Position numbers and translations under genes: made by a program | The notes under the pieces: model-generated | What the model saw: the letters and a program-made list of their open reading frames with translations, nothing else | What the model was told of the DNA's origin: nothing | The model's database searches: none | Shown: positions 1 to 64,000 of the stretch, one piece after another | How positions within the stretch are numbered: position 1 is the stretch's first letter | Layout: each line of letters starts with the position of its first letter | NCBI RefSeq assembly: GCF_005771675.1 | Contig: NZ_VAJM01000014.1 | Coordinates: 124,001 to 188,000, forward strand | Direction of reading: 5' to 3' | DNA: 64,000 nucleotides | From: Hymenobacter jeollabukensis | GTDB lineage: Bacteria; Bacteroidota; Bacteroidia; Cytophagales; Hymenobacteraceae

Positions 1-2
1 AG

Positions 3-41
3 GCCCGCGGCTACCTCACCGAAGGCGCCCAGCGCAACTAA
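3..41 (+). CDS. C-terminal tail of an upstream gene (partial)
   Basis: The first bases read as an open frame ending in TAA at 39-41, giving a 12-residue tail (ARGYLTEGAQRN). The next gene starts 5 bp later, which fits a co-directional neighbour. Too little is present to assign any function, and the frame is chosen only because of its spacing to the next start. Confidence 0.4.
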   Translation, partial: ARGYLTEGAQRN

Positions 42-46
42 CCTCG

Positions 47-1795
47 ATGGCACACCGCACCCCGCAAACCCTGCTGCTGACCGCCGCCCTCGGGCTGCTG
101 AGCCTGGCCCCGGCGGCCGCCCAATCGGCCCGCAGCCACTACCAGCAGGCCGAGCTGGCCTACGAGGCTGGCAAGTACACCGAAGCCCTGTACTACCTGG
201 GCGAAACCGAGCGCGCCCTGGGCGGCACCAACGCCCGCATCCAGTCGCTGCGCACCCACACCTACTACGCCCAGGGCGACAACGTGCACGCCCTGGTGGA
301 GCTGACGCGCTACTTCCGCGCGGCCGGCGCCGCCGCCCAGGGCAGCGAGGCCTACCGCGACATGCAGGCCCTGCGCGAGGAGCTGACCAGCGGCAACAAG
401 GCGTATTTCGAGCAGCAGAAGCAAACGGCCACCCAGGGCCAGGCCCAGGAGCTGAAAACCCTCGACGCCGAGCTGGCCCGGGAACAGGAGGAGCTGACCT
501 ACAAGGTGGTCAAGGAATCGGGCTCGAAGCAGGCCCTGCAGGATTTTCTGCGCCAGTACCCCAATTCCAGCCACGCCGGCGAGGCCACGGCCAGCATCGG
601 GGCGGTGGAGCGGCAGGTGCAGTTCGAAACCCTGGTGGAGCAGGGCGAAGCCCACCACGCCGCCGGCCGCTGGCAGTCGGCCCTGCAGAGCTACGAAGCC
701 GCCCTCAAGCTGCACGGCGACAGTGAGGTGCGCGGCAACGCGGCCGAAGTGCGCCGGCTCTACGCCAGCCAGCTCACGCGGCAGGGCGACGAGCACGCCG
801 CCGCCGCCCGCTGGTCCGAGGCCGTGCGCGCCTACGAGCGGGCCGACGCCGTGCTCAGCAGCCCGGAGCTCAGCGCCGCCCTGCGCACCGCCCGCGACGA
901 GGCCGCCTTCGCCGCCGCCGACCGCAGCCGCAGCGACGAGCAGTACGCCGCTTACCTAGCCGATTTTTCCAACGGCCGGCACGTGCCCGACGCCGTGGCC
1001 GCCCGCCTGAACCTGCAGCTGGCCCGCGCCGAACAGGCCCAGAAGCAAGGCCAGACCGAAGCGGTAGAAACCGCCTTAGCGGATGTGGCCAAGCTGGGCC
1101 AGAGCAGCGTGGTGTGGCCCGCCTACCGCGGCCGCTACTACGCGCTGCTGCGCCAGGAAGCCACCCGCCTGACTTCGGGCAAGAAGGCCGAGCGGGTCAA
1201 GCAGGTCGACCGCGCCATCGGCTATTACCAGCAGCTGGACCAGGCTCAGCCCAACCACCCCTACGCCGGCAAGCTGCGCCACCTGCAGGCCAAGCGCAAA
1301 GCCTGGTCGCACGAGGACTTCGGCTACTTCGCCTACCGCCGCGACCTGCGCAACGAAGTTGGCTTCGACCTGGGCTACAACACCAACCTGAGCTGGGGCG
1401 GCTTCTTCTCCCTGCGCGGCACGGCGCAGGCGCTGGCGGCCTCCATCCCCACGAACGGCTTTCCGCGCCGGGGCCGGCAGTATTCCCAAGGCTTTTTCAA
1501 CTTCAACTTCACCAAGAAGGTCACCTACCCGTTGTGGGTGTACGCCGGCGGCGGCTACGCGCATTTCGTGCGCATTCAGGACGTACCGGGCTACCCTGCC
1601 AACGGCATCCTGCCCAACGACAATCCGCAGAAGGGCGGGGGCGTCAACACCGAGTTCGGGGCCATCGTGAAAATCCGCTGGGCCGCGCTGTCGGTGGGCG
1701 TGAGTGCCCCGCAGTTTTCAGCCGAAAAGCGGCAGATCCTGGGCCTGAATGGCAACCCGACGATTGTCAACGCGGCCATCGGCATCTATTATTGA
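47..1795 (+). CDS. Secreted TPR-type repeat protein, unknown function
   Basis: 582 residues. The N-terminus is a signal peptide (hydrophobic stretch at residues 10-22, then AAAQS), so the protein is exported. Residues 27-420 are Ala/Glu/Gln/Tyr-rich helical repeats of TPR appearance (HYQQAELAYEAGKYTEALYY near residue 31, similar units near 205 and 250). From about residue 420 the character changes to glycine- and aromatic-rich alternating strands (GFDLGYNTNLSWGG, VYAGGGYAHF), which looks like an outer-membrane beta-barrel segment or surface beta domain. This suggests an outer-membrane or periplasmic assembly protein. No catalytic motif is visible, and an exact family is not recognised. The ATG follows the previous stop by 5 bp, so it may be the last gene of an operon. 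Confidence 0.8.
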   Translation: MAHRTPQTLLLTAALGLLSLAPAAAQSARSHYQQAELAYEAGKYTEALYYLGETERALGGTNARIQSLRTHTYYAQGDNVHALVELTRYFRAAGAAAQGSEAYRDMQALREELTSGNKAYFEQQKQTATQGQAQELKTLDAELAREQEELTYKVVKESGSKQALQDFLRQYPNSSHAGEATASIGAVERQVQFETLVEQGEAHHAAGRWQSALQSYEAALKLHGDSEVRGNAAEVRRLYASQLTRQGDEHAAAARWSEAVRAYERADAVLSSPELSAALRTARDEAAFAAADRSRSDEQYAAYLADFSNGRHVPDAVAARLNLQLARAEQAQKQGQTEAVETALADVAKLGQSSVVWPAYRGRYYALLRQEATRLTSGKKAERVKQVDRAIGYYQQLDQAQPNHPYAGKLRHLQAKRKAWSHEDFGYFAYRRDLRNEVGFDLGYNTNLSWGGFFSLRGTAQALAASIPTNGFPRRGRQYSQGFFNFNFTKKVTYPLWVYAGGGYAHFVRIQDVPGYPANGILPNDNPQKGGGVNTEFGAIVKIRWAALSVGVSAPQFSAEKRQILGLNGNPTIVNAAIGIYY

Positions 1796-1868
1796 GTTGT
1801 CCGTTGCGGGTTGTCAGTCGTCAGGGAGTAAGGCTTTCAGAACGAACTGACAACTCGCAACCGACAGC
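1796..1868. repeat. Inverted heptamer repeat cluster
   Basis: Starting right after the stop codon, four 7-bp units run in phase (GTTGTCC, GTTGCGG, GTTGTCA, GTCGTCA; 1796-1823). Opposite-orientation units follow (TGACAAC, TCGCAAC, CGACAGC; 1848-1868). The arms can pair as a hairpin between two convergent genes, so the cluster may act as a bidirectional terminator. The same unit type recurs at 29741-29834 and 45836-45939. Confidence 0.6.
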
Positions 1869-1872
1869 TCCC

Positions 1873-2304
1873 CTACCCTGCCTGCTTCTGCGACAGGGCA
1901 ATGAGCACGGCCCCGCCCAGCATCAGCACGGCCCCGGCAACCAACTGCCAGTTGAGCTTGTCCTTCAGGAACACGACGGCCAGGATGACCACGAACACCA
2001 GCGAGACTTTGTCGAGCACGCCGGCGCGGGAGGCGTCCCCGAGCTTGAGGGCATGAAACGAAAACAGCGACGAGAGGCAGGTGATGACGCCGGCCGCGGC
2101 CAGGAACAGCAGGTCGCGGCGCGGAATGGCGGCCAGCTCCCCCAGCTTGCCCTGCCAGGCCACCACGCCCCACGACACGAGCAGGATCAGCACGGCCTGC
2201 ACGGCGAAGGCCAGCGGGGGTGCCACATTTTTCACGCCGATTTTGGTGAGCGTAACGACCACGGCGGCCGACAACGCGGCCAATAGGGAAAAGACTATCC
2301 ACAT
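1873..2304 (-). CDS. Half-size EamA/DMT-superfamily membrane protein
   Basis: 143 residues with four hydrophobic helices at about 2-22, 31-50, 65-85 and 95-137. The layout and the C-terminal segment (FLKDKLNWQLVAGAVLMLGG) match one EamA repeat, in which a conserved Lys/Glu helix end precedes a GA-rich helix. Full DMT transporters have two such repeats (about 300 residues). A half-size protein would have to dimerise, as small multidrug or EmrE-like transporters do. The substrate cannot be told. It is convergent with the TPR protein gene. The ATG at 2304 gives a hydrophobic N-terminus directly and is the natural start. Confidence 0.8.
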   Translation of the reverse strand: MWIVFSLLAALSAAVVVTLTKIGVKNVAPPLAFAVQAVLILLVSWGVVAWQGKLGELAAIPRRDLLFLAAAGVITCLSSLFSFHALKLGDASRAGVLDKVSLVFVVILAVVFLKDKLNWQLVAGAVLMLGGAVLIALSQKQAG

Positions 2305-2451
2305 ACCTGACTATCAGCCGGCAGCCTACGGGCGGGAGCAGCCCCGGCGGGTGGCCGCCGCGCCCCGGGAAGTACGGCGGCGCCCGGCCGGGGTTACCCG
2401 GGCGCTACCGGCCACAACGCCGCCGCGCTCCCGCCGTACGCAAAGGCTGCC

Positions 2452-2459
2452 TACCTTCG
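2452..2459 (+). promoter_or_regulatory. -7-like box TACCTTCG before the KAS III gene
   Basis: TACCTTCG matches the Bacteroidota -7 element (TAnnTTTG) at six of its fixed or near-fixed positions and lies 67 nt before the GTG start at 2527. No clear -33 TTG is evident. Confidence 0.35.
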
Positions 2460-2526
2460 GCCCGGCCAGACGCTTTCCCCCGTTGCCCGCGCCGTTGTTT
2501 CTTGTCTGTCTACCCCATCGTTTTCC

Positions 2527-3477
2527 GTGTACCTTCACCACGTTGCGGCCTACCTGCCCGCTACCGTTGTTGCCAACGACCATTTTACCCGTCTCAACGG
2601 GCTGGCTTCCGACTGGATAATTGAGCGCACCGGCATCCGGGAGCGGCGCCGCGCCGGCGCGAAAGAAAACACCAATACCATGGCCATTGCGGCCGCCGAG
2701 CGGGTGCTGCGCGAAGCCCCCGGCATCGACACGGCCGACATCGACCTCATCATCGGGGCCACCTACACGCCCCACGACACCATCGTGACGCTGGCCCACG
2801 CCGTGCAGCACGCGCTGGGCGTGGCCGATATTCCGGTGGTCAGCATTTCCTCGGCCTGCTCTTCGCTGCTGAACGCGGTGGAAATCGTGGAGGGCTACTT
2901 CGCGCTGGGCAAGGCCCGCCGGGCGCTGGTCATCACCTCCGAGCACAACACGGCCTACAACAACGAGCACGACACCGTGGCCGGCCACCTCTGGGGCGAC
3001 GGCGCGGCAGCCCTGCTCTTTACGGCCGACAAGCTGGCCGACACCGACCTGCGCGTCAACGAAGTCATTACGGCCGGGGCGGCCACCGTGGGCAAAGCCA
3101 CCACGGCCGTCACCCTCCGGCCCCTGGACCGCGACATCGTGATGCCCCACGGCCGCGACGTGTTTCAGTACGCCTGCCAGTACATGACGCAGGTGACCGA
3201 GCAGGTGCTCAGCCGCAACGGCCTCACGGTGCAGGATTTGCGCTGGCTGATTCCGCACCAGGCCAACAAGCGCATCAGCGACGTGGTGCTGCGCAACACC
3301 GGCCTGCCCCCGGAGCGCCTCGTCTCGAACGTGGAAACGCTGGGCAACACCGGCTGCGCGGGCGCAGCCATCGGCCTGGCCGACACGCTGCCCGGCCTGC
3401 AGCCCGGCGACCGGGTGGTAGTGACGGTGTTCGGCGGCGGCTACTCCTACGGGGCCATGCTGCTCACGCGGGAGTAG
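2527..3477 (+). CDS. fabH: 3-oxoacyl-ACP synthase III (KAS III) family protein
   Basis: 316 residues, the usual KAS III length. The catalytic triad can be placed at Cys111 (SSACSSLLNA), His244 (IPHQANKRI) and Asn274 (LGNTGCAGAA), positions nearly the same as in E. coli FabH. Family members condense an acyl-CoA starter with malonyl-ACP. The N-terminus (YLPATVVANDHF) and the ERTGIRERR segment are typical. The Asn loop reads GNTGCAGAA rather than the common GNTSAASI, so this may be a paralogue with another acceptor or starter rather than the main FabH, and no other fab gene is adjacent. The start is GTG; no ATG lies upstream in frame. A strong hairpin follows the stop. Confidence 0.88.
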   Translation: MYLHHVAAYLPATVVANDHFTRLNGLASDWIIERTGIRERRRAGAKENTNTMAIAAAERVLREAPGIDTADIDLIIGATYTPHDTIVTLAHAVQHALGVADIPVVSISSACSSLLNAVEIVEGYFALGKARRALVITSEHNTAYNNEHDTVAGHLWGDGAAALLFTADKLADTDLRVNEVITAGAATVGKATTAVTLRPLDRDIVMPHGRDVFQYACQYMTQVTEQVLSRNGLTVQDLRWLIPHQANKRISDVVLRNTGLPPERLVSNVETLGNTGCAGAAIGLADTLPGLQPGDRVVVTVFGGGYSYGAMLLTRE

Positions 3478-3538
3478 ATTCGGCTACCGTTGCCGGCTGC
3501 CCTTCAGCCCTTCTTTCGATCCAAAGCGCCCCAACGCA

Positions 3539-3588
3539 CAAGCCCCGCCCCTTGCCAGTGCTGGCAGGCGGCGGGGCTTGGCGTTTTT
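3539..3588 (+). terminator. Rho-independent terminator after KAS III
   Basis: A GC-rich hairpin with an 11-bp perfect outer stem (3539-3549 with 3570-3580) and an inner CTTGCCAG/CTGGCAGG stem is followed by GCGTTTTT. It lies between convergent genes and faces the plus-strand KAS III gene. Confidence 0.8.
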
Positions 3589-3599
3589 GCGAATGGCGG

Positions 3600-4136
3600 C
3601 TAGTCGTTGTTGCCGGTGGCGCCTTCGTCGGTGAAGCCGCTGGCGGCTTTCGGGCTCGATTTGGTAGCCTGGGCCACTTCATCGGTCAGCGGCACGTCGA
3701 CGGAGGCCTTGGCGTCCGACTTCGCGCTTTTCGCCTCGGCGCCGGCTTTGCCAGTGCTTTCCCGCAGGTCAGCCGCCACCTTGTCGACTTTCACTTTCAG
3801 GTCGGCGCTCAGGTGGTCGGCCTGCTCCTTGAGGTCGGCAGCTACCTTGCCGGCCTGGCCCTTCAGATCGGTGGCCACCTGCCCAGCCTGCTCTTTCAGA
3901 TCGGCGGCCACCTGCCCGGCCTGCTCCTTCAGCTTGCCGGCCTGCTCCTTGATGGCGGGCCAGTTGCGGCGGCCGAGCACGTAGAGCGCGCCGGCCCCGG
4001 CGGCCAGTAGCGAGGCGCCGATGATGGTTTTCTTGCTGACGCCCTTGCGCTTGGACTTGCTGGCGTCGCCGTGCTCGGCGCTGGTGCTGGCACCGGCGGT
4101 CCGCTGGGCTTTGGCAAACTTGAGTTTCTTGTTCAT
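3600..4136 (-). CDS. Membrane-anchored 11-mer repeat (LEA-like) protein
   Basis: 178 residues. A lysine-rich N-terminus is followed by one transmembrane helix at about 37-55 (TIIGASLLAAGAGALYVLG). Residues 63-124 are five tandem 11-residue units with consensus KEQAGQVAADL, preceded by a partial unit, and the rest is acidic and low in complexity. Eleven-residue amphipathic repeats of this kind are typical of group 3 LEA-like and apolipoprotein-like proteins, which form helices on drying or on membranes. The single N-terminal helix resembles YtxH-type proteins. A role in desiccation or envelope stress is an inference. The DNA of the repeat is itself a 33-bp tandem repeat, so copy number may vary between strains. 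Confidence 0.8.
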   Translation of the reverse strand: MNKKLKFAKAQRTAGASTSAEHGDASKSKRKGVSKKTIIGASLLAAGAGALYVLGRRNWPAIKEQAGKLKEQAGQVAADLKEQAGQVATDLKGQAGKVAADLKEQADHLSADLKVKVDKVAADLRESTGKAGAEAKSAKSDAKASVDVPLTDEVAQATKSSPKAASGFTDEGATGNND

Positions 4137-4256
4137 GACGATTCGATGGGATGGAGTTGGAGTTAGCGCTTACGCAGCCCGTGCCGGCCACGTTTCCGCC
4201 GATTCATACAAATCCGCTCCACTCCTGCCATCAGTCGCCCACGACGGCCCCACGGC

Positions 4257-4264
4257 TACCTTTG
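4257..4264 (+). promoter_or_regulatory. -7 box TACCTTTG before elaA
   Basis: TACCTTTG is a full match to the Bacteroidota -7 consensus TAnnTTTG and ends 22 nt before the ATG at 4287. This indicates a short leader and separates elaA from the divergent repeat-protein gene. Confidence 0.55.
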
Positions 4265-4286
4265 CGCCCTCCCGTTTTTCCTTGCC

Positions 4287-4736
4287 ATGACCCTGACCTG
4301 GACCCTCAAGCCCTTCGCCGACCTCACCACCGCCGAGCTATACGCCCTGCTGCAGCTGCGCAGCGAGGTGTTCGTGGTGGAGCAGCAGTGCCCGTTTCAG
4401 GACCTCGACGGGCTGGATCAGCAGGCCCACCACCTGTTGGGCCACACCCCGGACGGCGAGCTGGCCGCTTACGCCCGGCTGTTCGGGCCCGGCCGGAGCT
4501 ACGCCGAGGTGAGCATCGGGCGGGTGGTGGCTTCGCCGCGCTTTCGGCGCTACGGCTTCGGGCGGGCGCTGATGCAGCGGGCCATCGAGGCGTGCGCGGA
4601 CCTCTTCGGTGCGCAGCCCATCAAAATCGGGGCGCAGGAGTACCTGCGGGCGTTCTACGAAAGCTTCGGCTTCCAGCAGCAGGGCGCAGGATACCTGGAA
4701 GACGGCATTCCGCACATCTACATGCGGCGCGACTGA
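4287..4736 (+). CDS. elaA: ElaA-like GNAT acetyltransferase
   Basis: 149 residues, the normal ElaA length. The N-terminal block LYALLQLRSEVFVVEQQCPF and the following DLDGLDQQAHHL are the signature of the ElaA subfamily. Acetyl-CoA binding is indicated by IGRVVASPRFRRYGFGRALM (residues 77-96), a variant of the GNAT R/Q-x-x-G-x-G/A motif. The C-terminal FYESFGF strand-helix and GIPHIYM end are also typical. The acceptor substrate of ElaA proteins is not established. It is a single gene with its own promoter box. Confidence 0.88.
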   Translation: MTLTWTLKPFADLTTAELYALLQLRSEVFVVEQQCPFQDLDGLDQQAHHLLGHTPDGELAAYARLFGPGRSYAEVSIGRVVASPRFRRYGFGRALMQRAIEACADLFGAQPIKIGAQEYLRAFYESFGFQQQGAGYLEDGIPHIYMRRD

Positions 4737-4870
4737 GCCGGTCGGCCCGGCGGCCTGTAAAGCCGGGCAGCCCGTTCAGCGGCCGCACCCGGGCATACGC
4801 CCGCCGCGCCCGGGTCTGGTTTCGCAGGGGAAGATTGCCGACTATTGCGCCTAATCATTCCCAGCCTGCT

Positions 4871-5386
4871 ATGCTTCGCCTGCCGATTACCGCGCTGCTC
4901 CTGGCTTCCCTTGCTGCCCAAACGCCCGACTGCCCGCGCAGCGCCCCGGAGCCGGTGGTGCGCAAGGCCGTGTTTGCCAATTCTGAGTTCAAGCTGAACC
5001 GCGCGCGCACCGAAGCCAGCGAAACGGTGAAGCTCGGCAACGGCGACCAGCTAACCATTCACCATTCCGGTTGCGAGTATTACGGCCTGAGCTTCCGCTT
5101 CAACCTCGGCCGCCCGGCCGGCACGCCGCTGACGACCCGCTACTGGTACCCGCAAGCGGCGGCCCTGCTGCGCCGCATTGCCCCGGGCATCGACGCGCCC
5201 GTGCACCTGGCCCAGGCCGAAGCGGCCATCACGCGCGCCGCCAAAGCCAGCCCGCGCTTCGGACAGGAGCTGGATTATGGCGGACCAGACATCCGCGAGC
5301 TGGTGGTGGTAAACTCGGCCTACCCCAAAAAGACCTCTCCCGGCCGCTACACCCTGGCTGTCGACGTGTCCGTCGGTCCGCTCTGA
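4871..5386 (+). CDS. Hypothetical exported protein
   Basis: 171 residues from the ATG at 4871. The frame is open far upstream, but that part has no protein-like character, and the chosen start gives a short hydrophobic leader (LRLPITALLLASLAAQT) typical of export. Three cysteines (two near residues 20-24 of the precursor and one in HHSGCEYYG) might form disulfides. No known domain is recognised. The C-terminus has alternating strand-like segments (RYTLAVDVSVGPL). It ends 15 bp before the next gene and may be co-transcribed with it. Confidence 0.65.
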   Translation: MLRLPITALLLASLAAQTPDCPRSAPEPVVRKAVFANSEFKLNRARTEASETVKLGNGDQLTIHHSGCEYYGLSFRFNLGRPAGTPLTTRYWYPQAAALLRRIAPGIDAPVHLAQAEAAITRAAKASPRFGQELDYGGPDIRELVVVNSAYPKKTSPGRYTLAVDVSVGPL

Positions 5387-5401
5387 TTGTTTCCCTGCCC
5401 C

Positions 5402-6373
5402 ATGCACATCGTCATTCCCGACGACTACCAGCACGTCATCCGCACCCTCGACTGCTTCCGCAAGCTCCAGGGCCACCAGGTCACCCTCTACCACGACGCC
5501 GCGTCGGACCTCGATACGCTGGCCGAACGGTTCCGCGACGCCGACGCGCTGGTGCTGACGCGCGAACGAACGACCATTGACGCCGCGCTGCTGGCCCGAC
5601 TGCCGCGGCTGCGGCTCATCAGCCAGACCGGCAAAATTGCCCCGCACCTTGATCTGGCTGCCTGCACCGCCGCGGGCGTGGCCGTGGCCGAGGGCAGCGG
5701 CTCGCCGGTGGCCCCGGCCGAGCTGGCCTGGGCGCTGATGCTCAATGCCCGCCGCGAGCTGCCGGCCGCCATCGAAGCCCTGAAACAGGGGCGCTGGCAG
5801 GTGAATATGGGCCGCGCCCTGCAGGGCCAGACGCTGGGCATCTGGGGCTACGGCAAAATCGGGCGGCGCGTGGCCCGCTACGCCCAGGCCTTCGAGGTGC
5901 CGGTGCTGGTGTGGGGCAGCGAGGCCTCGCGCCGCGCCGCCGAGGCCGACGGCCACCGCGCCGCCGCCAGCCGCGCGGAGTTCTTCGCCACCGCCGACAT
6001 CATCAGCCTGCACCTGCGCCTGACCGACACCACCCGCTACCTCATCGGCCCCGTCGACCTGGCCCGGATGAAGCCCGACGCGCTGCTGGTCAACATCAGC
6101 CGGGCCGAGCTGCTGCAGCCCGGCGCCCTGCTGGCGGCCCTGCAGGCCGGCCGTCCCGGCTTTGCCGCCCTCGACGTGTACGAGCAGGAGCCCATCTTCG
6201 ACCCCGCCCACCCGCTGCTGCAATTGCCCAACGTGCTTTGCACCCCGCACCTGGGCTACGTGGAGCAAGGCGGCTACGAGCTGTACTTCGGCCAAGCATT
6301 CGACAACGTGGTGGCCTTTGCCGAAGGCCGCCCGCAGCAGCTGGCCAACCCGGCAGTGCTGGCGCGGCCGTAA
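5402..6373 (+). CDS. D-2-hydroxyacid dehydrogenase family protein
   Basis: 323 residues, typical of NAD-dependent D-isomer-specific 2-hydroxyacid dehydrogenases (PGDH/glyoxylate reductase type). The NAD-binding loop is GIWGYGKIGRRVARYAQAF. The substrate-binding Arg is in LVNISRAELLQPGAL, the catalytic Glu in DVYEQEPIFDPAHPLL and the catalytic His in TPHLGY. It carries no ACT domain, so it is not a long-form SerA. The ATG at 5402 is preferred over an in-frame TTG at 5387 that abuts the previous stop. The substrate remains open. Confidence 0.88.
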   Translation: MHIVIPDDYQHVIRTLDCFRKLQGHQVTLYHDAASDLDTLAERFRDADALVLTRERTTIDAALLARLPRLRLISQTGKIAPHLDLAACTAAGVAVAEGSGSPVAPAELAWALMLNARRELPAAIEALKQGRWQVNMGRALQGQTLGIWGYGKIGRRVARYAQAFEVPVLVWGSEASRRAAEADGHRAAASRAEFFATADIISLHLRLTDTTRYLIGPVDLARMKPDALLVNISRAELLQPGALLAALQAGRPGFAALDVYEQEPIFDPAHPLLQLPNVLCTPHLGYVEQGGYELYFGQAFDNVVAFAEGRPQQLANPAVLARP

Positions 6374-6503
6374 AGCGGTGCGGACGCTAAGCCATTGACG
6401 GAAAAGCACAATCCGCCGCAGCCGGGCCTTTGCCCGCAGTAGAACCCGGTTTTCGGAAGGATTCTTGCGGTGGCGGCCCCGAACCTTCTAACCGCTAACT
6501 CCG

Positions 6504-6782
6504 ATGAAAACCGACGCTTACACCAAGTCCGTGCTTACCGTTATTGCCTTCTGCTTGGTCGTGCTCGTGCTGCGCGGTGTCGATTTGCTGCCCCGCGCCA
6601 CGGCCGGCGGCGTGGCGGCGGCGCCAGCCCAGACGCTGCAAACCAGCCGGCCCCTGCTCGTCAACAATGACGGCTCCATCAACGTGCGCGTGACCGGCCT
6701 CGAAGGGCCCCTGAACGTGAACGTGGCCGCCGTGGGCGGCAGCCTCGTGTACGGCAAGGTGCCGGTGGAATACAACAAGTAA
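6504..6782 (+). CDS. Small single-pass membrane protein, unknown
   Basis: 92 residues. One helix at about residues 8-25 (SVLTVIAFCLVVLVLRGVDL) is followed by a short Ala/Pro linker and a compact domain with the segment NNDGSINVRVTGLEGPLNVNVAAV, which looks like two beta strands. It resembles small conserved Bacteroidota proteins of unknown function, but no family name can be given. A strong hairpin follows the stop. Confidence 0.65.
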   Translation: MKTDAYTKSVLTVIAFCLVVLVLRGVDLLPRATAGGVAAAPAQTLQTSRPLLVNNDGSINVRVTGLEGPLNVNVAAVGGSLVYGKVPVEYNK

Positions 6783-6803
6783 AATACGCCCCGCCGCTAC
6801 GCG

Positions 6804-6839
6804 CAACGGGCCGCTCCAGCACGCTGGGGCGGCCCGTTG
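6804..6839. terminator. Bidirectional hairpin between convergent genes
   Basis: Arms of 17 nt (6804-6820 and 6823-6839) pair with a single mismatch and contain CAACGGGCCGC/GCGGCCCGTTG. The hairpin lies between the end of the small membrane protein gene and a convergent short Lys-rich ORF. Confidence 0.65.
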
Positions 6840-6859
6840 GCCTGGTATCCAAACCGGAT

Positions 6860-6973
6860 TTATTCGCTCCGGTCGCGCAGTTTTTTCTTTTCGTCCTTGG
6901 CCGCCTTCTTTTCCTTGGGCGACTTGGTAGGCTCTTTCTTTTTCTCCTTGCGGGCGTCTTGCGCTTTAGCCAT
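6860..6973 (-). CDS. 37-residue lysine-rich small protein
   Basis: A complete short frame from ATG (6973) to TAA (6860) encodes a protein of which about one third is lysine, with repeated KEKK and AAKDEKKK blocks and no hydrophobic segment. It is too small for standard gene callers. Support comes from its placement between a convergent hairpin and a free upstream region, and from codon use like the neighbours. It could be a nucleic-acid-binding or ribosome-associated peptide, but it may also be chance coding in a purine-rich stretch. Confidence 0.45.
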   Translation of the reverse strand: MAKAQDARKEKKKEPTKSPKEKKAAKDEKKKLRDRSE

Positions 6974-7126
6974 GTTGGGGAAGGTTGAGGGTGAATGAAC
7001 GGGATGTTACTAACGACAAACCGGCCGCCGCTGTTGTGCGCCCGCCGCGCCGTGGGTGCCGCGAAACGAACGGCCTCGCGGCCCCAAAAAAGCACATTAT
7101 TTCCGGGTTTTCCGCCCGGCGGCGCG

Positions 7127-7134
7127 TATCTTCA
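7127..7134 (+). promoter_or_regulatory. -7-like box TATCTTCA before desaturase
   Basis: TATCTTCA, close to TAnnTTTG, ends 25 nt before the ATG at 7160. This is the same distance class as several other starts in the window. Confidence 0.35.
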
Positions 7135-7159
7135 GTAGGTATTTAACGCTCGTTCTATT

Positions 7160-8062
7160 ATGCTTGCTGACCGTGTAATTGCCCCCGGCGACCGGCTCGT
7201 CGTGGGCTGGCCGAAAGTCTTCTGGCTGTATCTGATGCTGGTGCCCGCCCTGCTCTGGGCTCCGGCCGCCTTCACCTGGCCCCGCTTCGCGGCCTCGGCC
7301 CTGCTCACCTTCGTGACGGTGGGCGTGGGCCACTCCATCGGGCTGCACCGCGGGCTGATTCACAGGGCCTACCGCTGCTCCCGCCTTACCCGCGGCGTGC
7401 TGGCCTATCTGGCGGTGCAGGCGGGCATGGGCGCCCCGCTGGCCTGGATTCGCGTGCACCACTACCGCGACTATTGGCAGAACCAGCCCGACTGCCCGCG
7501 TTACTTCGCCTACCGCCACTCGGCCCTGCGCGACTATTTCTGGAACCTGCACCTGGCCTTTCACCCCGCCGACGACGCGCGCTACCCCCTGCCCGCCGCC
7601 GTGCTCCACGACCGGTGGCTGCGCTGGCTCGACAAGACCTGGTACTGGCACGTGCTCGGCTTTATCGCGCTGCTGGCCGTGGTGTTTGGGCCCGAGGTGG
7701 CGGTGGTCTGCGGATTTGCCCGCATCAGCACGGCCATTCTGGGCCACTGGTTTGTCAACTACATGGTGCACTCCTACGGCTACGCCCGCTACCGCATCGA
7801 GCAGGCCACCGAGAGCGGCTACAACGACTGGCTACTGGGTCTGCTGTCCTTCGGCGAAGGGTTTCATAATAACCACCACGCCCACCCCGCCTCGGCCAAG
7901 CTCAGCGCGGCCTGGTACGAGGTAGACCTGGGCTGGCCCGCCGTGCGCCTGCTGCAATGGCTGGGCCTGGTGTGGCGGGTGCAGGCCCTGGGCCACACGC
8001 CCACCCAGCGCCGCCGCGCCCGCACCGGTCCGCTGCGCTGGCGCTTCTGGTGGCAGAAGTAA
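7160..8062 (+). CDS. Fatty-acid (acyl-CoA type) desaturase
   Basis: 300 residues of the membrane di-iron desaturase family, which inserts a double bond into acyl chains to adjust membrane fluidity. Histidine boxes are visible: HSIGLHRGLIHRAY (His58, His63, His68), RVHHYRDYW (His100, His101) and GEGFHNNHHAHP (His236, His239, His240). Hydrophobic helices at about 20-55, 80-97 and 163-200 flank the boxes as expected. The second box begins RVHH rather than the usual HRxHH, a small deviation. The ATG at 7160 follows a -7-like box. Position specificity of the double bond cannot be told from sequence. Confidence 0.9.
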   Translation: MLADRVIAPGDRLVVGWPKVFWLYLMLVPALLWAPAAFTWPRFAASALLTFVTVGVGHSIGLHRGLIHRAYRCSRLTRGVLAYLAVQAGMGAPLAWIRVHHYRDYWQNQPDCPRYFAYRHSALRDYFWNLHLAFHPADDARYPLPAAVLHDRWLRWLDKTWYWHVLGFIALLAVVFGPEVAVVCGFARISTAILGHWFVNYMVHSYGYARYRIEQATESGYNDWLLGLLSFGEGFHNNHHAHPASAKLSAAWYEVDLGWPAVRLLQWLGLVWRVQALGHTPTQRRRARTGPLRWRFWWQK

Positions 8063-8173
8063 GCCGCGCCGCCCGCCGGCCCAACCTGCCGCGCCGTTGC
8101 TGCGTTCAGCCTGAAAAATACCCGCCGGCCGTTCGGGCCGCGGCGCATCCTTCATTCCCAACTCCTTCCCCTC

Positions 8174-8620
8174 ATGGTACACCCGCACACCGTCGTCGGC
8201 GCCTTTGGCACCGTCGAGGCGGCCCAGCGCGCCGCCGACCAGCTCACCCAACACGGCTTCGCCGCCGACAGCGTGGAAGTGACCGACCACGACACCACGA
8301 CCACCGAAAACCCCACCGGGGAATTCCCCGAAAACGACGGGTTTCACCACCTGATCATGGCCATTTTCGGGCCGCCCGCCACGCACTCGGGTCCGCGCTA
8401 CGACGCCCGCCGCCACGGCTTCGTGGCCGTGCACCTCGATACCTACGCCGAGGCCGAGCGAGCCCGCGACCTGCTCGACGCGGCCGGCGCCGTCGACGTG
8501 CACGAAATTGGCATTGGGCACCGCGGCGCCGTGGGCGACAGCGTGCTCGACACCGAATTGCGCCCCCAGCGCAGCCGCATCATCGAGCGCCGCCCGGGCG
8601 AGCCGCTGCGCCCGCTGTAG
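8174..8620 (+). CDS. YflT-like general stress protein
   Basis: 148 residues. The N-terminus VVGAFGTVEAAQRAADQLTQ followed by GFAADSVEV, and the second half (GFVAVHLDTYAEAERARDLL), match the glycine-zipper/general-stress-protein 17M (YflT) pattern of a duplicated ferredoxin-like fold. Such proteins are induced in stress in Bacillus; the biochemical role is unknown. The short acidic linker between the halves (residues 38-60) is variable. A perfect-stem terminator follows. Confidence 0.75.
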   Translation: MVHPHTVVGAFGTVEAAQRAADQLTQHGFAADSVEVTDHDTTTTENPTGEFPENDGFHHLIMAIFGPPATHSGPRYDARRHGFVAVHLDTYAEAERARDLLDAAGAVDVHEIGIGHRGAVGDSVLDTELRPQRSRIIERRPGEPLRPL

Positions 8621-8642
8621 GCCTCGGCTCGAAACCAATTTC

Positions 8643-8680
8643 ATCGGCGCGGGTTTTTAGGAACCCGCGCCGATTTTTTT
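8643..8680 (+). terminator. Rho-independent terminator
   Basis: A perfect 13-bp stem (8643-8655 with 8662-8674) with a 6-nt loop is followed by a run of seven T. This is the clearest intrinsic terminator of the window, closing the YflT-like gene. Confidence 0.9.
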
Positions 8681-8725
8681 GTATCGACCTACGGTCGAGC
8701 TTCGTACTAGCCCGCGTAGCGGCAC

Positions 8726-8733
8726 TACCTTCG
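8726..8733 (+). promoter_or_regulatory. -7-like box TACCTTCG before the PAS sensor gene
   Basis: TACCTTCG lies 74 nt upstream of the ATG at 8808. A 15-bp palindrome TCGACC-TAC-GGTCGA (8684-8698) sits just upstream and could be an operator. Confidence 0.35.
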
Positions 8734-8807
8734 TGCCACGGCGGGCGCTGATGCGCCCGACTGCCGCGCTTCCGCTCGTTATCCTCCGATTCCCTCGCTG
8801 CCCGCTC

Positions 8808-10115
8808 ATGGCCGACCAAGCCCCTTCCATCGATTACCAGCACCTGTTCCGCTCCCTGGCCGATAACTTCCTCGTCATTGCCCCGGACGCCGACGCGACC
8901 ATCCTCGACGACACCGACCGGCACGCGGCCGTGGCCATGAAAAGCCGCGCCGAAGTGGTGGGCAAGCCCTTTTTCGAGGCCTATCCCGCCGCCAGCCAGA
9001 ACGAGGCCGACATCATCCGTGAGTCGCACGAACACGTGCGCCGCCACAAGGAGCCGCACGCCATGCCGCTGATTCGCTACGACTTGGAGCGGCCCGCCGA
9101 GCAGGGCGGCGGCCTGGAAGAGCGGTACTGGCAGGCCACGCACTACCCCGTGCTCGACGCGGCCGGCAATCTGCAGTACATCGTGCAGCGCACCCAGGAC
9201 GTGACCGAGCAGCACCTGGCCGAGCAGCACGCCCAGCGCATGCAGCAGGAGCTGGCCGAAAGCCAGGAGCGCGCCCGCTTCACCCTGGAAGCCCTGCCGG
9301 TGATGGTGTGGACCACCAACCCCGCCGGCGAGGTCGATTACTTCAACCAGCGCTGGCAGCAGTACACCGGCAAGAGCACGGAGCAGCTGCTCGGCCACGC
9401 CTGGACCGAGGACGTGCACCCCGACGACCGGCCGCGGGTCATTGAGAACTGGCGGCAGTCGGTGCAGTCGGGTGAGGAGTCGCAGCAGGAGTACCGCCTG
9501 CGCCGCCACGACGGCACTTACCGCTGGGTGCTGGCCCGCTCCCAGCCCCGCCGCAACGCCGACGGCCGGATTACCATGTGGGTGGGCGGCGCCATCGACA
9601 TTCACAACCAGAAGCAGATGGTGCAGGAGTTGCTCGACGCCAACGAGCAGCAGGCCAGCCTCTCCGACCAGGCTTACCAGGCCTACCAGCTGGCCGAAAG
9701 CCAGCGCGAGACCTTTCACAACCTCTTCATGCAGGCGCCGGCGCTGATCTGCATTCTGCGCGGCGCCGAGCACCGTTTCGATTTCGTCAACCCGCCCTAC
9801 CAGCAGCTGTTTGCGGGCCGTCAGCTGGTGGGCAAAACGGTGGTGGAGGCCCTGCCGGAAGTCATCGAGCAGGGCTTCGTGGATTTGCTCGACCGCGTGT
9901 ACGATACCGGTGAAACGTTCTACGGCAACGAAATCATGATCATGGTGGAGCAGCCCGACGGGCAGGAAGCGCGCCCCATGTACATCAATTTCACCTACCA
10001 GCTGTTTTTCGAAGGCGGGCAGAAAGCCGGCATTGCCGTGTTTGCCTACGACGTGACCAGCCTGGTGCAGGCCCGCAAGGCCCTGGAGCGCCTCAACAAT
10101 CCGTCCGGCAATTAA
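8808..10115 (+). CDS. Triple-PAS sensor protein without kinase domain
   Basis: 435 residues. Three PAS-like units are visible: about 13-135, about 155-280 (the second is classic, from FTLEALPVMVWTTNPAGEVD through the PAC end RITMWVGGAIDIHNQKQM) and about 305-430 (ETFHNLFMQAPALICILRGA to AGIAVFAYDVTSLVQARKAL). Short coiled-coil linkers join them. There is no HisKA/HATPase, GGDEF or other output, although such PAS chains usually head histidine kinases. It may pass its signal by protein contact. The ATG at 8808 is chosen because the upstream in-frame part overlaps the promoter box. The next gene, 25 bp on, may be its partner. Confidence 0.85.
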   Translation: MADQAPSIDYQHLFRSLADNFLVIAPDADATILDDTDRHAAVAMKSRAEVVGKPFFEAYPAASQNEADIIRESHEHVRRHKEPHAMPLIRYDLERPAEQGGGLEERYWQATHYPVLDAAGNLQYIVQRTQDVTEQHLAEQHAQRMQQELAESQERARFTLEALPVMVWTTNPAGEVDYFNQRWQQYTGKSTEQLLGHAWTEDVHPDDRPRVIENWRQSVQSGEESQQEYRLRRHDGTYRWVLARSQPRRNADGRITMWVGGAIDIHNQKQMVQELLDANEQQASLSDQAYQAYQLAESQRETFHNLFMQAPALICILRGAEHRFDFVNPPYQQLFAGRQLVGKTVVEALPEVIEQGFVDLLDRVYDTGETFYGNEIMIMVEQPDGQEARPMYINFTYQLFFEGGQKAGIAVFAYDVTSLVQARKALERLNNPSGN

Positions 10116-10140
10116 TTCTTCGCGGCCTATTTCCTTTTCT

Positions 10141-10500
10141 ATGAACCTCAGCAGCCTGGATTTCCAGCAAGCCAGGATCAAGCAGGTGCTCTTCAAGTCG
10201 CGGCTGCGCTCGGTGCTCTACGGGGTGCGCGAAGCCGACGATGCCCTGTTCTCGCTGCGCGACAACCCGCTGGGCCAGTGGTTCGAGGCGGTGATTCGCC
10301 CGGCCTACGGCTCCCGCCCCGAAGCCTACGAGCTGGAACGGGCCCTGCAGCGCCTGCTCGACACCGGGCAGGACTTGGTGAAGCAGTACCGCCGCGGCCA
10401 GATCGAGGAGGCCCGCGCCGGCCTCGACCGCGTCGACGCCCACGCCGCGCGCATCGAAAACCTGCTGCTGTCCTTGGAGCAGGCCGCCAACGCGGCCTGA
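10141..10500 (+). CDS. Small helical protein, unknown
   Basis: 119 residues, soluble, predicted mainly alpha-helical, rich in Arg, Leu and Glu and without cysteine. It follows the PAS protein by 25 bp in the same direction and so may be co-transcribed. Its last 50 residues (LLDTGQDLVKQYRRGQIEEA and on) look like a long helix or coiled coil. No family is recognised. A histidine-phosphotransfer-like helical bundle is possible, but no convincing phosphorylatable His motif is seen. Confidence 0.65.
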   Translation: MNLSSLDFQQARIKQVLFKSRLRSVLYGVREADDALFSLRDNPLGQWFEAVIRPAYGSRPEAYELERALQRLLDTGQDLVKQYRRGQIEEARAGLDRVDAHAARIENLLLSLEQAANAA

Positions 10501-10559
10501 CGCCCGGACGCAGCCAACTGAAAATCACCGTTTCCGGTGGCCGCTTCGCCGCCGCCGCT

Positions 10560-10567
10560 TATCTTGC
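10560..10567 (+). promoter_or_regulatory. -7-like box TATCTTGC before zinc-ribbon gene
   Basis: TATCTTGC ends 54 nt before the ATG at 10622 and resembles the boxes preceding the glycogen synthase and haem oxygenase genes. Confidence 0.3.
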
Positions 10568-10621
10568 AGCCGACGCGGGACCCGGAGTCCGCGTCGGCTG
10601 TTTGGCGTAAGGCTACTTCGG

Positions 10622-11236
10622 ATGATTGTCTACGGCTACCACTCCTCGCATCTGAGCACCACGGCGGTGCCCGCCCTGGCCTGCCCCGGCTGCGGCGCGC
10701 ACGATGCGCTGCGCCTGAGCGTGTACGGGCGCTACGCCCACCTGCAGTGGCTGCCGCTGCTGCCGCTGGGCAAAACCGGCGGCGTGCAGTGCAGCCAGTG
10801 CCGGCTGGTGCTGCGCCCCAAAGAGCTGCCCCGGGCGCTCAAAGCTGAGTTTCGGGAGCTGCGGGCCCAGACACGCACGCCCCTGCGGCACTGCCTGGGG
10901 CTGCTGCTGGCCAGCGTGGCGGTGCTCGGTAGCTTCGCGGCCGGTACCTGGCACCAGGTGCAGTACCGCAACCGGCTGGCCCACCCCCACATCGGCGACA
11001 TTTACCACATCCGCTCCGAGGCGCCCGGCTACTACACCCTGCTGAAGGTGACGGCCGTGAACGGCAACAGCGTACGCCTCAAGCAGAACAACTACGAAAC
11101 CGACCGCGAAGGCGAAATCGAGCAACTGGACCTGCCCGAAAACTACGACGCCGAGCCCTTCGACCTCACGCAGCTGGATCTGCAGATCATGAAGCAGCAG
11201 CAGCAGCTGGTAGCGGTGGAGCGGCCGGAGGAGTAA
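10622..11236 (+). CDS. Zinc-ribbon single-pass membrane protein
   Basis: 204 residues. Two CxxC pairs (CPGCGAH near residue 21 and CSQCRLVL near 59) form a probable zinc ribbon, with an aromatic/proline-rich stretch between them (LQWLPLLPLGKTGG). One transmembrane helix follows at about 95-117 (CLGLLLASVAVLGSFAAGTW). The C-terminal part (120-204) is a beta-rich domain starting HPHIGDIYHIRSEAPGYYTL. The layout suggests a membrane protein with a cytoplasmic metal-binding head. It resembles uncharacterised Bacteroidota proteins; the function is unknown. Confidence 0.75.
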   Translation: MIVYGYHSSHLSTTAVPALACPGCGAHDALRLSVYGRYAHLQWLPLLPLGKTGGVQCSQCRLVLRPKELPRALKAEFRELRAQTRTPLRHCLGLLLASVAVLGSFAAGTWHQVQYRNRLAHPHIGDIYHIRSEAPGYYTLLKVTAVNGNSVRLKQNNYETDREGEIEQLDLPENYDAEPFDLTQLDLQIMKQQQQLVAVERPEE

Positions 11237-11329
11237 GTTCCACACCAGCCGAAGTATAAGAACCTACGGTCGAGCTAGCCCGACGGCGGCATACGCATCG
11301 GCGCCCCCAACGCGCCCCGCCTGGCGCCG

Positions 11330-11337
11330 TATGTTTG
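11330..11337 (+). promoter_or_regulatory. -7 box TATGTTTG before M28 peptidase
   Basis: TATGTTTG matches TAnnTTTG fully and ends 23 nt before the ATG at 11361. It overlaps an in-frame ATG at 11331, which argues that the upstream ATG is not the translation start. Confidence 0.55.
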
Positions 11338-11360
11338 TGCTTTCCGCGTACTTGCCCCCT

Positions 11361-13022
11361 ATGATGCATTTCCGTTCCTGGCTTGCCCTGGCCAGCCTGT
11401 GCCTGCCGCTGACCGCGGCGGCCCAGTCCCTCGACCTCGATAAATCCGTCGCCGCGGCCCTGAAGAAGGTGAAGGCCGACGACGTGAAGGCCCACATTCA
11501 GTACCTGGCCGACGACAAGCTGCGCGGCCGGCAGCCCGGCACCGAGGGCTACCAGATGGCCGTCGACTACGTGACCAAGCAGCTGCAGTCGTTCGGCGTG
11601 AAGCCGGCCGGCGACGACGGCAGCTACGTGCAGAAGGTGCGCCTGCGCCGCGCTTTCGTGCAGCCCGAGCCGCTGCTGGCCCTCATCGAAGACAAGAAAG
11701 TGCCCACCCCGCTGCGCCCCGGCGAGGACTTCGTGTACTACCCCAACCCCGAGCAGCCCAAGGTATTCCAGGAGACGCCGCTGGTGTTTGCTGGCTACGG
11801 CATCTCAGCGCCCGAGCTGAAGTACGACGACTACCAGGGCCTCGACGTGCAGGGCAAAATCGTGCTGGTGGTGCGCGGGGCGCCCAAGTCGTTCCCTTCG
11901 ACCATTGCCGCCGCCAGCCAGGATCTGCTGATGATTATGCAGAACGCGGCCCGGCACGGCGCGGTCGGGGTGCTGGTGGCCAGCACCAACCCCAAGGGCC
12001 AGCTGCCCAACCTGAAGCGCGGCGCGTACAGCGTGCTCGACGCCAAGGGCAAAGTGGCCGCTTCGCGCAGCTACGTGCCGGGTGTGGGGCTGCGCCTGGT
12101 GGGCGCCACCACGGCCGCCACGCTACAGCGCCTGTTCGCCTCGGCCCAGGCCGATACGGGCAAGGTGCTCAGCACCCTGCGCGGGGGCAAGCCGGCGTCG
12201 CTGCCGCTGCGCACCGTGGCGCGGGTGGATTTTGGCAACACCTACAAGGACATCGAGTCTTACAACGTGGTGGGCCAGCTGCCGGGCTCCGACAAGGTGC
12301 TCAGCAAGGAGTACGTGGTGCATTCGGCTCACCTCGACCACCTCGGCGTGGCCGCGGCCGTGAAGGGCGACTCCATCTACAACGGCGCCCACGACAACGC
12401 CTCGGGCGTGGCCTCGGTGCTGGAAATTGCCCGGCTGTACTCCCAGCTCAAGGACAAGCAGCGGCCCAAGCGCTCCGTGCTCTTCGTGCTGCAAACCGGC
12501 GAGGAGCTGGGCCTGCTCGGCTCGGCCTACTTCGCGGCCAATCCCACCGTGCCCAAGAGCAAGATTGTGGCCGACGTGAACACCGACATGCCCACCATCA
12601 TTGCCCCGCTGCTCTCGGTGGTGCCGCTGGGCGCGCAGCATTCCTCTTTGATGGAGCCAGTGCAGCGCGCCGCCAAGTACCTCGATCTGAGCGTCGAAAA
12701 TGACCCGGAGCCGGAGCAGAACCGCTTTATCCGCTCGGATCAGTACAGCTTCGTGATGCAGGGCATTCCGGCCCTGCACATCAAGTACGGCAACAAAACC
12801 GCCGACGGGAAGAACAACCTCAGCGAGCTGGTGCAGAAGTGGCGGGCCGACACCTACCACAAGCCCCAGGACGACATCAACGGCCTCTTCGACTTCGACG
12901 CGGGCGTGAAGTACGTGCAGCTGAACTTCCTCATCGGCTACCAGGTGGCCAACGACCCGCAGCGCCCCACCTGGAACAAGGGGGACTTTTTCGGCGGCCG
13001 TTTCGGCGGCGCGCGGCGCTAA
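11361..13022 (+). CDS. Exported M28 family metallopeptidase with PA domain
   Basis: 553 residues from the ATG at 11361, which directly gives a signal peptide (MHFRSWLALASLCLPLTAAAQS). The first third carries a protease-associated (PA) insert (FAGYGISAPELKYDDYQGLD, then a KIVLVVRGAP strand). The co-catalytic zinc site of M28 peptidases is visible as HSAHLDHLG, AHDNASGVASVLEIAR, GEELGLLGSAYF and NTDM, with the last His in TYHKPQDD. Such enzymes are secreted aminopeptidases that remove N-terminal residues from peptides. It is a stand-alone gene closed by a perfect bidirectional hairpin. It is more likely periplasmic or extracellular than membrane-bound. Confidence 0.9.
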   Translation: MMHFRSWLALASLCLPLTAAAQSLDLDKSVAAALKKVKADDVKAHIQYLADDKLRGRQPGTEGYQMAVDYVTKQLQSFGVKPAGDDGSYVQKVRLRRAFVQPEPLLALIEDKKVPTPLRPGEDFVYYPNPEQPKVFQETPLVFAGYGISAPELKYDDYQGLDVQGKIVLVVRGAPKSFPSTIAAASQDLLMIMQNAARHGAVGVLVASTNPKGQLPNLKRGAYSVLDAKGKVAASRSYVPGVGLRLVGATTAATLQRLFASAQADTGKVLSTLRGGKPASLPLRTVARVDFGNTYKDIESYNVVGQLPGSDKVLSKEYVVHSAHLDHLGVAAAVKGDSIYNGAHDNASGVASVLEIARLYSQLKDKQRPKRSVLFVLQTGEELGLLGSAYFAANPTVPKSKIVADVNTDMPTIIAPLLSVVPLGAQHSSLMEPVQRAAKYLDLSVENDPEPEQNRFIRSDQYSFVMQGIPALHIKYGNKTADGKNNLSELVQKWRADTYHKPQDDINGLFDFDAGVKYVQLNFLIGYQVANDPQRPTWNKGDFFGGRFGGARR

Positions 13023-13053
13023 TATCGCCCCTAGCCTCACGATGCTGCCATCA

Positions 13054-13092
13054 ACAAACGGGCCGCTGGTACAACACCAGCGGCCCGTTTGT
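13054..13092. terminator. Perfect bidirectional terminator hairpin
   Basis: The 17-nt arms at 13054-13070 and 13076-13092 are exact reverse complements around a 5-nt loop. The hairpin lies between the convergent M28 and MarR genes, and the AAAC/GTTT ends provide short U-rich tails in both directions. Confidence 0.85.
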
Positions 13093-13093
13093 A

Positions 13094-13831
13094 TTAACGC
13101 CCAGCCTCGGAATCAGGCGCGGCCGGCGGACCACCGAAGCCTGCCGGGCGCCACTCCGGCGACACGTGCGGGAAGTGCTTCTGGCGCATTTCCTCCAGGC
13201 TGGCGGGGCGGGCGGCGGCGAAGACGGGGAAGTGAAACGCGTCGAGCTTGGTGAGCAGGTAGGCCAGCTGCTCCTGCTCGGCGGGGCTGAGGTTGCCGGC
13301 GGCCATGGCGGCCACCTGGCTCATGCTGGCAAACACCTCAAACAGCACCCGCTGCCCTTGGGCCGTCAAGCTCAGCAGCTTGCTACGGCGGTCGGTGGCG
13401 TGGGGCGCCTCCTGCACCAGCCCGGCGGCCAGCAGGCGGCGGATGATTTCCGAGCCGGTAGGCTTTTCGTGAATGTTGCGGGTGATTAACTCGCTTTTGC
13501 TCAACGGCCCCCGGCCGTACACCGTGGCCAGGTAGGTAAAGTCGTCGTAGCTGATGAGTGGAGTATTCAGCAGCGCCAGGCGCGAGTAGGTGCGCAGGTA
13601 GCGGTACATAAAGGTGACGAACTTCCCGATAACCGAGGCTGCCGTTTCCATCGGGTGACTGGGCTCCCGTTCCACCGTTTGGCGCGGCGGCGCGGCGGCC
13701 GCCCCGGTGCGGGCCTGCAGCCAGCGGCTGAAATCGGTCAGTTCGGCGGCGGGGTCGTTGCCGGCCGCGCCCGACTCGCGGTGAAACTCTTCAGCCAGGG
13801 CCACCAGCTGCTTGACAAGGCTGTAATCCAT
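13094..13831 (-). CDS. MarR family transcriptional regulator
   Basis: 245 residues, longer than the usual 140-170. A winged-helix MarR core spans about 75-200: DDFTYLATVYGRGPLSKSEL, then the recognition helix IHEKPTGSEIIRRLLAAGLV and the wing DRRSKLLSLTAQG. Residues 1-70 are an extra N-terminal region, and the last 45 are a proline-rich tail with a KHFPHVSPEW segment. It is divergent from the TonB receptor gene, and a 10-bp inverted repeat lies in the shared 145-bp region, so control of itself and of the receptor cluster is likely. The ligand is unknown. Confidence 0.85.
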   Translation of the reverse strand: MDYSLVKQLVALAEEFHRESGAAGNDPAAELTDFSRWLQARTGAAAAPPRQTVEREPSHPMETAASVIGKFVTFMYRYLRTYSRLALLNTPLISYDDFTYLATVYGRGPLSKSELITRNIHEKPTGSEIIRRLLAAGLVQEAPHATDRRSKLLSLTAQGQRVLFEVFASMSQVAAMAAGNLSPAEQEQLAYLLTKLDAFHFPVFAAARPASLEEMRQKHFPHVSPEWRPAGFGGPPAAPDSEAGR

Positions 13832-13920
13832 ACAAAAGCACTGCGGGCTCCAGCAATTAAAACCGGCTGCGTCGCTGACTAAAGGTACAAAAACATTTAA
13901 AACAAATGATTCAATAGAAC

Positions 13921-13969
13921 GTTTTTAGACCAAATCAGCTAACATTGCGGCCGGATAACGTCTAAAAAC
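13921..13969. promoter_or_regulatory. Candidate MarR operator: inverted repeat GTTTTTAGAC...GTCTAAAAAC
   Basis: GTTTTTAGAC (13921-13930) and GTCTAAAAAC (13960-13969) are perfect inverted copies whose centres are 39 bp apart, about four helical turns. The right copy ends 7 nt before the receptor ATG. The position between a regulator and its divergent neighbour supports an operator, perhaps bound as two half-sites with looping. Confidence 0.55.
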
Positions 13970-13976
13970 ATTCCAG

Positions 13977-16442
13977 ATGCGCCAGTTTCTACCCCACCTG
14001 CGGCCCACCAGCCTGGTCGCCGCGGCGCTGCTGAGCAGCACCGCCACGCTGGCCCAAACCACCGGCATCATCACCGGCACCGTGCGCGACCGGCGCACCC
14101 AGGAGCTGCTGCCGGGCGTGACGGTGGGGCTGGAAGGGGCCAACGTGGGTACGGTGACCGACGAGCAGGGCCGCTACCGGCTCACGGGTGTGCCGACGGG
14201 CAGCTACAACCTGCGTGCCTCCTTCGTGGGCTACGACGCGCTGCTGCGGGCCAACGTGGTGGTGACCAGCGGCAACGCCAACACCCTAAACCTGGAGCTG
14301 AGCCCGGCGGCCCAGCAGCTGGGCGAGGTGCAGGTGGTGGCCAACCGCGCCATCCGGGTGGCCACGGCCGAAACGCCCTTGTCGGTGCAGCGGCTGAGCG
14401 TGGAGGAAATCCGCTCCAACCCCGGCGGCAACTTCGACATCTCCAAGGTGGTGCAGAGCCTGCCGGGCGTGGGCGGGGGCGGCACCGGCGGCACGGCCGG
14501 CTTCCGCAACGACATCATCATTCGGGGCGGGGCGCCCAACGAAAACGTGTTTTACCTCGACGGCATCGAGGTGCCCGTCATCAACCACTTCCAGACTCAG
14601 GGCTCGGCCGGCGGGCCCACCGGCATCCTGAACGTGTCGTTTATCGAGGACGTGACCCTGAGCACCTCGGCCTTCGAGGCGCGCTACGACAACGTGCTGT
14701 CGTCGGTGTTTCAGTTTCGGCAGCGCGACGGCAACCCCGACCGCCTGCAGGGCAACGTGCGCCTGAGCGGCACCGAAGTGGCCGGCACGCTGGAAGGCCC
14801 GCTGGCCCCGAAAACGACGTTTCTGGCCTCAGCGCGGCGCTCCTACCTGCAGTACTTGTTCCGGCTGATTGACATTCCGATCCGGCCCAACTACTGGGAC
14901 TTCCAGTTCAAGACTACCACCAAGCTCTCCGACAAAACCACCCTGACCACGCTGGGCATCGGGGCCATCGACAAGTTCCGGCTGGCCGTACCGCGCAATT
15001 CCTCGCCCGACAAAGAGTACGTGCTGCGCTCCAATCCCAGCATCGACCAGTGGAACTACACGGTGGGCGCCTCCCTGCGCCGGCTTATCGACAAGGGCTA
15101 CGTGAACCTGGCCCTGAGCCGCACCCAGCTCCACAACCGCCTCGACCAGTTTCAGGACGGGCAGACGGGCGACGAAGCTAAGCGCGTGCTGCTGACCCGC
15201 TCGGGCGAGGCCGAAAACAAGCTGCGCCTCGACGTGAACAAGGCAGTGGGCAAGTGGCAGTGGGCCTACGGCGGCTCGGCGCAGTTCATCGAGTACGACA
15301 GCCGCTACTTCGCCCGCCTGCGCCGCGAAGTGCGCGACGCCAGCGGCAACGTGGTGTCGCCCAACGTGGACGTGCGCTTTCAGACCGACCTGAACTTCCT
15401 GCGCTACGGCCTGTTCGGGCAAGTCACGCGCACCCTGCTGCCCGACGACCGGCTGACCCTCTCGGCCGGCCTGCGCGCCGACGGCAACACCTTCACCGCC
15501 GACGGCAACAACCTGCTGCGCACCCTTTCGCCGCGCCTCTCGGCCTCCTTCGCCCTGGCCGATAAGTGGAACCTGAACGCCTCGGTGGGCCGCTACTACA
15601 AGATTCCGCCCAGCACCATCCTGGGCTTCCGCGACGAGGCCGGCAACCCGGTGAACAAGCCCAGCCGCTACATCCGCGCCGACCATTACGTGGCGGGCCT
15701 GGAGTGGCTGCCCGGCCCGGCCACGCGCGTCACGCTGGAGGGCTTCTACAAGCGCTACGCCCACTACCCCGTGTCGGTGCGCGACGGCATTTCCCTGGCC
15801 AACCTCGGCGGCGACTTCGCGGCCCTGGGCAACGAGGCGGTGAGCAGCACCGGCCGGGGCCGCACGTTCGGGGCGGAGCTGTTTTTCCAGCAGAAGCTCA
15901 CCAAGCGGGTGTTTGCCGTGACCTCGCTGACGGCTTTCCGCTCGGAGTTCAGCGGCCTCAGCGGGCAGTACGTGCCCTCGGCCTGGGATTCGCGCCTGCT
16001 GGCCTCGGCCCTGCTGGGCTACAAGTTCGGGCGCGGCTGGGAAGCGGGCCTGAAGTACCGCTACGCCGGCGGCTCGCCCTACACGCCCTTCGACGAGGCC
16101 GTGTCGCGGGCCAGCTACCTGGCCGTGGGCCGCGGCGTGCTCGACTACTCCCGCCTGAACACCCTGCGCCTGGGCAGCTTCCAGCAGCTCGACTTCCGCC
16201 TCGACAAGAAAATCAACTGGCGCCGCACCACGCTGGACCTCTTCATCGATCTGCAGAACGCGCTGGCCCTCGTCAACCCCAGCCAGCCCAGCTACACCTT
16301 CCAGCGCCTCGCGGACAACTCCGACTTTGCCAGTACTGACGGCCAGCCGGTGCGACCCGACGGCTCGAACGCCGTGCCCATCCTGCTGACGGACGACGAC
16401 GCGCTGACCACGCCCACCATCGGCTTCATCTTCGAATTCTGA
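13977..16442 (+). CDS. TonB-dependent outer-membrane receptor
   Basis: 821 residues. After a signal peptide (to about residue 26) comes a CarboxypepD_reg-like domain (ITGTVRDRRTQELLPGVTVG ... YRLTGVPTGSYNLRASFVGY), then a plug domain (residues 118-235, with IIIRGGAPNENVFYLDGIEV) and a C-terminal 22-strand-type barrel ending in a terminal Phe (TIGFIFEF). This is a FecA/CirA-like receptor without a SusC signature, so the substrate may be a metallophore, cobalamin-like compound or small organic ligand rather than a glycan. No SusD follows. The next gene starts 11 bp after the stop, which suggests that receptor and acyl-carrier-like protein share a transcript. Confidence 0.9.
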   Translation: MRQFLPHLRPTSLVAAALLSSTATLAQTTGIITGTVRDRRTQELLPGVTVGLEGANVGTVTDEQGRYRLTGVPTGSYNLRASFVGYDALLRANVVVTSGNANTLNLELSPAAQQLGEVQVVANRAIRVATAETPLSVQRLSVEEIRSNPGGNFDISKVVQSLPGVGGGGTGGTAGFRNDIIIRGGAPNENVFYLDGIEVPVINHFQTQGSAGGPTGILNVSFIEDVTLSTSAFEARYDNVLSSVFQFRQRDGNPDRLQGNVRLSGTEVAGTLEGPLAPKTTFLASARRSYLQYLFRLIDIPIRPNYWDFQFKTTTKLSDKTTLTTLGIGAIDKFRLAVPRNSSPDKEYVLRSNPSIDQWNYTVGASLRRLIDKGYVNLALSRTQLHNRLDQFQDGQTGDEAKRVLLTRSGEAENKLRLDVNKAVGKWQWAYGGSAQFIEYDSRYFARLRREVRDASGNVVSPNVDVRFQTDLNFLRYGLFGQVTRTLLPDDRLTLSAGLRADGNTFTADGNNLLRTLSPRLSASFALADKWNLNASVGRYYKIPPSTILGFRDEAGNPVNKPSRYIRADHYVAGLEWLPGPATRVTLEGFYKRYAHYPVSVRDGISLANLGGDFAALGNEAVSSTGRGRTFGAELFFQQKLTKRVFAVTSLTAFRSEFSGLSGQYVPSAWDSRLLASALLGYKFGRGWEAGLKYRYAGGSPYTPFDEAVSRASYLAVGRGVLDYSRLNTLRLGSFQQLDFRLDKKINWRRTTLDLFIDLQNALALVNPSQPSYTFQRLADNSDFASTDGQPVRPDGSNAVPILLTDDDALTTPTIGFIFEF

Positions 16443-16453
16443 GCCCGCGCCTG

Positions 16454-16738
16454 ATGTCAAGCACTGGGTCCGCCGTCATCGAGCACACGCTCGGCCAGCT
16501 GCTGTACCGCGACCATTGGACGCCGACGCCCGTGGCACCGCTGTCGGCCACGTTTCGGGCCCTGGGCATGAGCGAGCTGGACCTGCACCTGCTGCTGTTC
16601 GAGCTGCAGATGAGCCACGGCGCGGTATACCCCATCGAATGCCTCGGCCTCGACGACGCGCTGCATTGCCTGGTGGTGCTGACGGTCATTCTGCTGCCAG
16701 TTGCCACGGCCCAGCCCCCCGATCAGCCCTGCCCCTGA
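16454..16738 (+). CDS. Acyl-carrier-protein-like protein lacking the modified serine
   Basis: 94 residues. Residues 8-75 can be aligned by eye with acyl carrier proteins: an N-terminal helix (VIEHTLGQLL), a loop, then the block LGMSELDLHLLLFELQ, which corresponds to the ACP motif LGADSLDTVELVMALE, and a further helix (LDDALHCLVVL). At the position of the phosphopantetheinylated Ser there is Glu41, preceded by Ser40, so normal modification is doubtful. It starts 11 bp after the TonB receptor and precedes an AMP-forming ligase by 312 bp. It could be a degenerate carrier, a scaffold or unrelated; the similarity is weak and judged by eye. The stop is preceded by a Pro-rich tail. Confidence 0.6.
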   Translation: MSSTGSAVIEHTLGQLLYRDHWTPTPVAPLSATFRALGMSELDLHLLLFELQMSHGAVYPIECLGLDDALHCLVVLTVILLPVATAQPPDQPCP

Positions 16739-17050
16739 CCTGCCCCGGACCACGCGGGCTCACATATTCGGGGGATTTTGTTCTTTTCGGAGGTCATTCT
16801 GGCCAACACTAAAAGTCAGGAATACCGCGAAGATGACGGCCCGGCGCCCCACTTTCTGCCAGCTGCTTGCATATTACCAGGCTGGCCGTGCAACCTTCCA
16901 GACCGGCTTTTACTCCTGAAAGCAGCCGTGACGAACGGGCCGCAAGCTCGTTTCACTCCCTCGCTTTTAAAAGTCAGACAGAGCCAATCATTCGGGGTGC
17001 GCAAGTGCGGTTGATTTCCCAGCTTTGGAATACCAACTCGCCCCGCTGCC
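16739..17050. other. Non-coding gap before the AMP-ligase gene
   Basis: No protein-like frame is evident in these 312 bases. They are less GC-rich than the neighbours and contain two copies of AAAAGTCAG (16811-16819 and 16969-16977), 158 bp apart, on the plus strand. The gap probably holds the promoter of the ligase operon, but no convincing -7 box was identified near 17051. Confidence 0.4.
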
Positions 17051-18496
17051 ATGACCGCCCCCAATTTCTACCAACACGTCCACCGCACCCTCGGCCAGCA
17101 GGCCGACGCCGTGCTGCTGGAGTGGCCGGGCGCGGGGCCGCAGGGCCGCCCGGCCACCTACACCGGCCATGACCTGGCCGGCCGCATCGGGGCCTACCAG
17201 CAGTTGCTCGGGCAGCGCGGCGTGGTGGCCGGGCAGCCGGTGCTGCTGCTGCTGCCCGTGGGCACGGAGCTGATCTGCGGACTGCTGGCCGTGATGAGCC
17301 TGGGCGCCGTGCCGGTGCTGCCGCCCGCCGGCGTGTCGGCGCGGGGGCTGCTGGCCTTGCGGCGACACGCCGGCATTCGGGCGGCCCTGGCCCCGGCCCC
17401 GCTGGCCCGGCGCTTCGGCTGGCTGACGCGTGGCTTGGGCCTGCGCCTGCTGGGTGCTCCGGCTGCCGAGGCCAGCACCCAGCCGCTGGCGCCGCAGCCG
17501 GTAGCCGCCGAGTTGCCAGCGCTGGTATCGCACAGCTCGGGCTCGACGGGCCGGCCCAAGGCCATTCGGCGCAGCCACCGGGTGCTCACGGCCCAGCACG
17601 AGGTGCTCAAGCAAGTGTTTCCGCCCTGGCGCGGGCAGCGCGATTTTCCGCTGTTTCCGAATGTGCTGCTGCACAACCTGGCCGTGGGCGCCGTCACCGT
17701 ACTGCCCGATGTGCCCTGGGGCCGCCTGGCCGGTTTCGACGCGGCCCGCGTAGTGGCGCAGCTGCGCGACACGGCCGTTGAAACGCTGACCGGCAACGTG
17801 TTCTATTTCAGCCGCCTGCTGGCGCACCTGCGTCATCAGCCCGCCGCCCTGCCGGCCGTGCGCGCCGTGGGCGTGGGCGGCTCGCCGGTGCCCGAATGGC
17901 TGCTGCGAGGGCTGCAGGATCAGCTGCCGCAGGCCGCCGTGTATGGCATCTACGGCTCCTCCGAAGCCGAGCCCATTGCCGTGCGCCGCTACGACGCCGC
18001 CCGGCCCGCCAATCCGCGCCACGGCTACTGCGTGGGCCCGGTGGTGGCCGGCCTGGAGTGCCGCCTGCAGGGCAACGGCGCCAGCGTCGAGCTGCCCGAC
18101 GGGCGCCGCTTCGTGGTGGGCGAAATCACGGTGCAGGGCGCGCACGTAGCCGCCGAGCCCGGCGCCTGGCTGCGCACCGGCGACTTCGGCTACTTCGACG
18201 ACGCGCAGTGCCTGTGGCTGACCGGCCGGCAGGGCAACGAGACGGTGCACCGCGGCGTGCAGCACTACCAGATCGAGCACGTGCTCCAGCAGCTGCCGGG
18301 CGTGGAGCGCGCCGCCGCCCGCGCCACGGCCACCGGCTTTGCCGTGTACGTGCAGGGCCCGGCCGAGCTGGAAACGGTGCGGGCCGCGCTGGCGGCGCAG
18401 TTTCCGCCCGGTCTTTGCAAGCAGCTGCACCGCCGCCCCGCGCTGCCCGTCGACGGCCGCCACCATTCCAAAATCCTCTACGACCAACTGCGCTAA
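17051..18496 (+). CDS. AMP-forming acyl-CoA synthetase / acyl-AMP ligase
   Basis: 481 residues of the ANL superfamily. The P-loop motif SHSSGSTGRPKAI is at residues 160-172, the adenine motif YGIYGSSEAEP near 300, and the hinge region WLRTGDFGYFD near 376. The C-terminal catalytic Lys is in HHSKILYDQL at the end, so both adenylation and thioester chemistry look possible. The enzyme activates a carboxylic acid with ATP and passes it to CoA or a carrier protein. It is shorter than most acyl-CoA synthetases (about 540). The next gene starts 16 bp after its stop. The carrier-like protein upstream and BtaA-like enzyme downstream suggest a dedicated pathway; the substrate is unknown. Confidence 0.85.
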   Translation: MTAPNFYQHVHRTLGQQADAVLLEWPGAGPQGRPATYTGHDLAGRIGAYQQLLGQRGVVAGQPVLLLLPVGTELICGLLAVMSLGAVPVLPPAGVSARGLLALRRHAGIRAALAPAPLARRFGWLTRGLGLRLLGAPAAEASTQPLAPQPVAAELPALVSHSSGSTGRPKAIRRSHRVLTAQHEVLKQVFPPWRGQRDFPLFPNVLLHNLAVGAVTVLPDVPWGRLAGFDAARVVAQLRDTAVETLTGNVFYFSRLLAHLRHQPAALPAVRAVGVGGSPVPEWLLRGLQDQLPQAAVYGIYGSSEAEPIAVRRYDAARPANPRHGYCVGPVVAGLECRLQGNGASVELPDGRRFVVGEITVQGAHVAAEPGAWLRTGDFGYFDDAQCLWLTGRQGNETVHRGVQHYQIEHVLQQLPGVERAAARATATGFAVYVQGPAELETVRAALAAQFPPGLCKQLHRRPALPVDGRHHSKILYDQLR

Positions 18497-18512
18497 GCGC
18501 CCCTACGCCGTG

Positions 18513-19643
18513 ATGCATTCCGAATTCTATAACGTCGCCCTCGACCGCCTGCGCTACTCGCTGGTGTGGGAAAGCCGCCGCACCCTGGCCGCCGCGCTGG
18601 ACGTGCAGCCCGCCGACGAGCTGCTCGTCATCTGCTCGGCCGGCTGCAACGCCCTCAACGCCCTGCTGCTCGGCGCCCGCCGCGTCACGGCCATCGACCT
18701 GAACCCGGTGCAGCTGCACCTGCTGGAGCTGAAGCGCTACCTCATTCTGCACCACGAGCACCAGGTGCTGCGCGCCCTGCTCGGCCTCGACGGGCCGGCG
18801 GCCGTGCTGCCCACCTGGCAGCAGCTGGAGCCCGCGCTGCCCCCGGCGCTGCGGGCCTACTGGGCACCCTTCTTCGAAAGCCACCCCAGCGGCATCTTGC
18901 CGGCCGGCAAGCTGGAAAGCTACCTGCTGGGCTTTCTGCCCACGCTCAGCCCGGCCCTGCAGCAGCGCGTGCGCCGCCTGGTCGAGTTCGACGACGTGAC
19001 GGAGCAGTACCGCTGGTTTCGGGAGCAGCTGCACGGCACCGCGTTCGAGGCGCAGTTCGTGACGTATTTCGACGAGGCCAACCTCAGCCGCGGGCGCGAC
19101 CCGAAACTGTTCAAGTACGCTGCGGAATCGGGCGGGCGGGCGTTTTACCAGCGCCTCGCCGGGCAGCTCAGCACCGAGTTGGTGCGCGACAATTTCTTTT
19201 TCCGCTTCTTCTTTTTCGGCCCCGCAGGCCTGCCCGAAGCGGTGCTGCCGCCCTGCTACCAGGCCCGCCACCACGCCCGGCTGCGCGCCAGCCTCCACCG
19301 CCTGAGCACCGTGCAGGGCGAGGCCAGCGCCTACCTGCTCAGCGACGCCGGCCGGAGCATCAGCAAAGCCAGCCTCTCCAACATCTTCGAGTACGTGAGC
19401 CCCGCCGACTTCGCCCAGGTGCGCGCGGCCCTGCTGGCCCGCCCCGCCGCAGCCCCGCTGCGCGCCGTGTACTGGAACCTGCTGCAGGCCCAGGGCGACG
19501 CCCCCGAACCGGCCGACCACGCCCCTACCCCGACCCGCCCCCAGCTGCCCGGCAGCTGCTTCTACTTCCGCGACGTGCGCGTGCTCGACGCCGCGCCCGC
19601 GCCTTCCCTCCCGCTTTCTTCCCCATCCCAAGCGTATGCATAG
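18513..19643 (+). CDS. BtaA/DUF3419-type SAM 3-amino-3-carboxypropyl transferase
   Basis: 376 residues. The N-terminal SAM-binding Rossmann motif is LLVICSAGCNALNALLLGA (37-55) followed by TAIDLNPVQLHLLELK (59-74), as in the DUF3419 family whose founding member BtaA moves the 3-amino-3-carboxypropyl group of SAM onto diacylglycerol in betaine-lipid synthesis. The central helical region with a DEANLSRGRDPKLFKYA segment and the C-terminal ISKASLSNIFEYVSPADF block also fit. No BtaB N-methyltransferase is adjacent, so the product is probably not the betaine lipid DGTS; the acceptor could be the ligase product. The start ATG at 18513 follows the ligase by 16 bp. The gene overlaps the next by 8 bp. 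Confidence 0.82.
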   Translation: MHSEFYNVALDRLRYSLVWESRRTLAAALDVQPADELLVICSAGCNALNALLLGARRVTAIDLNPVQLHLLELKRYLILHHEHQVLRALLGLDGPAAVLPTWQQLEPALPPALRAYWAPFFESHPSGILPAGKLESYLLGFLPTLSPALQQRVRRLVEFDDVTEQYRWFREQLHGTAFEAQFVTYFDEANLSRGRDPKLFKYAAESGGRAFYQRLAGQLSTELVRDNFFFRFFFFGPAGLPEAVLPPCYQARHHARLRASLHRLSTVQGEASAYLLSDAGRSISKASLSNIFEYVSPADFAQVRAALLARPAAAPLRAVYWNLLQAQGDAPEPADHAPTPTRPQLPGSCFYFRDVRVLDAAPAPSLPLSSPSQAYA

Positions 19644-20835
19644 CCCCGCCTATTACTGCGCGCGCCCCTTCGTGGAAGGCCTGATGCGCGCCCACGCCCC
19701 GCAGCGCCAGCTGCGCGTGCTCGACGTGCAGCCCCTGCCCGTCGACAGCTCCGCCAGCATTCTGGCCGTGCTCACGGCCGGGCAAACCAGCCGGCCGGTG
19801 GGTCATTTCGGTTTGCAGGTCACCTTCGAAATGGATGGGCAGCCGGCCCGCACCGAGCGCATGGTGCTCAAGCTCAAGCCGCCCGGCCACGAGGTATCGG
19901 CCATGCTGGCGGGGCTGGCCCAGGCCTGCGAGGGCGAGCTGGCCCAGGCGTACCCGGCTTTTGCCACCCGCAGCGGCTTTCACCACACCCATCACCGCGA
20001 GCTGGCCCTCTACGCCCACCACGCCGACGCCGCGCTGATGCCGCGCATCTGGGGCCTGCACCAGGACGACGAAACCGCCGAGGTCTACGCCATTCTGATG
20101 GAATACCTGGGCGAGGAAGTGGAGCTGCTGAACACGGTGATGCAGCCTGAAACCTGGACCGACGCCCACCTGCGCGCCGCCCTCGATGAGCTGGCCGCCT
20201 GGCACGCCCGGCACCTGCTGCCCGCCGGCACCGACACCGCGCCCGTCACCTGGCCCGACCTGCCTTCCGCGGCCTACATGCAGCAGCTGACCCCGCTCTG
20301 GCAGGCCCTGCTCGCCAACGCCGCCCAGCACCACCCCGGCCTCTACGGCCCGGAGCGCGCCGAATTGCTGCGTGAGGCCATTGCCCGCATTCCGGAGTAT
20401 TGGGCCGAGCTGGCCGCCGCCCCGCGCACCCTGATTCACAACGACCTGAACCCGCGCAACACCTGCTTCCGCCGCGCCGACGGCCGCCTGCAGCTCTGCG
20501 CCTACGACTGGGAGCTGGCCACCTACCACGTGCCGCAGTACGACGTGGTGGAGCTGCTCAGCTTCGTGCTCGACGCGGACCGCTACCACCTGCGCCCGCA
20601 CTACCTGGAGTACTACCGCCAGCAGCTACACGCCCGCACCGGCCGCTTCGCCGATGCCGACGCCTTCCGCCGCGTAACCGGCCTCGCGGCTCTGGATTTT
20701 GGCCTGCACCGCCTGGGCATGTACCTGATGGCGCACACCGTGGGTCCCTACCCCTACCTGCCCCGCGTGGTCGACAGCTACTTCGACACGCTGGCGCAGC
20801 TGCAGCCCCTGCGCCCGGAGCCGGCCTACGCCTGA
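19636..20835 (+). CDS. APH/choline-kinase-fold phosphotransferase
   Basis: 399 residues. The kinase catalytic loop is HNDLNPRN at about residue 267 and the metal-binding Asp is in AYDWELATYHVPQYD near 289, as in aminoglycoside phosphotransferases, choline kinases and DUF1679/ecdysteroid-kinase-like proteins. The N-terminal lobe has MVLKLKPPG (ATP Lys) and a HHRELALYAHH helix. It should phosphorylate a small alcohol or amine. Translation overlaps DUF3419 by 8 bp, so the two products act together. No resistance gene context is seen, and a biosynthetic role is more likely than drug resistance. Confidence 0.82.
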   Translation: MHSPAYYCARPFVEGLMRAHAPQRQLRVLDVQPLPVDSSASILAVLTAGQTSRPVGHFGLQVTFEMDGQPARTERMVLKLKPPGHEVSAMLAGLAQACEGELAQAYPAFATRSGFHHTHHRELALYAHHADAALMPRIWGLHQDDETAEVYAILMEYLGEEVELLNTVMQPETWTDAHLRAALDELAAWHARHLLPAGTDTAPVTWPDLPSAAYMQQLTPLWQALLANAAQHHPGLYGPERAELLREAIARIPEYWAELAAAPRTLIHNDLNPRNTCFRRADGRLQLCAYDWELATYHVPQYDVVELLSFVLDADRYHLRPHYLEYYRQQLHARTGRFADADAFRRVTGLAALDFGLHRLGMYLMAHTVGPYPYLPRVVDSYFDTLAQLQPLRPEPAYA

Positions 20836-20860
20836 TTTTCGGCTTCCATTATGGCCCTAC

Positions 20861-20889
20861 GCCCCGTTCGCCTCACTGGCGGGCGGGGC
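20861..20889 (+). terminator. Hairpin after the kinase operon
   Basis: GCCCCGTTCGCC (20861-20872) pairs with GGCGGGCGGGGC (20878-20889) with two G-U pairs and a 5-nt loop. GCAACGGTTTT follows. It is probably the terminator of the operon ending at 20835, in front of the convergent LysR gene. Confidence 0.5.
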
Positions 20890-20958
20890 GCAACGGTTTT
20901 GCGGGGATTGGAGACGCTGGAAACGGTATGACGTTCGGGGCCATTTTCCAATAACCAC

Positions 20959-21861
20959 TTACACTGCCTGACGCGGTCCTGCTGCTTGGGCAGCCGCCAG
21001 CCGCGTGGCCTCGGCCCGCAGGTTTTCGACCACCACGGAGCGTTCATCCCGCCGCCAGGTCAGGTACACCGTCGAGTGGTGGGGCAGCGGCAGGTAGCGC
21101 AGACCGGGCGTCGGGCTGTCGGCGTAGGACATGGGCAGGACGGCTATGCCCAGTCCGGCCGCCACCAGGCTGAGAATGGTGGCGCCGAAATCGGAGGTGA
21201 TGGTGCGCCGGGGCTGGTAGCCGTAGCCCTCGAACATCTGGCGCAGGTGCTGGGCGTAGGCGCCTTCGTCGCTGAGCGAGGGCAGAATGAAACGCTCGTC
21301 GCGCAGGGCGGCCAGGGAGGTAAACGTATCGGGGCGCACGGGGTGCGCGGCGGGCACGGCCAGGGCCAGAGGCTCGTCGAAAATCGGCACCGACACCAGG
21401 GCGGGGTTGCGGGCGGGCTCGCGCCAGAAGCCCACGTCGAGTTGGTAGGTGAGCAGCTGCGCCTCCGAATCGGCGGCCCCGATTTCGCGCAGCTCCAGCT
21501 GCACCAGCGGGTAGCGCGCGGTGAAGCCGGCCAGCAGCCGCGGCAGCCAGGCATAGGCCACCGAGCCCACGTGGCCCAGCCGCAGGCTGCCCACTTCGCC
21601 CGCGCTGACCTGCCGGGCGTGGCGCTGCACGGCCTCCAGCTCGGTGAGCAGGCGCGTCCACTCGGTTTGCAGCAGCTCGCCGGCGGCCGTCAGGCGCACC
21701 GTGCGCTGCCGACGCTCCAACAGCGGAAAGCCCAGCTCCTGCTCCAGCCCCTGCACGTAGCGGCTGAGCGAGGACTGCGTGATACCGAGCTGCTCGGCCG
21801 TCTGCCAGAAGTGCAGCCGCTCGGCCAGCTGCAGAAAGTAGCGCATGTGGTGCAGGTTCAT
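20959..21861 (-). CDS. LysR family transcriptional regulator
   Basis: 300 residues from the ATG at 21861. The N-terminal winged helix is standard (MRYFLQLAERLHFWQTAEQL, then GITQSSLSRYVQGLEQELG and a RTVRLTAAGELL wing). The effector-binding domain spans about 90-290, with the hinge SLRLGHVGSVAYAWL. The in-frame extension to 21939 contains the palindromic boxes and lacks LysR character, so the shorter start is chosen. The gene is divergent from a GNAT gene. Two T-N11-A-type or related palindromes sit directly upstream, so autoregulation and control of the neighbour are likely. Confidence 0.88.
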   Translation of the reverse strand: MNLHHMRYFLQLAERLHFWQTAEQLGITQSSLSRYVQGLEQELGFPLLERRQRTVRLTAAGELLQTEWTRLLTELEAVQRHARQVSAGEVGSLRLGHVGSVAYAWLPRLLAGFTARYPLVQLELREIGAADSEAQLLTYQLDVGFWREPARNPALVSVPIFDEPLALAVPAAHPVRPDTFTSLAALRDERFILPSLSDEGAYAQHLRQMFEGYGYQPRRTITSDFGATILSLVAAGLGIAVLPMSYADSPTPGLRYLPLPHHSTVYLTWRRDERSVVVENLRAEATRLAAAQAAGPRQAV

Positions 21862-21863
21862 CG

Positions 21864-21878
21864 ATGCAATAACTGCAT
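21864..21878. promoter_or_regulatory. LysR-type box ATGCA-N5-TGCAT
   Basis: A perfect 15-bp palindrome, ATGCAATAACTGCAT, fits the T-N11-A rule of LysR boxes. It lies 2 bp upstream of the LysR start codon in the divergent region, where a bound dimer would block its own gene. Confidence 0.55.
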
Positions 21879-21886
21879 GAATAGCG

Positions 21887-21902
21887 GCAATATCAGCATT
21901 GC
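21887..21902. promoter_or_regulatory. Second palindrome GCAAT-N6-ATTGC
   Basis: GCAAT (21887-21891) and ATTGC (21898-21902) form a perfect inverted repeat with a 6-bp centre. It lies 8 bp from the first box, so the pair resembles the recognition and activation sites used by LysR tetramers. Confidence 0.45.
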
Positions 21903-22010
21903 GGTGCATCAAAGCCCGCCCTAGTTTTGCCCCGGTCACCCCTCAGTTGCCCGGCATCCTGCGCGGATTTTGCTAGGCCGCTGCGCAGATTTACCCCTAC
22001 TTTCCTCTCC

Positions 22011-22460
22011 ATGTTGCACCTTGTTCGTACCGACTCCGATAACCCCGATTTCCGCGCCCTGGTACGCCTGCTCGACCAGGACCTGCAGGTGCGCGACGGC
22101 GCCGAGCACTCGTTCTACGCCCAGTTCAACAAGGTCGACGCCATCCGGCACGTGGTGGTGGCCTACCTCCACGACGAGCCCGTGGGCTGCGGCGCCTTCA
22201 AGCCCTACGACGAGGCCTCGGTGGAAATCAAGCGCATGTTCGTGCAGCCCGCGCACCGGGGCCGTGGCGTGGCCCAGGCCGTGCTGATGGAACTGGAACG
22301 CTGGGCCCAGGAGCTGGGCTACGCCGGCTGTGTGCTCGAAACTGGCAAAAAGCAGCCCGAGGCCATTCGCCTCTACCAGAAAAGCGGCTACCAGCTCATC
22401 CCGAACTACGGCCAGTACATCGGCGTCGACAACAGCGTGTGCATGCAAAAGACCGTGTAG
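22011..22460 (+). CDS. GNAT family N-acetyltransferase
   Basis: 149 residues. The acetyl-CoA loop is VQPAHRGRGVAQAVLMELER (about residues 79-98), preceded by the strand SVEIKRMFV and followed by ETGKKQPEAIRLYQKSGY, all standard for GNAT enzymes acting on small molecules. The ATG at 22011 gives a normal length; the upstream open frame (from 21927) has no protein character. It is divergent from the LysR regulator and may be its target. A TACTTTCC box ends 5 nt before the ATG. The acceptor is unknown. Confidence 0.85.
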   Translation: MLHLVRTDSDNPDFRALVRLLDQDLQVRDGAEHSFYAQFNKVDAIRHVVVAYLHDEPVGCGAFKPYDEASVEIKRMFVQPAHRGRGVAQAVLMELERWAQELGYAGCVLETGKKQPEAIRLYQKSGYQLIPNYGQYIGVDNSVCMQKTV

Positions 22461-22520
22461 AGCGGCGGTCAACGCGTAGCGGCGGCGGTCGGCGTGTTCA
22501 AGACCAGTGGTTCTACGACT

Positions 22521-23636
22521 TTAGCTTCGCTGAGCTTCGGTTGGAATCGTAGGGCTGCTGGCACCTTGCAAATCCTGGCCGAACAGCGCGTAGTGGGCGG
22601 TTTCGGCGGGCAGGCCGTCGGTGAAGTGCAGGGAGAAGTTGCCGGTGCGCATCAGGCAGAAGATGACGTCGTCGTACCGCTCGCGGAAGTGCACCATGCC
22701 GTAGGCACCCAAGTACGACATCAGCCCGCGCTGGCGGTAGTCGGGGTGCACGCCCACGGTTTTGGCCAGCAGCTGCCGGCGCTGCAGCCGCGCGAAGTCG
22801 CGCTCGAACACCGGCGGGCGGCTATCGGGCAGGTGCAGCTCGGTGTAGTTGGGGTGGCAGAAGCTGAGCGCGGCCAGCGCGCCCGTGGCCTGGTCGCGGA
22901 AGAGCACCGAGGTATGCGGGCACAGCTTGGCGGCGTACTGCAGGTTGTAGAGCAGCCGGAACTGCTCCAGCGACACGGGCCGGTAGCCGGGGTTGGCCCC
23001 GAAAATAGCCTGCACCAGCTCGAAAATGGCCGCTTCGTGCTCCTGCCAGGTTTGCGCGTTGAGCGGAATGAAGTCGAAGGGAATCTGGGCCAGCTCGCGC
23101 AGCAGCATGTCCTTTTCGGTGAAGACGGCGGGCACGTCCTGGGGCCGGATGCGGCGGCTCTCGAAGGTGCTGACGGGCGCCAGGCCCAGGCCGGCCAGCA
23201 GCGTGGGGTAGTAGTCGGGGTTGATGGGCTCCCGATCGAACTGACCCCAGCTGGGCGCGGGCGGCAGCCGCAGCCGGTAGCGGTGGTAGGTGTTGAAATC
23301 CAGCGGCCCGACGAGTCGGCGCCGGCCGCGCTGCCGCGCATCGGCCTGCAGCGCTTCGAAGGCAGCTTGGTTGACGGCGGGGTCATTGGTGGTTTCCCAG
23401 AAGCCGAAAAAGGCTTCGTCTGACTCCTGCGGAAAGATACCAACTAGGCGGAGCGTGTCCTCATCAGTGTAGACAATCAGCTCGTTGCGCCCGGCTTCCT
23501 GGGCGAATAGCTGCTCGGTCAGCGCCCGGTCTTCGGTGGGGCGCATTGGCTGGTCGGCGTACACGCGGGCCGGCACTGCCCAGAATGCTTCGGGCAGCTG
23601 ATCGTGGTAAGGAAGGCGCAGAATGGGGCTAGTCAT
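22521..23636 (-). CDS. Two-domain GNAT-like protein
   Basis: 371 residues, about twice a GNAT domain. The N-terminal half has DTLRLVGIFPQ and a GRRRLVGPLDFNTYHRYRLR segment typical of GNAT-fold proteins without a clear CoA loop. The C-terminal half has AALSFCHPN, then LLAKTVGVHPDYRQRGLMSY, in which VHPDYRQRGL is the acetyl-CoA binding motif. The domain order resembles bacterial N-acyltransferase-superfamily proteins of unknown substrate. It lies downstream of the UbiA and PEP-synthase-like genes on the same strand, 141 bp away, so a shared pathway is possible. Confidence 0.7.
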   Translation of the reverse strand: MTSPILRLPYHDQLPEAFWAVPARVYADQPMRPTEDRALTEQLFAQEAGRNELIVYTDEDTLRLVGIFPQESDEAFFGFWETTNDPAVNQAAFEALQADARQRGRRRLVGPLDFNTYHRYRLRLPPAPSWGQFDREPINPDYYPTLLAGLGLAPVSTFESRRIRPQDVPAVFTEKDMLLRELAQIPFDFIPLNAQTWQEHEAAIFELVQAIFGANPGYRPVSLEQFRLLYNLQYAAKLCPHTSVLFRDQATGALAALSFCHPNYTELHLPDSRPPVFERDFARLQRRQLLAKTVGVHPDYRQRGLMSYLGAYGMVHFRERYDDVIFCLMRTGNFSLHFTDGLPAETAHYALFGQDLQGASSPTIPTEAQRS

Positions 23637-23777
23637 ATTGAGTTCAGGCGGGCGGCGGGGTCGAAGCCGGAATGTAGCGCGAACTTTAGCTACATCGACC
23701 TCGGGCTCAAGTCGTGTATCGTTGCGGGCTGGCGGCGGCCTTTGCCCCGAACTGGGCGCGGGAGCACATCGGCTTCG

Positions 23778-26372
23778 CTACAGCAACTCGATTTCGCCGG
23801 TGGCGCCGTCCATATGCACCTGCTGGCCGCTTTGCAGGCGCCGCGTGAGGCCGGGCACGTTGATGATGGTGGGAATGCCCAGCTCGCGCAGCAAGATGAC
23901 CGAGTGCGAGAGCGAGGAGCCTTTTTCAATGATGACGCCGCGGCAGACCGGAAACAGCGCGGCCCAGCCCGGGTCGGTGCGCAGGGCACACACGATTTTG
24001 CCAGCCACGGCCAGGTCGTCGTCGGGGCTGGTGACAACGATGATTTCGCCCGAAAGCTGGCCGGGGTAGCAGCCGGTGCCGCGCAGCGCGCCTTCGTCTT
24101 CGGCGGTGGATGCGGCGGCCAGCGGCGGCGAGGGCACCGTCACGCGGCTGGGCGCGTGCTGGCGGGCGTAGCTGGCAAACTCCTGCTGCCGCTCGGCCAC
24201 CAGCGGCGGCAGCGCCTTTTCGGTTTCGGCCGCCGCAGCCGTTTCGCCGATCAGCCGGCGGGCCGTGGCTTCGATTTCGGCTTCCGTCAGGTAAAACACG
24301 TCGCGCGGGGCGGCCAGCTGCCCGGCGGCCGTCAGCTGCTCGCCCATCGCCAGGTACAGCCCGCGGTACATGCCAAACAGCCGGGTACGCTCCAGCCGCA
24401 GCGACTCGCGGTGCGCAATGGCGCGCTGCAGCTGGGCCAGCCGCTGCCGCAGCTGCCGCCGGCGCCAGGCCGCCTTGCCCCGCAGCAGCGCCTCTACTTC
24501 GGCCTGGGCGCCGCGCAGCACGGCGTGGTCGGCGGCCCCGAACTCGGCGGGCGCGGGGCCGACCAGGAAGTTGCGCAGGTACTGGTAGAAAATCTGCGGG
24601 CGGGTGCGCATGGTCTGGGTTTCGAGCTTCAGCTCCCCCACCGTCCGGTCGCCAAACTGGGCGATGAACGCGGCCACTTCGGCGGCAAAGGCGGGGAACT
24701 GCGCCTGCACCTGCGCGGGTAGGTCGTCGGGCTGCGCCACGATGAGTTGGCGCAACGGTTCCTGCGGGCGCACCTGGGCGGCCAGGGCCAGCAGGCGGCG
24801 GGTGGGCTGGGTGCTGGCCAGGTCCTGGTCGCCGGCGAGGTAGCGGCGCAGCAGCTCTTCGGGCTCGGCGGCGCCCAGCTGCCGCAGCTGGCGCAGGGCG
24901 CGGCCGTTGGTCATCATCACGTAGAAGTCGTTGACGATGGGCGTGGTCCACTGGCCCAGCAGCTCCCGGTCGAGGCGGGCTTTTTCGGCCAGCAGCTCGG
25001 CCGGGCTCAGCGCCGAGAGCGGCCGGGCGTAGAAGCGCTGGTAGTGCCCGGCGAAGTGGGCGTGGAAACGGCGCACCGATCCGTCGAGACGGGCGAAGGC
25101 CAACAGCAGGCGCGAGAGGTTCAGCAACAAGCGCGGCGCCAGGCGCAGCTTGTCGGCGAGGGTTTTCTCGCGGGTCTGCACGAAGTCGACGGGCTCTTCC
25201 AGGCCCATCATGCGCTCCATGTCGTCCTTGTTCTGGCGGAAGGCGGGCAGCAGCTGCAGGCCGCGGTACCAATTGTTGATGTTGTAGTAGATGCGGCCCT
25301 GCACGAGGCCGAGCAGGTTGGTCACCACCGGCTCCTGAGCGGCAATTTGCGCGGCGGGTAGGCCCAGCGCGTGCATGGTCTGGCGGTACACGGTGGCGTA
25401 GGCGCGGCGGGCAAAGCTGAAGGTCAGCGGCGTGGTCACCCCGCAGTAGCTTTCCTGGATGTTGCTGTTGTCGTAGACGACGACCTCCGGAATGGCCTGG
25501 GTAATGGGCCGGGCCTGCACCACCCACACCGCCCCGGCCGCATCGACCACAAATTCCACGTCCTGCGGCCCGCCAAAAGCCGCCTCCAGGCGCTGGCCGA
25601 TATCGAACAGCTCGGCGAGCTGGGCCGCGCCCAGGCAGGGCGCGGCCTGCTGCCCGGCCTCGACGGCCTGGGTAATCAGGCCACCTGCGGGCCGGGCCAC
25701 CAGCTGCTCTTCTTTCGGGGTAATAAGCTGCCGATGCAGCTGACCAGTTTTCTTCTCGAAGTAAAACTCATCGGGCTGCAGCTGCCCGCCGACCAGCCCT
25801 TCGCCGAAGCCCCAGACGGCGTGGATGGCCAGCTCCTGCGGGTACTCGGGAAAGGTCGTGAACATGACGCCGCTGGCCACGGGAGCCACCTGCCGCTGCA
25901 CGATGACGGCCGGCCGGGCCGCCAGGTTCAGCCCCTTCTGCCGGCGGTAGGCCAGGGCCCGCTCGGAGTAGGCCGAGGCGGCGCAGCGGGCCACGGCCGT
26001 GAGCACCGCCGATTCCGAGGTCAGGTTCAGAAACGAATCCATCAGCCCGGCAAAGGCCGCGTGCTGCCCGTCTTCGTCGGCCACGGAGGAGCGCACCACC
26101 ACGGGCTGGTGGGGGAAGCCCCAGCCGTGCAGCGCGGTGCGGAGCTGGTTCAGCAGCGTTTCGGGCAGCTCAAATTCCGTCAGCTGCTGCCGGCGGGCGG
26201 TCGGCTCCGCGTCGCCGGCAGCTGAGGTTGCCGGCAGCGCATCGAATTCCTCGGCGGGAATGACGACGAAATCGGGCACGCGCAGGCCGGCCGCCCGCAG
26301 GCGCTGCAATCCGGCCGCTTTGCCGCCGATGGTGTAGTCCGGACCCGCCGGTTGGTGCGTGGCAAGAACCAT
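23778..26372 (-). CDS. PEP-synthase-like PEP/pyruvate-binding phosphotransferase
   Basis: 864 residues from the ATG at 26372. An N-terminal ATP-grasp PEP/pyruvate-binding domain (GGKAAGLQRLRAAGLRVPDF at residues 16-35, VVVRSSVADEDGQHAAFAG near 100, a WVVQARPIT end near 290) is followed by a long helical linker. The C-terminal swivelling PEP-utiliser domain has the phospho-carrier His in KGSSLSHSVILLRELGIPTI (about residue 820). The order matches PEP synthase and rifampicin phosphotransferase-type enzymes, which phosphorylate via a His intermediate. The C-terminal TIM barrel of true PpsA is absent, so the product is unlikely to be PEP. It starts 4 bp after the UbiA stop, implying a coupled function. 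Confidence 0.82.
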   Translation of the reverse strand: MVLATHQPAGPDYTIGGKAAGLQRLRAAGLRVPDFVVIPAEEFDALPATSAAGDAEPTARRQQLTEFELPETLLNQLRTALHGWGFPHQPVVVRSSVADEDGQHAAFAGLMDSFLNLTSESAVLTAVARCAASAYSERALAYRRQKGLNLAARPAVIVQRQVAPVASGVMFTTFPEYPQELAIHAVWGFGEGLVGGQLQPDEFYFEKKTGQLHRQLITPKEEQLVARPAGGLITQAVEAGQQAAPCLGAAQLAELFDIGQRLEAAFGGPQDVEFVVDAAGAVWVVQARPITQAIPEVVVYDNSNIQESYCGVTTPLTFSFARRAYATVYRQTMHALGLPAAQIAAQEPVVTNLLGLVQGRIYYNINNWYRGLQLLPAFRQNKDDMERMMGLEEPVDFVQTREKTLADKLRLAPRLLLNLSRLLLAFARLDGSVRRFHAHFAGHYQRFYARPLSALSPAELLAEKARLDRELLGQWTTPIVNDFYVMMTNGRALRQLRQLGAAEPEELLRRYLAGDQDLASTQPTRRLLALAAQVRPQEPLRQLIVAQPDDLPAQVQAQFPAFAAEVAAFIAQFGDRTVGELKLETQTMRTRPQIFYQYLRNFLVGPAPAEFGAADHAVLRGAQAEVEALLRGKAAWRRRQLRQRLAQLQRAIAHRESLRLERTRLFGMYRGLYLAMGEQLTAAGQLAAPRDVFYLTEAEIEATARRLIGETAAAAETEKALPPLVAERQQEFASYARQHAPSRVTVPSPPLAAASTAEDEGALRGTGCYPGQLSGEIIVVTSPDDDLAVAGKIVCALRTDPGWAALFPVCRGVIIEKGSSLSHSVILLRELGIPTIINVPGLTRRLQSGQQVHMDGATGEIELL

Positions 26373-26376
26373 GAGC

Positions 26377-27282
26377 TTAGCGCACTTGCGCAACGATTTC
26401 CACGATGATGGCCACGTAGCTCGTGAGCATAAACAGCGACACCAGCAGCTCGGCCACTTTCAGCGGCCCCGCGGCGGGGCGGCGCCAGCTCAGCCCGTAG
26501 GCGGCCACGGTAGCCGCAAACAAGGCCGCCATCAGTCCGAACGGCCAACTGCGGGCGTGCAACAGGCGCAGCAGGTAGCCCTGCACCACCGTGCCGGCCA
26601 GCAGCACCAGCAGCACCGCCGCAATAGCGCCGGCGTAGCCTAGGGTGCGCGAGTAGGAGTCGACGCCGGGCCGCTCGTCGGGGGCGGGCTTGATTTTGCG
26701 GGCAATTTCGAAGGCCAGCCCGCCGAGCAGGCTCAGCAGTCCGAGCAGCAGCAACGGCCGGGTGAGCAGCGGCCGGGCCGCGTAGGCGGCCCACACCCAG
26801 CCGATAATCAGCGGCATGATGAGCAGGTGCGTGAGGGCGTAGAGCACCAGCCGGGCCCGCAGCCACTGCGGCGCAAAAAACTCGTAGCGCATCACCAGGC
26901 TGTAGCCCACGGCCAGGGCCCAGGCCAGCAGCACGGGCCAGCCCATCCAGGCCGACCAGACCGCTTCGAGCAGTAGCCCGGCCCCGGCCAGCCGCCGCAG
27001 CTGCCCCAGCGTCACGCGGCCCGATTGCAGCACCCGCTCGGGGAAGTTGACGGCGTCGGCGGCGTAGTCCTTGATTTCGTCGAAGACGCGCAGGCGGAAG
27101 AAAAAGGAAATGACGGCCACGATGCCCAGCGCCTCGCGGGCGCCGAAACCGGCCAGGGCGGCGGCGGCCGGCTGGGTGGCCCGCGCCACGGCGTACACCG
27201 TCAGAAACAGGATGGCAAACAGGGCCATGTTGACCGGTGGAAACCGCTCCCGCAGATAAGCCCACAACGCACGTAGATTCAT
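26377..27282 (-). CDS. UbiA family prenyltransferase-like membrane protein
   Basis: 301 residues with about eight or nine hydrophobic helices. The first Asp-rich motif is RVFDEIKDYAADAVNFPERV (about residues 65-84), a form of the UbiA N/D-x-x-D-x-x-x-D motif. The second is in IARKIKPAPDERPGVDSYS, near residue 196. These bind prenyl diphosphate-Mg. Usual products are aromatic or lipid prenyl conjugates. A second UbiA-like gene (MenA type) at 63370 is clearly different, so this one is a specialised paralogue. It forms a tight pair with the PEP-synthase-like gene and is divergent from an RND exporter. The acceptor is unknown. Confidence 0.82.
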   Translation of the reverse strand: MNLRALWAYLRERFPPVNMALFAILFLTVYAVARATQPAAAALAGFGAREALGIVAVISFFFRLRVFDEIKDYAADAVNFPERVLQSGRVTLGQLRRLAGAGLLLEAVWSAWMGWPVLLAWALAVGYSLVMRYEFFAPQWLRARLVLYALTHLLIMPLIIGWVWAAYAARPLLTRPLLLLGLLSLLGGLAFEIARKIKPAPDERPGVDSYSRTLGYAGAIAAVLLVLLAGTVVQGYLLRLLHARSWPFGLMAALFAATVAAYGLSWRRPAAGPLKVAELLVSLFMLTSYVAIIVEIVAQVR

Positions 27283-27492
27283 ACCGCCAAATTAGCTGCC
27301 GCGGGCCGGTGCTCCGCCTAATGACGAGTCGAATCAGACTTTATTCCGCAGCACCCCGAAGCATAAAAGCCGCCGCTTTGCCGTGTCAGCGGATTAGCGG
27401 CGCTGTTACCCGGGAGGCGGCCTGACTTTAGTATTTCTGCCCCAAGTGGGCCGGCAGCACTCAAAGCCGCCCCCGGCGCGCTACTTTACCGC

Positions 27493-29733
27493 ATGATTGA
27501 AGGATTATACCGCTTCCGGTACTGGCTGCTGAGCCTTTTGCTGATTCTAGGTGTGGCGCTCTGGCCCGGGGTGCGCGCCGCCGTGCAGGTCGACAACAGC
27601 CTGGAGGCCTGGTTTCTGCAAAACGACCCGGCCCTGCGCGCCTACCACGACTTCCAGCAGCGCTTCGGCAACGACGAGGTGGTCATCGTGGTGGTGCACG
27701 ACGACAAGACGCTGCTGACGCCCGCCTCCTTCCAGCGTTTCCGGGCCTTGAGCCGGGAGCTGGAAGCCTTGCCGAGCGTGGCCGCCGTTATCGGCCCCGG
27801 CAACGCCCTGGTGCCCGCCCGCGCCGGTCTGACGGGCAGCGCCGGCCCGCAGCCGCTGCTGCCGCCCGCGGCCCGGCCCGAGCAGGTGCGCCGCACGCTG
27901 GCCGCGCACCCTATGCTACAAGAGCAGCTGTTTTCGCCCGACCTGCGCACGGCCCGCTTCGTGGTGGTGCTGCGCCGGCTGCCCGGCTTCGACGAGCGGC
28001 GCGGCGCCATTCTGGATGAAGTCACGCGCACGGTGTACCGGCACGTGCCCCGCGAGCAGGCCTACCTGGGCGGCGTGGGCATCATCTTCGCCGGGCTGAA
28101 TGCCCTCTCGCAGCACGATTTCGGGCTGTTCCTGGGCCTGGGCTACGCGCTGATGTTCGGCGTTTTTCTGCTGCTCTACCGCAACGGCTGGCTGCTGGTG
28201 TACGTGCTCGGCATCGTGGGCGGAGCTACCTACCTGACGCTGGGCGTGTACGGGCTGTTGGGCTACCGGCTGAACCTGATGACGGTGCTGCTGCCGGTGG
28301 TGCTCATCCTGCTCGGCATTATGGACGCCATGCATGTCATCAACGAGCGAAACCTACTGGCTGATCCAGGGGCCGCGCCGGGGCTGCCGCCGCGTACCTC
28401 GGCCCTGCAGGCGCTGCGCCACACGTTTTCGCCCTGCCTGGCCACCATGCTCACCACCGTGGCCGGCTTCCTGGCCCTGGTCACCAGCCCGATGGCCATT
28501 CTGCGCAACTTCGGCTTGTTCGCCGCCCTCGGCATTGCCCTGTGCCTGGTGCTGACCTTCGTGCTCGGCACCATCATCCTGCCGCTGACCACGCCCGCGC
28601 CCCGGGCCACGCGCTCCACCAGCCGGGGCCTGGCCCGCTTCTACACCTACCTGCTGGCCCGCCGGGGTCGGTTCACCGCCATTTCAGCGGCCCTTACCGT
28701 GCTGGCCGTAGCCGGCATGTTCCTCATCAAAGCCGACACCTACACCCTCGGCTACTTTCCGCAGAATCACCCGGTGGTGCAGGACCACCGCCGCATGGAA
28801 GCCACCTGGGGCCCCTACCTGCCGCTGGAGCTGCTGGTGGAGCCCCGCCCCGGCCACCAGCTCCACGACGCGGCCGTGGTGCAGGCGGCGGCCCGCTTCG
28901 CCGATTCGGTGCGCGGGCTGCCGGGCGTGGGGCGGGTATTCGGCTTTCACTCGCTCTACCAAGCCGGGCTGGAAACGCAGTTTCCGGGTCGGGGCCGGCG
29001 GGCCCTGGGCAGCCAGAGCCTGCTCAACGCCGTGGACCGGCAGCTCGCGGCCGATTACCCGCAGCTGGCGGCCGAGTTTATTCACCGCGGCAGCGGCACC
29101 GGGCGCATCACGGTGTCGGGCAAGATGCTGTCGGCGCGGCAGCTCACGGCCAAAACCGACACGCTGCTGCGCTTGGCCGCCCGCACGCTGGGGCCGGTGG
29201 CCCGGGTGCGCCCGGCCGGCTACCAGCCCATGTACGCCCGCATCACCGAGTACGTGACGACCTCGCAGACCCAGAGCCTGCTCCTGTCCATCGTCACCGT
29301 GTTCGGGCTGGTGTGGCTGTACGTGCGCAGCCTGCGCCTGGCCCTGCTCACGGTGCTGCCCAACCTGTTTCCGGTGCTGGTGCTGCTGGGCCTGATGGGC
29401 TGGTGCGGCATCCGGCTCGATACGGCCACGGCCAGCATTGCCGCCATTGTGCTCGGCCTCTGCGTCGACGATACGGTGCACTACATTCACCACTACCGCG
29501 AGGCCCGGCGCAGCATGGCGCCCGGGGCGGCGCGGCTGGCCACCATCACCCACGTCGGGCCCACCATCGTGCTCACCAGCCTGGTTCTGTTCGTGGGCTA
29601 CGCCGTGATGGGCCTGGGCTCCTTGAAAACGGTGCAGCTGTTCGGGGTGCTCACGGCCGCCAGCATTGCCGCCGCGCTGTTCGGCGAAATCGTGATTTTC
29701 CCGCTGGTGCTGGCGCGGTTCGACCGGGAGTGA
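27493..29733 (+). CDS. RND superfamily (MMPL/HpnN-type) transporter
   Basis: 746 residues in two repeats. Each has one helix, a large periplasmic domain and a block of five helices. The first block is about residues 210-370 (VYVLGIVGGATYLTLGVYGL) and the second about 590-740 (LALLTVLPNLFPVLVLLGLM). Sterol-sensing/MMPL motifs such as GIMDAMHVINE and GLCVDDTVHYIHHYREARR are present, and Asp residues in the second helix of each block fit proton coupling. MMPL and HpnN relatives export lipids or hydrophobic compounds. It is divergent from UbiA, so it may export a lipid-like product of that cluster. A TACTTTAC box ends 3 nt before the ATG. Confidence 0.87.
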   Translation: MIEGLYRFRYWLLSLLLILGVALWPGVRAAVQVDNSLEAWFLQNDPALRAYHDFQQRFGNDEVVIVVVHDDKTLLTPASFQRFRALSRELEALPSVAAVIGPGNALVPARAGLTGSAGPQPLLPPAARPEQVRRTLAAHPMLQEQLFSPDLRTARFVVVLRRLPGFDERRGAILDEVTRTVYRHVPREQAYLGGVGIIFAGLNALSQHDFGLFLGLGYALMFGVFLLLYRNGWLLVYVLGIVGGATYLTLGVYGLLGYRLNLMTVLLPVVLILLGIMDAMHVINERNLLADPGAAPGLPPRTSALQALRHTFSPCLATMLTTVAGFLALVTSPMAILRNFGLFAALGIALCLVLTFVLGTIILPLTTPAPRATRSTSRGLARFYTYLLARRGRFTAISAALTVLAVAGMFLIKADTYTLGYFPQNHPVVQDHRRMEATWGPYLPLELLVEPRPGHQLHDAAVVQAAARFADSVRGLPGVGRVFGFHSLYQAGLETQFPGRGRRALGSQSLLNAVDRQLAADYPQLAAEFIHRGSGTGRITVSGKMLSARQLTAKTDTLLRLAARTLGPVARVRPAGYQPMYARITEYVTTSQTQSLLLSIVTVFGLVWLYVRSLRLALLTVLPNLFPVLVLLGLMGWCGIRLDTATASIAAIVLGLCVDDTVHYIHHYREARRSMAPGAARLATITHVGPTIVLTSLVLFVGYAVMGLGSLKTVQLFGVLTAASIAAALFGEIVIFPLVLARFDRE

Positions 29734-29740
29734 GTGGTCA

Positions 29741-29834
29741 GTTGCGAGTTGCGAGTTGCGAGTTGTCAGTAGCTACGCGGACCGGGGCCGGCGGAGTTGT
29801 CCTCACTGACAACTATCAACTCGCAACTGACAAC
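29741..29834. repeat. Inverted heptamer arrays
   Basis: Three copies of GTTGCGA and one of GTTGTCA (29741-29768) are followed after 38 bp by TGACAAC, TATCAAC, TCGCAAC and TGACAAC (29807-29834), all in 7-bp register. The arms can pair between the convergent RND and small protein genes. Confidence 0.75.
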
Positions 29835-29839
29835 TCTAC

Positions 29840-30085
29840 TTACAGCTCCTCCGGCAGCTGCACCCCGTCGAGCCAGCACTGCAGCAGGGCGGGCTTCTGA
29901 AAGAGGTTGATGAACAACACCCGCTCCTCGCCGGCCAGCCGCCATACCTCGGCGTAAAAATCCTCCAGCGCCCACAGCTGCAGGCGGCAGCCGTGCTCGA
30001 CGCGGTCGGCCAGGTGGTGGCCGGCGCAGCGGAGCACTTCGGCCTGCTGGCCCAGGGTAAGCGTGGTGAAGACGGCGAATTTCAT
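29840..30085 (-). CDS. Small conserved hypothetical protein
   Basis: 81 residues from the ATG at 30085, where the sequence becomes protein-like (MKFAVFTTLTLGQQAEVLR). The frame extends upstream to 30247, but that part is Arg/Pro-rich and likely non-coding. It is soluble, with a mixed alpha/beta pattern and the segments HHLADRVEHGCRLQLWALED and RVLFINLFQKPALLQCWLDG. No known family is recognised. It is convergent with the RND gene and has its own free upstream region. Confidence 0.65.
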   Translation of the reverse strand: MKFAVFTTLTLGQQAEVLRCAGHHLADRVEHGCRLQLWALEDFYAEVWRLAGEERVLFINLFQKPALLQCWLDGVQLPEEL

Positions 30086-30219
30086 GACAACACGGGGGAC
30101 AACTGCGCGGCCGGCCGGGGCAAGATACGGGAAGAATTGAATCGGCCGCAAGGCTGGCGGCCGCCGGCGCGGGTTTAGCCGCGGGGGTAACCGCTGCCAG
30201 CTTACGGCGGGTTCCGCAC

Positions 30220-30227
30220 TACCTTCG
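30220..30227 (+). promoter_or_regulatory. -7-like box TACCTTCG before YfcC
   Basis: TACCTTCG ends 34 nt before the ATG at 30262, matching the boxes at 8726 and 45403. Confidence 0.4.
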
Positions 30228-30261
30228 CGCTCCGTCCGACGCTCCATTTCCGCTGCGCCTT

Positions 30262-31623
30262 ATGCCCACGTTCCGCTTCCCGCACCCGCTGGTGCTCCTC
30301 GTTGGTTTTATTCTACTGGCCGTGGGCCTGAGCTACGTGCTGCCCGCCGGCCGCTTCGAGCGGCGCCAGGACGAGGCCACCAAGCGCGAGGTGGTGGTGC
30401 CCGGCTCCTACCACCGCGTGGCCGCCACGCCCGTTTCGCCGCTGGATGCGCTGACGGCTATTCCGCGGGGCCTGCAGGATGCGGCCGACGTTATCTTCCT
30501 GGTGTTTCTAGCCGGCGGCGCCTTCACCGTGGTCGACCAGACCGGGGCCCTGCGCCGCGGCGTCGACTGGCTGCTGGATAAGCTGCGGGGCCGCGAGGCG
30601 TTGGTTATTCCGGTGGTAGCGCTGCTCTTCGCCACCATGGGCGCGCTGGAAAACATGCAGGAGGAAATCGTGCCGCTGGTGCCGGTGCTGCTGGTGCTCA
30701 TGCGCCGCATGCGCTACCCCGTGCTGACGGCCGCCGCCGTGAGCATCGGCTCGGCCGCCGTGGGTGCGGCCTTTAGCCCGATGAACCCGTTTCAGGTGGG
30801 CATTGCGCAAAAGCTGGCCGGCCTGCCCCTACTCTCGGGCCTGGGCTTCCGCCTGGTGTTTCTGGCCCTGGCCCTGCTGATCTGGATCGGCGGCACCCTG
30901 CGCTACGCCCAGCGCCACCGCGAAACCGCCCCGCTGGCCGTGGACGACGCGCAAATCGAAGCCGAGCACTCGGCCCAGGAGGGCGGGCACCGCCACGGCC
31001 TGGTGCTGCTGCTCCTGCTCATCACCTTCGTTTTCTTCGCCTACGGGGTGCTGGAGCTGGGCTGGGACTTCGGGCAGATGTCGGCGCTGTTTTTCGCCCT
31101 GGGCGTCTCGGCCGGCCTGGTGGGCGGCCTGGGCCTGACGGGCACCGCCGAGGGCTTCATTGCCGGCTTCAAGGACATTGCCTTTTCGGGGATGCTCATC
31201 GGCTTTGCCCGGGCCATTTTCGTGGTGCTGGAGCAGGGCCAGATTGTCGACACCATCGTCAACGGCCTTTCGGCGCCGCTGGCCCACCTGCCGGTGGCGG
31301 CTTCGGCGCTGGGTATGCTGGGTCTGCACACGGCCCTGCACCTGCCGGTGCCGAGCGTCAGCGGGCAGGCCGTGCTGACCATGCCCATTCTCACGCCGCT
31401 GTCGGATCTGCTGGGCCTTTCGCGCCAGGTCACGGTGCTGGCCTACCAATATGGCGCCGGCCTCTGCGAAATCATCACGCCCACCAACGGCGCGCTCATG
31501 GCCATCGTGGCCGCCTGCGGGGTGCGCTTCGACCAGTGGTGGAAGTTCGTGTTTCCGCTCTACCTGCTGCTGATCGGGCTGGCCGTGGTAGCCATCATCA
31601 TCGGCATTGCCGTGGGCGTGTAA
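30262..31623 (+). CDS. YfcC family carrier protein
   Basis: 453 residues with 11-12 hydrophobic helices. The N-terminal LSYVLPAGRFER (about 20-31), the PLDALTAIPRGLQDAADVIF block and GALENMQEEIVPLVPVLLVL are typical of the YfcC/DcuC-like C4-dicarboxylate carrier group. The later VPSVSGQAVLTMPILTPLSD and YQYGAGLCEIITPTNGAL blocks form the conserved substrate region. Members are ion-coupled carriers of dicarboxylates or amino acids, and the exact substrate is not predictable. It is a stand-alone gene with its own promoter box. Confidence 0.85.
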   Translation: MPTFRFPHPLVLLVGFILLAVGLSYVLPAGRFERRQDEATKREVVVPGSYHRVAATPVSPLDALTAIPRGLQDAADVIFLVFLAGGAFTVVDQTGALRRGVDWLLDKLRGREALVIPVVALLFATMGALENMQEEIVPLVPVLLVLMRRMRYPVLTAAAVSIGSAAVGAAFSPMNPFQVGIAQKLAGLPLLSGLGFRLVFLALALLIWIGGTLRYAQRHRETAPLAVDDAQIEAEHSAQEGGHRHGLVLLLLLITFVFFAYGVLELGWDFGQMSALFFALGVSAGLVGGLGLTGTAEGFIAGFKDIAFSGMLIGFARAIFVVLEQGQIVDTIVNGLSAPLAHLPVAASALGMLGLHTALHLPVPSVSGQAVLTMPILTPLSDLLGLSRQVTVLAYQYGAGLCEIITPTNGALMAIVAACGVRFDQWWKFVFPLYLLLIGLAVVAIIIGIAVGV

Positions 31624-31729
31624 GCGGTCCATAACCCCTCAGCGGTGGTATTAATCGTTGGTCAGCAGTTGCTATTTGTCCTACCCAATCAGCGTCAGGT
31701 ACCGTTCTTCCACCTTCTACGCCGCTACC

Positions 31730-32155
31730 ATGCCCGAAGCCGCCGACGCGTTGTTTATGGCCCGCTGCCACCAACTGGCGGCTGAAGCCGCGGCCCACGG
31801 GGAAAGTCCGGTGGGGGCGCTGGTGGTGCGTGCCGGGGCCGTGGTAGCCGCGGCCGCCGAAGCCACCCGGCGCCAGGCCGACGTCACCGCCCACGCCGAG
31901 TTGCGGGCCCTGCAACAGGCCCGCCAGCAGCTCGGTAGCGCCGATTTATCGGACTGCACGCTGTATTCCACCCACGAGCCCTGCGTCATGTGTGCCTACG
32001 TCATCCGATACCACCGCATCGGGCGCGTGGTCTACGGCCAGGCCAGCGCGTACCTGGGCGGCGTCAGCTCGGCCTTTGCCCTGCTCACGACCCAGGAGGT
32101 GCCCCCGCACTGGACCGCCCCGCCCCTAGTGGAGCAGTGGCTGACCCAAGCTTAG
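31730..32155 (+). CDS. Nucleoside/tRNA-adenosine deaminase family protein
   Basis: 141 residues from the ATG at 31730. The zinc site is visible as THAELRALQQA (His ligand and catalytic Glu) and HEPCVMCAYVIRY (two Cys ligands), and GKSPVGALVV-like ESPVGALVVRAGAVV is the substrate strand. This is the CMP/dCMP deaminase superfamily; by length it is guanine deaminase or TadA-like. TadA usually has a longer C-terminal helix, which is short here, and the catalytic surroundings do not decide between tRNA and free base. The chosen start removes an uncharacteristic 24-residue extension. Confidence 0.85.
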   Translation: MPEAADALFMARCHQLAAEAAAHGESPVGALVVRAGAVVAAAAEATRRQADVTAHAELRALQQARQQLGSADLSDCTLYSTHEPCVMCAYVIRYHRIGRVVYGQASAYLGGVSSAFALLTTQEVPPHWTAPPLVEQWLTQA

Positions 32156-32216
32156 CGTCCGGCATCTGCCAGGCCTGCCTATTGGCTAATGGCTAGGTCT
32201 TGCCGCTGGCGCCCCG

Positions 32217-33014
32217 CTACAGTACTGCCCCGCTCCAGCAGAATTCGTTGTTGGGCAAGGCGTACCAGTCGGCGTTTTCGTTCACGCTTTCGCCCTGCAC
32301 CCGCCCCACGAAGGCCAGCTCGTGGCCGGCGGGCACTAGGCGGGCGGGGGCGCGGCGGTACGGCTCGCCCTGCCGGATGTTGACGCGCGAACGGGTGCGC
32401 ACCACGCCGGTAGCCGCTTCGCTCGTCCAGTCGGCGGGGCCGGGCTGGCCGGTGCAGCGGGCGTACACGGCGGGCACGTCGCGCAGCAGCTGCTCGTAGC
32501 TGCGGTTGCTCTGCGCCAGCCCCGATTTGGGGTCGGTTTTGCGGTGCGGGTCGAGGATGCAGTGGCCGACGATGGCGCGGGCCGGGTCGAGGTTGAACTT
32601 CCAGCAGATGTAAGCCAGCACCCACACGTAGCGGCGGTAGGCCTCGTCGGCGTTGATGTTGGGCCCGAAGCAGTACTCCACTCCGATGGCCGCGTCGTTG
32701 GCGTTGGCGCCGTAGCGGCGGTTGTCCTCGGTGGCGCTGTAGAGCACGTGCCAGGCCTTTTCGGGCGGGGCGGTGAGGGCCGGCACGCACTCCAGGATAT
32801 GCCGGTCGTCGACGAACAGGTGGGCCGAGGCGCTGATCTGGTTGCGCGACTGTTCGTAGTAGTTCACGTTGCCGACGGCCGTGGAGCCGCGGTTGCCAGT
32901 GTCGTGGGCCACCACGAAGCGGATGGGCGCGGCCGGCAACCCGGAGCGGCGCTTGGTGTGCGGCGTCAGCCAGCTCTGGGTGATGGGGTATTCGAGGTCG
33001 GGAAACTGGCGCAT
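32217..33014 (-). CDS. N-acetylmuramoyl-L-alanine amidase with SH3-like tail
   Basis: 265 residues. Residues 28-180 are an Amidase_2 domain: IRFVVAHDTGNRG (first His ligand), SASAHLFVDDRHILECVP (second), and VGHCILDPHRKTDPKSG with the last His and the catalytic Lys-type KTDP motif. Residues 200-265 (SRVNIRQGEPYRRAPARLVP) look like a bacterial SH3 domain for wall binding. It cleaves the MurNAc-L-Ala bond in peptidoglycan. There is no signal peptide, so release would need lysis or another export route. It is grouped with a membrane protein, an unknown protein and a GH108 muramidase, a lysis- or wall-remodelling-like set. Confidence 0.85.
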   Translation of the reverse strand: MRQFPDLEYPITQSWLTPHTKRRSGLPAAPIRFVVAHDTGNRGSTAVGNVNYYEQSRNQISASAHLFVDDRHILECVPALTAPPEKAWHVLYSATEDNRRYGANANDAAIGVEYCFGPNINADEAYRRYVWVLAYICWKFNLDPARAIVGHCILDPHRKTDPKSGLAQSNRSYEQLLRDVPAVYARCTGQPGPADWTSEAATGVVRTRSRVNIRQGEPYRRAPARLVPAGHELAFVGRVQGESVNENADWYALPNNEFCWSGAVL

Positions 33015-33086
33015 AACTCAGTCAGGTTGCGGGGGGCCGCCTACTCAGCAGTGGCAGCCGTTCTCAGGTCGAATTTTCGGTCGAAA

Positions 33087-34733
33087 TCAGCCCGGAATCT
33101 GCTCGGCGCCCAGCGGCGGCACCTCGTCCCCGGGCTGGGCCGCGTCAGGCCCCATGTCATCCTCCTCGCGGTGCAGCACCGCCCCCGTCGTCGGGTCCGC
33201 CACCGATTCGCCCGTAGCGGCAGCAGCGGTAACGACCGGCGCCAGCACGGGCGCGGCCGGCGTGGTCGTCGTTACGGTTACACTGGATGCGGCGGGACTG
33301 GCCACCGGCGTATAGGCACCCGTCGAGGCATCAGGCGTGGGGGGCACCGGGGCCGTGTAGGTCGTCACTACCGGCCCGGGCGCCGCGGGCAGAGCCGGCG
33401 AAGTAGTAACCGTGGTCGTGCTCAGCAGCGCGCCGCCGGCCGTCGTCAGCACACCCGTTGGGGCGGCGCTGGCGGAGCCGTCGGGGCCTTTGTTTTCCTG
33501 CCACTTCAGCCCCAGATAGGTGGCGCTGCTGATGGCCAGCAGCAGGGTTTCGTTGTTGTTCCACTCGGGCAGGGCCACCGTTTTGTACACCGTGCGCACG
33601 AAAAAGTAGCCCAGCAGCACCGTGATGACCACCTTCTGCAGCCGGTTGATGCTCACCCCGTTGCTATCAGAAAGAATGTCGGTCAGCCAGCCACGGCTGG
33701 TTTCGGGGCCCTCGGGCAGGGCCTTGCCCACGTCGCCGCTCATGCCGATAAGCCCGCTCAGTCCCGCCGTGCCCGCGCTGATGCCCAGCAGCGACAGGGT
33801 GGTCATGCTGATGTTGGTCATTTCGCCCGTCACGCAGTAGATGACCAGGTAGCAGCTCATGATGATAAACGTCCACCAGGCCAGTTGGGTCTTGGCCAGG
33901 CTGAAGGGCCGCAGCGTCGAGTCCAGCGGCACGCCGGCGCTAGTCAGCTCGCCCTCCTTGCCGCTGCGCAGCAGGGCCGAGCGGTGCGCCAGCGCAATGA
34001 TGCCCAGGGCCAGGAAGAACACGCCCACGCCCGCAATCCACAGCGCGCTGGGCTGCACCAGCTGAAAATGCACGCTGCGCTCGGGGCCCGGGTAAAGCTC
34101 CGTAAACACCTGGTCGTCGTAGCCCAGGCCGATTTTGCCGGGGTGCGTAAACTTCCACGGCGAGCCGTACACGATGTCCCAGTACTGCAGGTTGGCGGGC
34201 GTACGGTCGAGCTTGAAGAGGACTTTGTCGTACACCGCGTTCAGGTCGCTGAGCACGGTATCCTCGCTCACGGCCCGGCCCACCAGGTCGGGGGCGGCCA
34301 CGGTGCTCAGCGTATCGTCGTCGGTGAGGTAGGCGGCGGCGCGGTCCCGCGAGCCGGCCACTTTGCTGTCGGTGCCGGCCAGGTACACGGCCAGCGGGGG
34401 CATGTTACGCAGCGGCGTGTCGTCGATGTAGAGCACCATTTGCCGGGTCTTGGCGTGGGCGCGCTCCGGGCTCATCCCCATTTTCACCATGGCGGCCTCC
34501 TCGTCGTGCAGCCAGCGCCCCAGCCCGTCGACTTCCAGCGTGATGGTACTGCCCAGCTTAAACAGCGAATCCTGCCCGGCATCGGCCGTGGCGTGGATGT
34601 TCTTGATGACGGGCCGGAATACCTGCGGCTGCTGCGCCCGCGCCATGGGCAGCAGGCCGCCAACGAGGAGCCACGTTAGCAGCAGCGCCCGGTGCAGCGT
34701 GGGCCCGGTGGTACGCGGGGAGAAATTCAGCAT
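33087..34733 (-). CDS. Multi-pass membrane protein with Thr/Pro-rich tail, unknown
   Basis: 548 residues from the ATG at 34733. A signal peptide or first helix ends near AMARAQ (residue 34). An extracytoplasmic region (35-225) contains a possible beta-rich domain (FKLGSTITLEVDGLGRWL). Five helices follow at about 229-250, 284-303, 311-331, 367-386 and 396-410. The loop motif SLAKTQLAWWTF (279-290) and the glycine-rich helix LLGISAGTAGLSGLIG (315-330) look conserved in type. Residues 420-520 are Ala/Thr/Val/Pro-rich low complexity. No transporter or enzyme family is recognised. It lies between an amidase and a GH108 gene and could be a pore, holin-like or anchoring component. Confidence 0.7.
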   Translation of the reverse strand: MLNFSPRTTGPTLHRALLLTWLLVGGLLPMARAQQPQVFRPVIKNIHATADAGQDSLFKLGSTITLEVDGLGRWLHDEEAAMVKMGMSPERAHAKTRQMVLYIDDTPLRNMPPLAVYLAGTDSKVAGSRDRAAAYLTDDDTLSTVAAPDLVGRAVSEDTVLSDLNAVYDKVLFKLDRTPANLQYWDIVYGSPWKFTHPGKIGLGYDDQVFTELYPGPERSVHFQLVQPSALWIAGVGVFFLALGIIALAHRSALLRSGKEGELTSAGVPLDSTLRPFSLAKTQLAWWTFIIMSCYLVIYCVTGEMTNISMTTLSLLGISAGTAGLSGLIGMSGDVGKALPEGPETSRGWLTDILSDSNGVSINRLQKVVITVLLGYFFVRTVYKTVALPEWNNNETLLLAISSATYLGLKWQENKGPDGSASAAPTGVLTTAGGALLSTTTVTTSPALPAAPGPVVTTYTAPVPPTPDASTGAYTPVASPAASSVTVTTTTPAAPVLAPVVTAAAATGESVADPTTGAVLHREEDDMGPDAAQPGDEVPPLGAEQIPG

Positions 34734-35048
34734 GAACGACGAACAGAAGAGGAAAATGACCAGGGGCTCAGGAAGCGGTTTTAAACTAAGCAACAGCAGC
34801 CATGAAACTGTAATTATTCCGCAATCAAAAGTCAATTATATAACCGATTAAACTACCAAGTATAATTACCTGAATGGACACAACAAAAACCCCGTATTTC
34901 TACGGGTAAATAATAATCTAGGCAATAGGTGTGGGGCAGGAAAGGTGCTAATTACACCGACTGACATTTCCTGACAGCAGCCGGTTCTGCAAACCTAGCC
35001 AAATATCCAATTATCACAATACTGGCATCCGGCCGCGCGGCCCCACCG
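34734..35048. other. AT-rich intergenic region with a small hairpin
   Basis: No gene is evident, although the upstream frame of the membrane protein is open as far as 34835. The region is markedly more AT-rich than the flanks, and contains a short CCCGTA-TTTC-TACGGG hairpin (34891-34906). It may hold promoters for the membrane protein, and the drop in GC hints at recent insertion or a regulatory spacer. Confidence 0.45.
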
Positions 35049-35786
35049 TTAGGCCGGCTGACCGGTCGGCGTCAGGTTGGCCAGGACCTGTTCCCGCTCC
35101 GCGTCGCGCACGATGATGCTGAGCGTGGAGGCCACGTAACGGTTTTCCTGCTGGTGCGGGGTTTTGCCAAGGGTGTCGAAGTCGCCGTTGATGTCGGTGA
35201 AGCTGACGACCTGCGTGAAGAGCGTCTTGTCCTCCACGTCGGTCAGGGCCGAGCCGATGACGTTGCCCAGCTGCAGAATCAGGCCCACCGTCTGCGTCGG
35301 GGCTTTCACGATGGCGGCCGTTACCTGCTGCAGCAGGCTTTTATAGGTATCGTTGCTCTGGGCGGCGGCCAGCACCTGCCCGGTGTCGCGCAGGTCCTTC
35401 TTGCTCTTGAGCACCGACACGAGCACGTGCACCTGGCAGGGCGGCTTCTGGTCGGGCTGCTCCTGCTTCCAGTAGTACACGGTACGGTCGACGGGCAGGT
35501 CCTCGTTGTCGTCGACGCGCGGGAAGCTGTTGAGTGTGAGCGTGCGCGGCTCCTGCATCTGGTCGTCGATGACCACCACGAGCAAGTAGAGGTTGGCGTA
35601 GCCGGGGAAGGGCGGAACGCGCGGGGTGTGGTTGTCCTTGATGTGCAGCTGCGAGAGGCGTACCTCCAGGCCGCTGACGTTGCCCGAATCGGGAATGGCC
35701 CCGCGCACCGCGTCGAGGCGGCCGGGCTGGGCCGCAGGCAGCGAAACGGTGGAGATAATGGCGTCGTCTTGTAAGCTCAGGGCCAT
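35049..35786 (-). CDS. Hypothetical soluble protein, unknown
   Basis: 245 residues. No signal peptide or membrane helix is present. The N-terminal half (about 35-110) has strands that look like a C2-type or jelly-roll beta sandwich (GYANLYLLVVVIDDQMQEPR, then VYYWKQEQPDQKPPCQVHVL). The second half is helical with a KAPTQTVGLILQLGNVIGSA segment and ends in strand-like pieces (FTDINGDFDTLGKTPHQQEN). No family is identified. It lies between AT-rich spacers in the peptidoglycan-hydrolase group, on the same strand as the membrane protein and amidase. Confidence 0.65.
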   Translation of the reverse strand: MALSLQDDAIISTVSLPAAQPGRLDAVRGAIPDSGNVSGLEVRLSQLHIKDNHTPRVPPFPGYANLYLLVVVIDDQMQEPRTLTLNSFPRVDDNEDLPVDRTVYYWKQEQPDQKPPCQVHVLVSVLKSKKDLRDTGQVLAAAQSNDTYKSLLQQVTAAIVKAPTQTVGLILQLGNVIGSALTDVEDKTLFTQVVSFTDINGDFDTLGKTPHQQENRYVASTLSIIVRDAEREQVLANLTPTGQPA

Positions 35787-36058
35787 GATCGGGAAAAATG
35801 AGGAGGTGAGAAAATAGCGGGAGGTGCGGCCTTTAGCTGGCTTTCAGCTTAATATCTGCTTGCATAATCGGCAGGCAATTGCTGCGGCGGATATTCAGCG
35901 TGAAAATCAAACTATTATTGACAGTCGAGGCTTGCATCTGCATAATTAAAATAATTCCTCGTCAAGCCCAATAATTAATTATATTTTTTTACTAATATCG
36001 ACCTTTCGGTGGCCGCCGCAGCGCCCACCCATTATCCGCTTCCCGTACTTTTTTCGCT

Positions 36059-36754
36059 ATGGCTGCTTTTGCGCACTACTACCCCACCCTGCTCGCCAAC
36101 GAAGGCGGCTACTGCCACGACCCGCTCGACCCGGGCGGAGAAACCTACCGCGGCATTGCCCGGGCCGCCAACCCGCACTGGGCTGGCTGGCCCACCGTCG
36201 ACGCCATCAAGGCCCACCTGGGTTTGCCCCACCCCGTACCTCAGGTCGACTGGCACCAGCTGAACGTAGCGCTGGCCGCCGACGCGCCCCTGGCCGCCGC
36301 CATCGAAGCGTTTTACAAAGCTGCCTACTGGAACCCGCTGCACCTCGACGCGGTGAACTCGCAGCCCATTGCCGATCAGCTGGCCGACCACGGCGTGAAT
36401 GCCGGCACCGGGCGCGCCGCCAAGATGTGGCAGTACCTGCTCAACACCGAGTTTGGCGCCCACCTCGTTCTCGACGGCCAGATCGGCCCGCAGAGCGTAG
36501 CCGCGCTCAACGCCGTCGACGCCGCGCACTTCTACCAGCGGCTGATTGCCATGCGCCAGGCCTTCTACAAGTACCGCGCGGGCAGCTTCACGCCGGCCGA
36601 AGCCACGGCGCTGGCGGCCTGGCACCAGTTCTTCGCCCAGCAGCTGAACCTGCACACCGACGCGCGCATGGAAAAGTACCTGGCCAGCTGGCTGGGCCGC
36701 ACCCACGAAGCCTTCACACCCACGTCGGCTACGGTCACGTCGGCCACGGCGTAA
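36059..36754 (+). CDS. GH108 family N-acetylmuramidase
   Basis: 231 residues. The N-terminus LLANEGGYCHDPLDPGGETY (residues 11-30) carries the EGGY-x-x-DP-x-DPGG motif that defines the glycoside hydrolase family 108 catalytic region; the Glu in EGGY is the expected acid. The second half (WQYLLNTEFGAHLVLDGQIG, near 123) is the predicted peptidoglycan-binding domain. It cuts the glycan chain of peptidoglycan. Many relatives are phage endolysins or secretion activators. There is no signal peptide. It is divergent from the 35049-35786 gene, with a 272-bp AT-rich spacer between. Confidence 0.88.
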   Translation: MAAFAHYYPTLLANEGGYCHDPLDPGGETYRGIARAANPHWAGWPTVDAIKAHLGLPHPVPQVDWHQLNVALAADAPLAAAIEAFYKAAYWNPLHLDAVNSQPIADQLADHGVNAGTGRAAKMWQYLLNTEFGAHLVLDGQIGPQSVAALNAVDAAHFYQRLIAMRQAFYKYRAGSFTPAEATALAAWHQFFAQQLNLHTDARMEKYLASWLGRTHEAFTPTSATVTSATA

Positions 36755-36779
36755 AGTCGCGTAGACTTATATACGGTAA

Positions 36780-36864
36780 AACGTCATGCTGAGCCCCGCG
36801 AAGCATCTCTACCGCACGATTCAACGAAGCGGTAGAGATGCTTCGCGGGGCTCAGCATGACGTT
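36780..36864. repeat. 36-bp near-perfect palindromic intergenic repeat
   Basis: Arms 36780-36815 and 36829-36864 are exact reverse complements around a 13-nt loop. They begin AACGTCATGCTGAGC and contain GAAGCATCTCTACCGC. The element lies between convergent genes and resembles other GTCAT-starting repeats at 46880 and 49466. It is probably a dispersed REP-like or MITE-like element, and could also stop transcription from both sides. Confidence 0.8.
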
Positions 36865-36904
36865 CCTGTTTAGCAGAACTTTAAGCTTTGTGCGCAGTGC
36901 AGCC

Positions 36905-37291
36905 TTAGCGAGCCGGGCGCAGTTCGTCGGCTTCGAACACGCGCGGCACTTTCTTCTTGCGCACCACAATCTGGTAGCGGGGCCGGTCCTGCCGCTCGTC
37001 CCACATGATGTCGGACACGACGCCGCGCAGGCGGGGCTGGCCGGGCTCCAGGTCCACGGCTTCCACCGCGTCGCCGAAGCCGAAGGGCGGGCGCATCACC
37101 GGGCGGAACAACTCGGGGCGCACGAGGTAGTTGCGCTCATCGTAGCGCAGAGTTATCCAGTCCTCGTCTTCGCTGATTTTCTCGAAGAGCTTGTCCAGCG
37201 GGTCCACCCACTCGAAGGAGCGGCGGTTGGCCGGGTGTAAGTAAGAGTAACCGTAGGCGGGCGACCAGCCATACAGGCCGTATTCGAGCAT
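36905..37291 (-). CDS. Conserved hypothetical protein
   Basis: 128 residues from the ATG at 37291. Segments GLYGWSPAYGYSYLHPANRR and EWVDPLDKLFEKISEDEDW at the N-terminus, RYDERNYLVRPELFRPV in the middle and a basic beta-rich end (RPRYQIVVRKKKVPRVFEAD) look like one compact soluble domain. No known family is recognised. The upstream in-frame ATG at 37345 would add 18 residues of poor quality. It is convergent with the GH108 gene across a palindromic repeat. Confidence 0.65.
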   Translation of the reverse strand: MLEYGLYGWSPAYGYSYLHPANRRSFEWVDPLDKLFEKISEDEDWITLRYDERNYLVRPELFRPVMRPPFGFGDAVEAVDLEPGQPRLRGVVSDIMWDERQDRPRYQIVVRKKKVPRVFEADELRPAR

Positions 37292-37426
37292 CGGACGGGG
37301 CACAGAAACGCGGAATTGGCGGTGAGACGTAGACCAGTAAAACACCGCAGCCGAGCCGCGGGTTCGGCGGGCGGCAAAAGTATAACCGATAAGCCGGGCG
37401 GTACCCGAGGGCCCGCGTCGCGCCCC

Positions 37427-37915
37427 CTAGTGCGGCAGGCGCGGGCGCAACCAGCCGTAGGCCCAGGTGCCGAGCATGGCGCTGACGATGGCCACGCCGA
37501 TGACGCCTACGCCGCTGCCCCACAAGGCAAACAACGGCCCGGGGCAGGCACCCGTCAGGGCCCAGCCCAGGCCGAAGAGCGTGCCGCCGACGGCGTAGCG
37601 AATGCCGCGGCCCATAGTTTTGGGCGGCAGCTGAATCGGCTCCCCGCCGAGGGTGCGGGCGTGGCTGCGCTTGAGCAGCTGCGTGGTGAGAATGGCCACG
37701 GGCAGGGCCGTCAGGAAAATACCGTACATGTGGAAGCCCTGGAAGCGAAACATTTCCTGAATCCGAAACCAGGAAATCAACTCGCCCTTGGTGATGACCA
37801 CCCCGAAGGCCACGCCTACCGCGAAATACAGCAGCAAGCTGCGCCAGCTTCCGGCCGAAGCTTCCCGCGCGGCCGGTACCACCGGCGGCGCGTCCGAAAT
37901 CAGCGGCGCGCTCAT
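37427..37915 (-). CDS. YeeE/YedE-type membrane subunit (second half)
   Basis: 162 residues with about four helices. The motif LGWALTGACPGPLFALWGSG (near 122-141) contains the conserved Cys of YeeE/YedE (TsuA) thiosulfate transporters, in which cysteines pass thiosulfate through the channel. The N-terminus is a short soluble tail. It overlaps the preceding half-gene by 4 bp (ATGA type), so the two halves form one split transporter, as is common in Bacteroidota. Sulfur-compound import is inferred from family. Confidence 0.85.
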   Translation of the reverse strand: MSAPLISDAPPVVPAAREASAGSWRSLLLYFAVGVAFGVVITKGELISWFRIQEMFRFQGFHMYGIFLTALPVAILTTQLLKRSHARTLGGEPIQLPPKTMGRGIRYAVGGTLFGLGWALTGACPGPLFALWGSGVGVIGVAIVSAMLGTWAYGWLRPRLPH

Positions 37916-38478
37916 GCCAGAATCAGTGGTAAGAGCACCCAGGTGCCGATGATGCCGCCCACGAAAAAGGCCGCCATAGCCGGCATGGAGGGCTTTTGCA
38001 GGTCGGCCACGCCCGTCAGCGCGTGGCCCGAGGTGCAGCCGCCCGCGTAAGCCGTGCCGAAGCCCACCAGAAAGCCGCCGCCCACCAACAGCGCCAGCCC
38101 GCGCCCGCTCAGCAATGCGGACCAGTTGAACAGCTCAGCCGGCACCAGGCCGCGGAAGTCGTGGAGGCCGAGGCGCTGCAAATCGGCCACGGTGGCGGCG
38201 GATATGGCCACCGGCTGCGGGTTGCGCAGCGCGGTGCCGGCTAGCAGCCCGCCCCCGATGATGCCCAGCGCCAGGGCCAGGTTCCAGCCGCCTTCCCGGC
38301 GCCAGTCGTAGCGGAAGTAGGCGAGGCCGCGGGTGGGCAGCACGGCGGCGCAGGCGTGGCGCAGGTTGCTGGATATGCCGAAGAGCTTGTTGCCGAGCAC
38401 CAGCAGCAGGGGCACCATCAGGCCCACCAGCGGGCCGGCCACGTACCAGGGCCAGGGGCGCGAGAGAAATTCCATCAT
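37912..38478 (-). CDS. YeeE/YedE-type membrane subunit (first half)
   Basis: 188 residues with about four to five helices. The motif [20 protein letters not shown] (near 138-157) is the hallmark of the YeeE/YedE family, its Cys being the predicted thiosulfate-passing residue. The upstream part has the matching [20 protein letters not shown] helix. Translation is coupled to the second half by a 4-bp overlap. Together they should form a transporter for thiosulfate or a related sulfur compound. No rhodanese or sulfur dioxygenase gene is adjacent. Confidence 0.87.
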
Positions 38479-38545
38479 GCCTTCGCGTACGTTTTTTGGG
38501 CCGATTCGGGTCCGCCCAGCCGGGCAGTCGTTACCTCAGGCGGTA

Positions 38546-39226
38546 CTACGCCGGTGCTTCGTTTTCGTCGTGCAGGGGGCCGCCGGTGGCGTGCTGTAGC
38601 AGCTGCTCGCGCAGGGCGCCGCCCTCGTGCAGGGGCGCAAACGACAGCCGGTCTTCCTGTCCGTCGCGGCGGCGAATGAGCAGCTCATCCGCGCCCACGG
38701 GCACCAGCATATCGATATCGGCCCAATGCCAGCGGCGCAGCAGCCCCAGCGGGTGCATGCGCAGGCTGAAGCCGTCGGGTAGCAGGTGCAGGTGGCGGCG
38801 GGCGTCGAGGTGCTGCATGCTGAAGGCCAGACCGACGTAAAACAGCGCCAACGCCCCGTACAGCCAGGGCAGCACGTGGATGCGGTGCGGGGCCCCGGCC
38901 AGCTCAGCCTCGTGGTGGCGGTGCCAGATGTGGTAGCCCTCCAGCGCCAGAATGCCCGCCCCGGCAATTTCCAGCCAGGCCACGGCTTCGCGGTGGTGCG
39001 GGTGGTGGCGCAGGTGCAGGATTTCGCGCACCAGCAGGGCTACGTACGCCGCCCCCACCACGATTTCGGCCAGCATCACCCCGCTCAGCGCCTCGCCCTG
39101 CACCAGATTCAGCCCGCTGCTCAGCAGCACCAGCGCGGGCACCAGGTGCATGAGGCCCTTGGCGCGCTGGCGCCGGGCGTGCTGACGGTGGTAGAGGGTG
39201 ATGCGGGCGGAGGCGGGCTGATTCAC
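38546..39226 (-). CDS. Four-helix membrane protein with C-terminal soluble part, unknown
   Basis: 226 residues from a GTG at 39226; no ATG suits, and the frame runs into a heptamer array further upstream. Four helices at about 26-43, 46-63, 80-97 and 114-131 are visible ([75 protein letters not shown]). They are linked by His-rich loops ([17 protein letters not shown]). The last 80 residues look like a small beta-rich domain ([29 protein letters not shown]) similar to a PH-like module. The His-rich loops could bind metal or haem. No family is recognised. Confidence 0.65.
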
Positions 39227-39252
39227 GGCTGCCAAGCACGGCAAAAAACCGG

Positions 39253-39322
39253 CAATGAGCAATGAGCAATGAGCAATGAGCAATGAGCAATGAGCAATGA
39301 GCAATGAGCAATGAGCAATGAG
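39253..39322. repeat. Ten perfect tandem copies of CAATGAG
   Basis: The 7-bp unit CAATGAG is repeated exactly ten times without interruption, from 39253 to 39322. It lies between two same-strand genes, upstream of the GTG-start membrane protein. Its length could change by slippage, which would alter spacing to the promoter. Confidence 0.9.
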
Positions 39323-39372
39323 GCTACGCCTGCCTACTGGCGCGGTTACGCCAATTGTTCTTTCTTCATTGT

Positions 39373-40482
39373 TCATTGATGAAGCCGGTAGAAGCGGAAG
39401 AACGGGTGCTCGATGGGCAGTATTTCGGTGCGGGCGAAGCCGGCGCCGCGGGCGTAGCGGGCCAGGGTGCCGGGGCGCATCACAGTGCCGGTTTCGGCGG
39501 AAGGCTCCTCTGCCTTGCCCACCGGCAGGCAGTGCAGAATGCTGAAGCCGTACATCAGCCGCTCGATGGGGTCGGCGCTGACCGAGAACTGCTCGGCCAC
39601 CCGCTCGTCCATCACCAGCACGGCGCCGCCGGGGCCGGCCAGGCGGCGCATGGCGCGCAGCACCGCCACCGGCTGGGCCATGTCGTGCAGGCACTCGAAG
39701 GCCGTGACCAGGTCGTAGTGCCCGGCGGTGAGCGGGGCATCGGCGGCGTCCTGCACCCGGATGCGCACCCGGTCGGCGAGGCCTGCGGCGGCCACGTTGG
39801 CCTGGGCCAGCGCCACCGATTCCTCGTCCAGGTCGAAGCCGTCGACCACCACGTGCGGGTAGCTCTGCGCCAGCCCGATGGCCGACCAGCCGGCGCCGCA
39901 GCCGATGTCGGCCACGCGGGCGGGCGGCGCGGTCTGCCGCAGGCGGGCGTCGATATCGGGCAGGCCGGGCAGCCACTCCTGGCCGAGCTGCTGCAGAAAC
40001 ATGGTGCGGTTCTGCCCGGCCTGGCCCTCGCGCATGTCGGGGCCGTAGGCACCGAAGCTCAGGCCGCCGCCGCTGCGGTACGAGGCCACCACGGCCGGCA
40101 GCGGGTGCACGATGCCGGCCATCAATTGGGCCAGCGGAGCGAGGTACTGCTGACTGTTTTCGTCGGCCAGCACCTCGGCCGGGCCGGGCGGCAGGGCAAA
40201 GCGCCGCTCCTCGGCCGGGGCCAGCTCGTCGTCGACGGTGAGAATGGCCGACACGGCCTGCTGCTCCAGCCACTCGCGGGCGTAGCGGGCATCGGTGCCG
40301 CTGCGGCGGGCCAGCTGGGCGGCGGTGAGCGGGCCGCTACGGGCCAGCACCTGGTAGTAGCCCAGGCGCACGCCCAGGTACACGCCGAACACGTCGAGCG
40401 TGCCCAGCAAGGATTGCACGAACCGGTCGGCAAAGGCTTCGGCGCTGACCTCGGCGGCCGCGGCGCTTGTGGTGGTTTCCAT
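39373..40482 (-). CDS. SAM-dependent class I methyltransferase with N-terminal HTH-like domain
   Basis: 369 residues. Residues 20-110 look like a winged-helix/dimerisation segment (LAARSG-type LTAAQLARRSGTDARYAREW), as in small-molecule O-methyltransferases and Rv2258c-like proteins. The SAM motif I is VADIGCGAGWSAIGLAQSYP near 175, followed by VDGFDLDEESVALAQ and motif II-like HYDLVTAFECLHDMAQPVAV. The C-terminus has GTLARYARGAGFARTEILPI. It methylates an unknown small molecule. It is monocistronic, with its start next to a divergent region towards the glycan genes. Confidence 0.83.
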   Translation of the reverse strand: METTTSAAAAEVSAEAFADRFVQSLLGTLDVFGVYLGVRLGYYQVLARSGPLTAAQLARRSGTDARYAREWLEQQAVSAILTVDDELAPAEERRFALPPGPAEVLADENSQQYLAPLAQLMAGIVHPLPAVVASYRSGGGLSFGAYGPDMREGQAGQNRTMFLQQLGQEWLPGLPDIDARLRQTAPPARVADIGCGAGWSAIGLAQSYPHVVVDGFDLDEESVALAQANVAAAGLADRVRIRVQDAADAPLTAGHYDLVTAFECLHDMAQPVAVLRAMRRLAGPGGAVLVMDERVAEQFSVSADPIERLMYGFSILHCLPVGKAEEPSAETGTVMRPGTLARYARGAGFARTEILPIEHPFFRFYRLHQ

Positions 40483-40668
40483 AACGCTCCGGGGTTAGGT
40501 TGACGACACCGCCGGCGGACGACTTCCGCCGGGCTTATCGTCAAGGTAATCAATATCAACCACTACCGCCCCGGGCCGCTTCCCCGGCTGTAACCGCCAT
40601 CGGCACAACCTAAACTCAGTAAATCCAGTTACTGCCTACTGATTTTGCCGCACCCCTTGCTTACCTAC

Positions 40669-42522
40669 ATGCCTAGCACCTCAACTCCGAATCAACCGCG
40701 CCCCGCTGCTCAGCCGGCCGCTCCCGTGGCCACCCTGCCCACTGGCATGGGCGCCATTCTGCACGACAAGGGCGTGGCCTTCCGCGTGTGGGCCCCGCAC
40801 GCCCAGGCCGTGGCCGTGGTCGGGCCCTTCAACGACTGGAACCCCGAAGCCCACCCGCTGCAGCACGAAGCCGACGGCTACTGGGCCGCTGACGTGCCCG
40901 GCCTGCAAGCCGGCACCGAATACAAATTCTGGCTCAAGGGCGAAAACGGCCAGGAGCTGACCCGCCACGACCCCTACGCCCGCGAAGTCACCCACTCGGC
41001 CGGCAACTCGGTGGTGCACGACCCCAACTTCGACTGGGGCGACGACCATTTCGAGATGCCCGCCTGGAACGAGCTGGTCGTCTACGAGCTGCACGTGGGC
41101 ACTTTCTACGCCCCCGACCCCGCCCGCCCCGGCAACTTCCGCGACGCCATCGAGAAGCTGGGCTACCTGAAGAACCTCGGCGTGAATGCCGTGGAAATCA
41201 TGCCGGCCACGGAGTTTCCGGGCTCGATGTCCTGGGGCTACAACCCGGCCCACCCCTACGCCATCGAAACCGACTACGGCGGACCGCTGGCTTTCAAGGA
41301 GTTTATCCGGGCCGCCCACCAGCACGGCATTGCGGTGATTCTGGACGTGGTCTACAACCACTTCGGCCCCGGCGACCTGGACCTCTGGCAGTTCGACGGC
41401 TGGAGCGAAAACGACGGCGGCGGCATCTATTTCTACAACGACTGGCGCGCCGAGACGCCCTGGGGCCACAACCGCCCCGACTACGGCCGCCCGGAAGTGC
41501 GCCAGTACATCCGCGACAACGCCCTGCTCTGGCTCGAAGAATACCGCGTCGACGGCCTCCGGGCCGACGCCATTGCCCACATCCGCAACGTGGACGGCAC
41601 CAACGACCCCGCCCGCGACCTGCCCGACGGCTGGAGCCTGATGAAGTGGGTGAACGAGGAAGTGCACGCCCGCATGCCGTGGAAAATCACCATCGCGGAG
41701 GATTTGCTCGGCAACGAGTACATCACCAAAACACCCGGCGAAGGCGGCCAGGGCTTCTCCACGCAGTGGGATTCGGCCTTCGTGTACCCGGTGCGCGAGG
41801 CGCTGGTGACGCCCAACGACCAGGACCGCAGCATGCCGGCCGTGGCCGCGGCGCTGACGAAAGTGTACAACGGCGACGCGTTTCAGCGCGTCATCTACAC
41901 CGAGTCGCACGACGAGGTGGCCAACGGCAAGGCCCGCGTGACCGAGGAAATCATGCCCGGCGACGCGGCTTCGTGGTTTCCGAAGAAACGCTCCACCCTG
42001 GGCGCGGCGCTGGTTTTCACCGCCCCCGGCATCCCGATGATTTTCCAGGGCCAGCCCATGCTCGCCGACGGCTCGTTTTCGGACGACCAGCCCCTGGACT
42101 GGGCCCGCGAAGAGCAGTTCGGCGGCCTAGTGCACCTGTACCGTGACCTGATAGCGCTGCGCCGCAACTACCACGGCACCACCCGCGGCCTGCTGGGCCA
42201 GCACATCGAGGTGTTTCACGTGAATGACGACGAGAAGGTGCTGGCCTTCCGCCGCTGGGATGCCGGCGGCCCCGCCGACGACACCATCGTGCTCTGCAAC
42301 TTCGCCGACCGCGGCCACGACGCCTACACCATCGGCCTGCCGACGGGCGGTCAGTGGCACGTGCGCTTCAACTCCGACTGGGCCGGCTACGACCAGGAAT
42401 TCGGCAACTTCGAGAGCGTAGGCGCCGGGGCCGAGGCGGGCGAGTACGACGGGCTGCCGTTTGCCGGCACCTTCGGGCTGGCGCCGTACTCGGTGCTGAT
42501 TATTTCGCAGGACGCGGAGTAG
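40669..42522 (+). CDS. GH13 branching-type alpha-glucan enzyme with CBM48
   Basis: 617 residues from the ATG at 40669. An N-terminal CBM48-like domain (GVAFRVWAPHAQAVAVVGPF, then NDWNPEAHPLQ) precedes the GH13 barrel. Catalytic residues can be placed: Asp300 in VDGLRADAIAHIR, Glu344 in TIAEDLLGN and Asp415 in ESHDEVANGKARV. GIPMIFQGQPML marks the end of the barrel. The type resembles 1,4-alpha-glucan branching enzymes (GlgB-like) and less so trehalohydrolases. The next gene encodes glycogen synthase, which supports glycogen formation. A terminator follows. Confidence 0.87.
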   Translation: MPSTSTPNQPRPAAQPAAPVATLPTGMGAILHDKGVAFRVWAPHAQAVAVVGPFNDWNPEAHPLQHEADGYWAADVPGLQAGTEYKFWLKGENGQELTRHDPYAREVTHSAGNSVVHDPNFDWGDDHFEMPAWNELVVYELHVGTFYAPDPARPGNFRDAIEKLGYLKNLGVNAVEIMPATEFPGSMSWGYNPAHPYAIETDYGGPLAFKEFIRAAHQHGIAVILDVVYNHFGPGDLDLWQFDGWSENDGGGIYFYNDWRAETPWGHNRPDYGRPEVRQYIRDNALLWLEEYRVDGLRADAIAHIRNVDGTNDPARDLPDGWSLMKWVNEEVHARMPWKITIAEDLLGNEYITKTPGEGGQGFSTQWDSAFVYPVREALVTPNDQDRSMPAVAAALTKVYNGDAFQRVIYTESHDEVANGKARVTEEIMPGDAASWFPKKRSTLGAALVFTAPGIPMIFQGQPMLADGSFSDDQPLDWAREEQFGGLVHLYRDLIALRRNYHGTTRGLLGQHIEVFHVNDDEKVLAFRRWDAGGPADDTIVLCNFADRGHDAYTIGLPTGGQWHVRFNSDWAGYDQEFGNFESVGAGAEAGEYDGLPFAGTFGLAPYSVLIISQDAE

Positions 42523-42542
42523 GCCCAACAGCAACTCTGGGC

Positions 42543-42588
42543 GGCGGGCGGCGGTGGTTTTGAAAAAAACTGCGCCGCCCGCCTTTTT
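42543..42588 (+). terminator. Rho-independent terminator
   Basis: GGCGGGCGGCG (42543-42553) pairs perfectly with CGCCGCCCGCC (42573-42583), and TTTTT follows. It closes the GH13 gene before the glycogen synthase promoter. Confidence 0.85.
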
Positions 42589-42624
42589 GCTGATGTTTTG
42601 CCCGCAAAACCACCGGGCAGCTTC

Positions 42625-42632
42625 TATCTTGC
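42625..42632 (+). promoter_or_regulatory. -7-like box TATCTTGC before glycogen synthase
   Basis: TATCTTGC ends 28 nt before the ATG at 42661, which supports that start over the ATG-less extension. The terminator just upstream shows that the gene has its own promoter. Confidence 0.45.
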
Positions 42633-42660
42633 CGCAAGTCCTCCAACGCGCCCTTACCGA

Positions 42661-44505
42661 ATGCAATTTCCCGCCTCCGCCCCCGAAACCGTTGTGCCCA
42701 GTGCCCTGCTCCTGGAAGTCGCCTGGGAAGTCTGCAACCAGGTTGGTGGCATCTACACCGTTATCCGCTCCAAGGTCCCGGCCACCGTCGACGTGTGGAA
42801 CGACCGGTACTGCCTGCTCGGGCCCTACTTTCCGCAGCAGGCCCAGGCCGAGTTCGAGCCGCTGTCGGACACCCAGCTGGCCGCCGCCTACCACGACCCG
42901 GTGGCCCGCGCCGTGCGCCGCCTGCGCCAGCAGGGCCTGGAGGTGCACTACGGCCACTGGCTGGTGACGGGCAAGCCCCGGGTGGTGCTGATTTCGCCGT
43001 TTCAGGCCTACAACCAGCTCGGGCAGCTCAAATCCGACCTGTGGCAGCACCACCACATTCCCTCGCAGGAGCACGACGATTTGCTGCACCAGGTCACGGC
43101 CTTCGGGCACCTGGCTACGCGCTTCGTGCAGACGCTGGAGGCCGAAGCCGAAGCCGCCGAGTACCGCATCATTGCCCACTTCCACGAGTGGATGACGGGC
43201 ACCGCCATTCCGGCCCTGCGCCGCGAGCAGACCAAGGCCAAGCTGGTCTTCACCACCCACGCCACCCTGCTCGGCCGCTACCTGGCCATGAACGACCCGA
43301 ACTTCTACGACCACCTGCTGTACGTGGACTGGGAGCGGGAAGCCAAGCACTTCAACATCGACACGGCCGTGCGCATGGAGCGGGCGGCGGCGCACGGCGC
43401 GCACGTGTTCACCACCGTATCGGAGCTAACGGTGCGGGAATGCATCTATTTGCTCGACCGGATTCCGGACGCGGTGCTGCCCAACGGGCTGAACATCGAG
43501 CGGTTCGTGGCCCTGCACGAGTTTCAGAACCTGCACCAGCAGTACAAGTCGAAGATTCACGAATTCGTGATGGCGCACTTCTTCCAGTCGTATTCCTTCG
43601 ACCTGGACAAGACGCTGTACTTCTTCACCTCCGGCCGCTACGAGTACCACAACAAGGGCTTCGACCTCACGCTGGAGGCCTGCGCCCGCCTGAACTACCG
43701 CATTCAGCAGAGCGGCCTGGAGGGCCAGGTGGTGTTGTTCATGATTACCAAGCGACCCTACCACAGCATCAACGCAGAGGTGCTGCAGAGCCGGGCCATG
43801 CTCGACGAAGTGCAGAGCACCTGCGAGGCCATCGAGCAGCAGGTGGGCGAAAAGCTGTTTTACCAGGCCGCCAGCAGCGCCGATTACCAGCTGCCCAACC
43901 TCAACGACCTCGTCGACGACTACTGGAAGCTGCGCTACCGCCGCGCCCTGCAAAGCTGGAAAACCTCCCGCCTGCCCCCGGTCATCACCCACAACCTGGT
44001 GGACGACGGCAAGGACGAAATCCTGAACTTCGTGCGCCGCGCTAACCTGGTAAACAACCGCCACGACCGGGTCAAGGTGGTCTACCACCCCGATTTCGTG
44101 TCGACGACTTCGCCGCTGTTCGGCATGGACTACGGGCAGTTCGTGCGCGGCTGCCACCTGGGCATTTTCCCCAGCTACTACGAGCCCTGGGGCTACACCC
44201 CGCTGGAGTGCATTGCCAGCGGCGTGCCGGCCGTCACCTCCGACCTCTCCGGCTTCGGCGACTACGTGCAGCAGCACGTGCCCGACCACGAGCAGAAGGG
44301 CATCTTCGTGGTGCGCCGCAAGGAGCGCAGCTTCGACGAGGCCGCCGAGGAGCTGACCGACATGCTCTGGCGCTTCGTGATGCTCAACCGCCGGGAGCGG
44401 ATCATGCAGCGCAATCAGGTGGAAAGCTCCTCCGGGCAGTTCGACTGGCACCAGCTGCGCCAGCACTACGACCGCGCCTACGAGCTGGCCCTGGAACGGG
44501 AGTAA
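42661..44505 (+). CDS. Glycogen synthase, GT3 (eukaryote-like) type
   Basis: 614 residues from the ATG at 42661. The N-terminus EVAWEVCNQVGGIYTVIRSK is the signature of GT3 glycogen synthases (animal/yeast type), with GGIYTVIRSK for sugar-nucleotide binding. Others are AHFHEWMTGTAIPALRR, FTTHATLLGRYLA, GRYEYHNKGFDLTLEACARL and the retaining-glycosyltransferase E-x7-E motif in YYEPWGYTPLECIASGVPAV. It transfers glucose to glycogen, usually from UDP-glucose in this family. The regulatory N- and C-terminal extensions of animal enzymes are absent. It works with the GH13 branching-type enzyme upstream. Confidence 0.92.
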   Translation: MQFPASAPETVVPSALLLEVAWEVCNQVGGIYTVIRSKVPATVDVWNDRYCLLGPYFPQQAQAEFEPLSDTQLAAAYHDPVARAVRRLRQQGLEVHYGHWLVTGKPRVVLISPFQAYNQLGQLKSDLWQHHHIPSQEHDDLLHQVTAFGHLATRFVQTLEAEAEAAEYRIIAHFHEWMTGTAIPALRREQTKAKLVFTTHATLLGRYLAMNDPNFYDHLLYVDWEREAKHFNIDTAVRMERAAAHGAHVFTTVSELTVRECIYLLDRIPDAVLPNGLNIERFVALHEFQNLHQQYKSKIHEFVMAHFFQSYSFDLDKTLYFFTSGRYEYHNKGFDLTLEACARLNYRIQQSGLEGQVVLFMITKRPYHSINAEVLQSRAMLDEVQSTCEAIEQQVGEKLFYQAASSADYQLPNLNDLVDDYWKLRYRRALQSWKTSRLPPVITHNLVDDGKDEILNFVRRANLVNNRHDRVKVVYHPDFVSTTSPLFGMDYGQFVRGCHLGIFPSYYEPWGYTPLECIASGVPAVTSDLSGFGDYVQQHVPDHEQKGIFVVRRKERSFDEAAEELTDMLWRFVMLNRRERIMQRNQVESSSGQFDWHQLRQHYDRAYELALERE

Positions 44506-44511
44506 GCGGCC

Positions 44512-45339
44512 ATGAAACGTCTGCTCCTGCCCGGCCTGCTGCTGGCCGTCACCTCGGCCCTGGCCCACGAGTTCTGGCTGCAGCCCACGCGTTTCGCGGT
44601 GGCCGCGGGCAGCCGCGTGCACCTGGGCCGCTGGGTCGGCGCCGACTTCCAAGGCACGCGCTGGACCGGCCGGAGCGCCCGGCTGGAGCAGCTGCTGCAC
44701 CTGCCGCCCGGCACCGCCGAGCCCACTGACCTGACCACCCCGGCCCGGCAGGCCGACACGCTCAGCACCACCGTGGAATTGCGGCAGCCCGGCGTGCACC
44801 TGCTGGCCCTGCGCACCAACGACGCCTTTATCACCCTGCCCGCGGCTGAGTTTGAGGCCTACCTGAAGGAAGAAGGCCTGAGCGACATCAGCTGGCAGCG
44901 GCAGCGGCGCAAGCAGCAGGACCAGCCCGGCCGCGAGGCCTACCGCCGCTGCGCCAAAACCCTGGTGCTGGCCGGTTCCGCCGCGGCCGTAGCAGCGGCC
45001 GACACCACCTACCGGCGCCGCGTGGGCCATCCGCTCGAAATCATTCCCGAGCAAAACCCCTACACGCTGGCACCGGGCGCCTCGCTCACCGTGCGCGTGC
45101 TGGCCGACGGCCGCCCCGCCGTGGCCCAGGCCGTGCAGGTGTGGTTGCGGCCTTTGGGCGGGCAGCCGGCCAAACATTTTACGTTGCACACCAACCAAAA
45201 CGGCCGGGCGCTGTTTCAGCTGCAGGCCCCGGCCGAGGTGCTGCTGGCCGCCGTGCGCATGGTGCCCCTGGCCAAGCACCCGCAGGCCGATTGGCAAAGC
45301 ACCTGGGCCTCGCTCACTTTTGGGGCGGCTGCGCGCTGA
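44512..45339 (+). CDS. DUF4198-type exported protein
   Basis: 275 residues. After a signal peptide (RLLLPGLLLAVTSALA) the sequence HEFWLQPTRFAVAAGSRVHL matches the start of DUF4198 proteins, often linked with nickel/cobalt or other metal uptake and sometimes with TonB systems. The rest is beta-rich with a C-terminal Ig-like segment (LAPGASLTVRVLADGRPAVA). It starts 6 bp after the glycogen synthase stop and is therefore co-transcribed, though a metabolic link is not obvious. A hairpin follows near 45344-45376. Confidence 0.8.
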   Translation: MKRLLLPGLLLAVTSALAHEFWLQPTRFAVAAGSRVHLGRWVGADFQGTRWTGRSARLEQLLHLPPGTAEPTDLTTPARQADTLSTTVELRQPGVHLLALRTNDAFITLPAAEFEAYLKEEGLSDISWQRQRRKQQDQPGREAYRRCAKTLVLAGSAAAVAAADTTYRRRVGHPLEIIPEQNPYTLAPGASLTVRVLADGRPAVAQAVQVWLRPLGGQPAKHFTLHTNQNGRALFQLQAPAEVLLAAVRMVPLAKHPQADWQSTWASLTFGAAAR

Positions 45340-45402
45340 AATTGGCGGAAAACCTATAACTTCGTAGGGTTCCGCCTCTATCCGACACCCGGCTTTTTTT
45401 CT

Positions 45403-45410
45403 TACCTTCG
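45403..45410 (+). promoter_or_regulatory. -7-like box TACCTTCG before STAS gene
   Basis: TACCTTCG ends 37 nt before the ATG at 45448 and follows a T-run and hairpin of the previous gene. Confidence 0.4.
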
Positions 45411-45447
45411 CAACCTACCCCCTCTTCGCACAACCCTCCTTCCTGGT

Positions 45448-45822
45448 ATGAAGTACTCCATCGATAAAAAAGAGAACTACACGATCATCACGATTGACGA
45501 GAAAAAGCTCGACACCACCGTCGCGCCGGATCTGAAGTCGGAGTTCGTGAAGCTCAACGCCGAGGGCATCAACAACCTGATCCTCGACCTGCAGAACGTG
45601 AAGTACACTGATTCGTCGGGTCTGAGCTCCATTCTGATTGCCAACCGCCTCTGCAACTCCACCGGCGGCCTGCTCGTGCTGACGGGCCTGCAGGACCACG
45701 TGATGAAGCTCATCACCATTTCCAAACTGGAATCGGTGCTGCACATCCTGCCCACGGTGGAAGAAGGCATCGACCGCATTTTCCTGCACGCCATCGAGCG
45801 CGACCTGACCAGCAAGGAGTAG
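45448..45822 (+). CDS. STAS-domain anti-anti-sigma-factor-like protein
   Basis: 124 residues, a single STAS domain. The strand NLILDLQNVKYTDSSGLSSI (about residues 43-62) contains the conserved Ser of DSSGLS, the phosphorylation site of SpoIIAA/RsbV-type antagonists. The C-terminus (MKLITISKLESVLHILPTVE) is also typical. It would be part of a partner-switching stress system. No anti-sigma kinase or phosphatase is adjacent, so its partners lie elsewhere. It is monocistronic, followed by a heptamer array. Confidence 0.87.
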   Translation: MKYSIDKKENYTIITIDEKKLDTTVAPDLKSEFVKLNAEGINNLILDLQNVKYTDSSGLSSILIANRLCNSTGGLLVLTGLQDHVMKLITISKLESVLHILPTVEEGIDRIFLHAIERDLTSKE

Positions 45823-45835
45823 TTTTCGCTTAGGT

Positions 45836-45939
45836 GTCAGTTGCGAGGTTGTCAGTTGTCAGTTCGAGAAGCTGACAACTGACAACCTCGCTCCTTTTGT
45901 AGCCGCCCCCGCGGCACCTGGCAACTAACAACTGACCAC
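45836..45939. repeat. Heptamer repeat cluster
   Basis: Mixed 7-bp-type units TGTCA, GTTGCGA, GTTGTCA (twice) and an inverted pair TGACAAC, TGACAAC fill the space after the STAS gene. A second group (TGGCAAC, TAACAAC, TGACCAC) runs up to the TTG start of RNase Z. Units are less regular than at 29741. Confidence 0.65.
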
Positions 45940-45943
45940 TGTT

Positions 45944-46855
45944 TTGGAGTTTGAGCTTACGATACTCGGCAGCGCTTCCGCCACGCCCATGCTCGGGCGC
46001 CACCACACGGCGCAGGTGCTCACCGTGGGCCGCGAGCCGTACCTGATTGACTGCGGCGAGGCCACCCAGGAACGCCTGATCGAGCAGCGCATCCGCTTCG
46101 GGCGCATCAACTGCGTCTTCATCTCGCACCTGCACGGCGACCATTTTTTCGGCCTGTTCGGCCTGCTGGGCACCCTGCACCTGCAGGGCCGCACCGAGCC
46201 GCTGCGCATCTTCGGCCCCGCCGGCCTCGACGAAATCCTGACCACCCAGCTGCGCTGCTCCGGCACCCCGCTAAACTACGACGTGGACTTTGTGGCGGTG
46301 GATACCGAGCGGCACCAGCTCATCTACGCCGACCAGCTGGTGCAGGTGTATACCCTGCCCATGCGCCACCGCATTCCGTGCTGCGGCTATTTGTTTCGGG
46401 AGCAGCCCCGGCGGCGGCGCCTGCTCAAGGAAGCCCTGCCCGACTCGCTCACGCCCGAGCAATTGCAGGCCCTCACGCGCGGCGAAGACCTCCGCGACGA
46501 GGCCGGCCACGTGTGGCTGCGTCACCACGACGTGACCACCGAGCCCCCCGCGCCCCGCAGCTACGCCTACTGCTCCGACACGGTGTACCAGGAAAGCCTG
46601 GCGGAGCTGGTGCGCGGCGTCGACCTGCTCTACCACGAGTGCACTTTTCTGCACGAAATGCTCGACCGGGCGCAGCAAACCGGCCACTCCACCGCCCGGC
46701 AGGCCGGGCAGCTGGCGCGCCTGGCCGAGGTGAAGCAGCTGCTCATCGGCCACTTCTCCTCCCGCTACCGCGACCTGCAGCCCCTGCTCAGCGAAGCCCG
46801 CCGCGAGTTCGAACCGACCCAGCTAGCCGTGGAAGGCCTCACCGTGACGCTGTAG
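45944..46855 (+). CDS. rnz: Ribonuclease Z
   Basis: 303 residues, normal for RNase Z. The N-terminus MEFELTILGSASATPMLGRH is that of the family, and the zinc-binding motif is FISHLHGDHFFGLFGLLGTL (about residues 60-79). Further ligands lie in AYCSDTVY and in LLIGHFSSRY at the end. It removes 3' trailers of pre-tRNA. The start is TTG at 45944, since no ATG or GTG fits in frame, and it directly abuts a heptamer repeat group, which may affect initiation. Another start further up is unlikely. Confidence 0.92.
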   Translation: MEFELTILGSASATPMLGRHHTAQVLTVGREPYLIDCGEATQERLIEQRIRFGRINCVFISHLHGDHFFGLFGLLGTLHLQGRTEPLRIFGPAGLDEILTTQLRCSGTPLNYDVDFVAVDTERHQLIYADQLVQVYTLPMRHRIPCCGYLFREQPRRRRLLKEALPDSLTPEQLQALTRGEDLRDEAGHVWLRHHDVTTEPPAPRSYAYCSDTVYQESLAELVRGVDLLYHECTFLHEMLDRAQQTGHSTARQAGQLARLAEVKQLLIGHFSSRYRDLQPLLSEARREFEPTQLAVEGLTVTL

Positions 46856-46879
46856 CAGTTGGCAGTTATGAGGGCTAAT

Positions 46880-47000
46880 AGGCCGTCATTCCGAGCGAAG
46901 CCGAGGAATCTCGCTGAATAGTAATTCTTTCGTCGAACGATGATTTTACTATCAGGCATCAGCACGCGAGATTCCTCGACTTCACTCGGAATGACGGCCT
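46880..47000. repeat. Long imperfect palindromic repeat
   Basis: Arms 46880-46914 and 46966-47000 (35 nt each) pair with two mismatches around a 51-nt loop. The arms begin AGGCCGTCATTCCGAGCGAA and include GAGGAATCTCGC. Between two tandem genes, it resembles REP/MITE-like dispersed elements. The loop has a smaller ATAGTAA/TTACTAT pair. Confidence 0.8.
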
Positions 47001-47032
47001 GATTGCCTTCCTAAACGATTTACTTTGCCTTC

Positions 47033-47806
47033 ATGTCTACCCCGGCCAACTCCCTGTTTGCCCACAAGAAGCAGCAGCTGTACCTGCTGCTCAGCGCCAT
47101 TTTCATTGTCAACGCCCTGCTGGCCGAAATCATCGGGGTGAAGATTTTCCACGTCAACGGGCTGATCGGGCTGCCCGAAACGGTGCCGGGCGACCTGACG
47201 GCGGGCGTGCTGATCTGGCCGGCGGTGTTCGTGACCACGGACATTCTCAACGAGTACTTCGGGCCCAAGGGCGTGCTGCGGGTGAGCCTGCTCACGGCCG
47301 GGCTGATCCTGTACGCTTTTGCCGTCATCTACGCCACCACGCGGCTGCAGCCGGCCGCGTTCTGGCTCGACGTCAACAAAACCGACGCCCAGGGCCGGCC
47401 CTTCAACATCGACTACGCCTACCAAAGCATTTTCCGGCAGGGCGGCAACATCATCATCGGCTCCATCGCGGCCTTCATCATCGGGCAGCTGCTCGACGCG
47501 ACGGTGTTCCAGCGCCTGCGCCGCATCACCGGCAGCCGCCTGATCTGGCTGCGGGCCACCGGCTCCACGCTCGTCTCGCAGCTGGTCGACTCGTTCGTGG
47601 TCCTGTTCGTGGCCTTCTACGTGTTCGGCAACTGGTCCTTCGAGCAGGTGCTGCAGGTGGCCAACACCAACTACTGGTATAAATTCGCGGCGGCCGTGCT
47701 GCTCACGCCCGTGCTCTACCTGGCCCACAACCTCATCGACCGGTACCTGGGCCGGGAGGAAACCGCCGAGCTGCAGCAGGAAGCTGAAGCCAACGTGGGC
47801 GTATAG
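47033..47806 (+). CDS. yhhQ: VUT family queuosine-precursor transporter
   Basis: 257 residues with about six helices. The motifs LLSAIFIVNALLAEIIGVKI, TAGVLIWPAVFVTTDILNEY and FGPKGVLRVSLL are typical of YhhQ/QueT-related VUT proteins, and the later QLVDSFVVLFVAFYVFGNW block is conserved. It imports preQ0/preQ1-type bases for queuosine synthesis. A TACTTTGC box ends 4 nt before the ATG, suggesting a leaderless message. It is monocistronic. Confidence 0.85.
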   Translation: MSTPANSLFAHKKQQLYLLLSAIFIVNALLAEIIGVKIFHVNGLIGLPETVPGDLTAGVLIWPAVFVTTDILNEYFGPKGVLRVSLLTAGLILYAFAVIYATTRLQPAAFWLDVNKTDAQGRPFNIDYAYQSIFRQGGNIIIGSIAAFIIGQLLDATVFQRLRRITGSRLIWLRATGSTLVSQLVDSFVVLFVAFYVFGNWSFEQVLQVANTNYWYKFAAAVLLTPVLYLAHNLIDRYLGREETAELQQEAEANVGV

Positions 47807-47840
47807 CCGAACCCTGTATCAACCTTAACCCGCTTAGCAC

Positions 47841-48461
47841 ATGATCAACCCGTTGCCCTACGCGCTGTTGCTAGCCAGCTTTATTCCAGCCCTGGCCCAG
47901 GCCCAGGATACTTACCAGCTTCCGGACGGTAGTACCGGCCAGGGTAAGCTATTCTACATCTTCGGCAGCGGCGAGCTGCAAGTACGCCAGCCCAAGAAAG
48001 ACAAGCTTTTTCTAAGACCAGCGGCCGTCAAGAGCTTCACCTGGCACGGACAACGCTTCGAGCCAGTATTCAATTTCACCGTTCCACGCAAAGAGGGAGG
48101 TACTAAGCAAGTCAGCGCTGACTTTGCCATGGTCGTCGATACCGGCCGCGTCTGCCTGCTGAACTATATCTACTCGTACGACGCACTGGCAATGGCTTCC
48201 AACAACGCCATAACCACGCGCCGGGTACACATGCAAACCTACTTGCTGAACCCACGCAACGGCCAGCCAATGCTGGCTGTACGCGACAAGAGTGGCCCCC
48301 TCATCGACGAGTCCTTCAACGCCGAGGACTACCAGCTCCTGCTCAAGGTCTTCAACAACGACCCCGAATTGGAGCAGCTGATTGCCCAACACCGCCTCAA
48401 CGGCAAAACTTTACCCGACTACGTACGCGCCTACAACCAACGGGCCCGTCAGAAGTCCTAA
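47841..48461 (+). CDS. Hypothetical exported protein
   Basis: 206 residues. The signal peptide is MINPLPYALLLASFIPALAQA. The mature part begins with a small strand-rich region (GSGELQVRQPKKDKLFL, RPAAVKSFTWHGQRF) and continues as a mixed fold with VCLLNYIYSYDALAM and YQLLLKVFNNDPELEQLIAQ. Codon use is less GC-rich than in the neighbours, which may mark recent acquisition. No family is recognised. It follows the transporter by 34 bp and precedes trpS by 8 bp. Confidence 0.65.
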   Translation: MINPLPYALLLASFIPALAQAQDTYQLPDGSTGQGKLFYIFGSGELQVRQPKKDKLFLRPAAVKSFTWHGQRFEPVFNFTVPRKEGGTKQVSADFAMVVDTGRVCLLNYIYSYDALAMASNNAITTRRVHMQTYLLNPRNGQPMLAVRDKSGPLIDESFNAEDYQLLLKVFNNDPELEQLIAQHRLNGKTLPDYVRAYNQRARQKS

Positions 48462-48469
48462 CCTTTCCC

Positions 48470-49447
48470 ATGTCCCGCATCCTGACCGGCATTCAGAGCA
48501 CCGGCCGCCCGCACCTGGGCAACCTGCTCGGCGCCATCCTACCCGCCATTGAGCTGTCCAAGAGCTCGGCCAATACGTCCCTGCTCTTCATTGCCGACCT
48601 GCACTCGCTCACTACTGTGCGCGACGCGGAGCTGCTGCGCCACAACACCTACTCAGTAGCCGCCGCCTGGCTGGCCTGCGGGTTCGATACGGAGAAGAAC
48701 CTGTTCTACCGGCAGTCCGACGTGCCACAGGTGACCGAACTGGCCTGGTACCTTTCCTGCTTCACGCCCTACCCGATGCTGGCTAATGCCGTGTCGTTCA
48801 AGGACAAGGCCAGCCGGCTATCGGACGTAAATACGGGCCTGTTTACCTATCCCGTACTCATGGCGGCCGACATTCTGCTCTACGACGCGGACTTTGTGCC
48901 GGTGGGCAAGGACCAGGTGCAGCACCTGGAAATCACCCGCGACATTGCCTCGGCCTTCAACAGCCGCTACGGCGAAACCTTCGTGCTGCCCCAGGCTCGC
49001 ACCGACGAGCAGGTGATGATTGTGCCCGGCCTCGACGGGCAGAAGATGAGCAAGTCCTACGGCAACATCATCGACATCTTCCTCGACGACAAGGCCCTGC
49101 TGAAGAACATCAAGCAGATTGTGTCGGACAGCACCCCGCTGGAGGCGCCCAAGAACCCCGATACCGACAACACCTTCAAGCTGTTCGCCCTGCTGGCCTC
49201 GCCCGCCGAGGTGGAGGACATGCGCCAGAACTACCTGCGCGGCGGCTACGGCTACGGCCACGCCAAGCAGGCCCTGTTCGAGGTCATCCGCACGCGCTTC
49301 GTCCAGGAGCGGGAGCAGTTCAACTACTACATGCAGAACCTGCCCGAAGTCGACAAGAAACTGGCCGAAGGCGCCCGCAAAGCCCAGGATTACGGCGCTA
49401 CGGTGCTCAACAAAGTGCGCGAGAAAGTGGGCTACCAGCCGCGCTAG
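48470..49447 (+). CDS. trpS: Tryptophan--tRNA ligase
   Basis: 325 residues, standard for TrpS. The class I signature is TGIQSTGRPHLGNLLGAI at residues 5-22 (HIGH equivalent HLGN), and the second signature is GQKMSKSYGN near 193. Other conserved parts are FIADLHSLTTV, LFYRQSDVPQV and PVLMAADILLYDADFVPVGK. It charges tRNA-Trp. The start is 8 bp after the previous stop, and a clear terminator follows the gene. Confidence 0.95.
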   Translation: MSRILTGIQSTGRPHLGNLLGAILPAIELSKSSANTSLLFIADLHSLTTVRDAELLRHNTYSVAAAWLACGFDTEKNLFYRQSDVPQVTELAWYLSCFTPYPMLANAVSFKDKASRLSDVNTGLFTYPVLMAADILLYDADFVPVGKDQVQHLEITRDIASAFNSRYGETFVLPQARTDEQVMIVPGLDGQKMSKSYGNIIDIFLDDKALLKNIKQIVSDSTPLEAPKNPDTDNTFKLFALLASPAEVEDMRQNYLRGGYGYGHAKQALFEVIRTRFVQEREQFNYYMQNLPEVDKKLAEGARKAQDYGATVLNKVREKVGYQPR

Positions 49448-49465
49448 CCCACGGCAGCACCGGCC

Positions 49466-49653
49466 GTCATTGCGAGGAGGAACGACGAAGCAATCTTTCC
49501 TCCAGTAGCACCGCCGATACAATTCCTACAGACCGAAAACGGTACCGCCCGAAGACGTTCGAACGACGTTTTCGGGCGGTGCTGTTTTTAGTTGGTACGT
49601 ATTAGGCCGTCGTGCCGCGAGAGGAAAGATTGCTTCGCTTCGCTCGCAATGAC
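49466..49653. repeat. Palindromic repeat with nested terminator
   Basis: The left arm 49466-49503 (GTCATTGCGAG...GAAGCAATCTTTCCTCC) matches the reverse complement of 49621-49653 with a small deletion. The 117-bp centre contains the trpS terminator. It is similar in design to repeats at 36780 and 46880. Confidence 0.7.
49544..49588 (+). terminator. Rho-independent terminator after trpS
   Basis: A 15-bp stem with one G-U pair (49544-49558 with 49566-49580) and a 7-nt loop is followed by GCTGTTTTT. It lies inside the larger palindrome. Confidence 0.85.
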
Positions 49654-49693
49654 TGCAAGGTGAACCGCCGGCGGGGCAGCGGCTGTCGGCTGC

Positions 49694-50614
49694 CTAGTAC
49701 GTGAGCCCGTCGTAGCCCTGGTGGCGGGTCTGCTCGCTGCGGAAGTTGAAGCCGACTTTGCTACCGCGGCTGACCTGCTGGTTTTCCAGCTTCTGCTTGA
49801 CGCTGATTTTCTGGATATCCTGGATGGGCGGGGCCATCAGGTCGTTGTTGACGGCCGCAATCATGGCGCTTTCCACGTACAGGCGCATGGCGTCCTCGTT
49901 CACGACGTTGTGCTCCATGTCGTTGTCGGGCATGTCCAGCTGCTTGGCGCCTTCGATGTAGTAGTGGTTGTCGATGTTGATCAGCAGGCGGCCCACCAGG
50001 TAGCCCGGGTCGTTCAGGCGCTGGTACTTGATGCTGTCGGCCATGAAGTTGTAGGCCATGATGTGGCCGAAGAAGCGGCGGCGGAAGTCTTCGCTCACGT
50101 AGCGCGAGCCGAACAGCGGGAAGTCGTCGGGGAAGGTGATGATGTTGGAGTGCATCACAAAGACCAGCAGGTCGCCCGAGAAGCGAATGTGAAACTCCAG
50201 CTCGTTGACCGGCCGGTACTCGATAATCACGCTGGAATCGACGGAGGTAACGCGGCGCGTGAGGTCGAGCACCAGCTCCTGCGTGACGGTGCGCAGGCAC
50301 TCGAAAGCCGCCTGCGCGTTGCGGAAAATGGCCTGCTTAGCGGCCGATTTCTGCCGCAGGCCCTCGAAGATGATGTCCAGCTTGTCCTCGACTTCCTCGT
50401 GCGGGGTTTCGGCGGCCGGCTCGGCCGCTTTGGCGGCGGTTTTTTTGCGGCCGGCGGGCTTATCGGCTTTGGCCGGTTTATCGGTGCTGGCCGGCTTGTC
50501 GGCCTTCGTCGCTTTGGCGGGCTTGGCCGGTTTATCGGCCGGCCGCGGGTCCAGCTCGGCGGGAGCTTCGGTGAACTCAGCGGACGGGGTCGGGCGGTTG
50601 TTTTCCTCGGGCAT
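49694..50614 (-). CDS. Hypothetical protein with KPA-rich N-terminus
   Basis: 306 residues. The first 75 are low-complexity, with repeated DKPAKADKPA-type units, Pro/Lys/Ala-rich like histone-H1-type tails. The remaining part is a single soluble domain with VEDKLDIIFEGLRQKSAAKQ, VIIEYRPVNELEFHIRFSGD and GHIMAYNFMADSIKYQRLND, and a C-terminal SVKQKLENQQVSRGSKVGFN. It looks like a conserved Bacteroidota protein of unknown function; its abundance and basic tail would fit nucleic-acid contact. It is convergent with trpS across the palindromic repeat. Confidence 0.75.
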   Translation of the reverse strand: MPEENNRPTPSAEFTEAPAELDPRPADKPAKPAKATKADKPASTDKPAKADKPAGRKKTAAKAAEPAAETPHEEVEDKLDIIFEGLRQKSAAKQAIFRNAQAAFECLRTVTQELVLDLTRRVTSVDSSVIIEYRPVNELEFHIRFSGDLLVFVMHSNIITFPDDFPLFGSRYVSEDFRRRFFGHIMAYNFMADSIKYQRLNDPGYLVGRLLINIDNHYYIEGAKQLDMPDNDMEHNVVNEDAMRLYVESAMIAAVNNDLMAPPIQDIQKISVKQKLENQQVSRGSKVGFNFRSEQTRHQGYDGLTY

Positions 50615-50703
50615 AGGTGAGCAGGCAGAGCCTTTTGGGAGTCAGCGGCAGAAAGGGCGTGGGCCCTTCCCGCTGGAGAAAGGACGCTTAATGCTACGAA
50701 TCT

Positions 50704-51891
50704 TTAGCGTGGGGGGATGGAATTTTCGCCCGAAAGCTGGTCGGCCCCGTCCAACGACGCCGAATGCGCCCCCAGCCCGGGTGGCGCGGCCAGTGCTGCC
50801 GCTACGGGCCACTGCGGGCTGCGAAACGCCACCGTACGCAGCCCCGGGTGCGGAAATTCGGCCGTGGCCGGCAAGAGCATGGCCGCCGCGCTGGCCTGGC
50901 TCAGCGCCTGCCCGACGCTGCGCACGGCCCCGGCGGGTACGGCCGCCGCTGCCAGCCGCGCCAGCAGTTCGGCCCCGCTGATTTCGGCGATGCGCCCGGC
51001 CAGCAAGGCCTCCAGCGCGGCGCGGTGCCGCACCCGGGCGCCGTTGGTCCGGAACCGCTCGTCTTCGGCCCACTGCGGGCGCTCCAGCGCGGCGCACAGG
51101 TCCAGGAACTGCCGGTCGGAGCCCACGGCCAGGATCAGGCGCACCTCGTCGGCGCCCTGGTACACGGTGCCGTAGGGTACGATGCTGGGGTGGCCCGAGC
51201 CCAGGGGCTGCGGGTCGTGGCCGGTGACGAGGTAGGTGCTGGCCTGATTGGCCAATGAGGCCAGCCCGGCTTCCCACAGCGACACCTGCACCAGGGCCCC
51301 GCGGCCCGTCCGCTCGCGGCGGTAGAGGGCCGTGAGCAGGCCTTCCTTGAGCTGGTGGGCGGCCAGCAAGTCCATCAGGGCCACCGGCATCTTCAGCGGG
51401 GGCTGGCCGGGCTCGCCGTTGAGGTGCATGAAGCCCGCCTCGGCCTGCACCACCGCGTCGTAGCCGGCGCGGGGCACCTCGGGGCCGTAGCCGCTGATCT
51501 GCCCGTAGATCAGGCGCGGATTCCACGCGCTCAGGGTGGCGTAGTCGACCTGCAGCTTTTCCGCGTCGCCGGGCTTGTAGCTGGCCAGCACGATGTCGGC
51601 GCGGGCGGCCAGCTGGTGCACCCGGTCGCGGCCGGCCGGGCGGCGCAGATCCAGCACCACCGACTGCTTGCCCCAGTTGGCGCAGGCGAAGTAGGCCGAC
51701 ACGTCGGTGTCGGCCGGCTCGGCGGGCGTTTTCCAGGTGCGCGTCACGTCGCCGGCCGGCGGCTCGATTTTGAGCACCTCGGCGCCCAGCTCGGCCAGGA
51801 ACTGCCCAACCTGCGGGCCGGCCAGCACGGCGGCCAGCTCCAGCACGCGCAGGCCGGCGAGGGGTAATTCAGAGGCGCCGGGGGAATCCAT
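50704..51891 (-). CDS. CaiB/BaiF family CoA transferase
   Basis: 395 residues from the ATG at 51891. Conserved parts of family III CoA transferases are seen: PLAGLRVLELAAVLAGPQVG near 10-29, GAEVLKIEPPAGD near 37, NWGKQSVVLDLRRPAGR and the active-site Asp in PVALMDLLAAHQL (about residue 174). The C-terminal domain has AEDERFRTNGARVRHRAALE. It moves CoA between acyl groups. The substrate is unknown and no matching beta-oxidation gene is adjacent. Family members are usually 390-450 residues. It is divergent from an oxidoreductase, with a 247-bp spacer holding three ATGTCC-type repeats. Confidence 0.86.
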   Translation of the reverse strand: MDSPGASELPLAGLRVLELAAVLAGPQVGQFLAELGAEVLKIEPPAGDVTRTWKTPAEPADTDVSAYFACANWGKQSVVLDLRRPAGRDRVHQLAARADIVLASYKPGDAEKLQVDYATLSAWNPRLIYGQISGYGPEVPRAGYDAVVQAEAGFMHLNGEPGQPPLKMPVALMDLLAAHQLKEGLLTALYRRERTGRGALVQVSLWEAGLASLANQASTYLVTGHDPQPLGSGHPSIVPYGTVYQGADEVRLILAVGSDRQFLDLCAALERPQWAEDERFRTNGARVRHRAALEALLAGRIAEISGAELLARLAAAAVPAGAVRSVGQALSQASAAAMLLPATAEFPHPGLRTVAFRSPQWPVAAALAAPPGLGAHSASLDGADQLSGENSIPPR

Positions 51892-51975
51892 AGGCACTAG
51901 ATGAGGTGGAAAAACGGCCGCTAAGTAAGCGGCTGGCGCGCGGCCGAGGGCCGGAGCTATTTTTTTGCGCATCCC

Positions 51976-52046
51976 GAAAAATTATGTCCTACCCAATTGC
52001 CGGGAGGCCGGGACATAATTTTTCAAGGGCCTGAAATTTTATGTCC
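51976..52046. promoter_or_regulatory. Candidate operator: inverted ATTATGTCC repeats plus third copy
   Basis: GAAAAATTATGTCC (51976-51989) and GGACATAATTTTTC (52011-52024) are perfect 14-bp inverted copies around a 21-bp spacer. A third, slightly changed copy (GAAATTTTATGTCC, 52033-52046) follows. The set lies in the divergent region of the CoA transferase and the Gfo/Idh gene and could bind a regulator. Confidence 0.5.
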
Positions 52047-52126
52047 AGGACTCAAAGCGGGCCGGAAATAAAGCGTTTAAGCGGCTTGCTTCAACGTCAG
52101 CAGCGGCCTCGCCCGGCTTCTTCGCG

Positions 52127-52134
52127 TATTTTGC
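52127..52134 (+). promoter_or_regulatory. -7-like box TATTTTGC immediately before the ATG at 52139
   Basis: TATTTTGC ends only 4 nt before the ATG, so transcription would begin at or near the start codon. See also 47021 and 27482. Confidence 0.4.
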
Positions 52135-52138
52135 CGCC

Positions 52139-53188
52139 ATGACCAACCGCATCCAAACCGGCCTGCTCGCCTACGGCATGTCGGGCCAGCTCTTTCAGGC
52201 GCCCTTCGTGGCCGCGCACCCCGCCTTCGAGTTCCGCGCCGTGGTAGAGCGCAGCCGCAAGCAGGCCCGGCAGCGCTACCCCGACGTCATCAGCTACGAC
52301 GCGGTGGCCGAGCTGCTGGCCGACGAGGCCATTGAGCTGGTCATCGTCAACACGCCCAACGACTCGCACGTGCCGCTGGCCCGGCAGGCCCTGCAGGCCG
52401 GCAAGCACGTGCTGCTGGAAAAGCCCGTGGCTACCTCGGTAGCCGAAGTGCGGGAGCTGTTTCAGCTGGCCCGGCAGGTAAACCGCCAGCTTTTTGCCTA
52501 TCAGAACCGCCGCTGGGACTCCGATTTCCAGTCGGTGCGGCAGGTGGTGGCCAGTGGGCAACTCGGGCAGCTGGCGGAAGTCACGTTTCGCTTCGACCGC
52601 CACAAGCTGGCCCTGCACCACAAGCTGTTCAAGGAGGAGCCCGAAACGCCCGGCAGCGGCCTGCTCTTCGACCTTGGCCCCCACGTGCTCGACCAGGCCC
52701 TGAGCCTCTTCGGCCAGCCGGCGCACGTGCGCCGCACCCAGGGCCAGTTCCGCCCCGGCTCCCAGGTCACCGACTACTTCCAGCTGCAGCTGCACTACCC
52801 CCAGGGCCCGCTCGTGACGGTGGTCGGCGGCCTGGTGATTCCGCAGCCGCTGCCCAGCTACGTGCTGCACGGCACCCACGGCAGCTACCTCAAGCCCCGC
52901 GCCGACGTGCAGGAAGCCCAGCTCAACGAGGCCCTCTCCCCGCTCGATGCGGCCTACGGCCTGGAGCCCGCCGAGCTGGCCGGACAGCTCACGGTGGTTA
53001 GTGCCGACGGCCAGCGCCAGACCACCACCGTGCCCGCGCCCAAGGGCGACTACCTGGGCTTGTTCGAAGCCGTGTACCAGAGCCTGCGCCACGCGGCCCC
53101 CTACCCCATCACCGAGGAGCAACTGCTGTGGCAGCTGCAGGCCCTCACGGCGCCCGACGACGCCTGGGAGCTGCGCCGGGCGGAGTAG
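52139..53188 (+). CDS. Gfo/Idh/MocA family oxidoreductase
   Basis: 349 residues. The NAD-binding loop is GLLAYGMSGQLFQAPFVAAH at 8-27, and the EKP motif with the catalytic Lys is in HVLLEKPVATSVAEVRELF (about residue 97). The C-terminal (GFO_IDH_MocA_C) domain has GSGLLFDLGPHVLDQALSLF near 179-198, with the conserved DLGPHVLDQ helix. Such enzymes oxidise or reduce sugars, inositols or related compounds, with NAD(P). The substrate is not identified. It precedes a hypothetical gene by 39 bp. Confidence 0.88.
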   Translation: MTNRIQTGLLAYGMSGQLFQAPFVAAHPAFEFRAVVERSRKQARQRYPDVISYDAVAELLADEAIELVIVNTPNDSHVPLARQALQAGKHVLLEKPVATSVAEVRELFQLARQVNRQLFAYQNRRWDSDFQSVRQVVASGQLGQLAEVTFRFDRHKLALHHKLFKEEPETPGSGLLFDLGPHVLDQALSLFGQPAHVRRTQGQFRPGSQVTDYFQLQLHYPQGPLVTVVGGLVIPQPLPSYVLHGTHGSYLKPRADVQEAQLNEALSPLDAAYGLEPAELAGQLTVVSADGQRQTTTVPAPKGDYLGLFEAVYQSLRHAAPYPITEEQLLWQLQALTAPDDAWELRRAE

Positions 53189-53227
53189 CTGGTTGTACTG
53201 ATTCGGTTACTTTCAGCTACCTGCCCT

Positions 53228-54031
53228 ATGTCCGCCACGCAGACGTATCCGCTTGACTGCGGCAAGCAGCAGATTCTTTCGCTGGATGCGGATGAGCACG
53301 GCCAGTTTGTAGCGCTGCTGGACGGTGGCGAGGTGTGGGCCAACCACTGGCGGTTGCCGCTGAAACGGCCGTTTCAGTTTCCGCTTATTCGCCGAGTCGA
53401 CGCCGGGCATTTTTTGATTGTGGAAGCACGGCGCAACCAGCAGGACAACGCGTTTCTTTTCTCGGCTGCTGGCGACCTGCTGCTTTCCTTCGACGCCGGT
53501 GACGCGGTGGAAGAAGTAGTCGTGCAAGCCAACTACATCGTCATTTCTTATTTCGATGAGGCCGCAGGTGAACCGCCGCCCGCCGGCGACGGGCTGGCAG
53601 TATTTGACCTGAATGGCCGGCAGCTCTTCGGATTCAATTCCAGTCAGGCAGAATTCATCTTGGACTGCTACGCCTTATGCCCCGAAGGCGCCGATAGTGT
53701 GCTGTTTTATCCCAATCCCGAATTCAATCTGTGCGAGCTACGGCTGACGGATTTTCGCCTGCAACAGTGGCCTACACCCGTTGATTTTCAAGGCTCGATG
53801 GCTCTTACTAACAGCCGCGGCAACGTCGTATTCTGGGGCTCATACAAGGACAAAACCAGCTTTTACTGGTGGAACCGCCACGACCGGGTTACGCGCTTCG
53901 GCAACGTGCCGGTGGATCGGGCGCGTGGTATCGGCAACGGTAAATTTCTGACGCACGACGCCCGCAGCTTCACCATTATCGACGCAATGGCGCTAATGCG
54001 CGCGGAGGCCCAGAAGCGCCGCGCCGGTTGA
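53228..54031 (+). CDS. Hypothetical protein, beta-propeller-like
   Basis: 267 residues, without signal peptide or membrane helix. Repeated strand patterns (QFVALLDGGEVWANHWRLPL, HFLIVEARRNQQDNAFLFSA, GLAVFDLNGRQLFGFN) look like blades of a beta-propeller, but no catalytic or binding motif is seen. Base composition is less GC-rich than the neighbours, so it may have been acquired or is under weaker selection. It follows the Gfo/Idh gene closely and ends 1 bp before a convergent gene. No family is recognised. Confidence 0.65.
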   Translation: MSATQTYPLDCGKQQILSLDADEHGQFVALLDGGEVWANHWRLPLKRPFQFPLIRRVDAGHFLIVEARRNQQDNAFLFSAAGDLLLSFDAGDAVEEVVVQANYIVISYFDEAAGEPPPAGDGLAVFDLNGRQLFGFNSSQAEFILDCYALCPEGADSVLFYPNPEFNLCELRLTDFRLQQWPTPVDFQGSMALTNSRGNVVFWGSYKDKTSFYWWNRHDRVTRFGNVPVDRARGIGNGKFLTHDARSFTIIDAMALMRAEAQKRRAG

Positions 54032-54032
54032 T

Positions 54033-54692
54033 TCAATACCGCCCGGCCAGCTCCACGATGTCGCGCACTTCCAGCACGCGCTTCTCGTAGCCGTGCCGCG
54101 TCACGTTGATCATAGCCCGGCCCACCTCGGCCAATGTCGACACGAAGCCGGGCGTGAAGCGGCGCAGCGCGGGGTACAGCCAGGCAATGTACTTGTACAT
54201 GGGCAGTACGTTTTGCTGGCCCTCGGTGGCCTTCATGAAGCCGGGCCGGAACATGTAGGCGGCCCGGAACGGCAGGCGTAGCAGCTCGTTTTCGGTGCGG
54301 CCCTTCACGCGGGCCCACATCTGCCGGCCTTTTTCGGTGCTGTCGGTGCCCGCGCCCGAGACGTAGCAGAAGGTCATCTGCGGATTCAGCCGGGCCAGCG
54401 GGCGGGCAAAGCCCAGCGTGAGGTCGTAGGTCAGGCGGGTGTATTCGGGCTCCTTCAGGCCCACCGACGACACGCCCAGGCAGAAGTAGCAGGCGTCGTA
54501 GCCCGTCAGCTCGCTTTCGATGGCTTCGGGGTGCTCGAAATCCGGCAGCAGCACTTCCCGCAGCTTGGGGTGCTGCCGGCCGGTGGGTTTGCGCGTGACG
54601 ACAAGGACGCGCGTGATGCCGGGGTCCTGCAGGCATTCGAGCAGCACGCCTTCGCCCACCATGCCGGTGGCGCCGGTTACGATTACATTCAT
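54033..54692 (-). CDS. NAD(P)-binding Rossmann (epimerase-like) protein
   Basis: 219 residues. The nucleotide-binding motif is VIVTGATGMVGEGVLLECLQ at residues 3-22, and the strand YDACYFCLGVSSVG follows. The short-chain/atypical-SDR active-site region is FCYVSGAGTDSTEKGRQMWA, in which the usual Tyr-x3-Lys is not evident. This is the NmrA/HSCARG-like or oxidoreductase-HTATIP2-like group, often redox sensing. The gene is convergent with the preceding one, with 1 bp between stops. Confidence 0.82.
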   Translation of the reverse strand: MNVIVTGATGMVGEGVLLECLQDPGITRVLVVTRKPTGRQHPKLREVLLPDFEHPEAIESELTGYDACYFCLGVSSVGLKEPEYTRLTYDLTLGFARPLARLNPQMTFCYVSGAGTDSTEKGRQMWARVKGRTENELLRLPFRAAYMFRPGFMKATEGQQNVLPMYKYIAWLYPALRRFTPGFVSTLAEVGRAMINVTRHGYEKRVLEVRDIVELAGRY

Positions 54693-54865
54693 GGCAATGG
54701 CCGGAAGTTGGTTGTTCTCATACGTCGGGCGGCGGCGCCGAATACTTTATGGCGACCGGCAGAAATATGGTTCGTTGCCAAGACGCCGGGCCGCTGGCGT
54801 CAATGTATCAGACTGTTGCCAAACCCGGCGCGAACCATCCCGCCGCCGCTGCGGTTGTTTTCGCG

Positions 54866-54873
54866 TATCTTTA
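54866..54873 (+). promoter_or_regulatory. -7-like box TATCTTTA before the DEAD-box helicase
   Basis: TATCTTTA ends 71 nt before the TTG start at 54945. It lies within the open frame that extends to 54531, which supports the later start. Confidence 0.4.
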
Positions 54874-54944
54874 GCCAGAATACACTGCTACTAGCTGACC
54901 AGGAACCCAAGGTCAGCCATCTTTCAACCCATTTTGCTGAACCC

Positions 54945-56531
54945 TTGACGTTCGACGATTTTCAACTGCACCCCGACGTAGCCGACGGGGTGCACGGCAT
55001 GGGCTACTCCAAGCCCTCCCCCATTCAGGAACAGGCCATTCCGGCCGTCCTCGCTGGCAAAGACCTCATTGCCTGCGCCCAAACCGGTACTGGTAAAACC
55101 GCCGCCTACCTCCTCCCCGTCCTCGACTTTATTGCCTACGAGCGGCCCGCCCACACCACTGCCCTCATCCTCTGCCCCACGCGCGAGCTGGCCAAGCAGA
55201 TCGACGAGCAGGTGGAAGGCTTCGGCTACCACGTCGGGGCCAGCAGCATTGCCATCTACGGCGGCGGCAAAAGCGAGAACTGGGAGCAGCAGAAACGCGC
55301 CCTGACGCAAGGCGCCGATATCATCATCGCCACGCCGGGCCGCCTGATTGCCCACATGCAGCTGGGCTACGTGAAGCTCGACCAGATTGACTTCCTGATC
55401 CTGGACGAGGCCGACAAGATGCTCGACATGGGCTTCTCCGACGACATAATCCAGATTGTCGCCCAGCTGCCCGTCAAGCGCCAGACGCTGCTTTTCTCGG
55501 CCACCATGCCGAACAAGATCCGCGACTTCTCGAAGAAGATTCTGCACGAGCCGGAGGAAATCCGCCTAGCGGTGTCGAAGCCGGCCGAAAACATCAACCA
55601 GCAGCTCTACATGGTGTACGACACCATGAAGCTGGCCTTGCTGGAGCACCTCATCGGCGAGCTGGACGTGCAGAGCATGATCCTGTTTACCTCACGCAAG
55701 ATGAACGTGGGCCCCATTGAGCGGGCCCTGCGCAAGAAAGGCCTGAACGTGCGCGGCATCACCTCCGACCGCACCCAGGAGGAGCGCGAGCAGGTGCTGC
55801 GCGAGTTCAAGAACAAGCAGTTCCAGATCCTGGTCGCCACCGACGTGATGAGCCGGGGCATCGACGTGAGCGAGCTGAGCCACGTGGTGAACTTCGACCT
55901 GCCGCGCGACGCGGAGGACTACGTGCACCGCATCGGGCGCACGGCCCGCGCCGGCACCTCGGGCATGGCCATTACGTTCGTCTCCGACCACGACCAGGAC
56001 GCGGTGGTGAAAATCGAGAAGCTCATCGAGCGGGAGCTGGTGAAAAACCCCACGCCCGAGGAAATCGGCCCCTCGCCCGAGTTCGACCCCAAGAAATACC
56101 GCGGCCGCGGTGCTGCCGGTCCCGGCGGCCGCGGCAAGTCGCCCTACGCCAGCAGCGGCTCGGGTGGCCGCAGCGGCGGCAGCCGTTCGGAGCGCCCGGC
56201 CCACAGTACGCCTAGACCGGCCGCCCCGGTGGCCGCCGTAGCCGAAGGCGCCGAAGCGCCTGCCATAGCCGGTGAAACCGCCGAGCAGGCCAAGCGCCGT
56301 AAGAAGCGCCGCCGTGGTCCCAAGCCCGAAGGTGCCCTGACTGCCTCCGCTGAAGCCACGGGCGCGGCTGAGGCTACCTCGCTGGCCGCCGCCGACGGTG
56401 GCGACGCCGGCAACGGCGAAGCCGCCAAGCGCCGCCGCAAGCGCGGCGGGCGCAACCGCAGCGGGCGCGGACCGAAGCCGGAAGGCGTGGTCGAGTCGGC
56501 GCCGGTAGCCACGGCCGCTTCTGCCGACTAA
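54945..56531 (+). CDS. DEAD-box ATP-dependent RNA helicase
   Basis: 528 residues from a TTG at 54945, which yields the usual start (LTFDDFQLHPDVADGVHGMG). Motifs are Q (GYSKPSPIQEQAIP), I (AQTGTGKTAAYLLP), Ia (PTRELAKQI), II (LDEADKML), III (SATMP), IV-V (ATDVMSRGIDV) and VI (HRIGRTARAG). The C-terminal 160 residues are Gly/Arg/Ser- then Lys/Arg/Ala-rich (RGRGAAGPGGRGKSPYASSG) and are a flexible RNA-binding tail, as in cold-shock or ribosome-assembly helicases such as RhlE/CsdA. A start further upstream would require translating non-protein-like sequence. A terminator follows. Confidence 0.9.
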   Translation: MTFDDFQLHPDVADGVHGMGYSKPSPIQEQAIPAVLAGKDLIACAQTGTGKTAAYLLPVLDFIAYERPAHTTALILCPTRELAKQIDEQVEGFGYHVGASSIAIYGGGKSENWEQQKRALTQGADIIIATPGRLIAHMQLGYVKLDQIDFLILDEADKMLDMGFSDDIIQIVAQLPVKRQTLLFSATMPNKIRDFSKKILHEPEEIRLAVSKPAENINQQLYMVYDTMKLALLEHLIGELDVQSMILFTSRKMNVGPIERALRKKGLNVRGITSDRTQEEREQVLREFKNKQFQILVATDVMSRGIDVSELSHVVNFDLPRDAEDYVHRIGRTARAGTSGMAITFVSDHDQDAVVKIEKLIERELVKNPTPEEIGPSPEFDPKKYRGRGAAGPGGRGKSPYASSGSGGRSGGSRSERPAHSTPRPAAPVAAVAEGAEAPAIAGETAEQAKRRKKRRRGPKPEGALTASAEATGAAEATSLAAADGGDAGNGEAAKRRRKRGGRNRSGRGPKPEGVVESAPVATAASAD

Positions 56532-56553
56532 GCTGCCAGTTGATTTTCTGAGC

Positions 56554-56585
56554 ATGAGCCCCGCAGTGCAGACTGTGGGGCTCAT
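56554..56585 (+). terminator. Terminator hairpin after the helicase
   Basis: ATGAGCCCCGCAGT (56554-56567) pairs with ACTGTGGGGCTCAT (56572-56585) apart from one G-U pair, with a 4-nt loop. A weak T-rich stretch follows. Confidence 0.65.
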
Positions 56586-56840
56586 TGCTTACCCACTAGG
56601 CCTGCACCGGTTGGACCGGACTTTTTGTGCGAGGCTTTCGATGCAGGCCGGGTTTGCTTTATTCGTTCAGCAGGCCGCGGGCTGGGCCGTCATACATCCG
56701 TATTACATTTTATCTGAAAAACAGAGAAAACAGCGGCTATTACCATTGTAAATCAAGCAGATAACCTTATACAGGTCTTGTACAGACCGATCTAACCAGA
56801 GTAGCAGGAAAAGCAACCTTCCGGGAGCTTGTTCTATATT

Positions 56841-56848
56841 TACCTTGC
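56841..56848 (+). promoter_or_regulatory. -7-like box TACCTTGC before haem oxygenase
   Basis: TACCTTGC ends 28 nt before the ATG at 56877. The region upstream is AT-rich (TATATTTACC). It is the presumed promoter of the light-sensing operon. Confidence 0.45.
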
Positions 56849-56876
56849 GCCTACTTTCTGCCTTCGCGTCCGCTCC

Positions 56877-57440
56877 ATGTCCACCACCCTCGAACGTCCC
56901 GTTATTCTGCAGCGCCTGCGCCGCGAAACGCACCCGTACCACGAGGCGCTGGAGCAAAACGAGTTCAACCAGGCGCTGACGGCCGGCACCCTCACGTCGG
57001 CAGCCACCGAGCGGTTTCTGGGCAAGCTCTACGGCTTCCTCGTGCCCTACGAAGCCGCGCTGCGCCAGCACGACTTCGGCCCGGAGTGGCAGCTGGAGCT
57101 GCGCCAGCGCGCCCACCTGATCCGGGAAGATTTACCGACAGCCGACGCGCTGCCGCTGTGCCCGGTCATGCCCCGGCTCGACACCCGCGCCCGGCTGCTG
57201 GGCGCCCTGTACGTGCTGGAAGGCTCTACCCTGGGCGGGCAGGTCATCACGCGGCAACTGGCCCAGGCCGGCATCGGGATGCGCCGCTACTTCAGCGGCC
57301 ACGCCGAGCGCACCGGGCCGCTGTGGAAAAGCTTCTGCCAGCTGCTGGCTGCCGAAGCCACCGACGACAACGAAGCGGACATCGTCGCCGCCGCCATTCA
57401 GACTTTTCAATTGCTACACGCGTGGATCGAGCAACGGTAG
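56877..57440 (+). CDS. bphO: Biliverdin-producing haem oxygenase
   Basis: 187 residues from the ATG at 56877. The N-terminal THPYHEALEQNEFNQALTAG carries the proximal His (THPYHEAL), and RLLGALYVLEGSTLGGQVIT is the distal helix with the conserved glycines of bacterial haem oxygenases. It cleaves haem to biliverdin, CO and iron. Its stop lies 18 bp after the start of the bacteriophytochrome gene, so translation is coupled. Biliverdin is the phytochrome chromophore, so the order fits a BphO-BphP operon. Confidence 0.9.
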   Translation: MSTTLERPVILQRLRRETHPYHEALEQNEFNQALTAGTLTSAATERFLGKLYGFLVPYEAALRQHDFGPEWQLELRQRAHLIREDLPTADALPLCPVMPRLDTRARLLGALYVLEGSTLGGQVITRQLAQAGIGMRRYFSGHAERTGPLWKSFCQLLAAEATDDNEADIVAAAIQTFQLLHAWIEQR

Positions 57441-59737
57441 TCACTACGGACGAAGCCCTGATAAATGCGCCGGTCACGCTGACGAACTGCGACCGGGAGC
57501 CGATTCACATCCCCGGCTCGGTGCAGCCCTACGGCTTTCTGCTCTGCCTCGACGAGCGCCGCCGCCGCGTGGTGCACGCCTCCGCCAACGCGGCCGAGCA
57601 GGTGGGCATCGAAGCCGAGGACCTGCTCGGCCTGGGGCTGGAGCGCCTGTTTGGCCCGGCCACCCAGGCCGAGGTCGAGCGGCTGCTCGACGCGGCAACC
57701 GAAGAGCCCAAGCTGCTCACCATCCAGCTCGACGCGGTGGCTGGCCAGCCGGCTTACCGCCTCATCGTACACCGCCACGACGCGCTGCTCTGGCTGGAAT
57801 TTGAGCCCGTGGCCGAGGGTGAGCGGAACGTACTGGACCTGGCCACGCTCAACCAGACCCTGGGCCAGATGCTGAGCGCGGGCTCGGTGCCGGAATTCTG
57901 CCAGTTCGCCGTCGACCAGCTGCGCGACCTGACGGGCTTCGACCGGGTGCTGATGTACCGCTTCGCCGAGGACGCCAGCGGCGAAGTGGTGGCCGAAGCC
58001 AAGCGCGCCGACCTGGAGCCCTTCTTCGGCCTGCACTACCCCGCCACCGACATTCCGCAGCAGGCGCGGGCCATGTACCTGAAGAGCTGGCTGCGCTTCA
58101 TCCCCGACGTGGACTACCGGCCCGCGCCGCTGGTGCCGGTGCTCCACCCCGGTCAGCAGCGCCCGCCCGACATGACGTACTCGGTGCTGCGCAGCGTGTC
58201 GCCCATCCATTTGCAGTACCTGCGCAACATGGGCGTGGCGGCCACCATGACCATTTCCGTCATTCAGGAAGGCCGGCTGTGGGGGCTCATCACCTGCCAC
58301 CACCTCACGCCGCTGCTGCTGCGCTACGAGCTGCGCGAGCTGTGCCTGTTCATCGGCAAGACGTTTTCGGCCCTGCTCAAGACCAAGCAGCAGCAGGACG
58401 AATTTGCCTATCAGCTGCACATCCGCGAAACGCAGGCCCAGCTGTTTGAGCAGGTCGGTCGCCACGCCAACTTCCTCGACGGCCTCTACCAGCGCCGCCC
58501 CACGGTTACCGACGTGTTCGACTGCGGCGGGGCGGCCATCTGCTTCGAGGGCAGCATCATCACCCTGGGCAGCACGCCCAGCAAGCCGCAGATTGCAGAG
58601 CTGACCGAGTGGCTGCAGCGGCACGCCCCGCAGAACCTGTTCTACACCAATTCCTACGTACAGCACAACCCGGCGGGCCTGGCCATCCGGGGCACGGCCA
58701 GCGGCATTATGGCCGTATCATTGTCGGAGGAGCCGCGCGACTACCTGATTTGGTTCCGGCCCGAGGTGATTCAGACGGTGACCTGGGCCGGCCGCGAGCA
58801 GAAGGTGGAGCGCCTGGAAAACGGCGTGTTGCACCTCTCGCCCCGCCAGTCGTTCGAGGCCTGGAAGCAGACCGTCGACAGCACCGCCGTAGCCTGGCGC
58901 CCGATGGAAATCAAGGCGGCCGAGGAAATCCGGCTGCACCTCTCCGACGTGCGCCTGAAAATCTTCAACGAGCTGCAGGTGCGCGCCGCCGCGCTCAGCA
59001 AGCTGAACTCGGAGCTGGAGCGCAGCAACGATGAGCTGGACTCCTTCGCCTACGTGGCCTCGCACGATTTGAAGGAACCCCTGCGCGGCATCCACAACTA
59101 CTCCATCTTCCTGCTCGAAGACTACGCCGACAAGCTCGACGCCGACGGCACCCAGAAACTGCAAACGCTGGTGCGCCTGAGCCAGCGCATGGAGTCCCTG
59201 ATCGAGTCCTTGCTGCAGCTCTCGCGCGTGGGCCGGCAGGAGCTGACCGTCACCGAAACCGACCTGGATGCGGTGGTGGCCGACGTGCTCGATGTGCTGC
59301 AACTCAGCTATCAACGCATCGACCAGCTGGTGACGGTGCACGGCCCGCTGCCTACCTTGCGCTGTGACGCAGTCCGGTTGCGGGAAATTTTTAATAATCT
59401 GCTTACCAACGCCCTCAAATACAACGACAAACCCACGCCCCACGTAGAAGTGGGCCTGGCCTCAGCCAAGGTCCGCGGCCCGCGCGGCACCGGCCGGCCC
59501 GACGACTACTACGTGTTCTACGTACGCGACAACGGCATCGGCATTGATGCCCGGCACCACGAAGCTGTATTCAAAATCTTCAAGCGCCTGCACGCGCAGG
59601 ACAAGTACGGCGGCGGCACGGGCGCCGGCCTGCCCATTGCCCGCAAAATGGTGGAACGCCACGAGGGGGAATTGTGGTTAGAGTCGGTACCCGGTCAGGG
59701 CACAACGTTTTTCTTTTCTCTTTCAAAGCACTTGTAA
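57422..59737 (+). CDS. bphP: Bacteriophytochrome histidine kinase
   Basis: 771 residues from a GTG at 57422, which puts the chromophore-binding cysteine at position 23 (VTLTNCDREPIHIPGSVQPY), as in other BphPs. Order: PAS-2 (20-120), GAF (140-310, with YPATDIPQQARAMYLKSWLR, the PASDIP motif), PHY (330-510, with LSPRQSFEAWKQTV, the PRxSF tongue motif), HisKA with SHDLKEPLRGI (phosphorylated His near residue 546), and HATPase_c (VRDNGIGIDARHHEAVFK, YGGGTGAGLPIARKMVERHE). It senses red/far-red light through biliverdin. The chosen start overlaps haem oxygenase, and an upstream start would require non-coding sequence. The next gene begins right at its stop. Confidence 0.9.
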   Translation: MDRATVVTTDEALINAPVTLTNCDREPIHIPGSVQPYGFLLCLDERRRRVVHASANAAEQVGIEAEDLLGLGLERLFGPATQAEVERLLDAATEEPKLLTIQLDAVAGQPAYRLIVHRHDALLWLEFEPVAEGERNVLDLATLNQTLGQMLSAGSVPEFCQFAVDQLRDLTGFDRVLMYRFAEDASGEVVAEAKRADLEPFFGLHYPATDIPQQARAMYLKSWLRFIPDVDYRPAPLVPVLHPGQQRPPDMTYSVLRSVSPIHLQYLRNMGVAATMTISVIQEGRLWGLITCHHLTPLLLRYELRELCLFIGKTFSALLKTKQQQDEFAYQLHIRETQAQLFEQVGRHANFLDGLYQRRPTVTDVFDCGGAAICFEGSIITLGSTPSKPQIAELTEWLQRHAPQNLFYTNSYVQHNPAGLAIRGTASGIMAVSLSEEPRDYLIWFRPEVIQTVTWAGREQKVERLENGVLHLSPRQSFEAWKQTVDSTAVAWRPMEIKAAEEIRLHLSDVRLKIFNELQVRAAALSKLNSELERSNDELDSFAYVASHDLKEPLRGIHNYSIFLLEDYADKLDADGTQKLQTLVRLSQRMESLIESLLQLSRVGRQELTVTETDLDAVVADVLDVLQLSYQRIDQLVTVHGPLPTLRCDAVRLREIFNNLLTNALKYNDKPTPHVEVGLASAKVRGPRGTGRPDDYYVFYVRDNGIGIDARHHEAVFKIFKRLHAQDKYGGGTGAGLPIARKMVERHEGELWLESVPGQGTTFFFSLSKHL

Positions 59738-60184
59738 GTGATACCCTCGGCTCACAAACCCATCCTGGTGGTGGAAGACAGCGCGGAAGACTTCACGGCC
59801 CTCGGCCGGGCCTTCCGCAAGCAAGCGCTGCCCAACCCCGTGCTGCGCTGCGAAGACGGTGACCAGGCCCTGGAATACCTGCAGGGCTACGGCAAGCACG
59901 CCAACTGGCCCGCCCAGATGCCGGCCTTCGTCCTGCTCGACCTGAACCTGCCCGGCACCGATGGCCGCGCCGTGCTCAGCAAGCTCAAGCAAGACCCGCA
60001 CCTGCAATCCATTCCGGTCATCATCTTCAGCACGTCCACCAACTCGCGCGACATCGAGGACTGCTACCGCCTCGGCGCCAACAGCTACCTCACCAAACCC
60101 ATCGAATTCTCGGTGCTGGAGGAGAAGGCCGCCTCGCTGGTCCGTTACTGGCTCGCCACGTCCGAGCTGCCGTCTGTAAGCTAG
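59738..60184 (+). CDS. Single-domain response regulator
   Basis: 148 residues from a GTG directly following the phytochrome stop. It is a receiver domain: VVEDSAEDFTALGRAFRKQA (acidic pocket), FVLLDLNLPGTDGRAVLSKL (phosphorylated Asp in LLDLNLPG, about residue 68), VIIFSTSTNSRDIEDCYRLG and SYLTKPIEF (conserved Lys). There is no output domain. It is the Rcp1/CphA-type partner expected of a phytochrome kinase. Confidence 0.9.
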   Translation: MIPSAHKPILVVEDSAEDFTALGRAFRKQALPNPVLRCEDGDQALEYLQGYGKHANWPAQMPAFVLLDLNLPGTDGRAVLSKLKQDPHLQSIPVIIFSTSTNSRDIEDCYRLGANSYLTKPIEFSVLEEKAASLVRYWLATSELPSVS

Positions 60185-60199
60185 CCCCGCCTGTTCTGC

Positions 60200-61327
60200 G
60201 TGAAGAAAATCCTCCTTGTCGACGACAACGAGCACGACCGGATGCTGTACCGCCGGCTGCTGCGCAAGCAGGCCGAGCACCAAGAGTTTCAAATATTCGA
60301 GGCTGACTCGGGCGACGCGGCCCGGGCCCAGTTCACTGCGCACTGCCCCGACTGCGTACTGCTCGACTATAACCTGCCCGACACCGACGGGCTGGAGCTG
60401 CTGGCCGAGTTGAAGCTGCTGGCCCCCACCGATACGCTGTGCGTGGTGATGATAACCGGCGGCGGCAGCGAAGCCCTGGCCGTGAAGGCGCTCAACAACG
60501 GTGCCCTGGATTACCTGGTGAAGCAGCATTTCGACCACGAATTGCTGTTCAAGACGGTCATGCACGCCATCGAGAAAAACGAGTGGCGCCAGCACGTGGC
60601 CCAGCACCACCGCCAGCTACAGGCCGTGAACCAGCAGCTGGCCCGCACCAACCGCGACCTGGACAACTTCGTGTACGCGGCCTCGCACGACCTGCGCCAG
60701 CCCGTCAACAACCTGCGCGGCCTCTTCGACGAACTGCAGCGCAGCGCCACCTTCGACGACCCGGAGCAGGCCACTATCCTGCGCATGGTCGATGCCTCGC
60801 TGCACGCGCTGTCGACCACCATTTCCGACCTGGCATCGGTAGTGCAGGTGGCCCGGCCCAGCGGCGAGCAAACCACCGAGCCCGTGGCCCTGGCCGACCT
60901 CACGGCCGACGTGCTGCAGACTTTGCACCCGCAGCTACAAGCCGTGCAGGCGGATATTCAGACGGATTTCGCCGACCTGCCCGAGCTGGAATACGTGCGC
61001 GGCAACCTGCGCACCATCCTGCTGAACCTGCTCACCAACGCCGTGAAGTACCGCCACCCGGAGCGCGCGCCCCAGGTGGCCCTGCGCACCCGCCTGGTAG
61101 CCAACCAGCCGGTGCTGGAGGTGCAGGACAACGGCCTGGGCATGGACCTGGAACGCCACGGTCCGGAGCTGTTTCAGCTGTTCCGCCGCTTTCACCCGCA
61201 CGCGGGCGAGGGCACCGGCGTCGGCTTGTTCCTGGTCAACCGACTGGTGCAGGCCCACGGGGGCCGCATCGAAGTGGAAAGCGAGGAAGGCCAGGGCACC
61301 ACGTTCCGGGTGCATCTGCGGGGGTAG
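60200..61327 (+). CDS. Receiver-histidine kinase hybrid
   Basis: 375 residues from a GTG at 60200. The receiver comes first (ILLVDDNEHDRMLYRRLLRK, CVLLDYNLPDTDG with the phosphorylated Asp near 56, YLVKQHF), then a coiled-coil and HisKA (YAASHDLRQPVNNLRGLFDE, His near 167) and HATPase_c (LLNLLTNAVKYRHPERAP, DNGLGMDLERHGPELFQLFR, GTGVGLFLVNRLVQAHGG). The order receiver-kinase is reversed from common hybrid kinases and resembles regulators that are switched by an upstream kinase. It starts 15 bp after the previous gene and closes the light operon. Confidence 0.88.
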   Translation: MKKILLVDDNEHDRMLYRRLLRKQAEHQEFQIFEADSGDAARAQFTAHCPDCVLLDYNLPDTDGLELLAELKLLAPTDTLCVVMITGGGSEALAVKALNNGALDYLVKQHFDHELLFKTVMHAIEKNEWRQHVAQHHRQLQAVNQQLARTNRDLDNFVYAASHDLRQPVNNLRGLFDELQRSATFDDPEQATILRMVDASLHALSTTISDLASVVQVARPSGEQTTEPVALADLTADVLQTLHPQLQAVQADIQTDFADLPELEYVRGNLRTILLNLLTNAVKYRHPERAPQVALRTRLVANQPVLEVQDNGLGMDLERHGPELFQLFRRFHPHAGEGTGVGLFLVNRLVQAHGGRIEVESEEGQGTTFRVHLRG

Positions 61328-61330
61328 CGG

Positions 61331-63313
61331 CTACGCCAATGCCTCCACGCCGATGCGCTGGAAAAAGCGGTACACCCCGTCGTAATACGTGGGCGGCCGC
61401 GTGGCATCGGCGGCGCAGCCCTCCGGGATGAACAACACCATGCCCTGCCGCGCGCGCGTCAGCAGCACCCGGTAGGCATTGAGCAGGTAGCGGCGGCTGT
61501 CGGCAGCGTTGCACTGTTGCCACTTGGTGCCCTTGAACTTGCGAAACTGCCAGCCGTCGGCGTGCAGCGACAAATCGGCGTCCCAGGCCACCCCAACCCA
61601 ATCGAGTTCCAGCCCTTGAATATCAAATTCGGTGGCGACGTCCTCCAAGTAAAAGGAAGAGCGCACGTCCGCTTTGTCATTTAAAAACCACTCGGAGGCG
61701 TCTATTTTATCTTTGATGTTCAGCCCCAGCGGCTTGAGACGGTGCGCCCCCGAGGATGCCACCAGTCCATACCGCTCGTTGCCGCGGGCCTGCGCTTGAA
61801 GCCACTGCTTGGCAGCTGCCAAGTTCCGGGTGACGCGCAAGGGATACACGGCGCGCAGCTCCGTTTCGTAGAGCTGCCGCGCGACTTCGGGCTGCACGTC
61901 CAGCACGGCCTGCACGAAGGCCGCGAGTTTCTCGGCTCGAAACGAGCGCACCGATACGGCCAGATGCAGCGCCGGGAGCGGCTCGGCGCGGAGCGCGTCG
62001 AGTTGCGCCAGCGCGGCGGCGTTCGGCAGGTAGTTCCGGTCGTCGCGGATGCGCTGCGAGTAGTAGATGCGCCAGTCCTGAAAACGGGTCTGAAACGCGC
62101 GCAGCCATTCTTCCAGCCCAGCCTCGCCGGTGTTGATTTCTTGCCCGCCGCCCACTAGGCAGACGATGGTGCACCAGTCGGGGTGGCGGTCCATGACTTC
62201 AACCAAAAACGCGGGCTCCGACTGGTTGAAGTCGGCCAGGCCTCGTTTCTGTTGCATGAATTTGCTGGCCTGCGCCGCCGACCACGCGCGCTGGGCTTCG
62301 TCGAACACCGTCACCTTCTCGATGGGCGGCCCGGCGGTGCGCAGGGCTTCATCGCGGAAGTGGTGGATGTTTTGAATAAACGAGCGGACCTGCGACAGGG
62401 CCTGCTTTTTGTCGAGTCGCCGCCCCTTTGTTTTGGCAGTGCGCATTTGGTCGCGCGCCAGGGCTTCGCGCAGCACCTCCACCAAAGGCCCGTTGCCGGA
62501 CAAGAACACGGCGTGTTCTTGCTCGTCGGCTTGGGTACGTTCATTGGCAATGTTCAGCCCAGCCAGTGTTTTGCCCGCGCCGGGCACTCCCGTAACAAAA
62601 CAGATGGCCTTGTGGCCTTCACGCTTGGCTCGGTCGATGATGGCGGCAATACAGGCGCCGGTGACAGTCAGGTTTTCGGCGCCCGCGTCGGAGCGAGAAA
62701 TATCCACTACTTGGTGGCCTTGGTACAGAGCCTGCGCCGCTTCGATGATGGTGGGCGTGGGATGATACCCAGCGTGCAGCCAAGCCGCGGGCTCGATGGC
62801 GGCAGCTGTGGGTTGGACGGGCAAATTCAGCTGTAGCAACTCGGCCAATTGGTGCTCGTTGCCACGCTGCGGGTGATATACCAAATCCAGAAAGGCGCGC
62901 GCCTCATTCACATGCCGACCCGCTTTGGTAGCCAGCAGTACCGGCACGATGCGCGCGTGGTGGCTGCCGGCGTGGAAGTTTTTCAGGTCCAGCGCATAGT
63001 CCAGCACCTGGTCGAGGGCCGCTGGGTCGTAGAAGGTGCTGCCAACCTTGAACTCCAGCACAAACACCACGTCGTCAAGCAGCAACACGGCATCGGCGCG
63101 CTTGCCCATGCGCGGAATCACCAGTTCCAGCAGCAAATACCCTCGCTCAAACGCTCGCAATTCCCGCTTGAGCAGATGAATTTGGTCGCGCCAAGCATTT
63201 TTCTGCAGGTCTTCCAGCGCGTGCGTGTGCGCCAAGGTGAGTTGGCCGATAATATGGGCCTCGTCGTGGGCTAAGAATACGTCGACGGGAGCGTGATAAT
63301 ACGCGCGTTGCAC
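61331..63313 (-). CDS. DUF2075 NTPase/helicase with PD-(D/E)XK-like N-terminus
   Basis: 660 residues from a GTG at 63313, which gives the usual start (QRAYYHAPVDVFLAHDEAHI); an upstream frame stays open to the menA gene but is out of character. Residues 60-115 have LLELVIPRMGKRADAVLLLD then FVLEFK (Asp74, Glu87, Lys89), a PD-(D/E)XK nuclease-type pattern. The NTPase carries Walker A GVPGAGKTLAGLNI near 240-253 and Walker B KVTVFDEAQRAW near 338. C-terminal helicase-like parts include LEDVATEFDIQGLELDWVGV and NAYRVLLTRARQGMVLFIPE. DUF2075 proteins are SF1-like with unknown function. Composition is lower in GC than the neighbours. A role in DNA processing or defence is an inference. Confidence 0.8.
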   Translation of the reverse strand: MQRAYYHAPVDVFLAHDEAHIIGQLTLAHTHALEDLQKNAWRDQIHLLKRELRAFERGYLLLELVIPRMGKRADAVLLLDDVVFVLEFKVGSTFYDPAALDQVLDYALDLKNFHAGSHHARIVPVLLATKAGRHVNEARAFLDLVYHPQRGNEHQLAELLQLNLPVQPTAAAIEPAAWLHAGYHPTPTIIEAAQALYQGHQVVDISRSDAGAENLTVTGACIAAIIDRAKREGHKAICFVTGVPGAGKTLAGLNIANERTQADEQEHAVFLSGNGPLVEVLREALARDQMRTAKTKGRRLDKKQALSQVRSFIQNIHHFRDEALRTAGPPIEKVTVFDEAQRAWSAAQASKFMQQKRGLADFNQSEPAFLVEVMDRHPDWCTIVCLVGGGQEINTGEAGLEEWLRAFQTRFQDWRIYYSQRIRDDRNYLPNAAALAQLDALRAEPLPALHLAVSVRSFRAEKLAAFVQAVLDVQPEVARQLYETELRAVYPLRVTRNLAAAKQWLQAQARGNERYGLVASSGAHRLKPLGLNIKDKIDASEWFLNDKADVRSSFYLEDVATEFDIQGLELDWVGVAWDADLSLHADGWQFRKFKGTKWQQCNAADSRRYLLNAYRVLLTRARQGMVLFIPEGCAADATRPPTYYDGVYRFFQRIGVEALA

Positions 63314-63369
63314 CGGCAATTCGTTGATCAGGTAGATAACACTTGCTATTCGGGCTAATCCGACTGCTT

Positions 63370-64000
63370 TTACAGCAGTTGCCCCACCCCGAACAGCAGC
63401 ACGAACAGCAGGGTGCTCATGGCCATCTGCTTCAGCAGCGGGTCGAGCTGCATGGACTCTTGCCGCTTCCACACCTGCACGCCGTTGAAGAGCAGCAGCG
63501 GGGCGGCCCCGAGGAACAGCCACTGCCAGGGCGAGCGGTAATTCTGCAGCACGTACACCACGGCCGCGCCTAGGCCCAACAGCAGCAGCAGCCAGTGGTA
63601 GAGGCGGGCGCGCTGCGGGCCCAGGCGCACCGGCACCGTGATTTTGCCGGCCAGCGCGTCGGAGCGGATGTCGCGGATGTTGTTCACGTTCAGCACGGCG
63701 GCCGAGAAGCAACCCAGGCTCACGGCGGGCAGCAGCACGGCCAAGGGCAGGGCCTCGGCCCATTCGGCGGCGGCGCGGTAAGCCTGCAGGAAGTACGTGC
63801 CGCACACGCCCACCAAGCCGAAAAACAGGAACACCGACACGTCGCCGAGGCCGGAGTAGCCGTAGGGCCGGGAGCCGGCGGTGTAGTTGATGGCCGCCCA
63901 GATGGCGCAGAGGCCGATAACGAGAAACGCCCCAAACACCCACAGCCCGGCAAAGCCCAGCGCCACCCACAGCAGCGCCACGCCGCTCACCAGCGAAGCC
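63370..64000 (-). CDS. menA: MenA-type 1,4-dihydroxy-2-naphthoate prenyltransferase (5' end cut)
   Basis: At least 210 residues; the frame continues past the window edge, so the N-terminal Asp-rich motif is not visible. Visible motifs are YTAGSRPYGYSGLGDVSVFL, the helix FFGLVGVCGTYFLQ and the second Asp-rich motif NVNNIRDIRSDALAGKITV, which are typical of MenA in the UbiA superfamily. It attaches the polyprenyl chain to DHNA in menaquinone synthesis, the main quinone of Bacteroidota. It lies upstream of the DUF2075 gene on the same strand, with 56 bp between. It is clearly different from the UbiA-like gene at 26377. Confidence 0.88.
   Translation of the reverse strand, partial: ASLVSGVALLWVALGFAGLWVFGAFLVIGLCAIWAAINYTAGSRPYGYSGLGDVSVFLFFGLVGVCGTYFLQAYRAAAEWAEALPLAVLLPAVSLGCFSAAVLNVNNIRDIRSDALAGKITVPVRLGPQRARLYHWLLLLLGLGAAVVYVLQNYRSPWQWLFLGAAPLLLFNGVQVWKRQESMQLDPLLKQMAMSTLLFVLLFGVGQLL

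Follow-up and report, generated by a model that had tools for sequence, protein, structure and literature searches.

The stretch of Hymenobacter jeollabukensis DNA that we analysed (64,000 nucleotides in total, hereafter the window) carries three + strand genes encoding an AMP-forming ligase (P0002, 17051..18496), a DUF3419 protein (P0003, 18513..19643) and an APH-fold small-molecule kinase (P0004, 19636..20835). The three lie at the positions first noted, are each supported by Pfam, and are nearly contiguous as the first-pass annotation had described, with a 16 bp gap between the ligase and DUF3419 genes and an 8 bp overlap between the DUF3419 and APH genes. They are three of the seven genes of a larger conserved set at 17051-29733, whose other members (22521-29733) encode a tandem GNAT-fold acyltransferase (P0005, 22521..23636, − strand), a dikinase-type enzyme (P0006, 23778..26393, − strand), a UbiA-like membrane protein (P0007, 26377..27282, − strand) and an MMPL/RND (HAE3-type) exporter (P0008, 27493..29733, + strand). 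The unit proposed earlier was thus right in its trio and drawn too small, since it missed four of the seven conserved genes and included an “ACP-like” ORF that is not conserved with the set. Between the two halves of the set (20959..22460) are a LysR-type regulator (20959-21939, − strand) and a small acetyltransferase-like gene (22009-22460, + strand), both named from a reading of their translations; counterparts of the former cluster only with L002, L003 and L009, and those of the latter only with L002 and L003, and both were judged lineage-specific. A promoter and terminator scan of the locus gave signals no more than chance.

The “ACP-like” ORF (P0001, 16454..16738, + strand) is 312 bp from the ligase gene and had been read as a carrier protein. 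It has no Pfam or NCBIfam match, and its counterparts were found by tblastn in only two (L003 and L009) of the 20 DUF3419-retrieved loci behind these counts, some of which have little upstream sequence. Carrier proteins have a DSL motif at the phosphopantetheine Ser, while this ORF and both counterparts have SEL at the expected place. The adjacent TonB receptor, suggested earlier to take up the product, is conserved (90-95%) in three of the 20 loci, and five others gave partial 28-31% matches only. Both genes appear to be kept only in the nearest relatives and are placed outside the set; because neither is conserved with it, we rejected a carrier-protein route and TonB uptake.

The family assignments of the trio agree with those made at first reading. 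The ligase matches the AMP-binding family (PF00501, E 5e-29), and its NCBIfam scores of 210 bits against PRK09274 and 108 against the OleC-type beta-lactone synthetase, neither of which reaches the curated cut-off, suggest a PRK09274/OleC-like adenylating enzyme. P0003 is the sole PF11899 match in the genome (E 1e-37) and is predicted to be a 3-amino-3-carboxypropyl transferase, DUF3419 being the BtaA family. Its structural model (mean pLDDT 79.2) found no PDB match at E ≤ 0.001, the best being an uncharacterised Leptospira protein (E 0.013), and sequence searches with P0003 and P0004 against PDB gave no match. P0004 matches PF01636 (E 1e-15) and EcKL (E 2e-6). APH-fold kinases share an HxDxxxxN catalytic loop and a metal-binding Asp, and P0004 has both, with HNDLNPRN and YDWE in 20 of 20 aligned rows.

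Among the four added proteins, P0005 has no Pfam match above the cut-off; the structure predicted for it (mean pLDDT 85.9) resembles known tandem GNATs (best E 1e-11, TM-score ~0.5) and has a GNAT fold. P0006, whose ORF was called from a TTG start with the first in-frame ATG 21 bp downstream, matches PF01326 (E 3e-62) and PF00391 (E 2e-17) and has a catalytic His830 that is invariant in 14 rows; it combines the ATP-binding and phosphohistidine domains of a PPDK/RPH/PigC-like enzyme. In NCBIfam it scores 747, 717 and 380 bits against subgroups named after phosphoenolpyruvate synthase, all under the cut-off, and 264-266 bits against RedH, PigC and rifamycin phosphotransferase (cut-offs 999-1350). 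P0007 itself falls below the PF01040 cut-off (E 1e-6, 28.4 vs 34.2 bits), and 11 of the 15 proteins in the alignment of its relatives (A5) match that family (best E 1e-21). Searched against PDB, the profile of this alignment matched chains of chlorophyll synthase and digeranylgeranylglyceryl phosphate (DGGGP) synthase at E ~1e-8 (2e-8 for the latter). The UbiA superfamily has two aspartate-rich motifs, the second usually of the form DxxxD; in P0007 and its relatives D68, D72 and D76 are invariant, and the second metal-binding region departs from that usual form (R195 K196 ... E203). P0008 matches PF03176 (E 1e-25) and scores 150 bits against the HAE3 family (cut-off 352). The searches made found no characterised close relative of any gene in the set, and Pfam placed no glycerolipid acyltransferase among the seven.

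Conserved synteny, whose absence from relatives the first-pass annotation would have held against its reading, was looked for and found. In the 19 near loci, all retrieved via DUF3419, the trio stands in the order ligase-DUF3419-APH in 17, the exceptions being L015, which has no ligase, and L021, which is interrupted by a contig end. APH is present in all 19, GNAT, dikinase and UbiA-like genes in 18 each, the AMP ligase in 17 and MMPL in 13; the last was not found in L005, L015, L017 or L018 and is a remnant in L016. All seven genes are codirectional in L007, which is Hymenobacter sp. BT18, and in L008 and L011. Kept in its order in 17 of the 19, the trio arrangement is more than chance. Ten distant loci (nine from Bacteroidota and one on a Roseinatronobacter plasmid) all have the UbiA-like, dikinase, DUF3419 and GNAT genes, and eight have the AMP ligase. 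A more independent test than DUF3419-based sampling came from the L020 group, whose genomes were picked by the UbiA-like gene (27 of 282): its 26 newly fetched loci, many on short contigs, contain dikinase in 18, MMPL in 14, DUF3419 in 10, AMP ligase in nine and GNAT in seven. Six loci of this group have room for DUF3419 and do not have it (L087, L091, L095, L098, L100 and L101), the first two being without the dikinase as well, and three loci with a well-scoring DUF3419 (L061-L063) have neither UbiA-like nor dikinase genes. UbiA-like, dikinase and DUF3419 genes thus co-occur across Bacteroidota, the L020 group and the Roseinatronobacter plasmid. The co-occurrence probabilities by genome and genus (1e-10 and 3e-6) are not evidence, as nine of the ten genomes had been chosen by DUF3419 and were themselves represented in the UbiA-like profile, and no correction was made for kinship.

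Relatives often have an HMG-CoA reductase (HMGR)-like enzyme within the set, and in L084, L085 and L095 it is fused to an APH kinase (Pfam-checked for L085 and L095), with P0004 aligning to the APH part at 155-190 bits. The fusion, seen three times, links acyl reduction to alcohol phosphorylation. In five genomes the cluster HMGR is the only one, Dxr is present and MvaD gave no match, and in two genomes with an MvaD-like gene there is a second HMGR outside the cluster; on these grounds, from searches for MvaD and Dxr, mevalonate supply for standard isoprenoid synthesis was rejected as the role of the cluster HMGR in the distant loci. The window’s cluster has no reductase, and the single HMGR of the genome is unlinked to the set; three genomes of the same family without the UbiA-like gene also carry an HMGR. 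The two clusters without HMGR and AMP ligase (L052 and L058) have a fatty-acyl-reductase-type gene together with DAG-kinase-type and phosphatidylserine-decarboxylase genes. In other lineages a membrane protein (F4) stands in place of APH; it found no placement in Pfam, NCBIfam or PDB and is presumably a kinase, its motifs suggesting a phytol/dolichol-kinase label.

We propose, at a probability of about one half, that the seven genes form a pathway of their own for making and exporting a membrane aminolipid that carries the 3-amino-3-carboxypropyl unit of SAM as its head group. What is observed is which genes make up the set, how far they are conserved, and which fusions, families and intact motifs they show; from these we infer every substrate, the step order and the product. 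The AMP ligase would activate a carboxylic acid, for which a long-chain or 3-hydroxy fatty acid is one possibility. The resulting acyl thioester would be reduced to an alcohol by an HMGR-type enzyme, encoded inside or close to the set in relatives and with an unlinked candidate in the H. jeollabukensis genome, and the alcohol would be phosphorylated by the APH kinase or, in other lineages, by a different kinase. As guesses from family chemistry, the dikinase-type enzyme may attach or activate an additional phosphate, and the UbiA-like protein may move the activated chain onto a polar backbone through an ether-type bond. DUF3419 would then place the aminocarboxypropyl group of SAM on a hydroxyl, as BtaA does, with no methylation by BtaB; the tandem GNAT may acylate an amine, the head-group amine being one candidate (again a guess from family chemistry), and the MMPL protein would carry the lipid outward. 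The unusual biosynthetic set with a lipid-like product proposed earlier is supported. In favour of our reading are the gene content kept across lineages, the HMGR-APH fusions, the cluster HMGRs outside standard isoprenoid supply, the fatty-acyl-reductase-type genes of L052 and L058, the match of the UbiA-like profile to the ether-forming DGGGP synthase, and the DUF3419 branch distinct from BtaA in a genome with no BtaB ortholog. Against it stand the unlinked HMGR of this genome, the altered second motif of the UbiA-like protein, the missing glycerolipid acyltransferase, characterised close relatives and DUF3419 structural match, the loci that lack MMPL, DUF3419 or the dikinase, and L061-L063 with DUF3419 but neither UbiA-like nor dikinase genes. 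A broader generalisation is rather doubtful: a new class of bacterial membrane lipid, of ether type, with a chain reduced by a repurposed HMGR or a fatty-acyl reductase and phosphorylated by a fused or linked kinase, joined by a UbiA-type enzyme working with a PigC-like dikinase and capped with aminocarboxypropyl (which some lineages may decarboxylate to aminopropyl). It would occur in the L020 group and in two or more phyla (Bacteroidota and, on the strength of one plasmid, Pseudomonadota), spread in part by horizontal transfer.

The genes might instead tailor an isoprenoid or other hydrophobic alcohol in a manner resembling phytol salvage (alcohol kinase, second phosphorylation, UbiA-type transfer), with DUF3419 and GNAT decorating a small acceptor to give a meroterpenoid-like natural product in place of a bulk membrane lipid. 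In its favour, the UbiA-like profile finds chlorophyll synthase along with DGGGP synthase, genes of the kinase, dikinase and UbiA-like types are repeatedly found with one another, and the prodigiosin ligases PigC and RedH are among the more distant relatives of the dikinase; however, no prenyl-diphosphate synthase was recognised by eye among the recurring neighbours, and the fatty-acyl-reductase, DAG-kinase-type and phosphatidylserine-decarboxylase genes of two relatives fit fatty lipids better, which leaves this alternative unlikely.

It is decidedly improbable that aminocarboxypropyl transfer yields a soluble product here, a metallophore or signal of the nicotianamine or staphylopine kind, which re-enters the cell through the adjoining TonB receptor. 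The small molecules made by NAS, MtNAS and CntL are metallophores. That these aminocarboxypropyl transferases make small molecules (in the excerpted text of PMC10491745) would favour such a product, yet the receptor’s conservation in only three of 20 loci, the conserved UbiA-like and MMPL membrane proteins, and fold-search matches of P0003 to MtNAS and CntL only at E 0.1-0.4 speak against it. The metallophore-like product entertained at first is further disfavoured by the fatty-acyl-reductase-type and lipid-kinase-type genes in relatives.

DUF3419 is the BtaA family, which could also indicate the ordinary betaine-lipid (DGTS) pathway with BtaB elsewhere in the genome, the outcome that had been set against the earlier reading. 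We regard this as very improbable, and the prediction of aminocarboxypropyl chemistry without BtaB holds: a genome-wide profile search found no BtaB ortholog (best match 55 bits, against 149 for a genuine BtaB outside the profile and 335 and 338 for two inside it), and there is none among the seven genes. In the tree, 38 cluster rows fall on one side of a branch with 93/93 support (under the tool’s star level, deeper branches being weak), and eight BtaA-type rows form a clade with 100/100 support; the alignment has FEY in 15 of 15 cluster rows and a DW pair at that place in five of five BtaA-type rows. Judged by sequence, the cluster-type branch is separate from the BtaA proteins that adjoin BtaB, and none of the set’s other genes was seen beside six BtaA-BtaB pairs in relatives. 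On the tree and the profile search we rejected a betaine lipid with a hidden BtaB.

That the genes are unrelated neighbours carried together by chance or descent is scarcely credible: gene order is rearranged between lineages, the halves may sit on opposite strands, L015 retains only DUF3419 and APH, and parts are missing in some L020-group loci, but content is kept despite the rearranged order, compact operons occur in L007, L008, L011 and L072, HMGR and APH are fused in some relatives, and in L005 DUF3419 and APH share one reading frame.

If the aminolipid reading is true, the pathway makes neither an ordinary phospholipid nor a betaine lipid, gives a joint testable function to DUF3419, UbiA-like, PPDK-like and tandem-GNAT proteins hitherto without an assigned role, and may account for the retention of an HMG-CoA reductase by some bacteria that have no standard mevalonate pathway. 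Species descriptions of Hymenobacter report “unidentified aminolipids”, some of which the product might account for if it is a surface lipid; a literature search on these returned nothing.

The earlier statement that no pathway with such genes had been described is in keeping with the literature excerpts retrieved on DUF3419, aminocarboxypropyl transfer, UbiA/ether/betaine lipids, Hymenobacter lipids and HMGR fusions, in which the set is not described. The myxobacterial elb system is likewise proposed to form an ether lipid by way of acyl activation and reduction, whereas the genes named in the excerpted text (multidomain ElbD, epimerase-like ElbA and ElbE, HAD-like ElbB, and ElbC with no assigned function; PMC9131029) include no DUF3419, UbiA or PPDK-type gene; elb-type lipids were set aside on these gene descriptions. 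P0006 shares the layout of PPDK_N and phosphohistidine domains with PigC/RedH and rifamycin phosphotransferase but scores higher to the uncharacterised phosphoenolpyruvate-synthase-named subgroups. The UbiA-like profile matches three distinct PDB sequences, among them DGGGP synthase, a UbiA-family enzyme of archaeal ether lipids; the second motif, however, is altered in P0007, and no other archaeal-lipid gene was recognised in the set. In microcin C7, aminocarboxypropyl transfer by MccD/MccE is followed by possible decarboxylation, as one of two routes, and the excerpted review (PMC10491745) sees no apparent homology between MccD and BtaA. Decarboxylase genes likewise lie near DUF3419 in L052 and L058 (phosphatidylserine decarboxylase) and in L061 (a PLP decarboxylase with 293 bits for LysA, cut-off 298), all of which may be housekeeping genes, whereas the window’s set has none. 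In DGTS synthesis, SAM is the aminocarboxypropyl donor for BtaA and methylation is performed by BtaB (excerpted text of PMC6302742). The set resembles this system in its DUF3419-family transferase with SAM as predicted donor, and differs in having no BtaB, a DUF3419 of another branch (FEY vs DW) and a seven-gene complement.

The genome holding the window (6.18 Mb, 27 contigs) has a close relative in Hymenobacter edaphi (L002), whose DUF3419 protein is 95% identical to that of the window. The first-pass annotation had described a four-gene operon adjoining a TonB receptor, and three of these genes proved real, with the AMP ligase at 17051-18496, the DUF3419 gene at 18513-19643 and the APH kinase at 19636-20835 separated by the claimed 16-bp gap and 8-bp overlap, respectively. 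The fourth gene, the supposed ACP at 16454-16738, was unconvincing: it matched no family in Pfam or NCBIfam, it reads SEL where carrier proteins usually have DSL, and it was present in 2 of the 20 loci fetched by a DUF3419 protein search (19 from near relatives and one distant, L020), both being near relatives in which it lies behind the same TonB receptor. The receptor fared similarly, being retained at 90–95% identity in 3/20 loci.

The near relatives comprised Hymenobacter, Solirubrum, Pontibacter, Rudanella, Fibrella and uncultured kin. DUF3419 is present in all 19 near loci by construction, since it was used to fetch them; APH was found in 19, the genes for a GNAT, a dikinase-type enzyme and a UbiA-like protein in 18 each, the AMP ligase in 17 (the sequence of L021 being cut before it) and an MMPL exporter in 13 (L013 ends before its position). 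Conserved synteny of DUF3419, AMP ligase and APH kinase, whose absence would have counted against the first-pass annotation, is present. The exporter is reduced to a remnant in L016, and L015 retains DUF3419 and APH as the sole genes of the set. All seven genes are codirectional in L007, L008 and L011; the arrangement in the window is one of two runs in opposite orientation and, in addition, the exporter, with 210 bp between its start and that of the UbiA-like gene. The runs are separated by a gene for a LysR regulator and a small gene of acetyltransferase-like type; counterparts of these two cluster only with L002, L003 and L009. In Hymenobacter rubripertinctus, DUF3419 and APH constitute a single uninterrupted reading frame (L005:10001-12337).

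The GNAT protein had no usable Pfam match, and its predicted model (mean pLDDT 85.9) matches tandem GNAT structures (E 1e-11). The dikinase-type protein carries PPDK_N and PEP-utiliser domains (Pfam), and its phosphohistidine site is invariant across 14 alignment rows; its NCBIfam ranking is led by uncharacterised phosphoenolpyruvate-synthase-named subgroups, followed by RedH, PigC and rifamycin phosphotransferase, all under the cut-off. PPDK-type genes also occur in other biosynthesis-like clusters, on a Methylocystis plasmid (L075:6127-18508) and a Streptomyces clavuligerus plasmid (L076:6024-12702). Judged by its sequence, the membrane protein is a divergent UbiA-like protein: it scores 28.4 bits against a PF01040 cut-off of 34.2, the family is recognised in 11 of the 15 aligned proteins, and the alignment profile matches chlorophyll synthase and DGGGP synthase chains (E about 1e-8). 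The exporter is of MMPL/HAE3 type (Pfam, NCBIfam).

A DUF3419 profile matched 45 of 395 Bacteroidota genomes, and the surroundings were read for 20 of the 44 other than the window's own. UbiA-like and dikinase genes were present at nine of these loci (L052-L060) and missing from the other eleven (L061-L071). The UbiA-like profile returned 10 of the same 395 genomes, namely the window's and the nine of L052-L060, and in every one DUF3419 lies no more than 8 kb away on that contig. Linkage is not tested independently by this, as nine of the ten supplied profile rows; beyond these ten, the 395 genomes yielded no UbiA-like gene at E 1e-12, whether by itself or not. UbiA-like, dikinase, DUF3419 and GNAT genes also stand together on a plasmid of the alphaproteobacterium Roseinatronobacter (L072), which we pooled with L052-L060. 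Across these ten distant loci the UbiA-like, dikinase, DUF3419 and GNAT genes are each found in 10, a membrane protein, F4, in nine, the AMP ligase in eight and HMG-CoA reductase (HMGR) in eight (that of L072 is cut by the record edge). A fatty-acyl-reductase-type gene and a PS decarboxylase occur in two (L052, L058), a DAG-kinase-type gene in one (L052) and MMPL in one (L058).

The phylum of L020 (genome G395) offered a more independent test, as only L020 had entered the UbiA-like profile. The contig of L020 is labelled as a Klebsiella pneumoniae MAG, which is probably wrong because its DUF3419 groups in the tree with proteins of the G395 phylum. A UbiA-like gene was found in 27 of 282 genomes, and the 26 newly fetched loci held dikinase (18), MMPL (14), DUF3419 (10), AMP ligase (9), GNAT (7) and HMGR-APH (3); many of the contigs end within a few kb. 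Linkage in this phylum is partial, since DUF3419 is missing despite room in L087, L091, L095, L098, L100 and L101, the first two also being without dikinase.

A betaine-lipid reading, in which DUF3419 would act as BtaA, was rejected. In a tree of 52 DUF3419 proteins, the 38 cluster proteins all lie to the same side of a branch with 93/93 support, just short of the tool's star level, and a separate clade of eight (100/100) contains those of BtaA type; support is weak for the deepest branches, and the proteins of L061 and L062 adjoin the cluster side at 83/72. FEY is found in 15/15 cluster rows, where 5/5 BtaA-type rows have a DW pair instead. Unlike BtaAB pairs, in which a SAM methyltransferase stands beside DUF3419, as at 6/8 of L064-L071 from several Bacteroidota families and on a Rhizobium leguminosarum plasmid, the window's set has none. 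The best match to a BtaB-type methyltransferase profile in the whole genome reached 55 bits, versus 335 and 338 bits in two genomes supplying profile rows and 149 bits for a third pair outside the profile, in keeping with the earlier claim that BtaB is lacking and betaine lipid unlikely. Other DUF3419 contexts were also seen: beside MacB/FtsX-type ABC transporter genes and a GNAT (L063:6259-11830), and on a Rhizobium sp. conjugative plasmid, consecutive with ketoacyl-ACP synthase III, oxidoreductase, metallo-hydrolase and 'CoF synthetase' genes (L074:3805-10143). At L061:6996-12369, DUF3419 is fused to a PEMT-type methyltransferase domain and neighbours DAG-kinase-type, GNAT-like and LysA-like PLP decarboxylase genes, possibly another aminocarboxypropyl-lipid gene set.

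HMGR and the kinase meet in L084, L085 and L095, where one protein comprises HMGR followed by an APH kinase domain (by Pfam for L085 and L095); the window's kinase aligns to these fusions at 155–190 bits and 31–37% identity. With MvaD and Dxr taken as mevalonate and MEP markers, the cluster HMGR would not serve standard isoprenoid supply, because it is either the sole HMGR beside Dxr in genomes with no MvaD match (G016, G207, G258, G270, G278) or accompanied by a second HMGR outside the cluster (G064 and G158, which have no Dxr and an MvaD-like gene at 161–164 bits, cut-off 171). Where the genome has no HMGR (G140, G356), a fatty-acyl-reductase-type gene stands in the cluster and the AMP ligase is absent from the 20 kb read; AMP ligase plus HMGR may therefore be equivalent to a fatty-acyl reductase, converting acid to alcohol, as judged from few independent lineages. 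The kinase slot changes in parallel with the reduction genes: it holds APH in 19/19 near loci, and F4 (9/10) or a DAG-kinase-type gene (1/10) in distant loci. From its motifs we presume that F4 resembles the phytol/dolichol kinase family; Pfam, NCBIfam and PDB searches confirmed no family for it. The window's genome encodes Dxr, its MvaD match is no better than chance, and its sole HMGR (L104, G000:C21:115856-116971), which bears an extra N-terminal domain, is a candidate only, since it is unlinked to the cluster and HMGR also occurs in three genomes of the family that lack the UbiA-like gene.

We propose that an acid would be activated by the AMP ligase and reduced to an alcohol, which would be phosphorylated and then enter a dikinase step before the UbiA-type enzyme transfers the chain; DUF3419 would add an aminocarboxypropyl group, the GNAT would N-acylate and the MMPL protein would export the product. 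The presence of membrane proteins and an exporter, together with the fatty-acyl-reductase variants, favours a lipid, and we give this pathway as a whole a probability of about one half; the step order and the substrates are inferred, and the bond may be an ether. Decarboxylase genes near DUF3419 in L052, L058 and L061, which may be housekeeping copies, are a hint that the head group is shortened to aminopropyl in some lineages, much as microcin C7, according to PMC10491745, may reach aminopropyl by decarboxylation as one of two routes. Literature searches, within listings and excerpts that included PMC9131029, PMC10491745 and PMC6302742, yielded no description of this gene set, and the passages obtained from PMC12419801 mention other genes with UbiA-like and HMGR neighbourhoods, this set being absent from them. 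All members of the set belong to known enzyme families and the pathway is classed within bacterial aminolipid biosynthesis, a placing that would rise should its product turn out to be a novel type of lipid.
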